Shown here piece after piece: positions 1 to 64,000 of a DNA stretch of 64,000 bases. The translations under genes and the position numbers were made by a program. The stretch spans positions 1 through 64,000 of the forward strand of contig JANBPT010000131.1 in assembly GCA_027575765.1 (NCBI GenBank), given 5' to 3'. The first letter of the stretch is position 1; the number at the start of each line of letters is the position of its first letter. The stretch is from Tieghemiomyces parasiticus. Taxonomy: Eukaryota > Kickxellomycota > Dimargaritomycetes > Dimargaritales > Dimargaritaceae. The notes beneath the pieces were generated by a model, which was given only the letters and a program-made list of their open reading frames with translations, did not search any database and had not been told where the DNA came from.

Positions 1-246
1 CAGGACGGCTGGCGCTTCGTGGCCGCCAACTCGGCGCTGTTGGGGATCCCCACCCCGGCCATCACCACGGCCCTGTCGTTCTACGACGGCTACCGTACCG
101 AGCGCCTGCCGGCCAACCTACTACAGGCCCAGCGCGACTACTTTGGCGCCCACACCTACGAGCTTCTGGAAAGGCCCGGCGAGTGGGTGCACACCAACTG
201 GACTGGTCGCGGCGGTAATGTGAGCAGCTCCACCTACGACGCCTAG
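1..246 (+). CDS. GND1: 6-phosphogluconate dehydrogenase, decarboxylating (C-terminal part)
   Basis: The window opens inside this gene; the reading frame starts at base 1 and stops with TAG at 244-246, leaving the last 81 residues. The segment QRDYFGAHTYE and the tail around WTGRGGNVSSSTYDA are characteristic of the C-terminal all-helical domain of 6-phosphogluconate dehydrogenase, which oxidatively decarboxylates 6-phosphogluconate to ribulose 5-phosphate with NADP in the cytosolic pentose phosphate pathway. The His and Arg-region tail is known in the family to reach into the active site of the partner subunit of the dimer. The start, Rossmann domain and catalytic Lys lie outside the window. 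Identification is firm; whether upstream exons exist cannot be seen. Confidence 0.95.
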   Translation, partial: QDGWRFVAANSALLGIPTPAITTALSFYDGYRTERLPANLLQAQRDYFGAHTYELLERPGEWVHTNWTGRGGNVSSSTYDA

Positions 247-1187
247 AAAGTAGAGTGGGGCAGTCCATCTTCCCACTACCTGTGAATGACTTGCCACATC
301 ATTTGACAAGTTTGTATTGCGAATTTTCTGTCGCTATCTAGCGACCATTCATGTAGTAAAAAAAGCTAATCGTACGGCCATCTGAATGTCCTGGTTTGGT
401 GAAGTAGTACCGTGGTTGAAAGATGGTGCCAATTCTATCGGACTGGTCGGGAATAGGCGCTTGGGAATCGTAGCTGACGCTAGCATGGCATGTATTTAAG
501 CAGGGGCACTGTTTTAATGGATAGATTGTGGTGGTTCCCCGTGTCCCCGTGCCAAACCCGCGGGAAACGGTAGAGTACTGCCTGCAGCAACCCCTGCGAA
601 GAGCCCTTCTCTATTATTCAGCCGTGAGGATGAGATCGGCTTGCCAACCTCTCACGGCGGTACTTTATCGAGCTACGTACGCGCCTCCAGTTGAGTTCGG
701 CAGTGGTCTACGTAAGAATTCGAAGGCTTCGGCAGCTGTTACTGTAGAGATGCTCTTCTGCCGCATGATATCCGCATCAAGCCTCCGTCAAAGGTGCAAT
801 ATTGCCGGGGTGGGAATGACACCGAGGTGCAATCTATGTAGCCTTTCCGTACGTAGAAGACGAGAGGATAATCATGGATTTCGTATGGTCTTCGTCTGTC
901 ACTCCCCCTCCTCCCAATTATCTGGAATAGAAACGCCAGCATTGGGGCGGGCTGGGTACACGCCTGGTTCGCATGGGGCTGTGGCTAGGATTCCTTAGTA
1001 CCCCTAATGCTTCGAAAGTATGACCCAGGCCTCGACAGACCTGCTCTTCTTTTCCCCGTCCTCTAAGCCACCATGGTCGTTCCTATCGTATAAATACCCA
1101 GCCATTCAACTTTAACCATCTACCTCATAACTAACCCCGCGTAATAATCCTACAATCACCCCCAACCCTCTACCATATTCCCGCCAC
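247..1187. other. Intergenic: GND1 3' side and promoter of the CipC-like gene
   Basis: No gene is supported here. The open stretch around 528-998 lacks any recognisable domain. The right end is pyrimidine-rich and carries a TATA element before the next start codon. Confidence 0.6.
1089..1096 (+). promoter_or_regulatory. TATA box (TATAAATA)
   Basis: TATAAATA lies about 92-99 nt before the ATG at 1188, followed by a CT/CA-rich stretch with no other ATG close to the start. Spacing and sequence suit a pol II core promoter for the CipC-like gene. This is inferred from sequence only. Confidence 0.5.
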
Positions 1188-1733
1188 ATGTCTTACGGAT
1201 ACCAGGGCCCCACTGAGCCCAATACCCTTGAGGAGGCCGCTGCCATGCTCGACAGAAATCCTGAGTACCAGCAGCTTTTCGCCAGGGCCAACCAGGCCGG
1301 CCATGACGACACGAGCCATCAAGATTTGGAGTCCATGTACAACCAAATCAACCAGGCCGGCGCTCCCAGCCAAGGCGCCCAAAGCCACGCCCGCGGCCTG
1401 TTCAGTCGCAAGAACTCCGACAAGGACGAGAACAAAGGCAACGACATGTCCATGAAGTGGAAACTTATTTCGGGGGCCGCCGGTTGGCAGGCAATGAAGT
1501 GGTATGAGAGCAACCAACAGTCCGCGGGTAAGGAGGTCAACCACGCCTTCATGAAGAAAGCCCTGGCTGGCTACGCCATGAGCAAGGCAGTGAGTATGGC
1601 CAAGCAATTCGGGATCCACGATAAGGAGACGCAGAACAACGCCGCCAGCACTGCCGCTTCGCATGCAATGAAAATGTTTGACCGTAGCTCCAGCGGTGCG
1701 GCCCGACAGACCAACGAGCCCAACCAGTACTAG
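1188..1733 (+). CDS. CipC-like protein (DUF3759-type C-terminal domain)
   Basis: Single-exon gene of 181 residues. The C-terminal half (about residues 88-166) follows the pattern of fungal CipC-like proteins (DUF3759): GAAGWQAMKWYE, then GKEVNHAF and a Lys/Ala-rich helix ending near MKMFD. The family resembles the concanamycin-induced CipC protein of Aspergillus; its biochemical role is not known. The N-terminal half is Gln/Ala-rich and hydrophilic, without a signal peptide or membrane segment, so a soluble intracellular protein is expected. The ATG at 1188 is the first after the TATA element. Family assignment rests on remembered motif spacing and is moderately secure; function is unknown. 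Confidence 0.75.
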   Translation: MSYGYQGPTEPNTLEEAAAMLDRNPEYQQLFARANQAGHDDTSHQDLESMYNQINQAGAPSQGAQSHARGLFSRKNSDKDENKGNDMSMKWKLISGAAGWQAMKWYESNQQSAGKEVNHAFMKKALAGYAMSKAVSMAKQFGIHDKETQNNAASTAASHAMKMFDRSSSGAARQTNEPNQY

Positions 1734-2504
1734 ATGAGGTTAATCTATACCGATCGAGACAGCGTTTACCAGCAAAGGATGGGCGAATGTGTCGCCAAGC
1801 CCCCCCCCAGACCTTTCAGCGCCCTGGTACATGCATTGGTTCTAAGGTGACGTGTTTAAAGTGGGGTAATAAACGCCCGGTCCATCCAACGATATATAAT
1901 GGGATTACCTGGCTCTGGATATACACAAGGCGGTTGGCGACCTCAGGTGCTAATTTGCCCAGGCTTGTTTTTTGGTTAGACCAGTCCCAATTTTGAGGAA
2001 TCTATCCCCTCTTCTCACCCGTTTTCCGATTGACATTGATTTCGAGTGACGCACCGGACTTGATTTACTGTCTCGATACAACCCTAAATCATTTGACACC
2101 TCCGACTGACGGTGCGTTGGATGACGGAGTTTCGGGCTTGGTGGCCCTTGACGTCATTGTTTTTCAGACTCACGCAGCCAAACTACGCCCAACGCACTGC
2201 GATGCAAAAAAAGGGGTGGGGTGGTTGGCCCTCGTGGCCAGGAGGTGCGCCTCCTTCCCTCGTTTGTATATCTACCCTCCCCCTTGACGTGTGTGGGGAG
2301 AGGGCATGCCTAGCCTCTTCACCCAGTTATCCGGCCTACCTTCTGTTGCCAAGTCTCCACATCTCAACTTGTTCATAGCCCATTGACCTACTGATAGACG
2401 TTATACCACTCGAGCGCATTCTGAAACCCACCACGTCCGGCCCCACTGCATTCCACTGTACCCTCCCACTCACCACCCTCCCTATCCTATCACAGCCTGT
2501 CACC
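1734..2504. other. Intergenic: 3' end of CipC-like gene and DnaJ promoter
   Basis: An AATAAA at 1868-1873, about 135 nt after the CipC-like stop, is a candidate polyadenylation signal. The right part is CT-rich and leads into CACCATGG at the next start. No gene is seen. Confidence 0.5.
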
Positions 2505-3125
2505 ATGGTAGCCACCCGGGGCAGCACCTTTCCCGACTACTACGAGGTCCTCGGCGTCCCCGTCAGCGCTTCCGCGGAAGACATCCGCAAGGCTTACATG
2601 AAGGAAGCGCTACGCACGCACCCGGACCGCAGCGACCAAGCCAATGCGACCCAACTCTTTCAACGCGTGGCGGATGCGTACTTTGTGCTCAGCGACAGCC
2701 AGCGGCGCACCGAATACGACCGGGCTCGCCAGAACCAGAACCGCCGGTCAGAGTGGCAGCGGCAGCACCCTAGTGCCTCGCGGCCCTTCAGCGAGGATTT
2801 CTCAGCCTCCGCCGAGGGCGAGGCCAACGCTGAACGTACGTTCTACAGCGTGTTTGAGGACCTGCTCCGCCCCGAGGTCGAGAATCCCACTCGGTTCTGG
2901 GGGCCACTGGGCTACGCGGCCGGCGGCGTGCTAGGCTTCATCCTCGCCAACATCCCCGGGGCCCTTGCCGGGACGTTCGTGGGTGGTAAGCTAGGTACCA
3001 TTCGCGACAACAAGGGCAAGTCTGTTATGGAAGTGTTTGGTAGCCTGGACCGTAGTGCTAAATACCAGGTGCTACAGGCACTGCTCGTCCAGATCTTGGC
3101 TGGAAAGTATAACACTGGCAAATAG
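2505..3125 (+). CDS. J-domain (DnaJ/Hsp40) protein with a glycine-rich C-terminal hairpin
   Basis: Single-exon, 206 residues, start in a good context (CACCATGG). Residues 11-75 form a J domain with DYYEVLGV, the HPD motif at 39-41 that stimulates Hsp70 ATPase activity, and the FQRVADAYFVLSD helix. There is no Gly/Phe linker and no zinc-finger domain, so it is a type III J protein. Residues about 135-175 form a hydrophobic Gly/Ala-rich segment (GYAAGGVLGFILANIPGALAGTFVGGKLG) that looks like a membrane-inserting glycine-zipper hairpin; similar J proteins occur widely in fungi. The likely role is recruiting an Hsp70 to a membrane or specific client. The J domain is certain; the specific client and location are not visible. 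Confidence 0.88.
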   Translation: MVATRGSTFPDYYEVLGVPVSASAEDIRKAYMKEALRTHPDRSDQANATQLFQRVADAYFVLSDSQRRTEYDRARQNQNRRSEWQRQHPSASRPFSEDFSASAEGEANAERTFYSVFEDLLRPEVENPTRFWGPLGYAAGGVLGFILANIPGALAGTFVGGKLGTIRDNKGKSVMEVFGSLDRSAKYQVLQALLVQILAGKYNTGK

Positions 3126-3589
3126 AACTCGCCCAGGTCGTTCTCCGCCCGGCAGGGGTCGGTTACATACGGCTGCCTCCTATTTCACCCTCCATTGTAT
3201 TTACTTCGGAGCTTGGCCAGATGCATGTCGGCGTCGGCGAACACGTTGGCATGCTGACTACATCTATCAAACCATCCTTGGCTTCTTTGAACTGCACTAT
3301 CAGCAGATATCCAGACTCGGTTGACCTTGTGTTTATTATCTCACCCACCGCTTTCGTCGGTAATATTCTGTTCTATACCACCACCATATCAATTAATGGG
3401 TACTGTACGCTTGCATCAGTTACAAGTCAGCCAATGTATATATGTGGGCTCCGAAAATCACCATGTTGGCGAGACAATTAGAAGCACCTGCTAGTGTATT
3501 AAAAAGGAAACTGCGCAGGTCTGACAAAGGTTCCTTAACTGATAAGGAAACATTCGAGTACTACTAAAACTAAATCTAGGTACCAAACT
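3126..3589. other. Convergent intergenic region
   Basis: Lies between the stops of the J-domain gene (+) and the small secreted-protein gene (-). It should hold both 3' ends. Nothing else is recognised. Confidence 0.5.
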
Positions 3590-3931
3590 TCAAGAGAAGG
3601 AGGTGGAGCCTTGGCCGTCGCCCTTACTCGGGCCCAGCACAGCGTCGTGTTGCTCCACCGAAGCCTCATCCTCCTCTTCTACTGCCGGCAAGGAATTGGC
3701 CCATAAGTCCGAGCGGCAAAGACGACGCTGGGAGTTTTCCTTCCACAATCTCTCCAGACTGCTCCGTGCAACCACCGAGTGATAGCAGTAGTCTAGCACC
3801 TTACCCTCGACCATCATAGCTCCTTGGCTACTGCCTCTCAAAAACGAAGATGGTTCCCCACCGGTTGGGCGGGCCCCGGCGGTTAGGACGACCGTGGCGA
3901 GTAGACTGGTGGCGAGGACGATAGCGTACAT
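3590..3931 (-). CDS. Small putative secreted protein, unknown function
   Basis: 113-residue reading frame. Residues 1-20 (MYAIVLATSLLATVVLTAGA) have the short n-region, hydrophobic core and small-residue end of a signal peptide, with likely cleavage near Ala20. The mature part is hydrophilic, contains two Cys (near CYHS and LCRS) and an acidic segment EEEDEA near the C terminus. A TATA-like element at 4123-4130 lies about 190 nt upstream of the ATG. No family is recognised. Support for a real gene is the signal peptide plus promoter; no intron or homologue confirms it, so it may be a chance frame. Confidence 0.4.
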   Translation of the reverse strand: MYAIVLATSLLATVVLTAGARPTGGEPSSFLRGSSQGAMMVEGKVLDYCYHSVVARSSLERLWKENSQRRLCRSDLWANSLPAVEEEDEASVEQHDAVLGPSKGDGQGSTSFS

Positions 3932-5170
3932 TGTATCTGCCGATCGGACGTGGAGACGGTGAAGTATACCCGATCGATTAACGCTTAGTCGCTATGCGCG
4001 TTAGAACTCCAAGGTGGATACAACCTAAAATAAATAAGCATGCATATTTAGTATTGTGAGTAAAGTTTAACTAAGAGGCTGATGGTGTGAATAATGGTTA
4101 AATCGGGAGAATACAGTCGCCTTATATATAGCGATATCCGCTCAACGTCTAGAGTCCCCAATCACCCATTCTTTTTCTTTTTTTCACCCGCACACACTAC
4201 CCCGCCGCTCGGAAAGAGCCCCAACCCCCCCCTCTCAGCTGCTACGCTAAATAGAGACTGACTATAGCTTGCGCTATACACAGTGGCGGAACGAGAGAGA
4301 GGCAAGAAAAGAGGGTATGCTTTGTTGTTTTTTACACACTAGAGGTCGTTCCGGCAACGTTGCAAGCACGGAGACTGTCGCGGGGTGAAGCAGTGGGGAT
4401 GGTGTCAAACGGAGACCGGCCCGCCAAAAGGAAGCGAGCAGGGCGGTCGTCCTTCGCGTTGTGCAACCCACACGATCACACTGACGACCGTGGAAAACCT
4501 CTATGTGAATTCTGCTGTACCTAACAATCCATTGTCTGTGCTTCGGGCCTCTCGGTATTCTCTTCACCCAACGCACTCTGCTATACGTCCTTTGCACTAG
4601 GCCGCTGACTTGTTCTTCCCCTTCGGTCCACACGCAAGATTGCGTGATATCCCCTTCTTTTGAACCGCCGAGGTCGGCGGCAACGGATAGGGGAGTGAAA
4701 GCGGTGTGTGTCAGATACCTGCAGTCCTATCCCTGCAGCTGACCATCCCCCAAAGACCCACTTGACCCATCCTTACGTTCCACACACGTCGGGACCGGCG
4801 GCAGTAACTCCTTTACCTTGTCCGACTACGATGTATCACAGCTGGGGAAGCGGACCAAAACCCACCGGCGTACCCACCTGAACCCGAAGCAAGGGTTAAC
4901 GGGGCGCACTCTGTGGCTGCTGGCAACGAAAAGATGGCCAGCCAAGGTTGTTATTATTAGCATCTACGGATGGACAAGAAAATGGGAACCGTACGTCAGC
5001 CCGAACAGAAAAGCGACGACAACTAAAGTGAAGGGGGGGCATATTTTTGGCCATATGTACATATGCGTAGGCACCAAAACAAAACAAAATAGGATAGGGT
5101 AGCAATAAAGAAAAAGGGCAAGTAAATGTGTCAGAAAACATCCGCCGGGCCAACAGGGACACTAAAAGCA
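3932..5170. other. Intergenic: promoter side of small secreted gene and 3' flank of CBF1
   Basis: Contains a TATA-like box on the minus strand (4123-4130), a pyrimidine tract near 4170-4190 and a short inverted repeat at 4263-4278 (TATAGC, 4-nt loop, GCTATA). The open frame at 4274-4633 has no domain or coding character. No gene is supported. Confidence 0.45.
4123..4130 (-). promoter_or_regulatory. TATA-like box
   Basis: TATATATA on the minus strand about 190 nt before the ATG at 3931. It could serve the small secreted-protein gene. No other start-proximal element was identified. Confidence 0.35.
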
Positions 5171-6049
5171 TTACTCCGTGGAGGACTTGTGCCGCTTGGC
5201 ATCGCGCTGCTCTTCAAGATGCAGGCGCAGTTCTTCGTTATGAGCCTTGAGCATGTCGACCTGGGCGCTAAGTTCGTTGATGGCCTGTTCAGTAAGCAGT
5301 TTCTCAAGGGTCCACTTCTCGACGTTGGTAGCCTCATTATCCCGGAGCTGGCGAATGTAGTCGGCGGCCTGGCGCAGAATTTTGCCCTTGTTCTTCTCTG
5401 GGGTGGGCAGTAGGGTGATAAGCTCGTTGATGCCGTCGTTGATGGTCTCCCGCCGGCGTCGCTCCACCTCCTTGTGGCTCTCGCGCCGAACTTTGTGCCA
5501 TTCCGCACTGCCCACCGGGAACTGGTTGGTCGACTTGCGACCTCGGGGCTTACGCCCTCGTTTGGCAGGGGCGGCCTTTTCCGTGTCCGTATCGCCACCC
5601 GTATGAGAGTTTTCGTCTTCGTTGTCATTGTCATCCTTAGTATCTTCAGGGGGTGCGCTGCCGTCCTGGCCGGCCTCCGCTTGGGCCGCTGCGGCAGCGG
5701 CCGCCACCGCGGCGCGGTCAGCTTCGCTTGGATCTTCCGTACCTTCTGCGCCGGCGGCCGGCTCAGCAGTAGCCGTGGCGGACCCTTCGCCCTCTTCGTG
5801 GGCCTGGGCTAAACCTTCGAGGGTCTCCACGAGAAGCGCATGATCTGGGTGGGGCGACAGTAAACCAGGGGCCAGATCGACGGGCTGGGCAATCCCGTGG
5901 CCTTCAGTGTCGGTCTCGAAGAGGATATCTCCGTCCGGATATACTTGAGCCGGGGCTAGGTCGACGGGGGAGGCCTCCGTGGCTGGCTGATTAGAGCTTT
6001 GACTACCCGCCCGCTTACTGCGGCGCGTGACCTTCGAATTGTCGGGCAT
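5171..6049 (-). CDS. CBF1: Cbf1-type bHLH leucine-zipper transcription factor
   Basis: Single exon, 292 residues. Residues about 185-240 are a basic helix-loop-helix region whose basic part SHKEVERRRRETIND holds the His-Glu-Arg residues that read CACGTG. The preceding VGSAEWHKVRRE, and VEKWTLEKLLTEQ after helix 2, match yeast Cbf1 closely and separate it from other bHLH families. A heptad zipper follows at about 245-280. The N-terminal 170 residues are acidic and Ala/Glu-rich, with a short repeated PVDLAP motif at about residues 28 and 56, and a basic KRGRKPRGRK patch that is a likely nuclear signal. In yeasts Cbf1 binds CACGTG in centromere element CDEI and in sulfur-metabolism or respiratory promoters. 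Which role applies here is not known. Confidence 0.93.
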   Translation of the reverse strand: MPDNSKVTRRSKRAGSQSSNQPATEASPVDLAPAQVYPDGDILFETDTEGHGIAQPVDLAPGLLSPHPDHALLVETLEGLAQAHEEGEGSATATAEPAAGAEGTEDPSEADRAAVAAAAAAAQAEAGQDGSAPPEDTKDDNDNEDENSHTGGDTDTEKAAPAKRGRKPRGRKSTNQFPVGSAEWHKVRRESHKEVERRRRETINDGINELITLLPTPEKNKGKILRQAADYIRQLRDNEATNVEKWTLEKLLTEQAINELSAQVDMLKAHNEELRLHLEEQRDAKRHKSSTE

Positions 6050-8039
6050 GGTAGGCTAATTGGCGCTCAGATCAAAGCAGCGACCGGTGGAGTAGGAAAG
6101 GGTATCGATAGCAAACTGCTAGATGTAATGGTGGACTCAACTAAATCTCTGGATTTGATTGGAGCGCCGACGCGTTCAACCGTCCGGATCGATATGCTAT
6201 CCCTAAAAAAATTAACCAACAGCGTGGTGGGCGTGGGTGTTGAAAGACGCGTGGTTAATGGACTGGCACGAGGCAGTTTAGTATGGCAAAAAATGGTTCA
6301 GTAGGATTAGGAGCATCTTGAGTAGAAATAGGTTAGTGGATTGGTCGTCAGGCTGGAAGAGGCATACGAGCAAGCCCGAATATGAGGAGTGGGTAATAGG
6401 CGGTGGGTAGCACGGGATGAGAGCCCCTCCCCCAGGTCACCCGGATGGCCGGACGCACTTTCGTCGCCCGCCTAAGGTTGAGCAGCATCCGCATCGCAGT
6501 GAGTGTCGGGCGGGCGGCTTGGCAGTGCCGGAGACCATCAGCGCTAGACCCCGTGCCTCTTCTGCCGAAGGCCCTGCGTAAAGTACCAGGATTGGATAAG
6601 CAGACAGATGGGTCCCACGTGTCCAGGTCACTGGGCTCGAACCCCTTATTCCTAGTTGTCTAGGGCCCATAAGAGTGGCAGCAATTCAACTCCTAGAAGG
6701 TCAGGAGAGATATGGCAATATTTCACAAGGCCGACGAATTTCCAACACCATATAGGCCGTCATACTCGGCTGCCCAACGTCAGGTGAGGTATAGTGAGAG
6801 AGGTCTGGACCTACGCGGACCCGGGCGACCTGCACGCCGGCCGAAGCCAACTGGCCTCGAGGACGCCAGCGAGGGAACCCGTTCGCGCATCCCCAGGGTC
6901 AGGTGCCCCGGGTTACAGCCCCCCTCCCCCCTCCGAGGCCAAACGCGTGATGCCTGCGGCCACAATGGTGCACGTTCGGGACTGGCTTGACGCGGTTGAC
7001 TTACCACGTAGAGTATAGGATATGGCGAGGCCTGCTAAGACTTGGAGGGGTCAATAAAGCCGCGTGACTTTTGAATGTTTGGGATGAGCGAAGGGTAGGT
7101 TGGAGAGTGGAATGCGTAACGGATGAATAAAAGTCAGCCGATCTGTAAAAGTGACAACGTGACAATAAAGCGGACGGAGGATGAGGAGGAGGGGGGGGTG
7201 AAAAGAGTGGAATGGTGGTCAACAAGACATGGGTGGCGAGGGATGGCGGGAGGGGGGCGATGGCTAGGATTGGGCGCACAACGGAGGAAATATATTGAAT
7301 GTCCCATGGTGGGAAAAACAAGGATGTGGCGCTGTACCATTCGTATGGCGCTTATCGCCCTCGCTCTCGGCACCGATGATTATACTTCAGCACATGAATG
7401 TAGTAAGTTTCTTCGTTGCCACTTTACAAGACTTCTGGGGTGGATTTCACGCAGAACACAGTATGGTGGTGGTGAGGGGGGGGGACAGCTGAATAAAGGG
7501 GCACCATGCGCTACGGGTTGATTAGCTACAGGACCTGTCATGAATCATTCCGCTGTAAATAACAGCTACGATTCTGCAGGGACCCTCGAAATTCGTGAGA
7601 GGGACAAGACAAGGACTTCGGCTTGTCCAGACATACTCTTCCCAAATGCATGCCATCTCGGTTAGAAGCAGGTGGCTAGATAGAAATTCAGGACCTACAT
7701 CATCACATGCCGCATACGAAGAGGTAGATACCGCGAATAATGGCGCCGGTATGCTCGACTACCGCATATGCTAAACTCAAACGCCCAGAACCCTGGTTAT
7801 AAGGCCAAACAATATAGGCGCAAGGCTACTTGCTAAAAATGTGCCCTGTCACAACCTACTCGCATGCCGCAGCTATTTTCGGCATCGTTAGGCTGATCAA
7901 CATATACGCGGAGATAGTTATATATGTTTATATACAGTGGGCTCGCACCACAAGCAGGACTATAATTGTGGATATTCACATGTAGACCCCTCAGGCCCTG
8001 GCCACCTCCACCAACGTGCTTCAGGCTCACCCCCCTACA
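6050..8039. other. Long intergenic region upstream of CBF1
   Basis: About 2 kb between the CBF1 start and the 3' end of the Arg/Asp-repeat gene. It holds a CACGTG core at 6616-6621 and G-rich runs near 7183-7200 and 7470-7485. Several open frames exist on both strands but none shows a domain. A GTAAGT on the minus strand near 7000 could mark a 5'-UTR intron of CBF1. No gene is supported. Confidence 0.45.
6616..6621. promoter_or_regulatory. CACGTG E-box upstream of CBF1
   Basis: CACGTG core (context CCCACGTGTC) about 570 nt upstream of the CBF1 start codon. It is the recognition sequence of the protein encoded next door, so autoregulation is possible. A 6-mer arises by chance every few kb. 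Confidence 0.3.
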
Positions 8040-9327
8040 TCAAACTGTCAGCTGCTGGGTAATACGGTGTAGGTCAGCGTCCACCTCCTCCAGCTGTTTT
8101 GTGGTAAGATCTAGCTGATGTGTAATCTTGACGACATCCCAGGAGGTGTACTCACTCTCAAACTCGGCCCGTCGGACACGTTCCTCGATGGACAATAGCT
8201 CCTCCTGTAACCGCAACCGCTCCTTCTCGTAGTGCCAGCCTTCCGCGTCGTATTTGGCGGTGAGGTCGTCGAGGCGCTGGGCCACGGGGTGCCGCGGTAG
8301 AGTCGAAGTCTTTCCGCTGGCAGTACCACTAAAGTGTCGGTAGCTACTGCCGCCCGCGCCGGCCGGAGAAGCTCGACGTCCTCCAACGGCTCCTGTGGAG
8401 GCGGGGGGTGGGGGTGGAGGCGGCGTCGTCGGGGGCGGCGGGGGCAGGGCTACAGGGGTGGTGCCCCCGCTGGACCGTAGGGACGGTTGATGTCCTGACG
8501 CGCGGCGATGACGTGCGGGAGAATACCCTGTAGACCGATCGCCAGTGTAGGGTGGCGAGCGTGAACGTGAAGAGCGCCGCGGTGAGCGGGTTCGGCGCCG
8601 ACCGCTATCGCTGCGGCGACTCTCGCGGCCCCGATCCCAGTCCCGGCTTTGACGTTCACGATCCCGACTCCGATCATGGTCACGCTCTCGCTCTCTATAA
8701 CGCGTGCGGTCGCGATCGCGATCGTAGTCATAGTCGTAGTCATGGTCGCTACGGCGACGGTCACGTCGACGATCGTCATCCCGGCGGCGGCGTTCTCTCT
8801 CGCGCTCGCGATCACGCTCCCGACTCCGGTCCCTATCACGTGCCCGATCCCGGTCTCGCTCGCGTCCCCGATCCCGGTCGCTACGATGGGACTCTCGGTA
8901 CCGGTCTCGACTTTGTTCCGGGCTACGGCGTGAGCAAGTCCGATGGCGATCTCGGGACCGGTCCCTGGTGGGTGACAGCAACGGATCGTCTGACGGTGGT
9001 TCCGGTGGGTTACTAGGTGGTTCGGATGCGACGGGGCTGGCACTGCCGGACCATTCCCCGGGCTCCTCGTCCGACTCTTCAGGGCCAACGGTCGGCACAG
9101 CAGTCGGTGGGCAACTGCTCAGAAAATCGGGTGGTACGAGGCGCGGAGAATGGTCAAACGAGAGGGGTTAGTTTAGAAGGCAGCGCGTAGAGGTTTCGAG
9201 CCAGACAGCCATACACATCCTTCCTGGCTGGTAGCACCAATGGTCTGCCAACTTACGACGGTGGTGGGGGTGGTATATCCTCAATGGGCTGAGGTGTCAA
9301 CCCTGGCGTGGAGACAGGGTCGCTCAT
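8040..9327 (-). CDS. Arg/Asp/Ser-repeat protein with C-terminal coiled coil
   Basis: Two exons: 9327-9257 and 9114-8040 (intron 142 nt, donor GTAAGT), 381 residues. Exon 1 begins MSDPVSTPGLTPQPIEDIPPP; the longer exon has no ATG of its own at its 5' end, which supports the join. The middle of the protein is a run of RD, RE and RS dipeptides with DYDYDYDRDRDR, then an SRSRSP-type segment, polyproline stretches, and a C-terminal 80-residue helix (QRLDDLTAKYDAEGW to RITQQLTV) that reads as a coiled coil. RS/RD-rich tails are typical of nuclear RNA-processing proteins, so a splicing or mRNP role is plausible but inferred from composition only. The acceptor is a tandem CAG/GAG (exon start 9114 or 9117), adding or dropping one Ser. 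No family name is recognised. Confidence 0.75.
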
Positions 9328-9969
9328 CCTGATGGCGTCGATACTGGAATGGCCGTACAGGCGTCTTCAATGTCGGCGTTAGGTCAAATGTGAAAAGTAA
9401 CTGGGCAGAAACTAAGAAAACGAGTAAAGGACGCGAAAAACAGAAAAAATTGATGGGGCAGGAAAATATAAATGAGCCAAAGGGCCATGCGGGGACCTGA
9501 GGGGGGAGGTCTGTCTATGCACAACACCGCCAGACCTACCTGCCCTTAGAGCCTGCCACTCCACGTGGACTATAGAGTAATTTAGACGATGCGGGGCCCC
9601 TTACACCGTTTCCGCCTACCGCCGCAAAGCCTAAAGTTGTTCGTAGCGATAGCGCTTGTCGCTCTCGTTTTTCTCAGTTGAGACGGTGAGTGGCCCCAAC
9701 TGCTCCGCTCCATCCTAGGCTTCGTTCGAGACAACTTGACACGTACAGCGGCGGTCTTGTGCTACGGGTTGACTGTCGTACCAAGGGAAGAAACTCATTG
9801 GACACAGCAAGCCTAATCACTCTTACATCCCCTACCTCCTCCTCTCCTCCTCCCCACAGCTAGGCCGAGGACACTTGCTCACCTACCACATTCCCCGACC
9901 CTCGCCGTTCTGCTATTATACATTGTCTTCTCCCACTTTGTCACTGGCCTACATTACCTCACTCTCACC
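9328..9969. other. Divergent promoter region
   Basis: Lies between the start of the Arg/Asp-repeat gene (-) and PKR1 (+). A pyrimidine-rich tract (about 9825-9860) precedes PKR1. No TATA box near either start and no gene was seen. Confidence 0.5.
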
Positions 9970-10468
9970 ATGGCCGACGTAAACCCAGCCCCCATCTCCG
10001 CTCCGGCCGGCACGCCGTCCATCGCCCAGGACGTTATGGACTCGGTCTTCCAGCCGGGCGTCAACCGGGGCCTATTTATCGTCATGAACATATCCTTTAT
10101 CGCACTGCTGGCGACACTCACCTTCTTGGCTATCGTGACCCAGGGCAATATTCACGCGCTTATCCTGTTCACCACGACTCTGGCGCTCTACGGATGCACA
10201 CTCTGGTAAGTTGGGTCAACGAGACAGGAGGTGATGGTGGTAGATAGAACCGCCAAGTACCGGGTCTATATATATGTGTCCCTAGCCTCCCCCACCTCAC
10301 CTCGAACTCAATGACGTACATACCTTTCCTTCAAACACCCGCTAACTTTCTCACATTGCACAATTCCGTCCACCCCAATACAGGTTTGTGCGGAATATGC
10401 CACCCGTAGCTCCCGAGGGCGAGACCTCCGATGCCACAGCGGACACGGCGTCCAAAAAGGACGACTAA
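9970..10468 (+). CDS. PKR1: Pkr1-type V-ATPase assembly factor
   Basis: Two exons, 9970-10205 and 10384-10468, joined at TG|GTAAGT ... CAG|G so that the codon for Trp is restored; 106 residues. Two membrane segments are visible, GLFIVMNISFIALLATLTFLAI and ALILFTTTLALYGCTLWFV, preceded by DSVFQPGVN. This layout matches yeast Pkr1 (SVFEPGTS, FVALLLTL, GNIHFYALF), an ER membrane protein needed for assembly of the Vo sector of the vacuolar ATPase. The C-terminal tail is acidic and Ser/Thr-rich and ends KKDD, an ER-retrieval-like ending. Without splicing the frame stops right at the donor, so exon 2 is required. Confidence 0.9.
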
Positions 10469-10843
10469 AAGAAGCTACCAAATCCACCAATGCGGACGGG
10501 GTCCGGTTGGCTTATAAACAAACAAAGAACGTCCGTGTCCGACCAAGCGAACCTACCCAGACGGATCCCCTTGAAAGATTGAACAACCCCGCGACTAGCA
10601 AGTCATGAATTTGTAAGAAATCAACATATAAAACGCTATCTTGGCTAAGTCGGCTACTAAGGAGAAGAGCTATGAAAAAGACAATGTAGTATGCAGAGAA
10701 AAAGAGTAGTGGGCAAAAGGGAGTGGTGTTATTATACTAGGCGCGAACAAGAATACCCCTCTCTCCTGGCGGGAGGGGAGAGGGGGAGGGGAGGGGAGAG
10801 GTGAACTTCAACTCCCAAAGAAAGGCCCGTCGTGCGGCAAAAG
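10469..10843. other. Convergent intergenic region with G-quadruplex motif
   Basis: 3' ends of PKR1 (+) and ROM2-like gene (-). A polypurine block at 10771-10796 has five closely spaced runs of three to five G. Confidence 0.6.
10771..10796 (+). repeat. G-rich potential quadruplex-forming tract
   Basis: Five runs of G3-G5 separated by 1-3 nt (GGGAGGGGAGAGGGGGAGGG and onward) meet the usual G3+N1-7 pattern. It sits about 50 nt beyond the stop of the Rho-GEF gene, in the 3' flank of both convergent genes. Confidence 0.6.
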
Positions 10844-13800
10844 TTAGCGGGCGTGCCGCGGCTGAACCTTGACGATGGGGAGCAGTTTGTAGATACGCTG
10901 GGGTTCGGTGAGCGACGGGGTGGCCACGATATGGATGGAGGCCGGGTCGGTGCATAGGCTGGTGGAGTTACCGGTGATGATGACCTGTTCAAGGTTACCC
11001 GTTTCGACGTGGCGCACCTCGATGAAGTTCGGGTTAAAGGCTAGGATGTACGGGTAGCAGAACGTGAAGGACGTGGGCTCGCCCTCCCAATGGATGATCC
11101 AGTGCGGTCGCGCCCGCTGCCCGTTCTTGTTGACGTAAAAGGCCAGCTCGTCGTAGCACAGGAGGAAGTCGCCGTTCTGAACCTTAAAGATGGCGATGGG
11201 CCGGATATTGTCGCGCTTACGCACAAAGTTGAGCGACTCGTCATTGGGATCCAGTAGTTCCTGCGTCTCTGAGGTCAGCGGGTTCACAATCTCAAAGCCC
11301 TTCAAACACCCGACAATGATAAGCGACCGGAAGAGGTGCAGCGACGACGTTTGGGATGGAATGTAGTACTTCTTGTAGAGCCGCATAATGTCCTGGGCTC
11401 CGCGCGGGAGAAGCCGGCCGAAGGACTTGCTACGTCGAACGTGGTTGGGTGCGATGGGCACGTCCATCTTGATCGTGCTGGTGATGTTGCTGGAGCGCAC
11501 CGAGCACACCCGGAGCTCGTCCATGCACATCCCAGCCTTGAAGAAGGTCACGTGGGCATGCATCTTGCGCGGCCGCACGTTAACGGCCATGGTGGGGTTG
11601 AGTGCCTCCAACGGGTAGGCCCACAGGTTACGATCCTTGTCGGACAGCACAAAGAAGATATCGTACTCCTCCAAAATGTCGATCTGGAATACCTTCTCCT
11701 GGGCTAGGGGCAGTTTTTCGAACGATTCAAGGTCGTTGTTGAGGCCCACGTAAACGCCCTGGTCGGTACCGATGGCCACGCGCCGGCCGTGGTCGAAGGT
11801 GACGGACGTGTTGATACGGTTGTACACCGGGAAGGTGAGCGACGTGAGCGGGGTCAGTTCGAACTTGGGATTCTGCTTCGCCTTGAGGTCGCGGTACTTG
11901 AGCATATTGTCCATCCACTCTCGGCGCTCGGTCGCCGTCGCCGCGTACAAAGTGTGAGTGCCGCCGCGCCGACCCAGGTGGGTCACCACCATCGGGAACC
12001 CTCCTTTGGCCGAGGCCAGGGCTTCCTGGGCGGCTGCTGCCGCGGCCGGGCCTGGTCCGATCCGTCCCTGCGGGGAGTTGGGTAGATGGGTGGTGGAGCT
12101 GAAGGCCGCCCCGGCAAGCCCCAAGGGTTTGGCGAGCCCCGCCACCCCAGAGGTGAGCATGCTGGCGGCGCCCCCAGCGGCCGCCGCCGCAGCGCTCTCC
12201 GCCCCCTCATCAGGCGTGGTGACGGTGAGCAGTTCCAACGGGATGGGGCGTTTGAAGATCTTGTACTCGATCGATTCGTCTCGGTTTTTCTTTTTCTTGG
12301 CCATGAAGAACATGTGGTCCAGCAGGAAGCAGGTCAGTTCGGTCGTCTCGACGGATGACCGCTTCTTGAGGGTTCCCTGCTGCACGATGAGGCGGCCGTC
12401 ATGCATTAGGTTCAAATCATTGATGTCAGCGGGCTTGAATTGTAGCTGGTCCTTCAGCTTGCTCAGGTTGACTCGGTTCTGCGCCTTGCCGGCCTCCAGA
12501 TCAATTTCGGCCAGGAAGGAATGGATGGCCGTTACGGCCTTCGGGATGGCCACGTGATCCGGGTGGTCCTCAGGGGTTGCCTTGCGGATACCCTCCAGCA
12601 GGAGTGGGTAGCGGCCCAGCCGCCGTGTGGGTAAACCGAGAAAGCTAGTCACGTTGAGCTTCCGGGCCTCGGGGTGCCGCTCCATATCGTCCAGGAACTT
12701 GGAAAACCGGGGGTTGCGGTTACGCTCCAGATCGAGTAAGTGTTTGGCGAGTACCTGGTGGGCGCCATACAGGACGTAGGGCTTGAACTGGGTGGCATAG
12801 CGATGGACTACGTCGCCCACCGCGTCCACCACATAGGCCTCGGCCTGGCGCTGGCACAAGGCGGTTCGGAAGGCAGCGTTAATCGCCAGCAGGTCGGCCA
12901 CGTTGGAAAATATGACCAGGAGGAGGCGGCGGCGCTTGTCGGCGGGGATGATGTCACGGTGGTACAGGGGTTTGATGTAGATCTCCTGCATCAGCTCCAG
13001 GTCACGTACGTAGTCCTTCTCGGTGTAGATGAGCTCAAAGATAAGCTCCTGCCGCTTGTGTTCTTGCTTGGTGACCGAGTCCATGATCTGCGGGGGAACG
13101 GCCTTGGCCCACAGGCGCTCCTCCTTGCCCACCTCCAGAGGGGTAGCGGTGGTTAGCGTGAGGGTGAGGGTCCGCGAGAGGTCCTGGTTGGCGGCGTTGC
13201 GCGCATTGGCGGCCTGCTCCAGACGACGCGGGCAGGTGATACTGTAGCACAGCCGGTCGACGGTGCAAGTGGCCGAGTAGCACTCCGCGAGGTTGGTAAA
13301 GAAGCCACTGGGTAAGAACGGCGGCCCGGACTTGGGCGCCGCGTAAGGGGTCCGCACGGCGTCATGGAAGGTGTAGAGCTCCTCCGCGCTGTCCCGCAGG
13401 CGGTGGTCGTAGATAACGTCGTGGAAGAAATCCTGGGCGCCTAGGGTACGGCCCAGGTGCAGGGCCAGATCGCGGTCGGTGGTGTCGATGATGGCCGAGA
13501 TGGCATCCACTGCCTCGGCCCCGGAAAAACACTTGTGGTACTTAATGTCGTCCTTGAAGTGGGTCCGCAGGGGGACGAGCAGACGGAAGGCGTCCGCCAC
13601 CCGAGAGAGCATGGCCGGGTACACCGGCGGGATGCGCCGGGAGACGGCCGTGACGGTGGCGGAGCGGAGCCGGGTGGCGTCGGGGCCGTCCGCGAGGGGC
13701 CGGCCGCCGTCGGACACCCGGTGCGAGTGGGGCGGGGGCGAGAGCGGGACGGACGAGTCGGTAGCACGGCGGCTCATGGGAAGATTGGTCATGCTGCTGC

Positions 13801-14845
13801 TGGACGGTTGGACCGTCCGCGACGAATTGGAGCGATACGTCGACGCGGAGGAGGCGGTGGCGGTGTGCGGCGCCGGGGTGATAATCTCGTCCACCGGATA
13901 AGGGGCGTAGGCAGAGTCGGTGGAATCCGAGCGGAAGCTGGTCGTGGCGTCGGAGGGCGAGATTGGCCCGCCGTCGAGTTCGAGGGAGATCCGCTGGAGT
14001 TGATGATTCAGGTAGAACTGGCGGTTGGTGTGCGTGAGGTGGCCGTAGCGCTTATGCACACGTGGGTGGTAGGACTGGCCGGACGAGTGACCGACAGGCG
14101 AGATGACCGCTGGAGCCGACTCGGGCGGCGACAGGTCGGACGGCCGGCGGCTTGGAAGGGGCCGGGAAGCCTCGTAGGCGGCGGCCGTGGTGTGGTTACG
14201 CGTTAGGATTTCGCGTGGGGGCGATCCCGGCCGGTAGTGGTGAGGCTGCGGCTTTGGTGGCGGCCGGGGGATTCGATCGCGAAGGTGGTGCGTATCGATA
14301 TGGGGTAGCCGCGAAGCGGCCGACATGTGGTGCTGCCGATGGGGCTGCTGCTGGTATGGGTTTTCATAGTGCGTTCCCGGGTGGAGGGCCGGATCAGAGA
14401 ACCGATAAGTATCTAGCGCCGCCGGATCCTCCGACTCGAACGAAGGCTCCGTCATGGATAGCGACATGGTCGCCGGTCCGGGGGGTGTGGGCAGGGGCCG
14501 CGGGGCAGAGTGGACAGGTGACCGTTGGGGGAGGGCCTCCGTACCACGGCCGTAGGACGAGTAACTGCCGCTAACCTGGTCGAGGTTCGGGGCCGAGGCC
14601 AATTGTGGCGGCGGACCCGCCGGATAAGCCGGATAGGTCGGATGGAGGTAACTGGGCATATCGCTCGGGGGCACTGGTAACGGCCGGCCGCGGGTGCCTG
14701 TTCGGACTAGGCTGGTGTCCGAGGCGGTAGAGGACTGGAACGGCGGACCACCGTCGGGATAGTAATCGCCGGCGACGTGGTCGTAGCCAGCGTAGCCACC
14801 GGTAGGTGGCGTCCGTTCGGATACGTAGGGGTAGTTTGACTGCAT
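10844..14845 (-). CDS. ROM2: Rho1 guanine-nucleotide exchange factor (DEP-DH-PH-CNH)
   Basis: Intronless, 1333 residues. Order of domains: a disordered Pro/Ser/Tyr-rich region to about 390; DEP domain about 400-500 (FRLLVPLRTHFKDDIKYHKCFSGAEAVDAI); RhoGEF/DH domain about 590-790 (QELIFELIYTEKDYVRDLELM, with the LLLEGI and LPTRRLGRYPLLL core); PH domain about 800-980 (QQGTLKKRSS ... LTCFLLDHMFFMAKKK); CNH domain about 995-1300 (NRINTSVTFDHGRRVAIGTDQGVYVGL to the C terminus). This combination is that of yeast Rom1/Rom2 and S. pombe Rgf proteins, which load GTP on Rho1 at growth sites to control cell-wall synthesis and the integrity pathway. The start ATG has no competitor upstream in the same frame. 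Confidence 0.96.
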   Translation of the reverse strand: MQSNYPYVSERTPPTGGYAGYDHVAGDYYPDGGPPFQSSTASDTSLVRTGTRGRPLPVPPSDMPSYLHPTYPAYPAGPPPQLASAPNLDQVSGSYSSYGRGTEALPQRSPVHSAPRPLPTPPGPATMSLSMTEPSFESEDPAALDTYRFSDPALHPGTHYENPYQQQPHRQHHMSAASRLPHIDTHHLRDRIPRPPPKPQPHHYRPGSPPREILTRNHTTAAAYEASRPLPSRRPSDLSPPESAPAVISPVGHSSGQSYHPRVHKRYGHLTHTNRQFYLNHQLQRISLELDGGPISPSDATTSFRSDSTDSAYAPYPVDEIITPAPHTATASSASTYRSNSSRTVQPSSSSMTNLPMSRRATDSSVPLSPPPHSHRVSDGGRPLADGPDATRLRSATVTAVSRRIPPVYPAMLSRVADAFRLLVPLRTHFKDDIKYHKCFSGAEAVDAISAIIDTTDRDLALHLGRTLGAQDFFHDVIYDHRLRDSAEELYTFHDAVRTPYAAPKSGPPFLPSGFFTNLAECYSATCTVDRLCYSITCPRRLEQAANARNAANQDLSRTLTLTLTTATPLEVGKEERLWAKAVPPQIMDSVTKQEHKRQELIFELIYTEKDYVRDLELMQEIYIKPLYHRDIIPADKRRRLLLVIFSNVADLLAINAAFRTALCQRQAEAYVVDAVGDVVHRYATQFKPYVLYGAHQVLAKHLLDLERNRNPRFSKFLDDMERHPEARKLNVTSFLGLPTRRLGRYPLLLEGIRKATPEDHPDHVAIPKAVTAIHSFLAEIDLEAGKAQNRVNLSKLKDQLQFKPADINDLNLMHDGRLIVQQGTLKKRSSVETTELTCFLLDHMFFMAKKKKNRDESIEYKIFKRPIPLELLTVTTPDEGAESAAAAAAGGAASMLTSGVAGLAKPLGLAGAAFSSTTHLPNSPQGRIGPGPAAAAAAQEALASAKGGFPMVVTHLGRRGGTHTLYAATATERREWMDNMLKYRDLKAKQNPKFELTPLTSLTFPVYNRINTSVTFDHGRRVAIGTDQGVYVGLNNDLESFEKLPLAQEKVFQIDILEEYDIFFVLSDKDRNLWAYPLEALNPTMAVNVRPRKMHAHVTFFKAGMCMDELRVCSVRSSNITSTIKMDVPIAPNHVRRSKSFGRLLPRGAQDIMRLYKKYYIPSQTSSLHLFRSLIIVGCLKGFEIVNPLTSETQELLDPNDESLNFVRKRDNIRPIAIFKVQNGDFLLCYDELAFYVNKNGQRARPHWIIHWEGEPTSFTFCYPYILAFNPNFIEVRHVETGNLEQVIITGNSTSLCTDPASIHIVATPSLTEPQRIYKLLPIVKVQPRHAR

Positions 14846-17370
14846 AGATGTGGGGACCCAGGGCGACAGAGAGACAACGAATCAGGTCAGCGCCGTTAGG
14901 TAGGGATAAATAGGCCGGGCTCGGACGAATTGGTATAACCGAAGGACGTTGGGGCAGAGGAGTGGCGAGTTGTGGGTCGTCTACAGATTGGAAAGGAGAA
15001 GGGAGGAGGGATGGGAGAAAGCGCAAGACGCTGAGGAGGCGGTGGTGGGCGTGGGGAGAAGCCGGTGAAGATAGGGAAGGTGGACGGACTGATAAGGCGA
15101 GAGCACGCGGGTAGGGGAAAAGCAGAGAGTGCAGGCTCTGGTCCCTTGGCCCAGTGATTGAGGAGGTGGGATAGGACCCAGCGATGCGGACGCCCAGCCC
15201 AAAAAAAAAACAGACGTGTGGCTCACCCCTTCCGACAGGCACGGTGTGAGAGCGGCAGATTGGGCGGTAAGCGAGCGAGCGGAGCAGACAGAATCGGCAA
15301 TAGACGCGCGCGACCCGGTAGAGGAGGCCGTAGGGTGAATCTGAGAGCACGGGAACGGGGTATGTAGGAGAAGGAGAGGCGGGAAAACGGCGCCGGTCAA
15401 CACAAGGCAGCGTGGGGTTAGCGTCGACAGTCCAAGGCCAGTTGGGAGTTGCACAGTAACTGAATCTCCGCGGGTGGGTGGGTGACGACGGTCCACCCGC
15501 ATACACTCTACTGGTGGGGGAGGCGGCGAATACGGTGTACGAGCTTCGCACCACTAGAGCAGTAGCCGATACGAAACCAACGGGGGGCGTTGCGCAATTC
15601 ACGCAGCGGCCAGGGCAAGCTGTACAGTCTGGGCTACTTACACGACCGCAGGACCACGGGATGCACGAGATGGAGTGAAGTAGATCAGACAGGGGGGATG
15701 GCGGGGCGCTATAGGACCAAGGTTGCAAGCGGGGTGGTGGGGTTGGGAGATGAGTCTGGTGTGTCGGCGATGAAGGGCCTAGTAGGTGAGAGAATGACCG
15801 ACCCTGGCGTGGTGAGGAAGAAGGTGACAGGGACGAGCGTTGGGATAATCCAGGAAAAGGCACGGGCGTCAGACGCAGAGGACTGAGAAAACAAAGTAGA
15901 AGTCGGTAAAGATGCTATAAACGGAGAATGTAGCTGGCCAGGCACAACGGGGTCGGGGGGAGGTAGAGGTATGTGGTCCGCTGGAACTAATGGGGGGAGG
16001 GGAAATGACAGGTAGAAGGAGGGATTCTCTGGAAGACGTGGTAAGCGTGGGTAGTAGCGTCTGCAGGAAATCGAAGGGGCGGAGAAGCTGTGATAAGCCG
16101 CTCAGCTGCCAAAGTATGGGATAAACCCGGGTACTGCCGGGCCTCAGGACCACCAAGGGGAGATAACTGCAAATACCACGGGGCATGACCAAAACGAGGG
16201 ACGGTGTACCTGTCCGTGCAAGACCAGGAGATATGCAGCCGGTGACGGGGAGGTTCGTGCTGTCAAATTTCGCTCTGCCGTTGTGGGTCGGTTGCTGGAC
16301 CTGGCCGGGCCAGGAAATTTAATTGTTTAGGAGGACCAACCGGTCGCGTACAATACGCGTGAACAAGATGGGGAAGGGAGGGTCTCTCGCTAGGTGGGAT
16401 GGCTGAATCTTAATACCATAGACTTTGGGTTGTAGGCATAATCTCCTCTTTAATTGGCGGTAACTTTCGGTTTCCTACTCTTCACCCTGAACCACACCGC
16501 ACTGTCCCTGGCTTTACTCTGTACATAACACCAAAACCCCCGCCCCAGGCCGCCACGGTACTGGGAGCGGGAGACGGAATTACCAATTTACCGGCCACGA
16601 GAGGCCAGAAAGAAGGTGCAGCGCCGTCCACCGCAAAACTGTGGGTCAAATGCATCCGGTAGTGCTGCCCTGCCCCCGCCGCCTCCCACTGGAAACTCCT
16701 CCCTTTAAAGAACCTACATAGCGATGGCAGTACGGTACGCAAATTACCGCCAAGGAAGCCCCAGGTGGAACCGGACGAGAGGGGCAACGAAGCTGGAATG
16801 TACGTGATCGCCGTATGGACCGGAGCGGGCGGTAAACTGACCTCTCTCCTGCACGATACGCTGACACAGCGTCTACCTGGTCAGGGCAGATGGCGACCTG
16901 AGTGCGATGTTTTCTCCAAAATGGCCTATATGTATTGGGTAACTGCCACCCATGCAACGATGAGAGACGGCCCATTTTTTCCAACAGGAGTGTCGAACCG
17001 ACCCGCCTGACACCCCTGCGTCCATTGAGGAGAGCAGGCCTTTGCTGCCAAACGGGGCCCACACGATACCCTGGGCATGGCCGGAGCAACTCCAGAACGG
17101 GAATCGATCAGGTCGTCCCGGCGTAGGGTCCGTCTAACTGCTTGCTACCAATCACGCCCTCGTCAGTAGGGCAAGGCTGTAGGAGGCCCATGAAGGTTCA
17201 GCTTTATTAATGACGAAATGGTGATACAGGGGACAGTCGAGGAAGGGGCCACTATGCTTGGGCAGGAGGAGCAAGGCCAGACAAGGGGCGAGGAATGGTA
17301 ATATCGAAAAATAAGGGTAAAAGTACATAGTGAGGAAGACAGCCCCCCGGGGTTCCTACGGGGACGACGC
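14846..17370. other. Long intergenic region (ROM2 upstream, LRR gene downstream)
   Basis: About 2.5 kb with no supportable gene. A Pro/Ser-rich open frame reaches from 14571 to 15863 on the minus strand but overlaps ROM2 out of frame. A minus-strand GTAAGT near 15650 could be a 5'-UTR intron donor for ROM2. A run of A occurs near 15199-15210. Confidence 0.45.
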
Positions 17371-19155
17371 TTATATACGAGAAGCCAGAGTTTCGGTCAT
17401 CTCGGTCCACCGAGCGGTGTATCTGCAGGGGGCCGAGCATACGCGGATTAGGAGCGGAATATCCGGATGCTGGCACACCCGGGTCCAAGCGAGTTCCTCG
17501 AGGTACGGGACCGCGAAGTGACCGCCGCACACCGCGCATCGGTTCCCAGCGGCCGCGTTCAGGTAGTGACGGAGGTGCGTGGGGACCCAGTGCTCGCTTT
17601 GGAACCGCGGGGCCGGGACCCGGGCACGTTTGGACGCGGCAGCAAGTGATCGGCCAGCCGCGTGTTGGCCGTGGTAGGGGAACACCTTGGCCTTGTGGAT
17701 ACTGACTGCCCGCGCGGCCAGGTCCACCAGGCGGGGGGGTCCGTGGACGTATAGCAGCTGCACGGGGCAGGCCGCGTCCGGGACGGGGTAGGGGTGAACA
17801 AAGCGGGCAGGATCCGCCAGGTCCAAATGGGGCGTGATCGGGGTGGTCAGGGCTGTGAGGTAGCGGGCGAGGTCAGTCGGCGTCTGTCCTTCGCTACCTC
17901 CGCCGGGCGGGACGAGTGGGTTTGGGTGGACATTGAGAACCGTGAGGGCTGGAAGCGTCATGATCTCGGCCGGTAGAAACGAGAGCTGATTGTTGCCCAG
18001 GGACAACTCCTTGAGGTGGGTGAGCTGACGGATCGCCGGCGGCAGGCGCGTCAGGTAATTACTCGACAGAATCAGTACGGTGAGGTTTGTCAGGTCGAAT
18101 AGGCCCGATGGTAAGCTGTACAACGCATTCTGGTTGAGGTACAGGATCAAATCAGAGCGCAAAGTCTGGTTGTGGGCCAAGACGACCAGGTGCTGAAGCT
18201 GGGTCACTTCGGATGGCACGGCGGCAAGGCCGAGTCCGCTTAGGTCCACTTCGTGGCTGGCGCCAGTGTCGACGGCGGCGCTGATAATTTGAAGGGCCTG
18301 CTCGGTACCGGATGCCCGGGTGTCGCAAGCGCTGTCGTCAAAGAGCAGTTTACGCTTGAGGCTCGCACCGGGGTAGTAGGACTGGCTGCGTCGACCTAGC
18401 GGTGAGAAGCCCAGTTTACGCGGCGGACACCGACCCGGAGGGGTCATGTCGTCCACATCCATCGCCGCCAGGGGTGACGACTGGGTTTGGGAGAGCGGGG
18501 TTGTCTGGTGGCCTAGGAGGGGTCTAGAAGAGGAGGAGGAGGAAGACGCCGTAGGTGTGGTATGCACCCATGCCGCCGGAGGTTGGGGCCGCTGCGGGCT
18601 TTCGAACGATACAGACTCAGGGGTCAGGGGCAGCTGAGTCGCCGGACCCGACTTTGGGGTCGCAAAGGAGGGGGCGTCCGGCGCCCGGAAGGCAAGCTGC
18701 CAAGACTGGGCGCGAGTGAAACTATGCGTGTGGCCAAAAGGGTCATTGGGGCCGAACTGGGAAGTGAAGCGATGCAGGCGCCGGTGCGTGTCGTCGTCGA
18801 CAGGCGAGGCAGCCACGGTGCCTTCGGGCTCCTCACAGGAATGGGTTTTGCGTAAGGCGTTGGCGCGATTGACCGCCACAGGGGTGGGGACCGTAGCAGT
18901 CACGAAAAAGCGGGCCGCAGGGTCGTCGACAACGGGTGGTCCACTGAGGGACAGGTCCGTTTCGCGGTAACTGGCGCTGCGACCAAATGTGCCACGGTAC
19001 GTACTACCGCCAACCGCCACCAAGTCGACCAGGGGCAGGGATGGAATGGCGGTGACGGGGGATAGATAGGCAGGAAGATGTGGATGCTCGGGTGACGAGG
19101 GCGGGGATGACGGCAGCAGAGGCGGGGACGATGACGGCGTGCGATCGGCATACAT
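17371..19155 (-). CDS. Leucine-rich repeat protein with C-terminal Cys cluster
   Basis: Single exon, 594 residues, start in an excellent context (GCCGCCATG). Residues 1-270 are disordered, Ser/Pro-rich, with many potential phosphosites. About 290-420 holds at least four leucine-rich repeats: VDLSGLGLAAVPSEV, LYLNQNALYSLPSGLFDL, LILSSNYLTRLPPAI, LSLGNNQLSFLPAEI. The C-terminal 150 residues contain a conserved-looking domain with CAVCGGHF and, about 40 residues on, VCSAPC, suggesting a metal-binding or disulfide-linked fold. A similar LRR plus CxxCGG arrangement is known in uncharacterised fungal proteins. No signal peptide, membrane segment, kinase or cyclase domain is present, so it is not an adenylate cyclase LRR protein. 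Function unknown; a scaffold role is inference. Confidence 0.85.
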   Translation of the reverse strand: MYADRTPSSSPPLLPSSPPSSPEHPHLPAYLSPVTAIPSLPLVDLVAVGGSTYRGTFGRSASYRETDLSLSGPPVVDDPAARFFVTATVPTPVAVNRANALRKTHSCEEPEGTVAASPVDDDTHRRLHRFTSQFGPNDPFGHTHSFTRAQSWQLAFRAPDAPSFATPKSGPATQLPLTPESVSFESPQRPQPPAAWVHTTPTASSSSSSSRPLLGHQTTPLSQTQSSPLAAMDVDDMTPPGRCPPRKLGFSPLGRRSQSYYPGASLKRKLLFDDSACDTRASGTEQALQIISAAVDTGASHEVDLSGLGLAAVPSEVTQLQHLVVLAHNQTLRSDLILYLNQNALYSLPSGLFDLTNLTVLILSSNYLTRLPPAIRQLTHLKELSLGNNQLSFLPAEIMTLPALTVLNVHPNPLVPPGGGSEGQTPTDLARYLTALTTPITPHLDLADPARFVHPYPVPDAACPVQLLYVHGPPRLVDLAARAVSIHKAKVFPYHGQHAAGRSLAAASKRARVPAPRFQSEHWVPTHLRHYLNAAAGNRCAVCGGHFAVPYLEELAWTRVCQHPDIPLLIRVCSAPCRYTARWTEMTETLASRI

Positions 19156-21311
19156 GGCGGCAAGGCGGGAGGTGCAGGGTCTAGAGAGGGTGCAGGTGGG
19201 AGAAAACAGGCGGTGGTAAACAAAGCAGGGGAAGTGGGGTATGTGCCGTCAAATAGGGCGTGCTGGCAAAGCCAAGAGTTAGCGGCGGGTCCTTGAGGTC
19301 AGGCGAAACGATGGTCTCAGGTGCAACCGAAGGCAGTTTTGCCGAGAAGGTGTGGACAGCAGCGAGGCGGTCCCCGCGGAAGAAGTGGGTGGTAAGTTCG
19401 GGCCAAAGGTCAACCAGGCATGCGTACTGAGCGACGATGTGCTCTAGAGGAATAGGGAGGCGGGTTTAGTGGCATACAAAATGTAGGTGGTGAGGAAGTG
19501 GAGCGAGCATTGGCGGAAAGAAAACGAAAAGGGGAGAAATTGTACCGAGGTGGGGCCGGGCCAGTCGACATAAATATCGGCGCTGTGGCCCTGGGCTCGC
19601 CGGGAAATGGAGGCGACTACGCCAGTCTCACGGTCGGGCCGGATGCGACGTTCTCCTCCCGCATTGGTCTCCGACGCGTCCAGCCGCACATTTCGATGGC
19701 GACTGGCCTGGCGAGGGCGCGGAGTCGTGATAAACTGTGGCACTTGAGGAGAAAAGACTGTGGGAGGGTGTGTGGGAGGGGATAATGTAAGCCAGATTCA
19801 CCGGCCAATGTCCCGCGGCATTCCCGTCGCAGTGTACCTGGCGAAGCGAGAAATCTCGGCCAACGAGTGGACCGGGCAGTAGTGGGGGGGAGTCAATCAC
19901 TGGAGATAGACATTCTGAGGCCCGCAGGTGTCGCTGAGCTCTGCCACTCCTTCTTACCTGCTGGCTCCTACGCTTCCACGTCATTAGCTGCACGGCCGCG
20001 CCTGCCGGCACTAGTCCACTTCCTTGGCTTATCACAGCTCCCAAACCCCCCCTACGGCCGACCTACCACAGCTTCGTCTACACCAAGCCTCGCTCTCCTG
20101 GCGTTTGGAGGAATAAAAATTGCCAGCCCCTCACCCGTCCCATTGACCCTACTTGCCGCCACCGCCTTCGTCCCGTCTTTTCAGACTCCATACACTGCCC
20201 TGTCTGGCGGACGAGGCTCCCGTCAACAGCCATCTGCTCCGCCTCTTTTTTTTCATCGCTGCCCCTGAACCCACACAGCAGTTGCCCACTGACGCGTCTC
20301 AGTCAACACTTGGTTGAGACGTGAACCCTCCTTCCGCGTTCGTACGGTCTCCACACCCCTGCCAGGATGCCGATCTTTGCCCTTTGAATAAAGGGGGATT
20401 AAGGACGAATCTATGTAAGCACACCTCATTGGCTTAAGGTACACAAGGTATACTAGGCCGAGACCCTCCCAGGCTATGACGATGGGCAAGGTAGGACCCA
20501 ACTTACTTCCCTTGGCCACCAGCAAGACAAAAGGGTGTCGCTTAACCTCCGTTTCCAGGATAATCCATGCATGAACGGCCCCCTAGTTTACCCTCAACTG
20601 GCTTCTTCATTCAGAACAGGCCTCGCCCTTCAGAAAGCTTTTCTCACTACAACTGACTAGCCGACGCGTCGTACAGCAGGGGGGAGGTATATTCCCATTA
20701 TAGTCTATCACCGGAATTGCCATGATGGCCCGGGACCTAGGGGGATATTCGATTACTATAGACACTTTAGTGCAGGGGAATAAAGGGGGGAAACGCTATA
20801 ATACGATAAAAAAGGAGCACCGCTCTTGAAGATTGTAGGCGAGGAGTTTGTGGTGAGGATGGAAAGCCCGAATTTGAATCGAGAAGAGTGTAAAAGTAAA
20901 GTATGGAAGGGTGCTGCAAAGCCTGTCCTTCTTGGATTCCGTATTGGAGTCTGGGTTTGAGGCCAATAAATGCTTCACCCCCTTGGGAAGAAATTGTCAT
21001 ATTCCGAGGCCTTCGTCCCATCCGACGTTATAGCTCGTAGGTGGGGCATGCCTAGGTATCTCATCTCCCGACTTGCTACAATCTCGGGCCTTAGAGTTGT
21101 CGTATTAAACTTGCACATCATATTGCTGTCAAGTAGTATAACCGACAAAATTACGATGCCATTCTTCGTCACAACGTAGTGCTCTATATTCCGAGAGAGG
21201 CGAACCAATTTATCAAACATAAACGAAGCTTACACATACGCGAATACCAATCTATGTACGGTGCGAGATGCAAAAGAGGCGGATGGACGGCTTTCATACA
21301 AGTGGGACACC
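19156..21311. other. Long intergenic region between LRR gene and PdxT
   Basis: Several short open frames on both strands, none with a domain or matching splice partners. A minus-strand GTAAGA near 19950 could be a 5'-UTR intron donor. No RNA gene was recognised. Confidence 0.4.
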
Positions 21312-22061
21312 TTAGGTGGTCGCCAGGGCTGGCTCGCTGCCTTTGAATTGGGCAACCAAAGCCAGGAAGTACCGGTGCCAGCGGGTATCCAAGGTGAGTT
21401 CCGGGTGAAAGGCCGTGGCAAGGCAGAAGTGCTGGCGGACGGCTACAACCACGGTATCAGGAGTCGTACCACTACCGGGAACGGGGACCCGGGCCAATAC
21501 CTGGACCTCTTCAGGATCAAAGTCCTGGATTACCGGGGCACGAATAAACACCGCGCGGAAGGGTGTATCGGTCCCCAGAGCCAAACTCAAACTCGGGGCT
21601 TCCATGGTGGCCTCGAAAGATGCGAGCTGGCTGCCGAAGTGGTTACGCTGGACGTGGGCATTCAATGTCTGGAGGAGCCGCTGGCCGCCTTGTTTGGTAC
21701 CGCTAGCCGAGCGAGCCAGAAGGATCATCCCGGCACAGGTACCCCAGACGGGCTTGGTCCGTGTGAAGGCCGCGAGGTCGTCCCACAAACCGCTGCGCTC
21801 GGCCACCAGGGCCATCGTGGTGGACTCGCCGCCCGGTATGATGAGCCCGTCAACGGCGTGGAGTTCTTGGGTGGTACGGACCGGGACGGCCGAGTCGAGA
21901 TGGTAGCTCGTACCAGTCCATTCGCCGGCAGCCTCCGAGAGCTGGTCGAGCGGGACCACGGGCTGGGCGCTGAGTGCCTGGAGGATGTTGATGTGCTCCC
22001 GGAAGGCCCCCTGGAGGGCAAGCACCCCAATGCGGAGCGGTTGGGTCTGGGCTTGCGTCAT
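21312..22061 (-). CDS. SNO1: Pyridoxal 5'-phosphate synthase glutaminase subunit (PdxT/Sno1)
   Basis: Single exon, 249 residues from the ATG at 22061; the frame is open a few codons further upstream but without an ATG. It is a class I glutamine amidotransferase: GVLALQGAF near the N terminus, LIIPGGEST at 73-81 (oxyanion strand), nucleophile Cys109 in WGTCAGM, and the His219-x-Glu221 pair in FHPEL. The enzyme hydrolyses glutamine and passes ammonia to the PdxS/Snz subunit, which builds vitamin B6 from ribose 5-phosphate and glyceraldehyde 3-phosphate. In yeasts SNO genes often sit beside SNZ; here the neighbour is UVSSA and no SNZ lies in the window. Confidence 0.95.
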   Translation of the reverse strand: MTQAQTQPLRIGVLALQGAFREHINILQALSAQPVVPLDQLSEAAGEWTGTSYHLDSAVPVRTTQELHAVDGLIIPGGESTTMALVAERSGLWDDLAAFTRTKPVWGTCAGMILLARSASGTKQGGQRLLQTLNAHVQRNHFGSQLASFEATMEAPSLSLALGTDTPFRAVFIRAPVIQDFDPEEVQVLARVPVPGSGTTPDTVVVAVRQHFCLATAFHPELTLDTRWHRYFLALVAQFKGSEPALATT

Positions 22062-22887
22062 GGCTAGGAAATGCAATAAATGTAGCTGAAGGAGAGGCGG
22101 TTTAGGGGTGCGAATGGACGCAGCGGACTGAGGAACGGACGGTTACTTATCACCGGTTGTTGAGCAGCGGGGGTGCCCACGTCAAGTATAGGCCACGAGG
22201 TAGACACACCAGGTCCTCTTCCCCAACCAGTTGGATCCTCTCTCCGCTATTTTTTTCTCGGGCCCTCCCCCCTCCTGAAATATCGGGACTTACACCGGGA
22301 TTGGTCCGCATCGATTCCGCGCCAGTTTCCCCCTCTGGCACCGCTCGACGGCCCCTTGATTTGACGGGTAACGCGCTATTCGCTGCTGGCTCGCATAGAT
22401 TCTATATCCACCGAGCCACAATGGTTGGAAAGCCAACCTCTCGATGCAACAGAAGGCCCCCGAGTGGCCTAGCCACGTCAGGGTGGTTCAGGGAATTGGG
22501 CACCCCTGGTAGGTGCAGCGCCGGGGCGCAACCTTACCTGTCCTCATCCTCTCTGCTGCGCCACCATGCGTCCAGTGGCCTCGTCCATGAGCCGGCGTCG
22601 GGCATGCGCCGAGTCTTTGCCAGTCACGTCCCTCCCCTGCCACATTACCAACTATTCACCACTACTCTACATACTGAATGCCCCGACCTGAGCAATTGCA
22701 CGCGCTCGACAGCCATTAGTAGACAGCTAGTCCCTCCCCCCAGGGCCGCCTTGTGACGTTGCGATCTCTATGCCGCTACCCGACCACTGGGAATGTCCTA
22801 CACTTGCCACCTTCACTTAGCGCTTTACCCTTTTACCCAGCAGCTGGACGCTTTTACCGCCAGCCGCAATTTCTTACCTCTGCAGCC
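22062..22887. other. Divergent promoter region SNO1 / UVSSA
   Basis: Lies between two divergently transcribed genes. The open frame at 22157-22756 has no domain. T-rich tract near 22250. No TATA box near either start was identified. Confidence 0.45.
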
Positions 22888-25672
22888 ATGGAGAACGCTG
22901 CCCGTGACACGTTAGCACAGACCATTCGCCGGCTGGTGACCTCCGGCAAAGACCAACTTGACGAGCGGCAAATGAAGGTGAGTAGAGTTATGCCCTTTTC
23001 CATAGACGTTGACTCGACCCGGCTACGTCAGGATCGATTGGTCCCGGGACAGGGTTCATTAACACCACATGGCCATCTACAACCTCCTGCCACGGTCAAC
23101 GACTCCCCCTTTTTTTATTATGGTAGCTCGTTAAAACCTATTGCAAGAGTTCCGACGCCAACATCCAGATCACCTATGACTTGCTGATGATCCAGCTGGC
23201 CAAGAATCACGCTCAGATTCGCTTCGCGTGTGCCCAGATCATCATTGAACTGTTCAACCGGTCACACCTCTTCCGAGACTGCCTCACACGGGAGTTCCCC
23301 AAATTTCTCAGCCTGACCTTGGGGATCTACCAGGAGGCTCTCCCCGCGCCGGAGGTCTACGCAAGCCGGCTACGCAGACGGGTGGTAGAGGCCCTCCAGG
23401 CCTGGTTTGCCAAGTACGGCGGTCATTACAAGGCTCTCCAGCTCGGTTACGACTACGTACGGCAGAAGCTCAATGTAGATGGCGGGTCGACGGGTGGGAT
23501 CGGCGCCCCGGTACTGTCTCACGCCGAAGAGCGCCGTCGACGCGAGAAGATGGCTCGAAAGCGCGAGCAGGACCACATGAAGTTTATGCGCGCCCGGGCG
23601 GCCGGCGAAAAGTTGGCGACGACAGTTGATCACGCCTGTCGGCCGATGGACGCTGCGTTCGCGCTGCTAGTGCCCGATGTTGGCGACATTTTCGGGTCCC
23701 GATCTCCTTCGCCAGTTCTGCCTCCATCCGCTCCGCCCACCCTGGTCAACGACGGAGAAGGTGCTACCTCTGTCGCTGCCGAATCACGCACCTCTCTGGC
23801 CGCCCCTAAACCCCGACTCCAAGACCGCATGACCCTCATGGGCATGGGCTCCGCACGATACCAAGTGACGCTCCATATGGACCCCGATAATCCCTTCGGT
23901 GTCTACGAGACCCCGGAGAACCGCGTCATTTACGACAGTCTCCGTGAGGGGCTCGCACTCCTCCAACGTAAACTCAGGCCCGCTGTCCCGCACCTGCTCG
24001 CCCGGCTTGCCCGGTTGGATTTGGGTGAGAGTCAGGCTGAATGTGACCAGATGGTAGAGGACCTGACGGCATGCCAGCGGCGGATGGCCGTACTCCTGGA
24101 AAAGTGCGCCGAGTTGGGCATTCAAGTGCCCCTCGCCTCCGAGGATAACGACGACGACGAGTTCGAGGACGTTGATCCGGACGGTGGAGCCCGAGACTCT
24201 AATGAGGATGTGCCGGTGAATCCCGAGGTTCATGATGAGTCGGTGCGCCCCCAGGCGGACCTGGAAGTAGGGTCGGAGAGAGCCTTCAATCCGACTGTGA
24301 ACGGGTAAGTACGGTTCCTTGTAGTAGCGGCGTAATTTCGCAAGATTAACCGCATCGATGTCACCGGTCACTAACCATACGATAAGATCGTAAACGCGGA
24401 TTCCACCCTCTTCCCTTTTTTATGTAATTGTATACAGGCCCGTTGCGGCTCCGTCGACGGCCTCTCTCAAGGCTAACAACACCGATGGGCTGAGTGAGGT
24501 GGAGAAGAGTAAGCCACACGACTTTAGTTGGGTTTGTCCCTTTCCTAATGTTCGCTTCCTATTGTGCCCGGGCATATACTGAAGACCCACGACTAACCTT
24601 AGATCGCTTCACGCCTCCGTCTCCGTCGCAGAACTTCTCGAAAAAGCACCTGTCATCGAGTACGGAGAGGACCTTTACTACTGGGACAAGAAGGAGGTCG
24701 GGTTTAACCAGAGCGGTATTGGTAAGTCGAATGGCTGGGATTTATTACTTTTAGTGGTTGGCCAGTCCGGCGGATGTGCACGACTTGTAGGGGCCTTCGA
24801 TGCATGTCATGCTGCTCCATCAACCTTGCTCACCATGGCGTATTGTATACCGCACCATCACCACTACTATTATTGATACTGTAGAGTACAAACATCGCTT
24901 CTTCGGTGAGGGCGGTGGCGAGAAATTCCTATCACAGGACACCCTGGAAAAGCTACGCACGCGTGCCGTCTACCTGAAGCCCAAGCTACCCAAAGACATT
25001 CCCATCTGTGGCGCTGCAATCGGGAATGGTAAAATCTGCCAGCGCCGGGACCTGCACACCTGTCCATACCACGGACCCAAGAAGCCGCGGGACAAGTATG
25101 GCGATGTGATTGTACCGCGACCTGAAAATGATGAAAAGACGCTGGCAGAGCGGGAGGCCGAGGCCGACCCGGACGTACCAGACGTATTCGTGGAGATGGA
25201 GGAGACCACCTGGTCACCACCACCCGTGCCACCGGAAACAACGGCAAAGGCGGCCGCGTCGTCAAGCACCGCCTCAGCCCACCGACCTGCGGGGACTACC
25301 GTTCCGACGGCGGTTGGCCGGCAGACCAGGAAACGTCCACACCGTAAGCCGTACGCTAACCTGATCGACGTTAAGCAGACCCAGGACACGTCCATGTCGC
25401 GGTTGCAGCGGCGGCTGGACGATCGACGGATGAACCGAGTGATTTCGGAGGTAAGCGCTCGGGCGATGAGGTTGCCCCCCCCCCAGTTGAGTATTTACTG
25501 CCTGTTGCCCGGTAAAGAAGTCTGGCGGCGGTGGAAGACATTATATAGTGGCTAATTCGACACAAACGGCTTGACTTTACTCGTTATATCATTTCTTATG
25601 CCCATACAGGCCACGCGGGGGGAACAGGATCTGAAAAAGCGCGAGAACAGCGCCAATCTCTGGAGTGGATAA
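22888..25672 (+). CDS. UVSSA: UV-stimulated scaffold protein A homologue
   Basis: Six exons: 22888-22977, 23148-24304, 24438-24508, 24632-24721, 24885-25450, 25610-25672; all phases agree and give 678 residues. Introns are 123-170 nt with GTGAGT, GTAAGT or GTAAGC donors. The N-terminal 150 residues form the VHS-like helical domain of UVSSA (LVTSGKDQLDERQMK, then KSSDANIQITYDLLMIQLAKNHAQIRFACAQI). The C-terminal DUF2043 region starts near residue 440 (APVIEYGEDLYYWDKK) and has a CxxxxxxxxxCxxxxxxxCxxH metal site about 511-533 (ICGAAIGNGKICQRRD). In animals UVSSA is recruited by CSA to stalled RNA polymerase II and helps bring TFIIH in transcription-coupled repair. Good similarity in both domains makes the assignment secure; the middle is acidic and poorly conserved. 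Confidence 0.92.
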
Positions 25673-26102
25673 GCTCGGGTATATCGGTGCCACTTTAATG
25701 TCAAAGGTTAAGGCACAGTTATCCTACTTCAAACGAAATTAGTTTCCATGTACGGTTAGCGGACAAGTTTTGTGTATGTCTAAATAGGAAATCCTCAATG
25801 TATATGTTTCAAATTCTGCGAGCTGCACTTTATTTGATGGTTTTTTTTTCTTTTTGTACTCTACACCCGGCCTACAATGACAGTCTCGGCAACCTGGGTA
25901 GGAAAACCTGGGCCTACGAAAAGTAAAATGGAAGCAACAGGCAAACCGAATGGACCACTGAAAGAGAGGCAGTGCCCGACACGGTGACAGCTCCCTGAGG
26001 AGCTTAGCACAGCCTCATCACACCGTTGTCAGACCCCCATTCCGCATCGCAGCGATCAATCAGGTAGTCCCCCTTAAAAAAAGGAGGGGTGCCACGGATA
26101 AT
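25673..26102. other. Convergent intergenic region
   Basis: 3' ends of UVSSA (+) and COX8 (-). Includes a T-rich tract near 25841-25858. No gene seen. Confidence 0.5.
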
Positions 26103-26324
26103 TTAGGCGCTGTTGCGCAGGCTCCACCAGGCCAGGAAGAAAGGCAGACCGAAACCGGTAACGGTGAAAGCGGTCATCTTGAAGGCCAGCTTGGTCTTGT
26201 TGTTGATGTCGAAAGGCAGGTGGGCGTTGTTCGCGTTGTTCCAGTGGTGGTGGTCGCTACGGAGCAGCTGGCGACGGGCGAAGGCACCGCGGGAGATGAG
26301 CGAACGGGCGGCGAAGGCGGACAT
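26103..26324 (-). CDS. COX8: Cytochrome c oxidase subunit 8 (fungal Cox8 / animal COX7C family)
   Basis: Single exon, 73 residues. Residues 1-25 are rich in Arg, Ala and Ser without acidic residues, a mitochondrial presequence. The body LPFDINNKTKLAFKMTAFTVTGFGLPFFLAWW contains the motif before the membrane span and the GFG-PFF turn typical of Cox8/COX7C, followed by a single inner-membrane helix and a short basic C terminus. It is a nuclear-encoded structural subunit of respiratory complex IV. Length fits the family. Confidence 0.9.
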   Translation of the reverse strand: MSAFAARSLISRGAFARRQLLRSDHHHWNNANNAHLPFDINNKTKLAFKMTAFTVTGFGLPFFLAWWSLRNSA

Positions 26325-26936
26325 GGTAAAGGGTTAGGGATGAAGAGGTTTAAAAAATAAAGCGTATAGAAAGGATTCCAGAGGCGTGGAGATTGATTCG
26401 ACTGTATGTTTATGGGGGGAAAGTAGGAGTGGATTGGAGAATAAGCCGTGGTGGGTCGGGTTAGGAAGGAAAGAGGTTGTTGAATCGGTCGCCCGTGAAT
26501 CATGTGCACCTACCCATGCTAGGCGTCACACACACTGGGACGGAGGGATCTCCCCTCATCTCTCCAGCCCTGGAATGGGGGGGGGAATGAGTTTCACCAG
26601 CCGCGCGACTGCCAACGCTTGCCCCTCCCCCCTTCCTGTTGCTCATGGGGCGTAACGAATCCGAGGGAAGGGCGGGTGAAACCGCTTCGTCCACCTCACC
26701 TATAATCCCCCCTCCCCATTCCGCCAACATGCTCTTCCAAGGCCAACTCGGTTTCATCACGTGATGCATTCACGACAACAGCCACAAGAGCTAACCAACT
26801 GGGCTAAGGGCATTACGTAGGGAGAGAGGGTCGAAGATCGCAGCAACCAGCCGTTTATTATCTGTATAGTCACCAACGATCTGACAAGGACAGAGCGCCT
26901 CTGCAAGCCCGCAGTATCAACCGTCCCAATGACAGA
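26325..26936. other. COX8 promoter region
   Basis: Upstream of COX8 and downstream of the 26937 gene. Contains a perfect 12-nt palindrome with a CACGTG core at 26755-26766. No gene seen. Confidence 0.5.
26755..26766. promoter_or_regulatory. CATCACGTGATG palindrome (Cbf1-type site)
   Basis: Perfect 12-nt palindrome containing TCACGTGA, the high-affinity Cbf1-type half-site pair, about 430 nt upstream of the COX8 start. A CBF1 homologue is encoded in the same window. Confidence 0.4.
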
Positions 26937-27644
26937 CTAGGACGACTGACCCCGCCGGGCCGCCTCCTTCTTGAGTTCCCTAATGATATAGTCTTGAAAC
27001 CCGGCACTGAGTTGGAATAGGCCCTTGACAGTGACTGGTCGATGGGAGAACATGCGCTCGTAACTCCCAGGCACGATGCGGCCGTCGATAACCTTAACGC
27101 TACCAACGATATCCTCGGGCCGCGGGATGCGGCCGTAGGGCGGCAGGTGCCGCTCATCCGCGATATGCACCCAGTTCTCACCCGCTGGGGCGGTTTTGGC
27201 CTGGGCCACGAACATGGGGTCGGCGTCGTGAGCGCCGGCCTTCAGTGTAGCGTGTAACCAGTCGAAGAACGTGCCGTTGGCGATAAAATTGGTAGGCGCG
27301 AGCAAAGCGGCACTATCAATGGTGGTGTGCGGTGGTTCAAGGGCCGTGGTGGGTACGTTTGGAACCCAGCCGATAGTCGTCAGCTCGTCGGGGACCGCCG
27401 CAGTCGTTTGGAGGTCGGCCGGCGAGAGGAAGCTGAGGGCCGGAGTAAGTCTCGAGGCGGAAGCGTCGGTGCCGCTGTCGGTGGTGGTTAGAGGAGGTAG
27501 GTAGCGCGGGTGAGGGTACCAGTAGAGATGTGGGTAGGTTCGATCGGTCAGCGCCTGGCTGAGCCCCCGGCGGGGCGCGGCCAATGGCGAACGCAGGTGG
27601 GGCATGCGGGCCCAGACGCCGTTGGTGGAGTTGAGTCGAAGCAT
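26937..27644 (-). CDS. Conserved fungal mitochondrial protein, unknown function
   Basis: Single exon, 235 residues. The N terminus (MLRLNSTNGVWARMPHLRSPLAAPRRGLSQ) is Arg-rich with no early acidic residues and reads as a mitochondrial targeting sequence. The body carries motifs I recall from uncharacterised fungal mitochondrial proteins: YPHLYWYPHP, then LTTIGWVPN, and near the C terminus GRIPRPEDIVGSVKVIDGRIVPGSYERM followed by GLFQLS. No enzyme signature or membrane span is present. It shares a divergent promoter with the 28222 gene. The name is unknown; conservation and targeting support a real mitochondrial gene. Confidence 0.78.
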   Translation of the reverse strand: MLRLNSTNGVWARMPHLRSPLAAPRRGLSQALTDRTYPHLYWYPHPRYLPPLTTTDSGTDASASRLTPALSFLSPADLQTTAAVPDELTTIGWVPNVPTTALEPPHTTIDSAALLAPTNFIANGTFFDWLHATLKAGAHDADPMFVAQAKTAPAGENWVHIADERHLPPYGRIPRPEDIVGSVKVIDGRIVPGSYERMFSHRPVTVKGLFQLSAGFQDYIIRELKKEAARRGQSS

Positions 27645-28221
27645 ACCGTGTTGCGAGCTATGCGGTCGAATGGGGGCGGTAGGGTCTAAGGAGAGAGTTC
27701 AAAAGGCTTGCAAATGTGCAAAAGGTATAAACCGTCGAAGCAGAGTTAGTCACGGCGGTGTTGGAACCGCCTCCACTGGCCTTTGGGCAAGGTCGCGCGC
27801 TGGGTAAGAGGGTAGAGAGTTCAACCCTGGTGGTATCTGGCGTAGGCGGGCATGGCAAGTGAGAGGACACATTTTCGCCAAATCGATATAGCTCCGCCGC
27901 ATGCGCACCGTGGGCACTTGAAAGAGCTGGTATAAAAAATATATTCAAATGAGCCAGGTTGTCTTTGTCCGGCATTGTGAAGCCAATCGGCGTACCGCCA
28001 CCTCGTTGACCGGAGCCATGTAAAACCACACCGGCCCCGGTGGCCAAGTCAGAGGCCCCTCTACTCTACCCTACCTTAGCTTCGTAGTTGCTACTCATTC
28101 GAACCTCATTTCCTCACTTTCACCCCACGTCTACGCCGTCCGCTGCCACTACTATCCTCAAGCTACCCTCCCTAATTCAAGACCTACCCGTCAGGCTGTC
28201 GTACCGCACTAGGTTCCACCT
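27645..28221. other. Divergent promoter region
   Basis: 577 nt between two divergent genes. The right half is pyrimidine-rich (about 28060-28200). Nothing else recognised. Confidence 0.5.
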
Positions 28222-29852
28222 ATGAACCCACCAAACGAAACGGTCAGTCCCAGTGAGGCCTTGCCGGAAAATCCAACCGCCCCGGCCTTGGAAGAAATCG
28301 ATCCGCGTAAGTAGTTGTATACAGCCTGGCCGATGGATACCGGGCCCAGCGGCATAACCATATAGATGCAGGTAGGGGACCCGCTAATCATAGGCCCAAT
28401 GCGCGAGACCTTACGAAACTCCCTGATTTTACCCATATCCCCCATTGACAGAGGAGCTCCAGGACTGGTTAAATGCCGCCTTACAGAACGATGGTAATAA
28501 CTACAGCCTGGCCCTCCAGGCCGTACTCTCGGCGGAACTGGGTCCGTACGAACTTGACGGGCTCCCAGTCGGTGGAGAGCCACTATTGACGACCACCCAA
28601 CCGCTTACACCCCGGACGGGCGACGCAGTCGACGAGCAGCCGGTACTCGAGGAAGAGGCCATGCTACACCGACTGTTTGGCGACGACGGCAGCAACGATG
28701 ACGACGACGATGATTCCACATTCGAAGAGCCTATTGAATCCTACGCCGACGAGACGGCGAGTGAGGCGGCTAGCGTACCAGGAGCGAACCTGCTGGTCCT
28801 ACCGACGCCCCTGGCCACCAAGCCCACCACGTACCGCGGGCGCCACGGCGGTCGGCCGCTGCCTACGGCCTCCGACGCTTTACGCACCAATGCCGACCCC
28901 ATGGCCGGTCTCGCCTTACCTGCCCGGTCGACCCTGGCCCTGGCTCTCCCGTCCATGCCTTCGACTACTGGGTCCGGCACCGCCACCGCTATATCCAATT
29001 GTTACCAATCTGGGATGACGACGACGACGGGCTACCAGCCCACGCCACAGACCCACCGTCCGCCACCGCCTTTGCCTGCACCGGCGGACCTACCGGCGAC
29101 AGAACTAGCGGAGGGCTCGACCGGTCACTGGAACCGTCGGATGCGTGACGCCCTCCACGCCGACCTTGACCGGGAGGCCCGGGTTCTCGAGCAGATGGAG
29201 CGGGACGCGCTGGACCGGTTGAACCAGCTCGTGGCGGAGGAGATGCTGCTCCGGCAGATCGCCAGCTCGCGAGAACGTGGGCAAACCGCTTCCCCGTCAT
29301 GCTCTTCTTCTCCTACTCCTCCTCCGGAGTCTGAAGCAGCAGCCGACCCGACTGAGTCGCTGATGGCCGATTTAGAGGACCACTTTACGCGGGCCGCGGT
29401 AAGTACCTGGTCAAGGAAAGCCATAAACGGTAATGCTACATCAAGAGCGTAAAGCTCGCTGACGTCCAGTGTATTGTAGACTAACCTATTCGATCATTTC
29501 TTTTGGAGGGAGGGTATCCCATGCTTTCCACCTTCGCCACTGCCACATATCTACCTCTTTACCCTCGCTATCCAACCACCCTGTAACCCCGAATTTGTAG
29601 CAGCCCGTGACCAACGATACCCATGCGACGGGGAACGCCGACATGCACCGGGCTGTTATGGCCCGGTTGGCTGCCGAGGTACGCACATCATCCTTGGACC
29701 ACGAAGCCGACCTGTTTAGCAACATGGGAGGGTTTGGCGAGCCGTTTGGGGAGGACGAAGCCCGACGCGCCCTCGCTGGCGTGATTGACGACTGGGGGAC
29801 ACTGGACGACGAAGTCAGTAAGGAGATGGAGGACCAAGGCCCGTCAAGCTGA
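28222..29852 (+). CDS. Acidic protein of unknown function (three exons)
   Basis: Exons 28222-28306, 28452-29398 and 29604-29852 with GTAAGT donors and 145- and 205-nt introns; phases agree, giving 426 residues. The N terminus (MNPPNETVSPSEALPENPTA) runs into QELQDWLNAALQNDGNNYSLALQAVLSAEL, a helical segment. The middle is acidic (DDDDDDDSTFEEP), then Pro/Thr-rich and disordered. About 300-345 is a strongly charged helix (LHADLDREARVLEQMERDALDRLNQLVAEEMLLRQ) likely to form a coiled coil. The C-terminal exon is helical and acidic and ends QGPSS. No family is recognised. The consistent splice joins and coding character make the gene real; function cannot be stated. Confidence 0.7.
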
Positions 29853-30099
29853 TTACTACTAGTGGTGATGATTATCAGGCGCTTACAAACGCATTAAACT
29901 ACCTTGTATTCTACTCCATTCGGACCCACTCCAGGGGCAGGCGGCTGTTTAAATTTTATTGGTCAGGTGGGGTTGATTTTTTAAACTCTCTCTCTCTCAA
30001 AACTAAAGGCAAGTATAGGTCGAAGAGAGGGGTGCGCACGGACGGGAGGGGGGGGATGCAAGGCTTTAGCAAGATAGACAAGGAGCCGCCATGATTCAC

Positions 30100-30570
30100 C
30101 TATTCGGCGATGCCAATCACACCGCAGGCGAGACGGTCGCCGGCGTTACCAGTAGCGGCGGACAGCTTGTGGCCACCGAGGCCAAGGTCGTCCTCATCGG
30201 CGTGGACGATGATGGTACGGCCAAGAATGGAGTGCGCGCCGGAGAGCTGAATGACGGAGTCCTTGATGTCAATCTTGGCCACGCCGTTGGAGTCGGCCTG
30301 GACGTTACCGAGATCGCCAACGTGACGGACGGCAGCGTCCGGGGCACCATGGGTCTTGGCCTCAGGGTTGAAGTGAGGGCCGGCGGAGACGCAGCCGTTG
30401 GTGTTGTCGCCAAACTGGTGCACGTGGAAACCGTGCTTGCCCGGAGCCAGGCCCTTCAGCTCACCCGTGACCGACACGGGGCCGGAGGAGCTGGACTGGG
30501 TGAAGGTCACGGTACCGTTGACGCCCTTGTCGCCAGTAAGCACAGCAACGGCCTTGAGAGAAGAAGACAT
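30100..30570 (-). CDS. SOD1: Cu/Zn superoxide dismutase
   Basis: Single exon, 156 residues, no targeting sequence, so cytosolic. Copper ligands are His49, His51, His66 and His123; zinc ligands are His66, His74, His83 and Asp86; the structural disulfide pair is Cys60-Cys149 and the active-site Arg is Arg146 in GDRLACG. Signature segments GFHVHQFGD and [13 protein letters not shown] are intact. It converts superoxide to peroxide and oxygen. A TATA-like box lies about 158 nt upstream of the start. Confidence 0.97.
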
Positions 30571-31811
30571 GGTAAATAATAGGGTTTAAGGGGGGGGATA
30601 CAGGGTTGAGTGGAAAGGTAAGAGTACAAATGGGCAAGGCGCGGCTGGGGGGGGGTGGAATGGATAAATGAAGTAGTTAGAAAGCCTTTGGAGGTCAAAA
30701 GAGGGAAAGTCAAGAGCACGACGGCGGTATATAGCGAGCAGGGAAGCAGTGCAGGCGCCGGTATTTATGAATCCTGCTCGGCCCAGCCTAGTCCTTACCG
30801 GGGGTAGGTGATGGCGGGGCTACCGCGTAGAAGAGGATTGGAGAATCCTTCGTCACCCTTCCGCGGCCCCTCTATGTCGCCTTTTTCCCCATGTTCGCCA
30901 CTTCGCCTGCGGCTCATCCGCTCGGCTGGGGGCAGGCTCCTGGCTTCTCCCACCGTCAGACGGCGGGAGTTAAAGGGCGGGTTGCAGACAAGAACGATGG
31001 TATCACCCATTACAGGCTCAACATGGGCCCCTGGCGCCACCATCAGTCCCCCCTTTTAGGCGGGAACGCCTGACTAATGTGGGGAATTGGGGCGCGGGTT
31101 AGCCAAACCAGCGAATCGTGACCGTCAAAATGCGCGATTTATTTTTGGGAAAGTATCTCAGCAGAATTCCCACCTTGTTAAGGACTGTGGGGGATCCAAT
31201 GGTAGGTGGGTGACTCATGCATTGCGCTCTGATCTAGGGAGGGACGGCCCGTCGCGTCTCTCTATGCTACCCGTAAAATCACCTTCTGTCTCTCTATGCT
31301 ACCCCTTCCACCCCCCGTCTCCCCTGGCTGGGCCTACACTCGTTGTATGCATGACACAAAACGCTTCCCTTGCGCTAGCTAGCTGAGGCCGACTGATTGG
31401 CAAAAGTCGCGCAGTCGCACCATCTCTGGTCCCAGGGACAGCTGGCCACGTCACTCCGCTGGGTCTTTATACTATAGTTGCAGCCTTAAAGGCATAGGCT
31501 GCCTACCCTGTCAACGCCCAGCCGTTTTAAGCCCACGACCCATTTCACCACTAAGCATTTATTTCGAGGGCTGCCTTGTACCATATAGAGCAGAGAAGAG
31601 AAGCCCTCACCTGGTCCCCCCACCACTTAAAGCCTCTGATGCATCCCAGTTATCAAGTTGATTGGTATTTTTGTTTACAGATTATAGCTTTGTCAAAAAG
31701 GTTGGCACATAAATGCTCACAGCGCAATACACCAGTCATGCTGCCCGTCGAGGCTGGTGATGTAAATGCCATTGCCCACCACTTATCACATACAGTATCT
31801 AGAAAATACGT
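30571..31811. other. SOD1 upstream region / 3' flank of acyl-CoA dehydrogenase
   Basis: Contains the SOD1 TATA-like box at 30728-30733 and a 17-nt direct repeat GTCTCTCTATGCTACCC at 31256-31272 and 31288-31304. No gene supported. Confidence 0.5.
30728..30733 (-). promoter_or_regulatory. TATA-like box of SOD1
   Basis: TATATA on the minus strand (context GCTATATACC) 158 nt before the SOD1 ATG. Inferred from position and sequence only. Confidence 0.4.
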
Positions 31812-33062
31812 CTAACTAAACTGGGAGGCAACGTGGCGGCCGATGATGAGACGCTGGATCTGGCTGGTACCCTCGTAAATCTGGAAGATTTTGGCGTCGC
31901 GCATAAGCTTCTCGACAGGGTACTCGGTATTGAAACCATTGCCGCCGAAAACCTGGACGGCGTCAGCAGCGGTTTTGTTGGCCACCTCGGACGCCAGCGC
32001 CTTGGCGATACTGGCGTAGTACGTGTTGCGCTGGCCCTGGTCGCCCATCCATGCGCTCCGCCAGACCATCATCCGCGCCGCCTCAATACCGATGGCCATG
32101 TCCGCCAGCATGAAGCTGACCGCCTGGTGCTCAATGATGGGCTGACCCATCGTCTTGCGTTCCAGCGCGTACTTGGTCGCCTCCTCCATGGCCCGGCGAG
32201 CTAGGCCCACAGCGCCTGCTGCCACGGGGGGCCGCGTGGTATCGAAGGCCCCCATGGCCACCTTGAACCCCTTACCGGGGGCACCTAGCACGTTCTCGGC
32301 GGGTACCTCGACGTTCTCGAACGTGATGCCTCGGGTGTCGCTGGCGCGTTGGCCCATGTTGATTTCCTTGCGCCCCACCGTGATCCCTGGGGAGTCGGCG
32401 TCGATGATGAACCCGGTGAAGGCATTGCCCGTGTTGGCTTTGTCGTCGGTGCGCGCCAGCAAGAAGAACCAGTTGGCCTTACCGCCGTTGGTAATCCACA
32501 TCTTTTGGCCGTTAATGATCCACTTATCGCCATGTTTCTCGGCGCGGGTTTGCAGGCCGGCCACGTCGGATCCGGCTCCGGGCTCCGTCACGCAGTAGGC
32601 CGCCATCAGAGGCTCCTCCGTCATGCGACCCAGATACTTCTTCTTCTGGGCGTCGTTACCGGCCAGGATTACGGGGGCCTGAGCCAGCCCGTTGGCCTCG
32701 ATGGCGGTCTGGATACCGCTGCACCCGTAGGCCAGCTCTTCGGTGATGACAACGCCGTCCAGGATGCCCAGGCCCAGGCCGCCGTAGGCCTGCGGGATGT
32801 GGGTGTTCATGAGACCGACCTTCCACGCCTTCTGGAGGATTTCGGTGGGGTACTCGCCCGTGCGGTCATGGTGGGCCGCCTTGGGCGTGATTTCCTCGGC
32901 GGTAAACTTGCGTGCCAGGTCCTGGAACGACAGCTGTTCCTCGGTCAGGTTAAAGTCGACGCTAGCTGGCCGCGAGGTGGCGAAAGTACGCTGTGTGGTG
33001 GTAGCGGCCAGGGCGCTGCGGCGGGCGTGGCCGGCCAGGGTACGTGGGAGCAGGTGGGCCAT
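31812..33062 (-). CDS. ACADM: Medium-chain acyl-CoA dehydrogenase, mitochondrial
   Basis: Single exon, 416 residues from the ATG at 33062; the frame is open further upstream but the chosen start gives a classic Arg/Ala-rich presequence ([20 protein letters not shown]). The protein shows the acyl-CoA dehydrogenase order: N-terminal helices with [23 protein letters not shown], the FAD-binding beta domain with [14 protein letters not shown] and [12 protein letters not shown], and the C-terminal domain with QVFGGNGF and [10 protein letters not shown], in which the Glu of YEGT is the catalytic base. Segment-by-segment resemblance is closest to the animal medium-chain enzyme. It catalyses the first step of mitochondrial beta-oxidation, a pathway many yeasts lack but early-diverging fungi keep. 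Confidence 0.93.
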
Positions 33063-33548
33063 GTCGGTAGCGGAGGAATGGACGGGTTGAAGTGAGCTGT
33101 AAGGGAATGAAGAGCGGGCGGGAAAGCGGAGGTCAGCGTAGGGTAGTAGGAAGGGGAGCAGAGAGTTAGGAAGAGATGCGGGACGAAGGCGATTGAACGT
33201 AAGGTCTATTTGAGACACAGGCAGGAGGGACCGGGCAGTTACAAAACAATTAGGCACTTCGAGAGATAAAAGTGTAGACCTGGTCTCTAGGGCGGCCGGC
33301 GTGTGATGATTATCCCTTTACTGTAAATACTCACAAGGCAATGCCAGTCAGGGTGAGTGGGAGGGGGGCACTTGAGGTGGAAAGCAGGGGGGGGGGCTGG
33401 GCCAGTTAGTCACCTGTTTCAAACAACCAGCAATGGGACGGCTTGTGAGAACAGTCCATAGTAGTGGACCCCGTAACCCCCACCCCTTGAACTATCCAGC
33501 CCAATCCGCTGCTGGCCACTCGACAGTTGCCGTGTTTTTCCACTTTAA

Positions 33549-33554
33549 CACGTG
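33549..33554. promoter_or_regulatory. CACGTG E-box upstream of ACADM
   Basis: CACGTG core in ACACGTGT, about 490 nt upstream of the acyl-CoA dehydrogenase start. It may be a Cbf1/bHLH site but could be chance. Confidence 0.25.
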
Positions 33555-35027
33555 TCAAAGGGCAACCATGGGTCCTTTGCCTCGGGACCCGGCCTAGATG
33601 GTCGGCGGTTCAGAGGGGAGAATTGGCCAACTCCCCATGGGTGACTTTCAGGCCTTTGGCTCGCAAAAAAAATCCTCGGAGCCCCGACGTGTACCCCATC
33701 AGGCCGATGATGTTAAGCCCACTCATGCCTTCACGAACGTTGCCCTTGGCCAATAGCCTACCAGCACGGTGGTGCCACTCGGATGTGCTGGTAGTGGCTT
33801 CCTACTGCTGAACTGGGTCATGGGCCCACTCCGTCCTTCACGCTAGTGTCTTCGATGGTTGGAGAGTGCCGTCTGGTTTGTCTGCCAGTGCCTATCCCGA
33901 CCAGGGCCAGCATATCCGCAGACTAGACTGTCCCTCCCTAGAAAAATTACAGATGGCTTGTGCCACCACTGAAGATTTATTTCTGCAATGAAAAAGGGGC
34001 TCGGCACATGAGCTAGGAAGAGGCGAATGCAATGCGCATAGGAAAATTTATCCGCTAAACTGAGTGCCAGGTTGCCGGCGAGGCCTGGATGTGGTAATCC
34101 CGATAGGAATACCCGAACGCTGGACATTGGGACGCAGCCTATGGGGTTGCATCGTAGATCGCGGTCGGTTAGATTTTTCTGAGAATGATGCCCGGGGGTC
34201 TTTCCGATAAATGGTTTATGTTACCGTCCTTGGCTACATCAGCTGGTGTGCAATCAAGAAGAGCGACCAAGTGATCGCCTCCATTGATTTGAATGGAGAC
34301 AACCCGCCGCCAAAGAGTCACATTTTGCGCTCCTGGTTCATTGCTGATGTTTAGTAAAAACTTGGTCAATTGTTATGGCCCGAATAATCAGCCACGGGCC
34401 TTGGTATCCCGGTTGACAAAGTACCTCTTTGGAAAAGAGTTCAACTAGATGGGTTCACAGATAATGGGCTACAAAAGAGAGTGAAGGGGCACCAGAATAT
34501 AATCTTAATCAGTTAGCATCATCCACATTTCCTCCCAAAGTATGGCAACAGAGGTGCGGAATGTTGTGTAAACTTTAGCTCATGGTATGTATAATGAAGG
34601 GGCGCTAACAGTGGTGGGACGTTCCCTATAACAATGCTGCAGATCAAAAGTCACCATAATCGTCATACGACAGTACAAATAATACTGGACGCTGTCAAAA
34701 CGTACTAATCCGTGGTTGGGAATAATCTACTAGGCTCCTGTGCTGGCTGGGACCTTGGTCTTGTAGCGCGGTTATGGTCGGGTGCTGGGTTTCTAAAGGT
34801 TAACTTCAGGACCGCTACTTCCATACGCTACGTGAACGCCATCCAGTTTCATCATAATGCTGGCGCCTTCAATGACCTAGTCGAGGATTGTTACTCAGCA
34901 CCTCCACTGCAGCAGTCCAACTGATCACCTCAGCCCAAGCTTACATTGCTAGGTCAGAGGTCCGATCTCTATGACCACAAACGCCTGGAAGACGCCTCAG
35001 CGTATATGGCCACAATGTCCCATTACG

Positions 35028-35185
35028 CTTGCCTTTCGCCACTTCCATCAGCCCCCACTTACTTTCACTTATATCATTATTCTCATCCCATTTACATCCA
35101 TCATTTTTTTTAACCTTATCTTGCCTTGCTTCCACCAGTCCCCACTTGCCTCTATTTACATCTTCGTCATTGTTATTTTCTTTCC
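35028..35185. repeat. Imperfect tandem duplication, pyrimidine-rich
   Basis: Two imperfect copies of about 65-70 nt starting at 35028 and 35120, each CTTGCC followed by a CACTT-rich stretch and a TCATTATT/TCATTGTTATT end. Pyrimidines dominate the plus strand. Confidence 0.45.
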
Positions 35186-35670
35186 TTAATAGCAGATTCG
35201 CCACTGCTTGGGGGCTACCTCACTTAACGACGAACAAAGACGCTGACCCACCACCTGGAGCAGTACAAGGCATCTTAAAGTATATAAGATCGACCGGGTC
35301 CTGGCCATTATTGATTTGACATCTTATCTTTCCCCCCTTCAACCCCTCCTTCCATTAGCTTGAAATAACACTCGGCTATCAGTCAACTTTTCCCTTGCGT
35401 TGGCCGCCTTTAACGCTGGCGCGTCCACTTTCATAGCCCATCATCCCAAGCCTCTGCCACCTTTCACCAAAACGATAACCCGGAAGCCAAGGTAAGTGTC
35501 CACCAAATTCAGCGTTCAGCAAAACACAACAATTAACCAACCAACTGGACGGACGTCCCTGTCTCACAGATGCCGTAGATCCACTTCCATTATGTTCGAC
35601 ATTTTTCTACATGGGCTAACCAGGATCATTGCTGTACACCGAATTATCTTTGGTATTTAGGTCTTTTACC

Positions 35671-36539
35671 ATGTCTCGAAAGCGTGACCCCGATTCGCTA
35701 CTGAGTCCGACAGGCGAACGACAGCCCATTGAGGTAAGCGGACCATCAATAACGATGGCTATCAACATTGGTACCGATTGGGAACCCCGCTAACCGACAT
35801 TATTTCTAATGGACTGTTCAATGTACCACAATCTCCCCCCCCATACCATGGACAAACCACCTAAGGAATCCAAAAGGGCAACTGCTGAGTACCTGTAAGT
35901 CTACCAAGAATTCGGTCCCAACGGCTGCAAAGCGACCAGTTACTTGGAAGCCGTCATACGAGAGACTAATCGACGCTTACGCCACCCATTTCTAATGACC
36001 ACTCTACGTATTTCCAATCAGTGCGAGATTAACACCGCAATTATGGGTGCCCCGACCCCGGGCTCTATTTTCGATCCAGGAAGAGTCGAAACTCAAACGA
36101 ATACGAGACCCGGTTGACGATAAGGAGGCTGAGAATATACAGCCCAAAAAAGTATTCAAATAAATGTCAGCCCAGAGTACATCTGTGCCTTGCCAATGTG
36201 AAGCAATGCTACATACTAGTGAGGATAACTGCCCATCACAACTCGAAGGTATGTGACGTGCTTTAGGCCCTGTCCATCTTCTACAGCCCCACTGGGCAGT
36301 GCACCAATCGTCTGCACTAGGCCAGTTTTGGTGCACAGGAGCGCTCCGTGGTAACATAAACCAACCGTGTCCTCCCCCTCCCGCCAGCACCAAAAAGCAG
36401 CCAGCCAGGTCCAACAAGCTCACTGCCGGCGTGGAGTATCGAGGCCATCCAGTCTGCCGAGTTCCACACTGACCCCACCCTGGTAAACCTACAGCGCGGT
36501 AGTTCGGGCTCTTGGCTGATATCGAGCGAGGGCATCTAG
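35671..36539 (+). CDS. Spliced gene of unknown function with an in-frame TAA
   Basis: Found by hand: exons 35671-35733, 35866-35894, 36022-36248 and 36388-36539, introns 132, 127 and 139 nt with GTAAGC, GTAAGT and GTATGT donors. All phases fit and total 157 codons ending in TAG, but codon 78 is TAA (36161-36163). Up to that stop the product is 77 residues (MSRKRDPDSLLSPTGERQP... ending KVFK), basic and probably nuclear. Beyond it the same frame continues at once with ATG and runs through the last intron to WLISSEGI. Three readings are open: a 77-residue protein; a pseudogene or assembly error; or a fourth intron of 72 nt (36152-36223, weak GTATTC donor), which removes the TAA and keeps frame. 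No family is recognised. Confidence 0.5.
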
Positions 36540-37642
36540 TCGACTTAGTGAAAAGCAGCCCGCTGTTGTCGCTCTTGGGAGAATCCTACCATTTAACTTA
36601 ATATTAAAATACGAGTCAGCTCACCACTTTCTAGGACTCAGCCTGCTCAGAATATACTACTTGGTTTCGTTATTTACGGTACACGGGAATCCCCGGGTAC
36701 CAGGGTGAAAAACAATTTGAATAAAAATATGGAGTTATCAGTTACTGACGGTTTATTAGGAGGGTGATTGGCGAGGTACTTTTATGCACCTCCCGTAGAC
36801 TCAGCAACTGGCTGACCTGCAGCACACACCGCTAGAGTCCAGTGTTGCCCCGCAGTCTTTCCACATGCCACAGGGAGGGACAACAACCCAAGTGCTCGAA
36901 TAACTGATTAATGGTGCCGCTAGCTCGGTGGCGCAGGTAGAGGAAGAAGTCAATGAAAGGTAGTGCATGGATAGATACCTGTCATTATGCTCGATGAGTC
37001 AGGGAGGGTCATTGTGGGTAGGTTGGACGTGCATGAGAGACGGTTGAACATAGAGGCGCTAAGATTGGGGCTTGATTGCCAGAAGGGCGGTAGATGGTTG
37101 AGTGAATACATCAGGAAGGCCGAAAGGGTCACATGGTTATGGCTACCTAATATCGGTTGACCTCTAACCACTGTTCTTCCCAACGTACATACCTTATTAC
37201 TTCCCTACCCAGTTTCAATACCAAGCCGCTCGCTAGGCCCGCCCGTATGGCCTAATACCGACTTGTCCAATGTTATCTATAGAAAACCTTTGGCGACATC
37301 AGTTCTAGGTACATCCCCACCTTACGCGGTAGATTTTTCTCCGCCTAATAAACATGGAATGTCTAGATAATCGACTGGGTATACGCGGGATGCGCGATTG
37401 GTGAGATCGGAATGAAATGTAGCAGTTGCGCTGGTCGTATTACCATTCCACTTAACGTGCAGGGCGTATGTTTAGACGCGCTCTGCACTATTACTAATAC
37501 ATCAGTTAAGTGTGTCGAGATAAATTCCCTAAATGGCACCTTTATAGTTACATAAAAATAATAATACTCGTCGAACCAGGGCCCGTGTAGAAGCCAGGCC
37601 TACCATTGACAGCGACGCTGCATGCGGATAGACCATGTCGTC
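36540..37642. other. Gene-poor region
   Basis: About 1.1 kb of lower-GC sequence. A 57-codon frame at 36987-37160 (+) recalls part of a LINE-type endonuclease but is isolated. Nothing else is supported. Confidence 0.4.
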
Positions 37643-38554
37643 TCACACTTTCTTTTCCAGGACCCGGACCTTCGCCTCGAGCTTCGCAAGGGCGCTATCC
37701 CACATTAGGAAAACTTCGGAGAGTGAATTCACCTGTCATTGTGAGTGTGATTTGGTAGAGGTAGGGTAAAGGTCGGTCGGGTTAGATATCTGATCGCAAG
37801 GAGCCCCCAATTGCGCCAGCCAATCGACAGGTCCAGGACACCCGAGGGCCTAGGTCGGCAGGCGATAAATAAGGCTTACTACTTACGGTGTTGTTGTACG
37901 TATCGATTAAGCCGATGACGTGCGCAGAGAGCTGCTGGTACGCGACGGCCTGCTCCTGGTGCCGGGTGGCCAGCTCCCGAACGTCGCTGGTCCGGGCCAC
38001 CATCGCCTCGAACTCGGGCGGATTGACAAACTTGGTGAGGTTTTCCATCTCCCGCAGCTGGTCAAAGAGGGTTGTCATTGCCCCAGAGGCGCTCTGGAGA
38101 ATCTCCAATTTGGCACTCAGCGACAGCCGCTCGGCAGCGGCGTCCAAGTTGTCTTCCTCAACGAGATGGCGCACCGATTCGTCTACGGGAAAAGAGCAAG
38201 GCGACGATGGAAGGATTGAAGGATGTGTGTGTGTGGTTGTCAATACGGCAAGTGCAAGTTATGAAAGACAAGCGGCCAGTCCGGTACGCTTTACGATACA
38301 GCGAACGGCTTATTAATGTGGCACTTACACTTGACCAAGAACTCGTCGATAAAAAGCACCTTCTTGGTCAGGTTCCGGAACTGGTGCTCGGCATGCTCCA
38401 GCCGCTCGGGCACGGACGGTAGCGCCGATTCGCGGGCCGGGGTTTCGGTGTCGTCTGAGGTGGTTGTGGTCGGTTGGAGCAGAGTCTCCAAGTGACAGAT
38501 ACGAAGTTCAAGCACATCCATGTCGGTTAACGGAGGGGCAGTAGTAGCGGCCAT
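37643..38554 (-). CDS. DCTN3: Dynactin subunit 3 (p24) homologue
   Basis: Three exons: 38554-38329, 38182-37887, 37732-37643, introns 146 and 154 nt with GTAAGT donors; phases agree, 203 residues. The sequence is almost entirely helical: VLELRICHLETLL near the start, LTKKVLFIDEFLVK, then LREMENLTKFVNPPEF, and the last exon VNSLSEVFLMWDSALAKLEAKV. This order, length and especially the final W-D-x-x-L-x-x-L-E segment match p24 (QFVQWDELLCQLEA in animals). p24 belongs to the shoulder of dynactin, which links dynein to cargo. The similarity is modest, as usual for this coiled-coil family, but spans the whole length. Confidence 0.82.
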
Positions 38555-39053
38555 GTTGAGGCTTTAAAGAGCTGTGAGATGGGATGTAGGATGCGGGCGG
38601 TATGGCACGGACGAGTTTGTGTCGAGTCGATAGGAAGATGTGGGAGGAGTAGACTGTGCGTAAGTGCATGCATGGAGAGCCAGGCAAACGATACAAGGTG
38701 GGGTTGCGTCCATACCAACTCCGCCAGGGACTAGGCTGGTATCAGGAGTGGCCGTGCCTATGCCGCAGGGGAGGTTGTGAATCACTAAAATCCAGGTAAC
38801 TCGGTAAACACTGTTGGTAGGGCGAGGAGCGAGAGGAGGGTCGGTCGGGTTTCCTTGAGTCTTGCCCCGCCCCAATTTCAGCCCGGCTATAACCCTTGTA
38901 CATGCCGAAAGCAGTATAACGGTGCCCGTGCACATTATTAACACCTCCTCCATAATCCCTAACCCGGGTTGCATTTACCCCCGTTCCCCTGTCCCCGCCC
39001 GCCTCGGTCCGCCATTGTAACCCTTCCCTCTCTCCCTCCCTCCTGATCCCGCC
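38555..39053. other. Divergent promoter region DCTN3 / CCDC25
   Basis: 499 nt between two divergent genes; the right end is strongly pyrimidine-rich (about 38990-39050). No gene is supported. Confidence 0.5.
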
Positions 39054-40408
39054 ATGGTATATTACTTCGAAAGTAACGGTAGGTGAATCGGCCTGGCGGC
39101 CCCAGAAACCCCTCCCCAAGGGCCCTTATCCCGACCTCGAAGACTTATGTACCCTACCGGCTAAAGAGGGCGCCTACCGAAGGTCACTCGCAAACGTGAC
39201 GACGCGGCTATATTCTTACGCTCTAGAAACACTTCGCCCGCGCTTCGCCGCTGCACTTAACCCCATGCCATTACCTATCCGGACATCCCTCTCAACCCCC
39301 GTATATTCTGCCGCCATGTACCATCGACAGCGGTTAACCCGCCGGCTAAGATATATGTCGGTAAAGATAAGGTCGAGAATGAGGAACTCATCAAGCACGG
39401 CTGGGAGGAGGACGTCTGGTTCCATGTCGATAAGCTATCCAGCGCCCACATTTACCTGCGCATGTCACCGGGCCAGACTTGGGACAACCTACCGCAGGAA
39501 TTGCTCCTTGACCTGGGCCAGCTCACCAAGGCCAACAGTATCGAAGGTGAGCGACGCACAGACCGCAAAGTAAATGGTAGTCGGGCGTACCCTCTGACAC
39601 GTGGTTTTATTTTCTGCTAGTCTTACTCACCCGCCCCTCCGTGTTTACATCTTAACCGTTGCCAGGTAACAAGAAGGACAACATCACCATCATTTACACA
39701 CCGTGGAGTAACCTGAAAAAAACGGGCGACATGGCCGTAGGCCAGGTGTCCTTCCATAAGCAGAACGTGGTAAGTAGATTCCCCAGGGTTACTGCCTCGC
39801 CCAGCCAATGCGTTCGGCCGCCAAGTGGGCGTGACGTGTCCACATAGCAGCCCGGTCGGAATTAGCTATGCTTAACTAATGACCTTGTCAACCCGCCGTC
39901 ACGTCGCCTCGCCCCATCCCTCTCTCTACCTCCTCTGTAACCTCGGCGGCTAGGTTAAGCGTGTCCATATCGACACTCGGGTGAACGCCATCGTCAATCG
40001 GCTGAACAAAACGAAAGTCGAGCGATTCCCTGACTTCCAGGCCGAAAAAGCGGCCATGCTAAAAGAAAAGAGCCAACAGGCCACGGCGATCCGACTGGCC
40101 CACGTAAGTCACTTGGCAACGGGCCTTGTTGGTCCCGTCAATCGTATTTCGGCACACTCCATTGTCCCGGTTAACCCCACCCGTAAAACACCCAGATCCA
40201 GTACTGACTCGATGAACGACTGTATTGTTTACTATCCCCGCCGCCGCGATTGTCACTCTCCCCACAGAAAAAGGAGGCGGAGCGTAAACGAAAGGAATAC
40301 CAGCTGCAGAAAGACCAGCGCAGTTACTCCGGTATGTTTGACGACGAGGAGACCACCACCAACAGTAACCGTAACATGGCCGAGGATTTCGAAGATGATT
40401 TTATGTAG
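39054..40408 (+). CDS. CCDC25: CCDC25 / Jlp2-type NFACT-R domain protein
   Basis: Five exons: 39054-39078, 39331-39546, 39666-39769, 39954-40103, 40268-40408; introns 119-252 nt; phases agree, 211 residues. The first exon gives only MVYYFESN, and the join restores the family start ([22 protein letters not shown]). The NFACT-R domain follows with [22 protein letters not shown], then [25 protein letters not shown] and [15 protein letters not shown]. The C terminus is a Lys/Glu-rich helix ending EDFEDDFM, as in the family. CCDC25/Jlp2 proteins share this domain with ribosome-quality-control factor NEMF/Rqc2; in animals a membrane DNA-sensing role has also been described. Its role in fungi is not established. 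Confidence 0.93.
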
Positions 40409-40627
40409 GGTGGTGGATTCATATTTCGCGCTCTATGTAACTGGTCCCGCCCCTTGTGAGCTCTCCGAACCGCTGTCGCCCTCACAACCATGTATATCAC
40501 GGTCGAAAAAGCGGTCTGCATGCTACATCACTTAACCATAAATGCTGGGACCTATTAAGGCTGGATTTAGTACACCTAGTCAGTTTTAAATCAGATATCG
40601 GAAAGGGCACATACACTAAACGGATAT

Positions 40628-41899
40628 CTACCGGCGCTGGTCTGGGCTCACGGACCGCCGGCGGTAGCGGTTGTTGCTGAATGTTAGTGAGAAACCGGGG
40701 AGGGAGAATGAGAGGTAGGATTAGTGTAAGTGGGCCGGTAAAAAGTCGTGGGGTAACGGCCAAGGTCACACAACTAGGTTACAGACGGTCCCTCCACCAA
40801 CACAATAATGGTTTTCAGCAATCGAGTACGCCCTGGGTTCAAACTTACCGACGCCGGCTCGTGACCTGGGTGTACGAGGACGACTTGCCCTCCAGAAAGG
40901 CAAACTCGCTACGGAGGGGCCGACCGAGGTACTCTGTCCCGTTGGTGTCGGCCACCGCGGCCTCGGCCTCTTTGTACTCTTCGTACTCAATAAGCGCGTA
41001 GCCCTAATGTGCTCGGGGGGAGATGTGGGTGATGAATGACCAAGGACCTAAACGTAAGCGTGAAGAATATATATATATATATATAAACATCAGAAAGGTT
41101 GCGGTCTGCCGACAGGATCAATCCACAACCAGCCCGCTCCTTAGATTAAGGAGGTCCGCGATTCACTTACCTTAACGTAACCGGTACGCCGGTCCAAGTT
41201 CATCTGGAAGTCCTTGATCCGGCCGTAGTCAGCGAACTTGTCCGTCACATCCTCTTCCGTGGCCTCTTCGTGTAGGCCCGTCACGATGATCACCCAACCC
41301 TCGACTGAGCGTTCGTACTGGCCAACCGTGGTGGTATCCTGCTCCATGGTATCCGCAGTCGATTCGTCAGCCGGGTCCATCGTGGTGGCTGGAGCAATAC
41401 CGTGCAATGAAGAAACGGCGTAAAGTGCAAAGAAAAAAACAAACCCCCAACCCGCCCATTAGTACTGAAGTATGGGAGGTACAGCCGGTGCTGATCGTTC
41501 AGAGTCTCGCCCGCACTCACGCGTGTCCCGCGCTGCGTAGCTTACCGTCAGCCCTGGATAGGAACCCGCGGCCCTTTTTAACCACTGACCGGACGGCCGG
41601 CCTAGGTCTCGTCTCCTTAACGTCCTCAGGCTCTTCCTGCGGTGGCTGGGCACGGGGGGTCTCTTCTAGGGATTGTAGTGTATAAATGGAGATAGGGGGG
41701 CAGAAGTTAGCAGGACGCTTCAGCAAGGTGGAAGTAGTTACAGGCCCGTTCTGACCTAGTCAACCAGATGGCCGATCAGTGGACGATACGAAAGGGGGTC
41801 GTTTCCGACCTCGTCACACTTACCCAGCTCGTCAACTTGCATCTCGGACTCGGCAGATGTCGGAGGCAGCACTTCGGCCACTTCAAATTTCTCGTCCAT
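40628..41899 (-). CDS. RBM8A: RNA-binding protein Y14 (exon junction complex)
   Basis: Five exons: 41899-41824, 41665-41546, 41388-41171, 41003-40849, 40676-40628; introns 157-172 nt; phases agree, 205 residues. The N-terminal part contains [12 protein letters not shown], matching the KKRKGRGF stretch of Y14. The RRM follows from [33 protein letters not shown] through [20 protein letters not shown] to [10 protein letters not shown], and the tail [11 protein letters not shown] matches the RS-type end. Y14 pairs with Mago in the exon junction complex deposited on spliced mRNA. Its retention fits the intron-rich genes around it. One intron holds an (AT)n run near 41067-41085. Confidence 0.95.
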
Positions 41900-42550
41900 G
41901 GTGAGCTGGAAGCCGGGGGGAACGCTTCGGGTGATTTGGGCGGTGGAGAGGGAGAGGGAAACCTGAAATACACTCAATTGGACAAGGTAGCCAGGTGTCA
42001 AGTGATCACTAAAGAGGCAATGTGTCAGAAGAATAAGCAATGCGGCAAACGCAGGGTATGGGTTGTAGGCAGCTGAAGGCGGTCACTCTGCCCTCCTATG
42101 TGACGGACAGCGCATGGCCTTCCGGGGTTCCCATCCCACGATTTCCATGAAACCGGCAAGGTAACGTCCTTGCCTATATACTTTAGGCCTGCCTTGACCA
42201 GTACTGCTACCTGGGTAAGGTCGCCGTAGCACGTATGGCCAGCCAATCTCCGACCTCGTCCCCTGCTGGCCCTTCATCCCCTGCGTCCAATTTGTTACCG
42301 ATATCGGTAGGATAATGTGATTTTTATAATGACGCCACAGCTGGAAAAATAAAGCAATGCAAAAGCGATGTGTACTGTGAACGGTTACTTGGGTAGCCAT
42401 AGGCAATATGTAAAAATAAAATAAAAACAAAAACGGTAAACAAAAGGAGGCGAGAAAAGAGCGTCCAGGTCATCTCAAAGTAGACAACTGTGCCGTCCAT
42501 CCCGCAGCCTTGGAAACCCCGGTCGGGGGGGGAAGAGAGAGGGAGTAAAT
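41900..42550. other. Intergenic: Y14 promoter and eIF5B 3' flank
   Basis: 651 nt between tandem minus-strand genes. A/T-rich near 42410-42440, where the eIF5B polyadenylation signal might lie. No gene seen. Confidence 0.5.
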
Positions 42551-45500
42551 TTAGGCAACGCCAAGGACCTTCTTGAGGCGCACAATCAGTGCCCACTCCT
42601 CCTTAGACACGTCCTTACGGAACGACTCCTTGAGCACATCGATGGACCCGCGGCTGATGAGGGAATAAATGTCCTGCTTCTCGGTGAAGTGGCGGCCGTA
42701 CATCTTGGCCGTCTCGTACACGGGGCATTCAATCTTGATGGCGACGCCGCCGGCGGCCTGCCCCTTCTTGACCATATCCAGCGACTTGTGGTTCTGCTCG
42801 ATACTGGTCACCTTGCCGAGGGGCACGACGGTGTGGGTCTTGGTCTCGGGGTCCTCCTCAACTACACACACGGGGGTACCCGTGCGCAGGGCTCCTTCGA
42901 TAACGTCCACACCAATCACGATAGGCTCGCGCTTATTAAAGATCGCACCTGGGATCATGCGCAGCACGCAGGGGAACACCGCCGCCGGGGCCTGGTCCTT
43001 GCGCTTCTGCTCAGTGATCGAGGCCGAGTAGGCCTTAAACTGGTCGAACAGGTGGTAGATAATCTCGGCCGTGAACACACGGACGCCCAGTTCCTGCGCC
43101 AGCTCCATGGCGTCGCGATCCACCTTGACGTCGAAGCAGAGCATCACGGCGTACTCCTTGGCCCGCTCCAGCATGGTGGCGGCACGGATTACGTCGCGCT
43201 TGAACACCGGTCCAATGTTGATGCCGGAAACCGGGATCTCCGACGTGCGCAGGAATTCCAGCAGAGCCTCCAGGGAGCCCAGGGTCGAGGCCTGCACGTA
43301 TACGCCCTTGTCCACCTTGCGGATCGAGTTGAGCATGTTCTCCAGGTCTTCCATCACCAGTTCCTCAAGGTCCTCCTCGTCATCATCAGGGCCGACCACC
43401 AGGAGGCGCGACCCAGCGATGGCCTTCTCCAGGTCCGGTGCGCAGATCTTGACGCCCATGGCGGCCTTGATGGACTTGTGGTGCACGTAGGCTGACTTGA
43501 CGCGCAGTTCGCGAAGGGGCTGCGGGGTGAGCAGAGCCCGCACGTTGGTGGTGATGGGTCCATTCAGACCGCACACGACGATGCGGTCGCCTTCGTTCAA
43601 CACGCCGTTGGACAGGACCACATCAATGGTAGTACCCAGGCCCTCGATCACCTTGACCTCGAGCACCGTGCACTCCAGCTCGGATAGGTACATGAGCTTC
43701 TCTGTCATACGGGACTGGGTCAAGCTGACCAGCAGGAGCAGCAGGTCTGGGATACCCTCCCCGCTGTGCGCCGACGTGGGCACCAGGGACACGTACTTAC
43801 CCAGGTTCTTGTTCTTGTAGTACAGACAGGAGTTGAGCCCCTGCTCGGCGAAGGCCAGGATGGTGGCCTCTACGCGGCTCTCAAACTCGCGCTGGACGGC
43901 CGCGGTCTGCTTCGCCAAGCTGTCACGGAAGGGGTTGTCCGGAACTGGTTGCCATCCGTAGAGCCGGTCGATCTTGTTGAGGGCCACGATGAAGGGCGTC
44001 TTGCGGTCCCGCAGCAAGCGAATCGATTCCAGGGTCTGGGGTTCGAGGCCGTGCATAATGTCCACCACCAGGATGGCAATGTTACACAACGACGACCCAC
44101 GGGAGCGCAGGTTGGTGAACGACTCGTGGCCGGGGGTATCAATGACGAGCAGTCCGGGCACTTTGTACTCGACCTTGCCACTGGCGTTGAGCTTGGCCGT
44201 CTTGGCCTTAATGGCATCCATTGGGAAGTAGGTGGCGCCGATCTGCTGCGTGATCCCACCGGCTTCGCCCTCCTGGACGTTGGTCTGGCGGATCTTGTCC
44301 AGCAGCTTGGTGTTGTGAGTGACCGTCAAACTGGACAGCAGGAACCGGTGGTTGTCATCGACGCAGAACCCGTAGTAGGCATCTTCCTGGAGCTTGGTGA
44401 TCCGCACGGACCAATTGCGCACGTCGACCGGGTTACCCGGCGGGATGGTGGCCGCGATAGTGGCAGCAAAATCGGCGGACCGGTAGGGCAGGTCCACGAG
44501 GGCCGTGCCGGCCACCGTGCACCAGTCAAAGGTCGTCGACGGGGCCGCGAGAGCTTCGCCCTCCTCGCGCGCCGCCCGGGCGGTCAGACCCGCGGCGCGG
44601 AGCAGGGTGGCTAAGCGAGCGGCCCGTTCGGTGGGGACCCCGCGGATGGGTACCCGCACCCCCGCGACGGGCGTGACCACGGCGACGGCTTCGAGGTAAC
44701 CGGCAATGAACGGGCGACGCACTTTAGTGGCATTTCCCCACTGGGCTAGGTCCAGGAGCTCCATGTAGCTGTGGCCGGCTAGGGCGCGCATCGCCTTGGG
44801 GTAGGCCTCGGTGATGGCCACGTAGGCCGGCGGAGCGGGCCGGTGGGCATTCACCAGGCTCACTTCGTCCTCGGGTGTGGTCGCCTCGGCCCCGCTGTCT
44901 ATGTCGTTCCCTCCACGACGGAACCAGCGCGCGGCGCCGAAGGCGTAACCAGTGGCCCAGGCTAGATCTTCCAGGCCCTGATCATTGATGTCCGAGGTCC
45001 CGGGCAGGGTGCGGACCAGGTCGGCAAACGGGGCGCGCGGGTGGGCGGCCGTGACGGTTTCTGGGTGGTACATGCGGGCGCGAGCCTGCACGCTTTCCGG
45101 GGCGGCCACAAAGGTGGTCACGCTGGGCTGCCACAGGTGGCGGGCGTGGAAGCTCCGCAGCCCCGTGGCAAAGTGTTCGGCGGCCTGGGCGGCGAGGGCC
45201 ACGTCAGCGTACTCCTCGCTCGGGTACGGGAAGGTTGCGGTGCGCTCGAGGAAGGTGTCTAGATCAGGGCGGGCGGCGCCGCCGTCCTCTTCGGACTCGG
45301 CCCCCGGAGCGAACTCGAGGTAGTCCACTTCGTAGACGCCCGTGGGGGCCTCGCCAGCCGTGTGGCTAGCGTGTCGGACCGTGACGGCGTCAGTCACTTG
45401 GAGCACCAGGATGTGGGCATCATTGCACACGAAGCCGCGGACTAAGGTGGCTGGGTCGGCAGCGTCGATGCGGAACATAGGGCCGTGGCCACGGGTGGTG

Positions 45501-47307
45501 CCCGTGACCAGGCGCGGGGTCCCGTCGTCGCCCAGTACGTAGTCGCCGTCGGTGATGGTCTCCACGGCGCGCACGGTACCGTCTGCCATCAGAATCTCAG
45601 TGCCCAGGCCGAAACACTTACCCGTGTCGACATGGCCCAGGATACAACAAATGGGGGAGCGCAGATCCTCGGCACTGCGGGCGGCCAAGGCCTCCTCGTG
45701 GCGCTTCTCGCGACGCTGGGCGGCCTCCTGCTTGCGCCGCTGAGCCTCTCGCTCGGCGGCCGTGGCCTCCTCGTCTGAGTCGGAGTCATCATCCGAGTCT
45801 TCGTCGTCGGAATCCTCGGCTGATCCCTCACCCTCTTCCTTGACCTCGGGCTCGGGTTCCGGGTCGCTCTCCAATAGCTTTTCCCAATCATCTTCGTCGT
45901 CGTCGTCTTCCGCGGCTGCAGGGGTTTCGACCGGTGGAGTGGGAGTGACCGCCAGGCCCTTGAGGGATTCGGTTACGGCCTCGGTTTCGGAGGCACCCTT
46001 ACCCTTGTTTTTACGCTTGCTGTAGCTGGCTTTCTTGCCCTTGCCCGAACTGGTGCCCCCCGACTCTTGCAGGCCGGCGACCTGAACGCCCGAATCGAGT
46101 AGCTGCTGCAGGCGAGCCTGGGCACGCTTCTGGGCCTCCTTCTGGGACTTAGTGAGCAGCTTGCCCTCCTTGCGTAGCTGCTCCTTCCGTGCCTGTGAGG
46201 TATTCCGGAGATGGTGGGGGTAGTGAGGGTAAGTTTGAAATGGACCGTTAGTTGTGAGCAGCCGATATCGCATTCGTTCGCTCAGTCGGCTCTGGTCATG
46301 TCGCCTGGGCTAGCTGCGTCTATCGGCCGGGTGCTGTCCGGTAGCGCTACTTACCCGGTCAGCCTCTTTCTTGGCGGCCTCGGCCTCAGCAGCCAGGCGC
46401 TCTTCTTCTTCAAGGCGTCGCTCCTCTTCTTCGATCAGCCGCCGTTCCTCTTCTTGCCGGAGACGTTCTTCCTCCTCGGCTGCCTTGCGTGCCTCTACCA
46501 GCTTTTGCAGCGCACTGATATTGGCGTTCTTCTTTTTGGGCTTGGTGGTCTTCTTCTCGGCCGAAGGAGCCGAGGTGGCGACCGGGGCGGCGGCGGGGGC
46601 GGGAACCGGGGTCGGTTCGGCCCTCGCCTTGCCCTTTCCTTTGGCTTTACTCTTGGGTTCGGACGCGGGCGCGGCGGGCGGGGGCACCTCCTCGTCAAGG
46701 TTGACATACGGGTCCTCGTAGTCGTCCCGCTTGCCCTTCTTGCCCTTGCCCTTCTTCTTGCCCGCCGCAGGGGTCGGAATGGGCTCCTCCTCTTCCGCCT
46801 CTTCCTCGTCAGCGGCCGGTGGCGGTGGGACCTCCTCGTCGAGGTTAGCGTAGGGGTCCTCGTAGTCGTAGTCGTCCCGCCGGCTCTTCTTTCCCTTGCC
46901 TTTCTTCTTCCCACCCACAGGCTCAGGGACGGGCTCCTCCGCCTCGACTTCGGGCTCGTCCGCCAGGACCAGCTTGTTCTTTTTCTTAGTCTTCTTGTTT
47001 TTTGAGCGGTTCATGATACCCATGAGACCGGCGTCCTCCTCTCCGGAGGGGACATCGGCGGCTGCGAGCTCCACTGGGGTGGCCTCGACCAGCGCTTGGT
47101 CGTTCTCAAACTCGTTGTCCCTGCGACGATGGTAGGTGTTGCGAACGGCGGGTTCGGTGGAGGGAGGGTGAGTCTCCAGATGGGAGTAGGTGGGGTTCCC
47201 AGTGTACTAAAGGACTGCACTGAGTCGGGATCCGGCTCCTGGGGCAGGCGTGATGTGACTTACCAATAATCATCTTGGGCCTTCTTTCCTCCCTTCTTCT
47301 TACCCAT
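42551..47307 (-). CDS. FUN12: Translation initiation factor eIF5B precursor with intein
   Basis: Three exons: 47307-47264, 47120-46355, 46192-42551; introns 143 and 162 nt; 1483 codons, of which 435 are an intein, leaving a 1048-residue factor (yeast Fun12 is about 1000). The start [22 protein letters not shown] matches the family N terminus. Residues to about 440 are a charged Lys/Glu-rich region with a tandem repeat. The G domain starts [14 protein letters not shown], is interrupted after Lys462, and resumes with [35 protein letters not shown] and [11 protein letters not shown]. Domains II-IV follow ([56 protein letters not shown]). eIF5B is the GTPase that joins the 60S subunit to the initiation complex. 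The split lies in the P-loop, so unspliced precursor should not bind GTP. Confidence 0.97.
44312..45616 (-). other. Intein in the eIF5B P-loop, degenerate homing endonuclease
   Basis: 435 in-frame residues (precursor 463-897) between GHVDTGK and TKLLD. Block A is [13 protein letters not shown] with Cys1; the following [16 protein letters not shown] is typical. Block B is [11 protein letters not shown] (62-72), with the His but Asn in place of the usual Thr of TxxH. The C-terminal splicing blocks are [22 protein letters not shown] (414-435), with penultimate His434 and terminal Asn435, and the first residue after the intein is Thr. Thus the Cys1, His-Asn and +1 Thr nucleophile set is complete. 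Between them, two LAGLIDADG-like motifs ([10 protein letters not shown] 221-230, [12 protein letters not shown] 302-313) have lost their acidic catalytic residues. Removing the 1305 nt restores an ordinary GHVDTGKTKLLDK P-loop exactly. Confidence 0.96.
46675..46925 (-). repeat. Tandem repeat in eIF5B N-terminal region
   Basis: Two copies of about 40 codons with the core KKKGKGKK, then [17 protein letters not shown]. Copies differ by a [10 protein letters not shown] versus DYEDPYVN variation and alternate basic and acidic blocks. The DNA copies are diverged, so the duplication is not recent. Confidence 0.7.
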
Positions 47308-48453
47308 CTTGGAAAACAGTATCTAGTATTGAAGTGGGGGCAGGAGTGGTCAAATCAGATTGGGAAATGTCCGGCAGAATCGTAGGCAAGACAGGCGGAG
47401 TAGAGCCGCGATGGGAGGTGTCCTAATGGAATCGAGGTAGACGAAAATGGAATGCCAAATGCAACCCGAATGGTAATCCAATGCAAGAATAAAGCACAGT
47501 GTAGCCTCGGAGGTCAGGCGGGTAATCGAGTGTTGTAGATATAATAGCCAGGGTGTTGCGTTGTCGGGAAAGCAGATCTCGGCTCGGGAAGGCAGCCTTC
47601 CCCCCCTAACAAGAAGGGAACCCTGGCGTCCCACCGCTTTCCGCGCGCTTGCCTCCCACGTCAATTTTTTTTTTAAGGACAGCGTTGTGGTTGCTATGGG
47701 ATTGATATCACGGTGTGCGTGTACTTGCGATGAGTCGGAGTGGATTAGGTATTGATGTCACCGAGGACTTGTGCCGATGGTACCTCGATGGACGGGTCTT
47801 AGAGTAATCTTTCCTCACTGTCAGCGAACGCTGCTCTTGGTCAATCCAATCTGCTTATCCGATCCGCACCACCGAGAATTATTGACCCTGAGTACTCAAC
47901 GACGCTCGGATTGTGGGTTCGGTTACAACGGACGACGTGCCTGTGTCCCCGCCTCATTTCCATCCCGGCTGTGTCTTCAACGCCTAGCCCGGCAGATCCA
48001 GTGTCAATGGTATCTGTTGACCGTTACTAAGGCAAGTGGGATCTCGTTAGACAGACGTAGGTCTTACTGAAACAGCAGGTCCGGCTAGCTTGTCAACTGC
48101 GAACCTCTAGGGGGAGGGGGTGGCGAGGCGGCAGCGTACTTCGTTACCGACTGCTTCACAGGTCCGAATGCTGAGACAGAAGACGGAGGCCACGGACAAA
48201 GAGACTACTCTAACGGTAGACGTACGAATAATCTCACGGCTTGTCACATTCATAATAGCGCCTAGTCCAGCCACCCCCGCCACTCATCCAATCAACTAGC
48301 CCGGAGCTTGCTGGTGATAAAATTAGTACACAAGAAAACGTTTATTGTTTTGCTACGCCCAGGTTAGTAAGGCGGAAGTGAGCCAGAAAAATAGGGAGGC
48401 GATCTTAGGGCGCTAATCAAACACGGGTTGGAGGGGGTAGTCATCATGGGGGA
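47308..48453. other. Intergenic: eIF5B promoter and SEC13 3' flank
   Basis: About 1.1 kb between tandem minus-strand genes. Open frames at 47350-47664 (-) and 47771-48070 (+) have no domain. No gene or RNA recognised. Confidence 0.45.
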
Positions 48454-49598
48454 CTACACTTTCTCTGTCAGCTCCTCAACGCACTCCCAGGCGCCCTTGA
48501 GGTTCTGCTTCCACACGGTGACCTTGTTGTCGCCGCCGGAGACGGCCAGAGCGCTACCGGTCAGCGACCAGCTCACCCGCCACACGACGTCGGGGAACTT
48601 GGTCTCACGCAGTGGCATCTTGGTCCAGGTGTTAGTCTCGGCGTCGTGGGTGGAGATGACCACCGTCCGGTCCTGCGAGCAGCTGGCCAGGAGCGTCTTG
48701 GTTAGGCCGAAATTGGGCGCGAAGGCTACGTCCCGTACCCATTCGGAGTGCAACTCCAGCACGGTGTCCTCGACCCATTCACCTTCCCGCGACACCCAAA
48801 TCTTGACCAGGTTATCGCAGCCGCCGGTAGCCAGGCGCTTTACGGTGTTAGGGGCAGTGGTGTTGTTTCCCTGGATTAAGGATCCCGGGGCGACGGGAGA
48901 GCTCCAGGTCACGGCGTTAACGCCGACGTGATGGGCGAGGAACTTCTCTTGCGTCCATACGCCCTCATCGGCTGAACGTCAAAAGTTTAAAAGTGGAAGG
49001 AGTAGGTAGGCGCATAGGAACCGTGTAGATATTGGAGGGGGGGTGAGGCAGGATTGAGTATCGAACAACAACTTGTAAGGGGGGGGAAGGTAGTTTGGCA
49101 TTTGGGTCCGCCGTAACGGGGCGGGGGAATGAGGTCACAGCCTCGCGGCAGCTCCGAACCCCATTCGGATTACTCTGCGTACTTACCATTGAAGGTCAGA
49201 ATAGAGACGTAGCCGTCGGATGAGGCGCAGGCCAGGATGGGGCCCAGCTCCTGAGGGGCCCAGGCGATGGAATTGACGGATGAGGTGTGGGACTGGTGCT
49301 CCTTCACGCGGACCCAGTCGCCCTCAATTTCCTTCCAGATGATGACCCGGCCGTCGTACGAGCAGGAGGCCAGGATGGGGCCGAAGCGCGGATGCGCCCA
49401 GGCAACCTGCCACACGGGACCGTCGTGGCCCTGGAGGGCCTCCACAAGGGTTTGCTTGTCACCCTGGACTTCAAACACCCGGACGGTGCGGTCCGATGAG
49501 CAGGTCGCGAGCCGCTTGCCGTAGTAGTCCAGCTGGGCATCGTGGATCATGTCCTGGTGCTGGGTGTCGAACGCGGCGGTGGTAGTGGTGGCGGCCAT
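48454..49598 (-). CDS. SEC13: COPII coat and nuclear pore protein Sec13
   Basis: Two exons, 49598-49187 and 48971-48454, intron 215 nt with GTAAGT donor; phases agree, 309 residues, the family's normal size. Six WD-type blades are visible, starting [28 protein letters not shown], then [55 protein letters not shown], and so on to [14 protein letters not shown]. Sec13 forms an open six-bladed propeller completed by a blade from Sec31 (COPII vesicle coat at ER exit sites) or Nup145C (nuclear pore), and also occurs in the SEA complex. Confidence 0.96.
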
Positions 49599-50891
49599 GG
49601 TGTATGGAAATGAAGCGAAATGCGGAGGTAAAATGCGAAACTATCCGCTGGTTGGAAAGGTGCGGTAAACGACAATGACGACACGAATTGGATGGGCTAA
49701 AAACAGATGGTGGCCTGCGGGTACAGCGGAGCTAAATCGATGTGGGTCGTACGATGGTGCCAAGGGGAACGGATGGGCGGAGATGGCTAGTGAGGCCAAG
49801 GGGATGACTACATGGCGCGGTTGGGAAGTGGGACACTGGGCGCCGTAGGGTCGTCCCCCGCACCCTCCCCCCGTGGTTACAGGCGACTGGCTATTAACCA
49901 TGAGCAGGGCACTATCTATGCCCTGGCTTGAATTGACTGGGGCATGGAAGCGCTTCATGGTCTTTAAGGACCAAACACATAACCCTCTCTCTCTCTCTTT
50001 GGGCCATGCCCCACGTAGTTTGAGCGTGCCAACATGTTCATGGGCCCTTAGTCAGCCCCGGCGACGTGGATATGCCGCGACGAGGTTCTAAAGGCCGGCC
50101 GTAACTGTAATGGGTGAGCCACGGGCACCATGCTTTCGGCATACGACGGTCCCAATTGTAATGTGCCGGAATAAGGGAAACGGCCGGGACCACGCTGGCC
50201 GCTATCGTTAGGGATACTTGTGTCCCACAATATTTACCAATGAAAGGCGAGGCGTCTGGGTTTCGACGGCGGCCTCAACGCTCTCAGGTTAGTACTAGCG
50301 TACAGTTGGTCCCATGAGTAGTACCTAGGCTGGCGCACGTATACAGGCAAATGGCGACCATCAATCGGTCAGCTGTGCTATCTCCGGGACAGACATAGGG
50401 CCTGCGCCTTGCTGGATTCTCGAGGACACGCGGCCAGGGTCGATGTCAGCTGGCTCGACCGAGTGCGTATATAATTGTCTATATACGTATCTTGGAGGGA
50501 GGGGCGGGCAGTCGCAGTGTGTAGTGAGACCCCTGGGCTAAACCCCATTCACCGCTGCGTCGGCTGAGCGGGGGGAGCGGATGGATGCCCGGTTGGCGTG
50601 ACCCCGTTTCACTCCCACCATTCTACCCGGGGAGGCGGCTCGAACACCTTGGAAAGGCCGCTGTGCAGGCTGCTTAAAAATCAAAATTTCACTCCTCTTG
50701 TCCACTGACGTTACACACTGCCCAGCACAAAGCTTCGCTCTAGTCAGCTATCCGAGCCAACTTCCCTACCCGCCTTTACCAACTACTGTCCTGTCGTTTA
50801 TTGTCCAGTCGAATTGACCTTGCCGACTTCGTCACCCGCCTCATTTGCAGCGTTCCTTCCACCTCTCTCACGTCCACCCCGGCTGTCTGCC
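49599..50891. other. Divergent promoter region SEC13 / TCP11-like
   Basis: About 1.3 kb without a supported gene. It contains a (CT)n run near 49985-49998 and a perfect 8-bp inverted repeat at 50466-50487 (CGTATATA, 6-nt loop, TATATACG). Pyrimidine-rich sequence precedes the ATG at 50892. Confidence 0.5.
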
Positions 50892-53800
50892 ATGACCGCC
50901 TCGGACCAAGGCCCACCCCCTCCGGCCTCGCCTCCTTACTCGACCGCCACTGCCAGCGGAAATGAACTGACACCGACCCGTAAGAAGCCGTGTCACGTCG
51001 CTACCCGCCTCCAGCAGCGGCGGGAGCAGGACGCCCACGCCGAGTGCGTCTACACGGGCACGTCGCCCACCCAGGCTCAACTCAATCACGATGCCTACCT
51101 GGCCGCCCGCCGGGCCAAAGCAGCCGAGCACCTCCACCACGTGGAGCTGGTGCGGACCCAGCAGCAAAGCCAGACCCAGGCCCAGACCGACCAGCAGTCG
51201 GCCGCCCTGCGCGAGAGCCTAGAGACGGCCAGCCAGAACCGCGCCCGGCTCCTCCGGGAGCAGGCCGAACAATGTGCCGACCGCGTACGCCGCGCCAAAC
51301 GAGTGGCCCAGTTACAGGCCTTCCGCCAGCAGCAAAAGGTTAAGCGGCAGCGCCAGCAACTGGAGGAGCGCCTACGACTCACCGAAGCGCGGCGCGACCG
51401 GATCTTGCGCCTGCCCCGCCTCGCCGCTCCGGGCGCTGGTATTGCCGGGGGCCCACCTTCGCCGCCGCTCCGGCACCGCTGCCGTCAGGAGGTCGTCGAG
51501 CGCGGAGTCGTGGCCCTCCAGCGGACTTTCCGGGGCCGCCAGGTCACCTTGGCTCACCACGAACTCCACCGCCACCAGTTCTCCCTGACCGGCTTGCGCA
51601 AACTGGGACCCGCGGCGGCCACCCAGGCTATGACCACCGCCCCCGTGATGCGAGCTGCTGACCGGCTCGTCCGGGTTGTACTGGCCGCTGCCCGAGACGA
51701 CCGGTCAGACCGTTCAGAGTTGCCAACAGGCCCCACCGACGGATCTGCCGCCTCAGCGTCAGCGCGGGCCCGCGCCTACCCCAACGCTGGCCGTTTCTTA
51801 CTGATGGGTATGCTTCTAGCTGTGTACCCCAGCGAGATCCTGTCCCCCAGCGGACCCCAGGACCGGCTACTGGCTGACCTGGCCAGCTCCATGGCGCGGA
51901 GCCTGGAACGCCTGGCCGATCGCCCGCGCGCCGCCGCCGATCCTGAGCGTGTACGCGCGTTTGCCCGCGACTGGGATACCTTCTACCGCACCTTTCTTGC
52001 GTGGAAGCGCAAAGACAGTCGACATGTCCTCGAGACCTTAATTGCCCATTTTCTGGAACTTGATAGGCTCTGGCACACGGTGCGCACCGCTGGCGGAGCT
52101 GACGAGACTTGGCGGGCCCCTATCGCCGCCCAACGCGACGCCATCCGCGAGCAGATTGAGCGGTTCGGCGGCCCATCCGCTCTCGAGCGGCTGCACCGGG
52201 CCCAGGAAGCCGCTCGCCGCGAGTACAGTCAACCAGCCGCCTCCCCGGCCGTCCCCCTGGCTAAAGACGCCCAGACTGCGGCCGCCGCCACCACCACCGG
52301 CCAGACCGACACTGTAGCCCCGCCCGCGGCCGATGAAACCGATGAAAACAGTCCCGCCCCCACTGGGATTGCCGAGTATCTGCAGAACGAGAAGTTGGCC
52401 CACGAGATCGCCGTGGATCCATACTTCAAGTTAGGTCAGGGCCCCGGCCCGGAGGTGGCCGGCCAGGTACGGTCCGTGGCCCAGCGGGCCTACTTTGATC
52501 ACCTCCGCCAGCTTTTCGCTGATCTCCGAGCGGTGTCCCCAGCGGACTCCTCGGATGACCCGGCGGCTCTACCCTCAATCCTGACCGACTGCCTGGTCGA
52601 ATTGTTTCGGGACTACCGTGACCTTCTGCTGAGTGTTGCTCCAACCCGCGGAGCTCTCCGTGCCACCATCGAGGCCCGTCTGGACGTCGACCTGCTTGAA
52701 CAGCAGTGGCGGGCCCGTCCAGCCTCCCTGGCCGAGTTTGACTTTAAAGCCTACCTCAGCTTCATTGCGGACTTGATGGCCCAAATGTGCGCCCCCGAAC
52801 GGGACAGCGAAGTGGCCCACCTGCGTGCCCTTGATGACCCCTTCCGCGGCGCGCAGGCTACCCTAGAAACGCTGCAGCGCATGCAGCAGGACTACCTGAA
52901 CGCTCAGATCACTCTTGTCCGCCCGTTTCTGGCCCGCCACGCCGCCCGCTACGAGCGCGATCACTTTGACCGTCGTTTGCAGTCCGGCAACCTGACCCTG
53001 GACCATACCCGACGGTGGCTTGAGCAGGCTGTCACGAGCGCTGGCCGGGACGACACTACGGAGGGGTCCCAGTTCCTTGCCTGGTACTACGAGGGCGTCC
53101 TGAACCTCCTCTTCGCCACCCAAGTGGCCGACCCGGGACAGTGCCCAGAGACCTTTCTATTGGACCTGGACCGTCTGTTTGGGTTCCAGAACGAGCTGCA
53201 GGCCCTCACCATCGTGTCGGCCCTGCTCATCCTGGCAAAGAACCTAGCCCCACCGGCCGTTCGCCAGCGGTTGCTGCATCGTGGCGCCACAGGGTCCGCC
53301 AGTCCCAGCCAGCTACTTAAGGACCGACTCCTGGAGCTTCTCCGTCACGACGAGACGAACGTGGACCACCTTGTGGCCGAGTTGCAGCGAGCCATCAGCA
53401 GCGGTCCTAACGATGGCGGCGGCCTGGCCGCCAACGAAACCACCTCCTCACCACTCCAAACCTTATCTCCGGCTACCACGTACCTGGGGGGGCCCCATAA
53501 ACCTGTGGCGCCCGAGGTGGTACGCACGCTGGTGCTCAAGACCCTCTCGTACCGGGACCCGGTGTTCAATGTGTTGTCCCGACGTCTCCGCACCGTCCTC
53601 CGCACTTGGCTGCTTTACCCCGGCCACTTCAGTAAACCCGCCGAAAGTGATAGCACCTCCGAGGCCGGCCCCGGGCCGGCCAACCCGCTGGGTATTCGGA
53701 TGGCAACCGGTTTCATGAGCCGCGGCGCGGGCGAGGTGGAGCCCCGCGGAGGGGCCGCCCAAACGCCGCCGGCGACCAAGTCGTCCACCGCAGCCGAATC

Positions 53801-53942
53801 CCTCCTACGCAGCTACGGCCTAGACCTCGTGGCGCCCGAAATGCGCCAGCTGTTCACCCTGATTGGCAGTCTACTGTCTCACAACCGGCGCACCTACGGG
53901 ATCTACTACGACCAGATTTTGCGCGAACTCACCGCCGGCTAG
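50892..53942 (+). CDS. SOK1: TCP11 / Sok1 family protein
   Basis: Single exon, 1016 residues from the ATG at 50892; an upstream extension of the frame lacks an ATG. Residues about 60-180 are a long Arg/Gln/Glu-rich helix (coiled coil), followed by an IQ-like motif GVVALQRTFRGRQV near 230. The C-terminal 600 residues have the TCP11 pattern: a helix ending FIADLMAQMCAPERDSEVAHL (about 630), LRRMQQDYLNAQ-like and FLDLDRLFGFQNELQAL segments, and a C-terminal LFTLIGSLLSHNRRTYGIYYDQIL. Yeast Sok1 is a multicopy suppressor of cAMP-dependent kinase loss, and animal TCP11 works with PKA in sperm; a link to cAMP signalling is therefore family knowledge, not visible here. Confidence 0.88.
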   Translation: MTASDQGPPPPASPPYSTATASGNELTPTRKKPCHVATRLQQRREQDAHAECVYTGTSPTQAQLNHDAYLAARRAKAAEHLHHVELVRTQQQSQTQAQTDQQSAALRESLETASQNRARLLREQAEQCADRVRRAKRVAQLQAFRQQQKVKRQRQQLEERLRLTEARRDRILRLPRLAAPGAGIAGGPPSPPLRHRCRQEVVERGVVALQRTFRGRQVTLAHHELHRHQFSLTGLRKLGPAAATQAMTTAPVMRAADRLVRVVLAAARDDRSDRSELPTGPTDGSAASASARARAYPNAGRFLLMGMLLAVYPSEILSPSGPQDRLLADLASSMARSLERLADRPRAAADPERVRAFARDWDTFYRTFLAWKRKDSRHVLETLIAHFLELDRLWHTVRTAGGADETWRAPIAAQRDAIREQIERFGGPSALERLHRAQEAARREYSQPAASPAVPLAKDAQTAAAATTTGQTDTVAPPAADETDENSPAPTGIAEYLQNEKLAHEIAVDPYFKLGQGPGPEVAGQVRSVAQRAYFDHLRQLFADLRAVSPADSSDDPAALPSILTDCLVELFRDYRDLLLSVAPTRGALRATIEARLDVDLLEQQWRARPASLAEFDFKAYLSFIADLMAQMCAPERDSEVAHLRALDDPFRGAQATLETLQRMQQDYLNAQITLVRPFLARHAARYERDHFDRRLQSGNLTLDHTRRWLEQAVTSAGRDDTTEGSQFLAWYYEGVLNLLFATQVADPGQCPETFLLDLDRLFGFQNELQALTIVSALLILAKNLAPPAVRQRLLHRGATGSASPSQLLKDRLLELLRHDETNVDHLVAELQRAISSGPNDGGGLAANETTSSPLQTLSPATTYLGGPHKPVAPEVVRTLVLKTLSYRDPVFNVLSRRLRTVLRTWLLYPGHFSKPAESDSTSEAGPGPANPLGIRMATGFMSRGAGEVEPRGGAAQTPPATKSSTAAESLLRSYGLDLVAPEMRQLFTLIGSLLSHNRRTYGIYYDQILRELTAG

Positions 53943-54211
53943 TTCATTGTCTGGGCATTTTCACTGGAAAGTAGCTCATAATATCCCCACGCCCTCATAC
54001 AATTCACCAGGTCTTGTCCACATGATCTCCCTATTTGTACCAATTGTAATCATTTTAACAGATCGTAAGATAAATTTCGAATTTCCAAAATGCAACGTGA
54101 GGTGGATGAGAAATAGGATCGTGGCTCTTAAACAGCTGGTACCGTTGGTCCTGCAGCGTAAGGGGCCGGTTCACACGGTTTAACCATGTGGACGACTCGA
54201 GCAGCGTCGGG
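53943..54211. other. Short convergent intergenic region
   Basis: 3' ends of the TCP11-like gene (+) and DBP10 (-), A/T-richer than the flanking genes. Confidence 0.5.
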
Positions 54212-56951
54212 CTAACGCTTCCGCTTACCGGACTTGTTGGAGCCGCGCGTCGGCTTTTTGAGCTCCTCACGGCGCAATTTGGCGATCTGGCCGGCGTCCC
54301 GCAGTTCACTCTTAGGCTTGCCCTTGTTATTACCCTTGCCCTTAGTATCCCCACGGTCGCCCGTCGCCCCTCCTCGGCCACCACGGCCACGGCCACGGCC
54401 ACCTCCGCGGCCGCCTCCACGACCCGAGCTGCTGGGTATATGCGTCCCGCGCAGTTCCTGCTCGCCGGAACGCGGAATACTCATTCCGTGCTTGGATTGC
54501 CATTCCTGGTAGCTGCCACTCGAGTAGGAGGCAGGTAGAAGCACACCGCTCTCCGACTTGATCAGCTTCTTGTTGTCGGCACCGATCCCCGTACCGCGCA
54601 CAAAGTTCTTCTTCTTGGCGTCCCAGCGGAGGGCCTTACGCTTTCGGATGATGTCAGCCTGGTCGTCGGCGTTTACGTCGAACAGTGCCTTCTGTGCCTG
54701 CTCGGCGAAGGATCCGCCCTTACTGACGGCGTAGCCACGCTCGGTGTTGGCCCCCGACTGTGCGTGCGACATGTAGTATTCGGGATCACGGTAGGATTGG
54801 GCTGGTGCGGCTAAGCGGCTAGGGAACGCCGCGTCCAGATCTACCTCCTCCTCCTCCTCGGCCTGGGTGGCGGCTGAGCGGGCCTTCTTGCCAACGGGTC
54901 TGGCATCGTCGTCGTCGCTGGCGTTGCTTCCGTCATCATCGCTATCGGATTGGTAAGCCCCCAGCTGGACCTTCCGATTGTACTCCTCCCGGGCTTCGGC
55001 CTTGCGCTGCCGGGTCTCGGTGATCACCTTATCCATCTGGTCACGCCGTTTGCGCATGAGTAGGGTGGCCGGGGTGACGTTCTTGGTTCCACGACAGCCC
55101 ACCTCGAACACGGTCTCGGCGGGCCGAAACTGGGAGATGGCGCTCACCATGACCATGCGTTGCCGTTCAGCGTCGTCGAAATGGGCGGTCAGCAGCGAGT
55201 GGGTGTCCTGCGCGGCCGGAGACTGCAAAAGTTCCTTGCATCGTTTATGAGACTCGGAGGCTGCGGCCTGCCGCGTCCGACTAAACAGCTTGTACCCGTT
55301 GGTGGCCATGCGCCGCTGGTCGACCATGATAATCGAGTTCTCGACCCGACTCGTGACCCATTCCATGTCGTCCATCATCAGCTCGTTGGGCAGCCGGCCT
55401 ATCACAATGTCCTTGGAGTAGTCCAAGGTCCCGCCCTCCGCGCCCTGCTGGCCCACGAGTAAGCGGCGTCCAAGGAAGAGCTGCAGATCGAGCACGTAAG
55501 GGATCTCCTCGTTGGTGACGAGGGAGTAGGCCCAGCCGCGCCGGCCGGCTCGGGCCACGCGGCCCACTCGGTGCACGAAGGTTTTGCAGTTATCAACAAA
55601 GTGGTAGTTAACCACGTTCTGCAGGATCGGGATATCGATACCGCGGGCCGCCACGTCCGTGACGACCAAGACGGTGGAGCGGCCGGCCCGGAAGTTCTCA
55701 ATTTGAATTTTGCGCGCCGTCTGGTCGAGGGACCCGTATATGTACGCGACGGCGTACCCTACCTCCAGGAGGAGCTGGGCCAGGTATTCCACATGGTGCT
55801 TGGTAGCGACAAAAATAATGGTCTGGTGATCTATGTTGGCCTTAGGACCCCCGGACCGCTGCCGCGTGAGTACCCGTTCAATCTCCTCGTCGTTATCATC
55901 GTCGTCGTCCTCCTCGGCGTCGGAACCACTTTTACCTTTCCCCTTCCCCTTGCGGCGCGGCCTGGCCTTGATCTGGGCAAACTGTTGGGCGGCAACCCGC
56001 CGCTCTTCGAGCGTGGTCACGGGCAGCTTGATCACCTCGCGGAGCAGGTAGAGTAGCGCAGCCTCTTTCTCCGGGGCCGTCACATGGAAGAAGGCCATTT
56101 CCAGTTCCTCGCTCACCTTGGTCTCAGCGTCCAGACGGACCAGTTCGGGTTCTTCCAGACCAGCCTTGGCGAAATCAACCAAGGTCTTGGGTAGGGTCGC
56201 CGAAAAGAGGAGAGTCTGCCGGGTAGCCGGCAACCGGTTGAGGATCTCGTGTAGCTGGACTGTAAACCCCATTTCGAACAGTCGGTCTGCCTCGTCGAAC
56301 ACCACGTACTCTACGGTGCTGAGATCCAGGTTCATTTCCACCAGCAAGTGGAGGAAGCGGCCGGGCGTGGCGATGATGATGTCTGGGTTGGTAGCTAAGA
56401 GGGCGTACTGGTCGCTGATGCTGTTACCACCGACGATGGCTCCATTGCGGAGGTCAGAGTACTTGCTCAGTTCGCCCGTGACGCGCTGGGTCTGGAGTGC
56501 CAATTCACGACTAGGGGAGAGGATCAGGCCACGGATACCGACCTGGTCATGAGGAAGGTAGGTGGTTAAATGGTTCAGGGTAGGGGTGGCAGAGGGTGAT
56601 GCGAGGCGGGTGAAAGGTCAGCTACCGTGCCGAATAGGCTCAAGTGAAAGGCAGCTTGATCAATAGAGCACCGCATCAATGCGGTTGACATGCGCGGACA
56701 AAACCTACCTTGGCGGAGTGCTGGCGTAGCTTGTTGATAAGCGGGATCAGGAAAGCGGCGGTTTTACCAGACCCCGTACGGGCCATACCCACCACGTCCT
56801 TGCCGCTGAGGACGAGCGGTATGCATTTGCGCTGGATGGGCGTGGGCTGCTTATAACCCTTACGTTGGATGGCGCGGAACAGGTTCGGGATCAGATCCAT
56901 GCTCTGGAATCCGCCCGACTTGGGCTTCTTCCGGTTCATTGGGGCCTGCAT
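54212..56951 (-). CDS. DBP10: DEAD-box RNA helicase Dbp10 / DDX54
   Basis: Two exons, 56951-56709 and 56542-54212, intron 166 nt (GTAGGT donor); 857 residues. Helicase motifs in order: Q motif SGGFQSMDL...[11 protein letters not shown], motif I ARTGSGKT (57-64), SPSRELA, TPGR, motif II FDEAD, motif III SATLP, then [11 protein letters not shown] and [13 protein letters not shown]. An acidic and Arg/Lys insert ([21 protein letters not shown]) lies between the helicase lobes, and the end is an RGG-type tail plus a basic [15 protein letters not shown] nucleolar-type sequence. Dbp10 acts in 60S ribosomal subunit assembly. The N terminus is shorter than in relatives; the frame stays open upstream to another ATG at 57218, adding 89 residues without family likeness, so a missing 5' exon is possible. 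Confidence 0.93.
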
Positions 56952-57841
56952 GGCAGTATAATATTGAATACGTTGGGCTTTGGGTTGTGACGAAATTGCC
57001 AAATTAGTCGCCTCAGCGTTGCTCGGGGCCTTGGTTGGGAGGTTTGGTGGCGGTTGAGCTGGTCGGGTAAGGTAGACTGGTGTACGGGCTGTTGAAGCGA
57101 CCTCGGTGGCGGCGTTGGCTAATGGATTGCTGCGAGTCGGGTGCAAGTATGAACAGCGAGACCAAGGGACGGGAATTGGCATAGGCTCGGCTCGTTGGCA
57201 TAGTACACAGGCGCACATTCGCTGGGTGAGCTAGGGCCGACAAGACCAGGGAGCCTTTTCCGAGACCCGAAGTCGGCTGCTTCAGCGGCTTTTTTTTTTC
57301 TTCTCGTGCGCAGGAATGGCTCACTCAATGGACTGAGGGGGGGGGGAATAGCTGCCCTCGCATAGAGTGCGCCAGTCCAAATGCGGGCCATTGAAACAGT
57401 GTGGTAGGATGGAATACGATGACCAACAGCTTACATCACGTGATTATATCTGCTTAGGATTACTGATTAGCTCCAGGCCGTTGCTCATCTTGTGTGCCTT
57501 CCTTACATTATTGCCATTGGACCCCGATGTGTGACCACGGCGGGGTACTCCTTAGGAGATGGGTAGGGCCACGGTCTGTTGGGCGCAGCTCTTCGGACTT
57601 CGCCATCTTTCCCCCATCCGCTACTGCCCGTCAATAGTCCTGGACTCTCTGCCGGCTCTTGCCGTTTGTTTTTCCTTTACCCGGTACTCTATCCCAACGG
57701 TTGGTCCCCATCACGTTCCGGAAGTAAGCCATTGCGTTCACCCGAGGTCCACCTAAGCTACCCTTGCTACCAGCCAGTTTAACACTATTGGTCACTGCTG
57801 ACTGGTGAGGCCGTCCCGTACCCATCGCCCTTCACCCTGCC
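56952..57841. other. Divergent promoter region DBP10 / SLP1
   Basis: Contains a TCACGTGA site at 57435-57444 and a G run near 57338-57347. Possible 5' extension of DBP10 up to 57218. No separate gene. Confidence 0.45.
57435..57444. promoter_or_regulatory. ATCACGTGAT palindrome (Cbf1-type site)
   Basis: Perfect 10-nt palindrome with CACGTG core, about 480 nt from the DBP10 start and about 400 nt from the SLP1 start. Confidence 0.4.
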
Positions 57842-59953
57842 ATGTGCCCCCAACGACGTCATACCGTGCGCTGGCGTCACCTAGTCCTCGGGCTGCTGGC
57901 CCTTGCGACGGCCACCGTCCTGGCCGACCCTTCCGCAGCGACTTCGCAGACCACAGACGATATAGCCGAGGCCACCGCCTTCTACAATACAGCTGTCGCA
58001 GAAGCTCCACCGGCGGGCGACTCACCGGAGGTTCAACCGCTCTTACCAGTGGGGGACGGCGGTGAGGGTGAAGGCATCGCAACGTTGAAAGGCCACACGC
58101 CACTGCCACTTTTCTCCCTCGCGGAGGGTGGTGAGTACCTTCCGTCCTTCGAGGAGTGGCGCCGGACCCAACAGTCGGAAGCAGTGGGATGCGGTGGTAA
58201 CGACACAGAAAGGTGCCGCCAACAGCGCTACCTGGAGTGGGTCCGGACCCAGGCGGCCACGGTCACCACGGTCGCTTCGGCCACCCTGGTACCACCCCCG
58301 GCAGCCGATCCGTCTCCACCCAGTCAGTCGCCATCCGAAGCTAAAAAACTGCCTAAACCTGCCAGTCCGGCCGCCGTCATCCACCCGGGCGGGGCCGCCG
58401 CCTTGGCTGCCGTGAAGGGCCGGTTCAACCACGCGTCGGCTGACTGCGCTGCAGTGGTACTCAAAGCCAACCCAGAGGCCAAGGGTCCCGCAGCGGTGCT
58501 CACCAACAGTAAGGAACGGTACATGCTCAATCTCTGTTCGGCAACCAAATTCCTCCTGATAGAGCTCTGTGACGACATCCTGATCGATGCGCTCGCCCTG
58601 GCCAACTACGAGTTCTTTTCATCCACGTTCAAGGACTTCACAGTCCACGTTACAGACCGATACCCACCTAAAGATGGCGCGTGGCGTCTCCTGGGCCGGT
58701 TCCAGGCCTACAACTCCCGCGAGACCCAAATTTTTACCGTGCCGGATCCGGTGATGTGGGCACGGTTCATCCGCATCGATCTGCTCACCCACTACGGCGC
58801 TGAGTACTACTGCCCCGTCAGCCTGGTACGGGTCTACGGTAACACGATTATGGAACAGTACAAGCGGGAGGAGGAAGACTTGAACGCTGGCATCATTGAC
58901 GAGGCCGACGCCGTAGCTGTGGCACCCGTCCGCGAGGTCCCACCGAAACCTAAGACCTGGTTGGAGGCTCCGCCGCCACCCCCGCCTGCACCCGCCGTCG
59001 ATCCCCCCGTAGATTCCTCGGCGAGCCTCCGGTCGTACTGGGACCGGCTGGACCGCCTGATGCAAGACACGGGCCCCGTTGGCGAGGCCTTTGGTGACGC
59101 CCTTGAGGACACCAGCCCGGCCATCTCGGCCCTACCTCGCATGCCCTTACGAGACGCGGTCACCACTGCCGGGTCCGATCCAGACCTCGATCCAGTCTAC
59201 GTAGGTGACGGCGAAGTCGGTGTTCTAGAGGCTGCACCCGGCTCTACCAAAGAAGGGGGCCTGGCTGATACCGAATCCGAGCCCATAATGACAGACGCCG
59301 GTGTCGAAATCCCCGCGGCAGAGGCTCCTACCTCGCCGTCCCAACCCCCGCCTCCGCTACGGCCGCACGCTAGCGCCGGCGGTACGCAGGAGAGTATCTT
59401 CAAGACCATCATGAAGCGGCTCGGCTGGCTGGATCGTAACATGACCATGACCTACCAGTACTTGGAAGAGCAGAATGGAGCCATTAACGACATCCTCGCC
59501 AAGCTGGACTATGCCCACCGCCACCAGGTCCACCAGGCCTTCTCCTACCTGAACACCACTACTGCCAAGCAGATCCAGGCGTTGGTAAGTACTTTGCCCA
59601 TGCCCAAAGGGACATCGTGCAACGTTGTCATCAGACCTCTCTGGTTGGCCGATATCTGAGCTGACTTTCTCTCACCGTTCTTTTCACCTTTGACTCCATA
59701 CTGGCAGAAAATCACCTGCGAAGAGATCTGGAAGGCCATCATATTTGATGTCGAGGCCTACGAACACCACAGCCGCCGCGATATTGAGCAGCTCACCACT
59801 CGGCTTAACCAGCTCTCCCAGGATCTGGTGTTTGAGAAGCGCATGCGGATCGCTCAGCTCATCCTGCTGCTTGCCGTAATCCTTGTGGTGGGTCTGAGTA
59901 AGGCTCTTAAAGTGGTTTCACCGCGATTACCCGAGGATAAGAAGGAAAAATGA
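57842..59953 (+). CDS. SLP1: SUN-domain ER membrane protein, Slp1 / SUCO family
   Basis: Two exons, 57842-59584 and 59708-59953, intron 123 nt with GTAAGT donor; 662 residues. A signal peptide is present (VRWRHLVLGLLALATATVLA). The SUN-type beta domain runs from about 193 to 336: NHASADCAAVVLKANPEAKGPAAVLTNSKERYMLNLC, then LANYEFFSSTFKDFTVH, and EYYCPVSLVRVYGNT at the end. A Pro-rich, acidic spacer follows, then a coiled-coil region (LGWLDRNMTMTYQYLEEQ) and, in exon 2, IAQLILLLAVILVVGL as a membrane anchor near 627-648. Internal SUN domains of this kind are those of yeast Slp1 (with Emp65, protecting folding ER proteins) and animal SUCO/OPT, not the nuclear-envelope SUN1/2 type. Confidence 0.92.
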
Positions 59954-60480
59954 TGGCTAACCCTCCCTCCCTTTCGTTACTACTTTGCGCCCTTTGTATT
60001 TTTACATATTTACTATTTATATTACCACCTATAACCTGGCTAGTATTAACGGACGTAGGTTGGAGACGGAAGGGGAGTAGACAACACAAATTTACGTTTA
60101 TAGTCAAGAAACGCCATGGTCGCTGACCAGCGCACCAAGTTCCCATGGGAACGAGCGGTTCAACGCTGTAGAAGAAAAAATAACGGAAAGAGAGTAGCCG
60201 GAGAAGGATTGAAGGTTAGACCTAAGAAGCAAAGGAGGTAATTCCGACGAGGGTAAGGGTATCATTAATGGGGTGGTGTTGCACCGCTGGGAAAGGAAAT
60301 CTAAAAGTGAGCAGCAATGAAACGGATGAAACTTAAAACCGGAAGCGGAGAAGTGATCACAAGCAAGCGGGGTAGGAGGGGTTACATAATCGGATTAGGT
60401 AAGGAAAGAGAGAAGGGGAGTATCACAATATCCGCTGCGTTATAAACGGACAGAAGGGCTCGGTCGGACTGGTGGGCCCC
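59954..60480. other. Convergent intergenic region
   Basis: 3' ends of SLP1 (+) and the phosphate transporter (-); A/T-rich just after SLP1 (59995-60030). No gene seen. Confidence 0.5.
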
Positions 60481-62955
60481 CTAAAGTCCAAAGGCAAGAC
60501 CGAGACCGTAGCCTGCGGTGATAATCACCACGAAGGCCAGGACACTGGACGGAACGCCAGCCACCAGGAAGTCCTTGGTGGTCACGTACGGCTTACCCGT
60601 CTCGTCCTCCATCATAATGGCTGTCATATTGGGGAAGCCCGAGACGGGCAGACCCATGGCACCCGAGCACATGAGCGTGGAACCAAACACCAGAAGACGG
60701 GCGTGGCCGTGGGGCAGGGCTAGGCCTACGCCGTTGACAACCGGCAGGATGATGGACGCGCCCACGGTGTGCGAAATAAAAGTGGCCACGAAAAGCATGA
60801 GGCCGCAGAAAATCACATAAACGGCGTACAGTGAGCAGCCTTCGACGCTGGCCTGAATGAGGGTAGCTACGGTGTGTAGGAGGCCTGAGGACTGTACAGC
60901 GCGGCCCAGGGCCACCCCGCCCATGGCCAGCATGATGGTGGTCCACAAGAAGTTGTTAAAGTCCTCCTTGGTCAGTAGGCCGGTACCGAACAAGACGAGA
61001 AGCGGCAGTATGGCGATGACACCCATGTGACCAACGTAAGCGCGGATGGCCGACTCGACGCACCACAGAACAATGGTAACGAGAGTAACGCCGATTATGA
61101 ACCACTGCTTGAAAGTGAAGGGTTCGCGCACGAATCGGGCCTGGTGCACGGCTGGGGTGGAGTTGGCCGGGCGGTAGATGAGAAGGAGGAAGCCCCACAC
61201 GAGGATGTCGGTCGCGAAGGCCACGGGCAGGGCGACGCCGAACCACTCAAGCCAGTTGGGCTCGGGACTCATGTTCTGCAGGGCGATGGCGTTCTGGGGC
61301 GAGCTGATGGGTGACGACATGCCGCCCACGTTGGACGCCATGGCGATACCAATGATAAGGCAGCGCGCGAAGGGGCTGCCCTGAGGCAAGGTGCGCAGGA
61401 TGGGCTGAATCAGGGAGAAGCACAGGACCGGTGCGGCCACGTTACTGATCAGCATACTGGCCACTGTGGCCACCAGCATGTTCATGAGCAGTACAATACT
61501 CGGCTTGGTGCCGGCCAGGGAGAGTACCATGGACGCCACCGTTTTGGCGATGTTGTGCTTGCTCATGGCGGCGGCGATGGAAAAACCACCCAACAATAGC
61601 ATGATGACGGGGGAAAACATGGCCGCGAACACCTCCTTAGCAGCGTCCTTGGCCTCCAAGCGGGCTGGGTCCTCACCCTCGGATCGCAGTACGCGCAGCA
61701 TAACGACCAGAAGCGGAACCAGGAAGGCCGTCGCGAAGAGAGGCAGCGCCTCGGTAGCCCACAGCAGGGACACGTAAATTAGGAGGGCCAGGCAGTTCTG
61801 CTCCTCGGGGGTGCGAAAGATGGGGACCAGGAGTAGGATAATGAAGATGGCAGTGCAGCCGAGGATGGTCAGTATCTGGCGGGTGTACGGAGTCAGGCGT
61901 TGCCAAAAGGATGAGGGACCCGCCCCGGTCGCGGGTTCGACATCGTCCACGATGGTGGCCGGTCGCACCCCCACGGCAGACACCTTCCGTTCCTGACTGA
62001 TCATATCGCGCCACACTGTGTTGCGCTCCCATACCACCTGCTCACGCAAGCAGGCACGCAGAGCTTTGGTGGCCCCGGCCAGGTCCGGGAACCGGCCCAG
62101 TTCGGCGTACATGCGCCGCAGCGACAGCAAGTGCTGATCCAGACTCTGGCGGGTCTCCTCGCGGAACGGGTGGACCGGCAGCAAGGTGCGCTCGATGTAG
62201 GATTCGCGTAGGCTGCTGCTGGTAACCTTGTCATACTTCTTGAGGATTTTGGTGAACCCCGTGTAGTTGAGATTGACATAGCTCTTAAGGTCACTGAGCA
62301 GAATAAAGAGATCACGGGCCTGGTCAGTGAGTTCCCGGCGGTGCTCTTCACTATTGACCAGCCGACCTCGGAAGCTATGGCGGGAGGAAGCCAGCGATTC
62401 GTCGTCGCCGTCATGGTCATCACCGCTGTTGTGGGCCGTATCGGTGGACGCCGGGACTCCATGGGCAGAGGACGGGGCCGAGAACTCGAATGCGGTGGTC
62501 AAGTCGTTCTTGGTGGTCCGGTGGGCTGAAGGGATGGTCATTTTGTCACCGAATGTCTTGACGTGGTCGTCCTTGAGCGAGTGGGCATTATCCGCGACGG
62601 TAATGAGTAGGCTATCGACGCAGGCCACATCGTCCACATTGCCGCGCACGGCGTGGAATTTCTGGTAGAGCTCGGCTTCCTTTCGGGTATAGAAATCGAC
62701 AATTTTCTGGAGTTCAATATTGAGAGCAGGTACAAACAGGGCGCGGCACCGGGCGCCGGGTTCCATATGACCGCTATCGTCAGGTAGACTGGCCACTGAG
62801 GACCGTTGTGGGGCAGTTTCATTGGGCGGATACGTGGTGGGGGTGAACACCTCCTTCTCGATTTGGTACAGCAACTTCTTCAGGTGCGAGTAGGCCAGGT
62901 AGTAGTCAGCCCACTCAGGGACTGAGTTGAACTGCAAGGCCGAAGAAAATTTCAT
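60481..62955 (-). CDS. PHO87/90/91: SPX-domain low-affinity phosphate transporter
   Basis: Single exon, 824 residues from the ATG at 62955 (the two codons before it in frame contain no ATG). Residues 1 to about 270 are an SPX domain: MKFSSALQFNSVPEWADYYLAYSHLKKLLYQIE at the start, and LSDLKSYVNLNYTGFTKILKKYDK with the Lys cluster that binds inositol pyrophosphates. From about 345 there are roughly 12 membrane helices of the sodium:sulfate/divalent-anion symporter family, with SNVGGMSSPISSPQNAIA and PVSGFPNMTAIMM as the paired helical-hairpin substrate motifs. This is the layout of yeast Pho87, Pho90 (plasma membrane) and Pho91 (vacuole); sequence alone does not separate them. It imports or redistributes phosphate, with the SPX domain limiting flux. 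Confidence 0.94.
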   Translation of the reverse strand: MKFSSALQFNSVPEWADYYLAYSHLKKLLYQIEKEVFTPTTYPPNETAPQRSSVASLPDDSGHMEPGARCRALFVPALNIELQKIVDFYTRKEAELYQKFHAVRGNVDDVACVDSLLITVADNAHSLKDDHVKTFGDKMTIPSAHRTTKNDLTTAFEFSAPSSAHGVPASTDTAHNSGDDHDGDDESLASSRHSFRGRLVNSEEHRRELTDQARDLFILLSDLKSYVNLNYTGFTKILKKYDKVTSSSLRESYIERTLLPVHPFREETRQSLDQHLLSLRRMYAELGRFPDLAGATKALRACLREQVVWERNTVWRDMISQERKVSAVGVRPATIVDDVEPATGAGPSSFWQRLTPYTRQILTILGCTAIFIILLLVPIFRTPEEQNCLALLIYVSLLWATEALPLFATAFLVPLLVVMLRVLRSEGEDPARLEAKDAAKEVFAAMFSPVIMLLLGGFSIAAAMSKHNIAKTVASMVLSLAGTKPSIVLLMNMLVATVASMLISNVAAPVLCFSLIQPILRTLPQGSPFARCLIIGIAMASNVGGMSSPISSPQNAIALQNMSPEPNWLEWFGVALPVAFATDILVWGFLLLIYRPANSTPAVHQARFVREPFTFKQWFIIGVTLVTIVLWCVESAIRAYVGHMGVIAILPLLVLFGTGLLTKEDFNNFLWTTIMLAMGGVALGRAVQSSGLLHTVATLIQASVEGCSLYAVYVIFCGLMLFVATFISHTVGASIILPVVNGVGLALPHGHARLLVFGSTLMCSGAMGLPVSGFPNMTAIMMEDETGKPYVTTKDFLVAGVPSSVLAFVVIITAGYGLGLAFGL

Positions 62956-63784
62956 GGTCACAAGCCACAGGTAGAGTTGTTGGGCGGATGAATAGGCGAA
63001 GTGCCGTGAAAGGCGGAGAGGGTAGTAGTAGAGCTAACAGCTATAACCGCCACCTATCCGGGCTGCGAACGGGGTGTACAAGGTGAATAGAGGGCCGGAA
63101 TGGGGACGGGGAGGGCGGGAGAGGGTTTCTGTGGAACGGTTGGTAGGTCAGATGGACGGGCGGAGGTATGGTATGATTATAAACGGTAGTTTAAGTAAGT
63201 TGAGGAAGGCGGTGCGCTGGATTAGATCGATGTGCAGCAGGGGGGCGGGGGCGATAGTGCCGGTAGCCATTATTCAAATATAGGAGCCGTTTAGTGCAGG
63301 AAGGTGGGATCACCTATAGGATACCAGGTGATCGCCAAAGCGCCGTATAACCCGGTCGGGTACCAGGTTATAGGCAGCGGCGAGTCTCAGCCCAGGACCT
63401 GCAAAGCTAATGGGCCGGTTCAACATACCTACTACAATATACTTGGGATTAAAGGGAGGAGGTGCGTGGTGGTCTCTATCTGAAAAATCTACTAATAACA
63501 GCCGTCACTTCAATAGACATATCCAGCCCGGTGGTGGGGAGAGGTCACAAGAGATCCGACAATTCGGAATCAAGAATCGACGCGATAGACCTGGTGCAGT
63601 GCGCGTAGAGGTCAGCTCAGGGCATATAGGAAACTAACGTTATCAAAGAGGAGGGGTAGGTACACGAGGAGCAGACCTTAGAGATGCCGGACACGGACGC
63701 TGTTTATATACTACTCCTCTCTTCAAGGCCACGCCTACTATCAATTACTCTTCTTTTTTACTTATCGCGGACCGCGGGGGCGAC
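62956..63784. other. Divergent promoter region
   Basis: Between the phosphate transporter (-) and the right-edge gene (+). A TATATA lies at 63705-63710. No gene is supported. Confidence 0.5.
63705..63710 (+). promoter_or_regulatory. TATA-like box
   Basis: TATATA in TTTATATA, 75-80 nt before the ATG at 63785, a good core-promoter position for the gene at the right edge. Confidence 0.45.
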
Positions 63785-64000
63785 ATGGCCGCCAACCTTG
63801 ATCCTGCTGCCCTCCTGGGTGACACCAAAGTGAGCCACCCGATGGCGGAGGAGGTGTCGCGAAAAGGCTGGCAGTGAAAAAAAATAGATATCCAAGTCAC
63901 TCTGGCTAATAACATTGCAGAAAGACCTACACGCCCCCCCTCCCTGTGCCAACGTGCAACACGCTTGTGCCGTCAAAGCATTCTTTCATCCCAAAGACAT
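63785..64000 (+). CDS. Unknown protein, first two exons (runs off the window)
   Basis: Exon 1 is 63785-63829 (MAANLDPAALLGDTK), with ATG in CGACATGG and donor GTGAGC. A 91-nt intron with a CTAAT branch-like sequence ends in TTGCAG, and exon 2 starts at 63921 and runs to the window edge, reading KDLHAPPPCANVQHACAVKAFF. Phase fits without a stop. Two Cys (CANVQHAC) are visible, but too little of the protein is present to assign a family. A TATA box at 63705-63710 supports the start. Confidence 0.55.

Follow-up and report, generated by a model that had tools for sequence, protein, structure and literature searches.

The window, a stretch of 64,000 nucleotides from the mycoparasitic fungus Tieghemiomyces parasiticus (Dimargaritales), carries on its minus strand a gene for the initiation factor eIF5B whose P-loop is split by a long in-frame insert. 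The identity of the host gene, as proposed in the initial annotation, is borne out by Pfam matches to GTP_EFTU, GTP_EFTU_D2, IF-2 and GTP_EFTU_D4 and by an NCBIfam PRK04004 match of the C-extein region (1.3e-174), and the total of 1483 residues given there equals the length of the public protein record (P0001), which includes the insert and maps to exons at 47263-47307, 46355-47119 and 42554-46192. The insert spans 1305 nt, or 435 codons, and contains no stop in the eIF5B frame. Direct reading of the junctions agrees with the earlier description of an insert that starts with Cys, ends in His-Asn and is followed by Thr, placed exactly between Lys and Thr of the P-loop (GHVDTGK/C...HN/T), with GHVDTGK upstream and TKLLDK downstream. 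The features of the locus are as follows.

45638-47307, minus strand: N-extein and upstream exons (47263-47307, 46355-47119, and exon 3 from 46192 down)
45617-45637, minus strand: N-extein half of the P-loop, GHVDTGK, read directly
44312-45616, minus strand: probable eIF5B intein of 435 aa, in frame, Cys1 to His-Asn, +1 Thr; PF05203, E 2.7e-24
45578-45616, minus strand: block with the nucleophile Cys1, from alignment to PI-SceI residues 1-13
45401-45433, minus strand: block with His68, aligned to the CNATH stretch of PI-SceI
44936-44965, minus strand: degraded endonuclease block C, with Arg in the aligned acid column; register uncertain (local insertion)
44678-44716, minus strand: degraded endonuclease block E, with Glu, not Asp, in the acid column
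44312-44377, minus strand: blocks with His434 and Asn435, aligned to the PI-SceI C-terminus
44309-44311, minus strand: +1 Thr, serving as splicing nucleophile and as P-loop Thr, read directly
42554-44311, minus strand: C-extein, the rest of the eIF5B GTPase and later domains (GTP_EFTU, GTP_EFTU_D2, IF-2, GTP_EFTU_D4; Pfam)

The insert possesses the features that define a class 1 intein, namely an N-terminal nucleophile (Cys1), a block B histidine (His68), a C-terminal His434-Asn435 pair followed by a +1 Thr, a Hint domain above the curated cut-off, and an in-frame position at a conserved site that is empty in homologues. Its identification as an intein is upheld by a match to the Hom_end_hint family (Pfam PF05203) of 86.8 bits against a cut-off of 32.1 (E 2.7e-24) and by a match to PI-SceI (E 1.4e-13), similarities that lie far beyond chance. 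Splicing blocks A, B, F and G are all recognisable. Across an alignment of 35 rows, His68, the penultimate His434 and the terminal Asn435 are invariant, and Cys64 of block B is nearly so. The N- and C-terminal splicing stretches align with those of the VMA1 intein/PI-SceI, likewise of the Hom_end_hint type; the VMA1 intein, however, occupies another host and another site, and PI-SceI is an active endonuclease, whereas in the T. parasiticus intein a catalytic acid has been lost. Judged from the sequence, the insert is most probably (about 0.93) a class 1, PI-SceI-like (Hom_end_hint) intein at the P-loop Lys/Thr bond of eIF5B, derived by homing and with a decayed endonuclease.

The same 1305 nt could instead be viewed as a spliceosomal intron that is open by chance. 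In the public gene models of Dimargaris cristalligena (P0037) and Coemansia spiralis (P0106) most of the intein is missing, much as an intron would be, and GTAAGT, which makes a good 5' splice consensus, lies within the flanking codons GGT AAG TGT. Yet among the in-frame acceptors that can be paired with this GTAAGT, none of 21 in one T. parasiticus copy of the gene (C345) and none of 18 in the other (C489) keeps GHVDxGK[TS]. When GT-AG, GC-AG or AT-AC candidate pairs were enumerated in both copies, GHVDTGKTKLLD was restored by 0 of 12684 (C345) and 0 of 12447 (C489). GHVDTGK[TS] arises from eight pairs in C345 and four in C489, with intein residues staying in all but one per copy; that remaining GT-AG pair takes the whole intein out in frame and leaves GHVDTGKS, but also removes conserved extein sequence that runs from TKLLDK as far as GGITQQ. 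Exact removal of the insert would have TG..AC ends with no shift possible, and no boundaries were found among these pairs that restore the frame together with the P-loop and its flank. The insert, moreover, evolves as a protein (dN/dS 0.18) and matches a full Hint profile. Excision by RNA splicing thus seems unlikely, and a chance-open intron, rejected by the enumeration in both copies, is barely credible.

The intein-bearing gene is present twice in the T. parasiticus assembly (1363 contigs). A search with the C-extein returned only two full-length eIF5B matches, both with the intein, and eight weaker partial matches, the best of which (C591 and C330) show 47% identity over 120 residues; an intein-free eIF5B was not found by this search, and could be missing because the assembly may be incomplete. 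Since both copies bear the intein, no empty target is seen in the genome, a situation that would fit the earlier proposal that all eIF5B must be spliced. The second intein, on another contig, is 96% identical to the first, and the aligned DNA around and including the eIF5B gene is 93-95% identical, the sense in which the copies are called haplotype-like; it is possible that they are homeologs instead of haplotypes. Between the two inteins dN/dS is 0.18, which has a chance of 3e-9 under neutrality, and by this comparison the eIF5B intein is evolving under purifying selection. The C-extein differs by 40 synonymous and 0 non-synonymous changes, and the last 45 residues of the intein have a dN/dS of 0.93, from 4 changes only. 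The central 300 residues are constrained (dN/dS 0.16) despite an endonuclease that looks dead, for which simple decay gives no explanation.

In an active LAGLIDADG endonuclease an acid is expected in both block C and block E; in the T. parasiticus intein the acid column of block C, where the register is uncertain, holds Arg, and that of block E holds Glu, compared with Asp in Rhizophagus and Funneliformis. A Pfam scan did not detect the Hom_end domain (PF05204) in this intein, a domain above cut-off in the inteins of Rhizophagus clarus, Benjaminiella and Sorochytrium. Acids at both blocks are kept in 4 of 38 eIF5B inteins, including those of Sorochytrium and the metagenomic P0051, and T. parasiticus is not among them. 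The homing endonuclease therefore looks dead, and because its acids are degraded the intein is probably no longer mobile. The patchiness of the family, which needs at least six presence/absence changes on the host-gene tree, the retention of both acids in those four inteins and the constraint on the central domain would suit an element that still homes, but with Arg and Glu in the acid columns and PF05204 undetected, continued mobility is very unlikely in T. parasiticus.

Inteins of eIF5B are already known, and that of T. parasiticus is a further member. Proteins from Kickxellomycotina, Glomeromycotina, Mucorales, Blastocladiomycota and Batrachochytrium have an intein at the same site, with both junctions present in 38 of the 48 eIF5B proteins examined (for the ten left out, the public model does not show both junctions), while 93 of 99 additional relatives have an empty site with an unbroken GHVDTGKTKLLD. 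Green et al. 2018 (PMC5784728) catalogue three inteins of IF2/eIF5B, from Chytridiomycota and Glomeromycota, such that the earlier mention of a catalogued chytrid eIF5B intein stands, although not its restriction to one chytrid. The host protein is common to those entries and T. parasiticus, which differs in its host order, Dimargaritales. The Lys/Thr site is shared with B. dendrobatidis (P0075), Rhizophagus (P0047) and Funneliformis (P0041 and P0043), and host and residue pair are those of an allele with known members, provided that these proteins correspond to those catalogued in Green 2018. A literature search, with subscription papers and InBase outside its scope, found no Dimargaritales intein, no T. 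parasiticus genome paper, no paper on PRP8 inteins of early-diverging fungi and no eIF5B intein beyond Green 2018; the passages about Hint domains in a paper that mentions Kickxellomycotina (PMC8778642) contain no such intein. Spiromyces aspiralis belongs to Kickxellomycotina. That group was already known to harbour inteins: one in RPB2 of this species was described in 2006 (PMC1635734).

The T. parasiticus intein is 33-37% identical to its four best matches from other species. In trees of 28 of the 38 inteins (Coemansia thinned), the eIF5B inteins fall into two deep lineages, I and II, at odds with the host-gene tree. Of the rows chosen for the presence/absence tree, 29 of 32 with an intein and 21 of 24 with an empty site were included; the six left out were Cetraspora, Furculomyces, both Dimargaris rows and two of Smittium. 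Lineages I and II match in profile at 6.3e-59, and their monophyly relative to six PRP8 inteins (two from Geranomyces and four of the T. parasiticus five) has a p-AU of 0.546, with long branches. PRP8 of T. parasiticus contains five inteins, in another host protein and at other sites than the eIF5B intein. Four of them reach the PF05203 cut-off; intein 1 belongs to the PF14890 type, slightly below the PF14890 cut-off and above that of TIGR01445, and inteins 2 and 5, both long-branched, cluster close to the eIF5B lineages. A genome search with PF05203, PF14890, TIGR01443 and TIGR01445 gave matches only in eIF5B and PRP8; inteins of types that these four models miss, or interrupted by introns, may still be present.

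The identical Lys/Thr bond is also occupied in prokaryotic IF2. A search matched 90 stretches; 80 of them were turned into loci and inspected, and 35 of these loci (going by record titles, 34 archaeal and 1 bacterial) have an intein at this bond, reading GHVDHGK/C...HN/[TS]. Descent of the fungal intein from these archaeal inteins was considered because of the identical site, and the profile of lineage II does match that of the long prokaryotic inteins, weakly and over part of its length (E 5.1e-5). That match, like the best one of lineage I (E 2.6e-4), leaves the N-terminal splicing block uncovered, whereas lineage I is far closer to lineage II (6.3e-59) and to PRP8 intein 5 (8.9e-26). All five prokaryotic inteins scanned, out of the 35, match PF14890, not PF05203, with LAGLIDADG_3 in four, and PF14890 is absent among the Pfam matches of the T. 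parasiticus insert, which thus has neither the Hint type nor the full-length profile similarity of the archaeal family. Archaeal descent, rejected on this family and profile evidence, is exceedingly improbable. The earlier mention of archaeal IF2 inteins at a P-loop is accordingly right as to position but not as to kinship, and the presence of another family at the same Lys/Thr in prokaryotes (five checked) indicates convergent targeting.

By established intein chemistry, Cys1 would form a thioester, the P-loop Thr would attack it, Asn435 would cyclise, and the two halves of eIF5B would then be joined, such that GTP binding would be possible only afterwards. The intein presumably spread earlier by homing between fungal lineages, with endonuclease decay following later, and it may persist because only an exact deletion would be tolerable at so conserved a site. 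It might also be kept as a switch, with translation initiation awaiting a redox or other signal. Cys1 and the nearly invariant Cys64, purifying selection that extends beyond the splicing blocks, and the conditional splicing described for mycobacterial DnaB (PMC7360933) are compatible with such a role; the empty site in most relatives, however, argues against it, and an obligatory self-splicer would show constraint anyway, so that regulated splicing is quite doubtful. Also speculative, and unlikely, is a broader picture in which the P-loop Lys/Thr of IF2/eIF5B acts as an intein magnet across domains, with independent hits in prokaryotes and perhaps two in fungi, and in which the six T. parasiticus inteins (five in PRP8, one in eIF5B) would make pre-mRNA splicing and translation initiation rely together on protein splicing, perhaps through one common switch that responds to stress.

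If the eIF5B intein does splice, then eIF5B, an essential initiation factor, must process itself before it can bind GTP. Through the survey, a catalogue item with three entries becomes a well-populated family, and a clear evolutionary puzzle emerges, with two deep lineages at one bond set against the host-gene tree and another family at that bond in archaea and one bacterium. With so many natural replicates, the reason why inteins settle in active-site loops becomes open to testing.

The gene parts outside the insert score as eIF5B/aIF2 in profile searches, and the insertion point lies between the Lys and Thr of the P-loop, GHVDTGK/TKLLDK:

44312-45616, minus strand: intein of 435 codons, stop-free and in frame with eIF5B

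The initial annotation had claimed an in-frame intein splitting the eIF5B P-loop, and this is borne out by the stop-free frame, by a Hom_end_hint (PF05203) match over residues 1-434 (Pfam, E 2.7e-24), by the yeast VMA1 intein PI-SceI, the best solved relative (E 1.4e-13), aligning at both the N- and C-terminal ends, and by the presence of the splicing residues Cys1, His68, His434, Asn435 and +1 Thr. The public eIF5B record of T. parasiticus (Dimargaritales, Kickxellomycotina in NCBI taxonomy), P0001 of 1483 aa, is 100% identical across the insert. The kind is already known, because three IF2/eIF5B inteins of Chytridiomycota and Glomeromycota are tabulated in Table 1 of Green et al. 2018 (PMC5784728), in agreement with the chytrid eIF5B intein mentioned in the initial annotation.

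An RNA intron as the nature of the insert is rejected in both eIF5B copies of the genome, on contigs C345 and C489, by the excision ends together with an enumeration of splice pairs. Exact excision would leave an intron with TG..AC ends that cannot slide by even one base. Among the GT-AG, GC-AG and AT-AC pairs tried, none yields GHVDTGKTKLLD (0 of 12684 in C345, 0 of 12447 in C489). Stop-free pairs yielding GHVDTGKS number eight and four, respectively, and all retain intein residues except one per copy, which also deletes conserved extein between Lys and GGITQQ. From the GTAAGT spanning the P-loop codons, a tempting donor, no in-frame acceptor preserves the motif (0/21 and 0/18). Gene predictors nevertheless fall for an intron here: the public eIF5B models P0037 (Dimargaris cristalligena) and P0106 (Coemansia spiralis) omit the greater part of the intein, and surveys of annotated proteins may therefore undercount inteins.

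The intein is also present in the second copy, on C489, where it is 96% identical and lies within DNA that, gene included, aligns at 93-95% identity. In a C-extein search of the genome (46.5 Mb, 1363 contigs) these two copies were the sole full-length matches, which gives no sign of an intein-free fallback eIF5B in an assembly that may be incomplete. Synonymous changes in the intein between copies number 33.5 and non-synonymous ones 18.5 (dN/dS 0.18; chance under neutrality 3e-9), with dN/dS of 0.16 for the central 300 residues alone and 0.93 for the last 45, the latter resting on four changes only. In exon 3, the N-extein portion has a dN/dS of 0.05; in the C-extein, all 40 changes are synonymous. 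The insert codes for protein and is under constraint.

The endonuclease of this intein looks dead from its sequence. A Pfam scan did not detect the Hom_end domain (PF05204) in it, nor is the domain listed for the Dispira simplex and Mycoemilia eIF5B inteins; it exceeds its threshold in Rhizophagus clarus, Benjaminiella and Sorochytrium, and falls just short of it in Batrachochytrium. Columns that we take, from LAGLIDADG enzymes, to hold the catalytic acids contain Arg and Glu in T. parasiticus, where a local insertion leaves the block C register uncertain; acids occupy both columns in 4 of 38 eIF5B inteins.

A search with the intein/extein junction as query gave 47 matches among 55 candidates, and 38 of 48 collected eIF5B proteins have both junctions at the same bond. 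Carriers belong to Dimargaritales, Kickxellales (mostly Coemansia), Glomeromycotina, Mucorales (Benjaminiella, Cokeromyces), Sorochytrium and Batrachochytrium dendrobatidis, together with the protein records P0071 and P0051, the latter fungal by its placement next to Umbelopsis in the host-gene tree. The first ~410 residues of the Dispira simplex protein (P0003) are membrane-protein-like, are not seen in four other models read, and are probably a fused gene model. When 8000 candidates from a C-extein protein search were scored, the site was uninterrupted in 93 of 99 new proteins among the matches listed (best 120 of 2899), including Basidiobolus, Smittium and Furculomyces. P0079 has an empty site with one substitution; P0084, P0114 and P0157 bear the intein's Pfam label; P0106 retains the intein start; and P0155 shows neither pattern. 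Mapped on a host-gene tree whose rows (29 intein, 21 empty) were chosen by hand, presence changed at least six times, five of these changes being forced by starred branches.

A tree of 28 inteins splits, with support of 100/100 and in a division that dropping either long row does not alter, into lineage I (8 rows: Dimargaritales, Mycoemilia, Glomeromycotina) and lineage II (20 rows: Coemansia, Mucorales, Sorochytrium, Batrachochytrium, P0051, P0071). Intein data reject a grouping of Mycoemilia with Coemansia (p-AU 2.4e-5), or with Coemansia and Dimargaritales (p-AU 4e-6), and host-gene data reject lineage I as a single group (p-AU 0.004), all p values being optimistic because groups were chosen after seeing the trees. 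Support for Mycoemilia plus Coemansia in the host-gene tree is only 83. Horizontal transfer would explain the conflict, as would an ancient duplicate with differential loss. Dimargaris exteins (P0004 and P0038, two species) sit on a branch of 0.85, very long relative to Tieghemiomyces and Dispira.

The initial annotation also mentioned archaeal IF2 inteins at a P-loop, and such inteins exist. A GHVDHGKC search of prokaryote genomes found 90 stretches, and 35 of the 80 loci examined (L028-L107) show HN followed by Thr or Ser and then an IF2-like continuation, with the intein at the same Lys/Thr bond: by record title, 34 are archaeal and one is from a Candidatus Uhrbacteria bacterium (L056). In many others NIGTA or NIGTS precedes GHVDHGKC, presumably an aIF2-gamma start, so that these look like aIF2-gamma with Cys after GHVDHGK; a few look like chance matches. 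All five scanned of the 35 matched PF14890, another Hint family, and not PF05203. Fungal and prokaryotic intein profiles match weakly and partially (best E 5.1e-5); lineages I and II compare at E 6.3e-59. Independent arrival of prokaryotic and fungal inteins at one conserved bond is the better reading.

The genome also contains multiple inteins in PRP8:

C1124:5214-18341 and C269:752-13879: PRP8 with five inteins, one open frame, 4376 aa

In-frame sizes are 459, 429, 284, 399 and 450 aa, with five inteins in both copies; on C1124 inteins total 2021 aa and extein 2355 aa. Between copies, dN/dS is 0.16-0.35 for each intein and 0.03 for the extein. Intein 1 is of another Hint type (PF14890/TIGR01445) than the remaining four, and a tree test neither showed nor rejected a union of lineages I and II relative to PRP8 inteins. 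Six PRP8 intein sites across all eukaryotes are named by Green et al. 2018 (PMC5784728). A PRP8 piece of the chytrid Geranomyces variabilis (P0006) has three junctions of HN with Ser or Cys, and PRP8 with several inteins thus occurs outside Tieghemiomyces as well.

The literature searched, by term, yielded no description of an eIF5B intein from Dimargaritales or Coemansia, of the two-lineage conflict, or of the bond shared by fungal eIF5B and prokaryotic IF2 inteins. The predicted mechanism by which the eIF5B intein would splice follows the established chemistry of inteins; regulation through its splicing is speculation.
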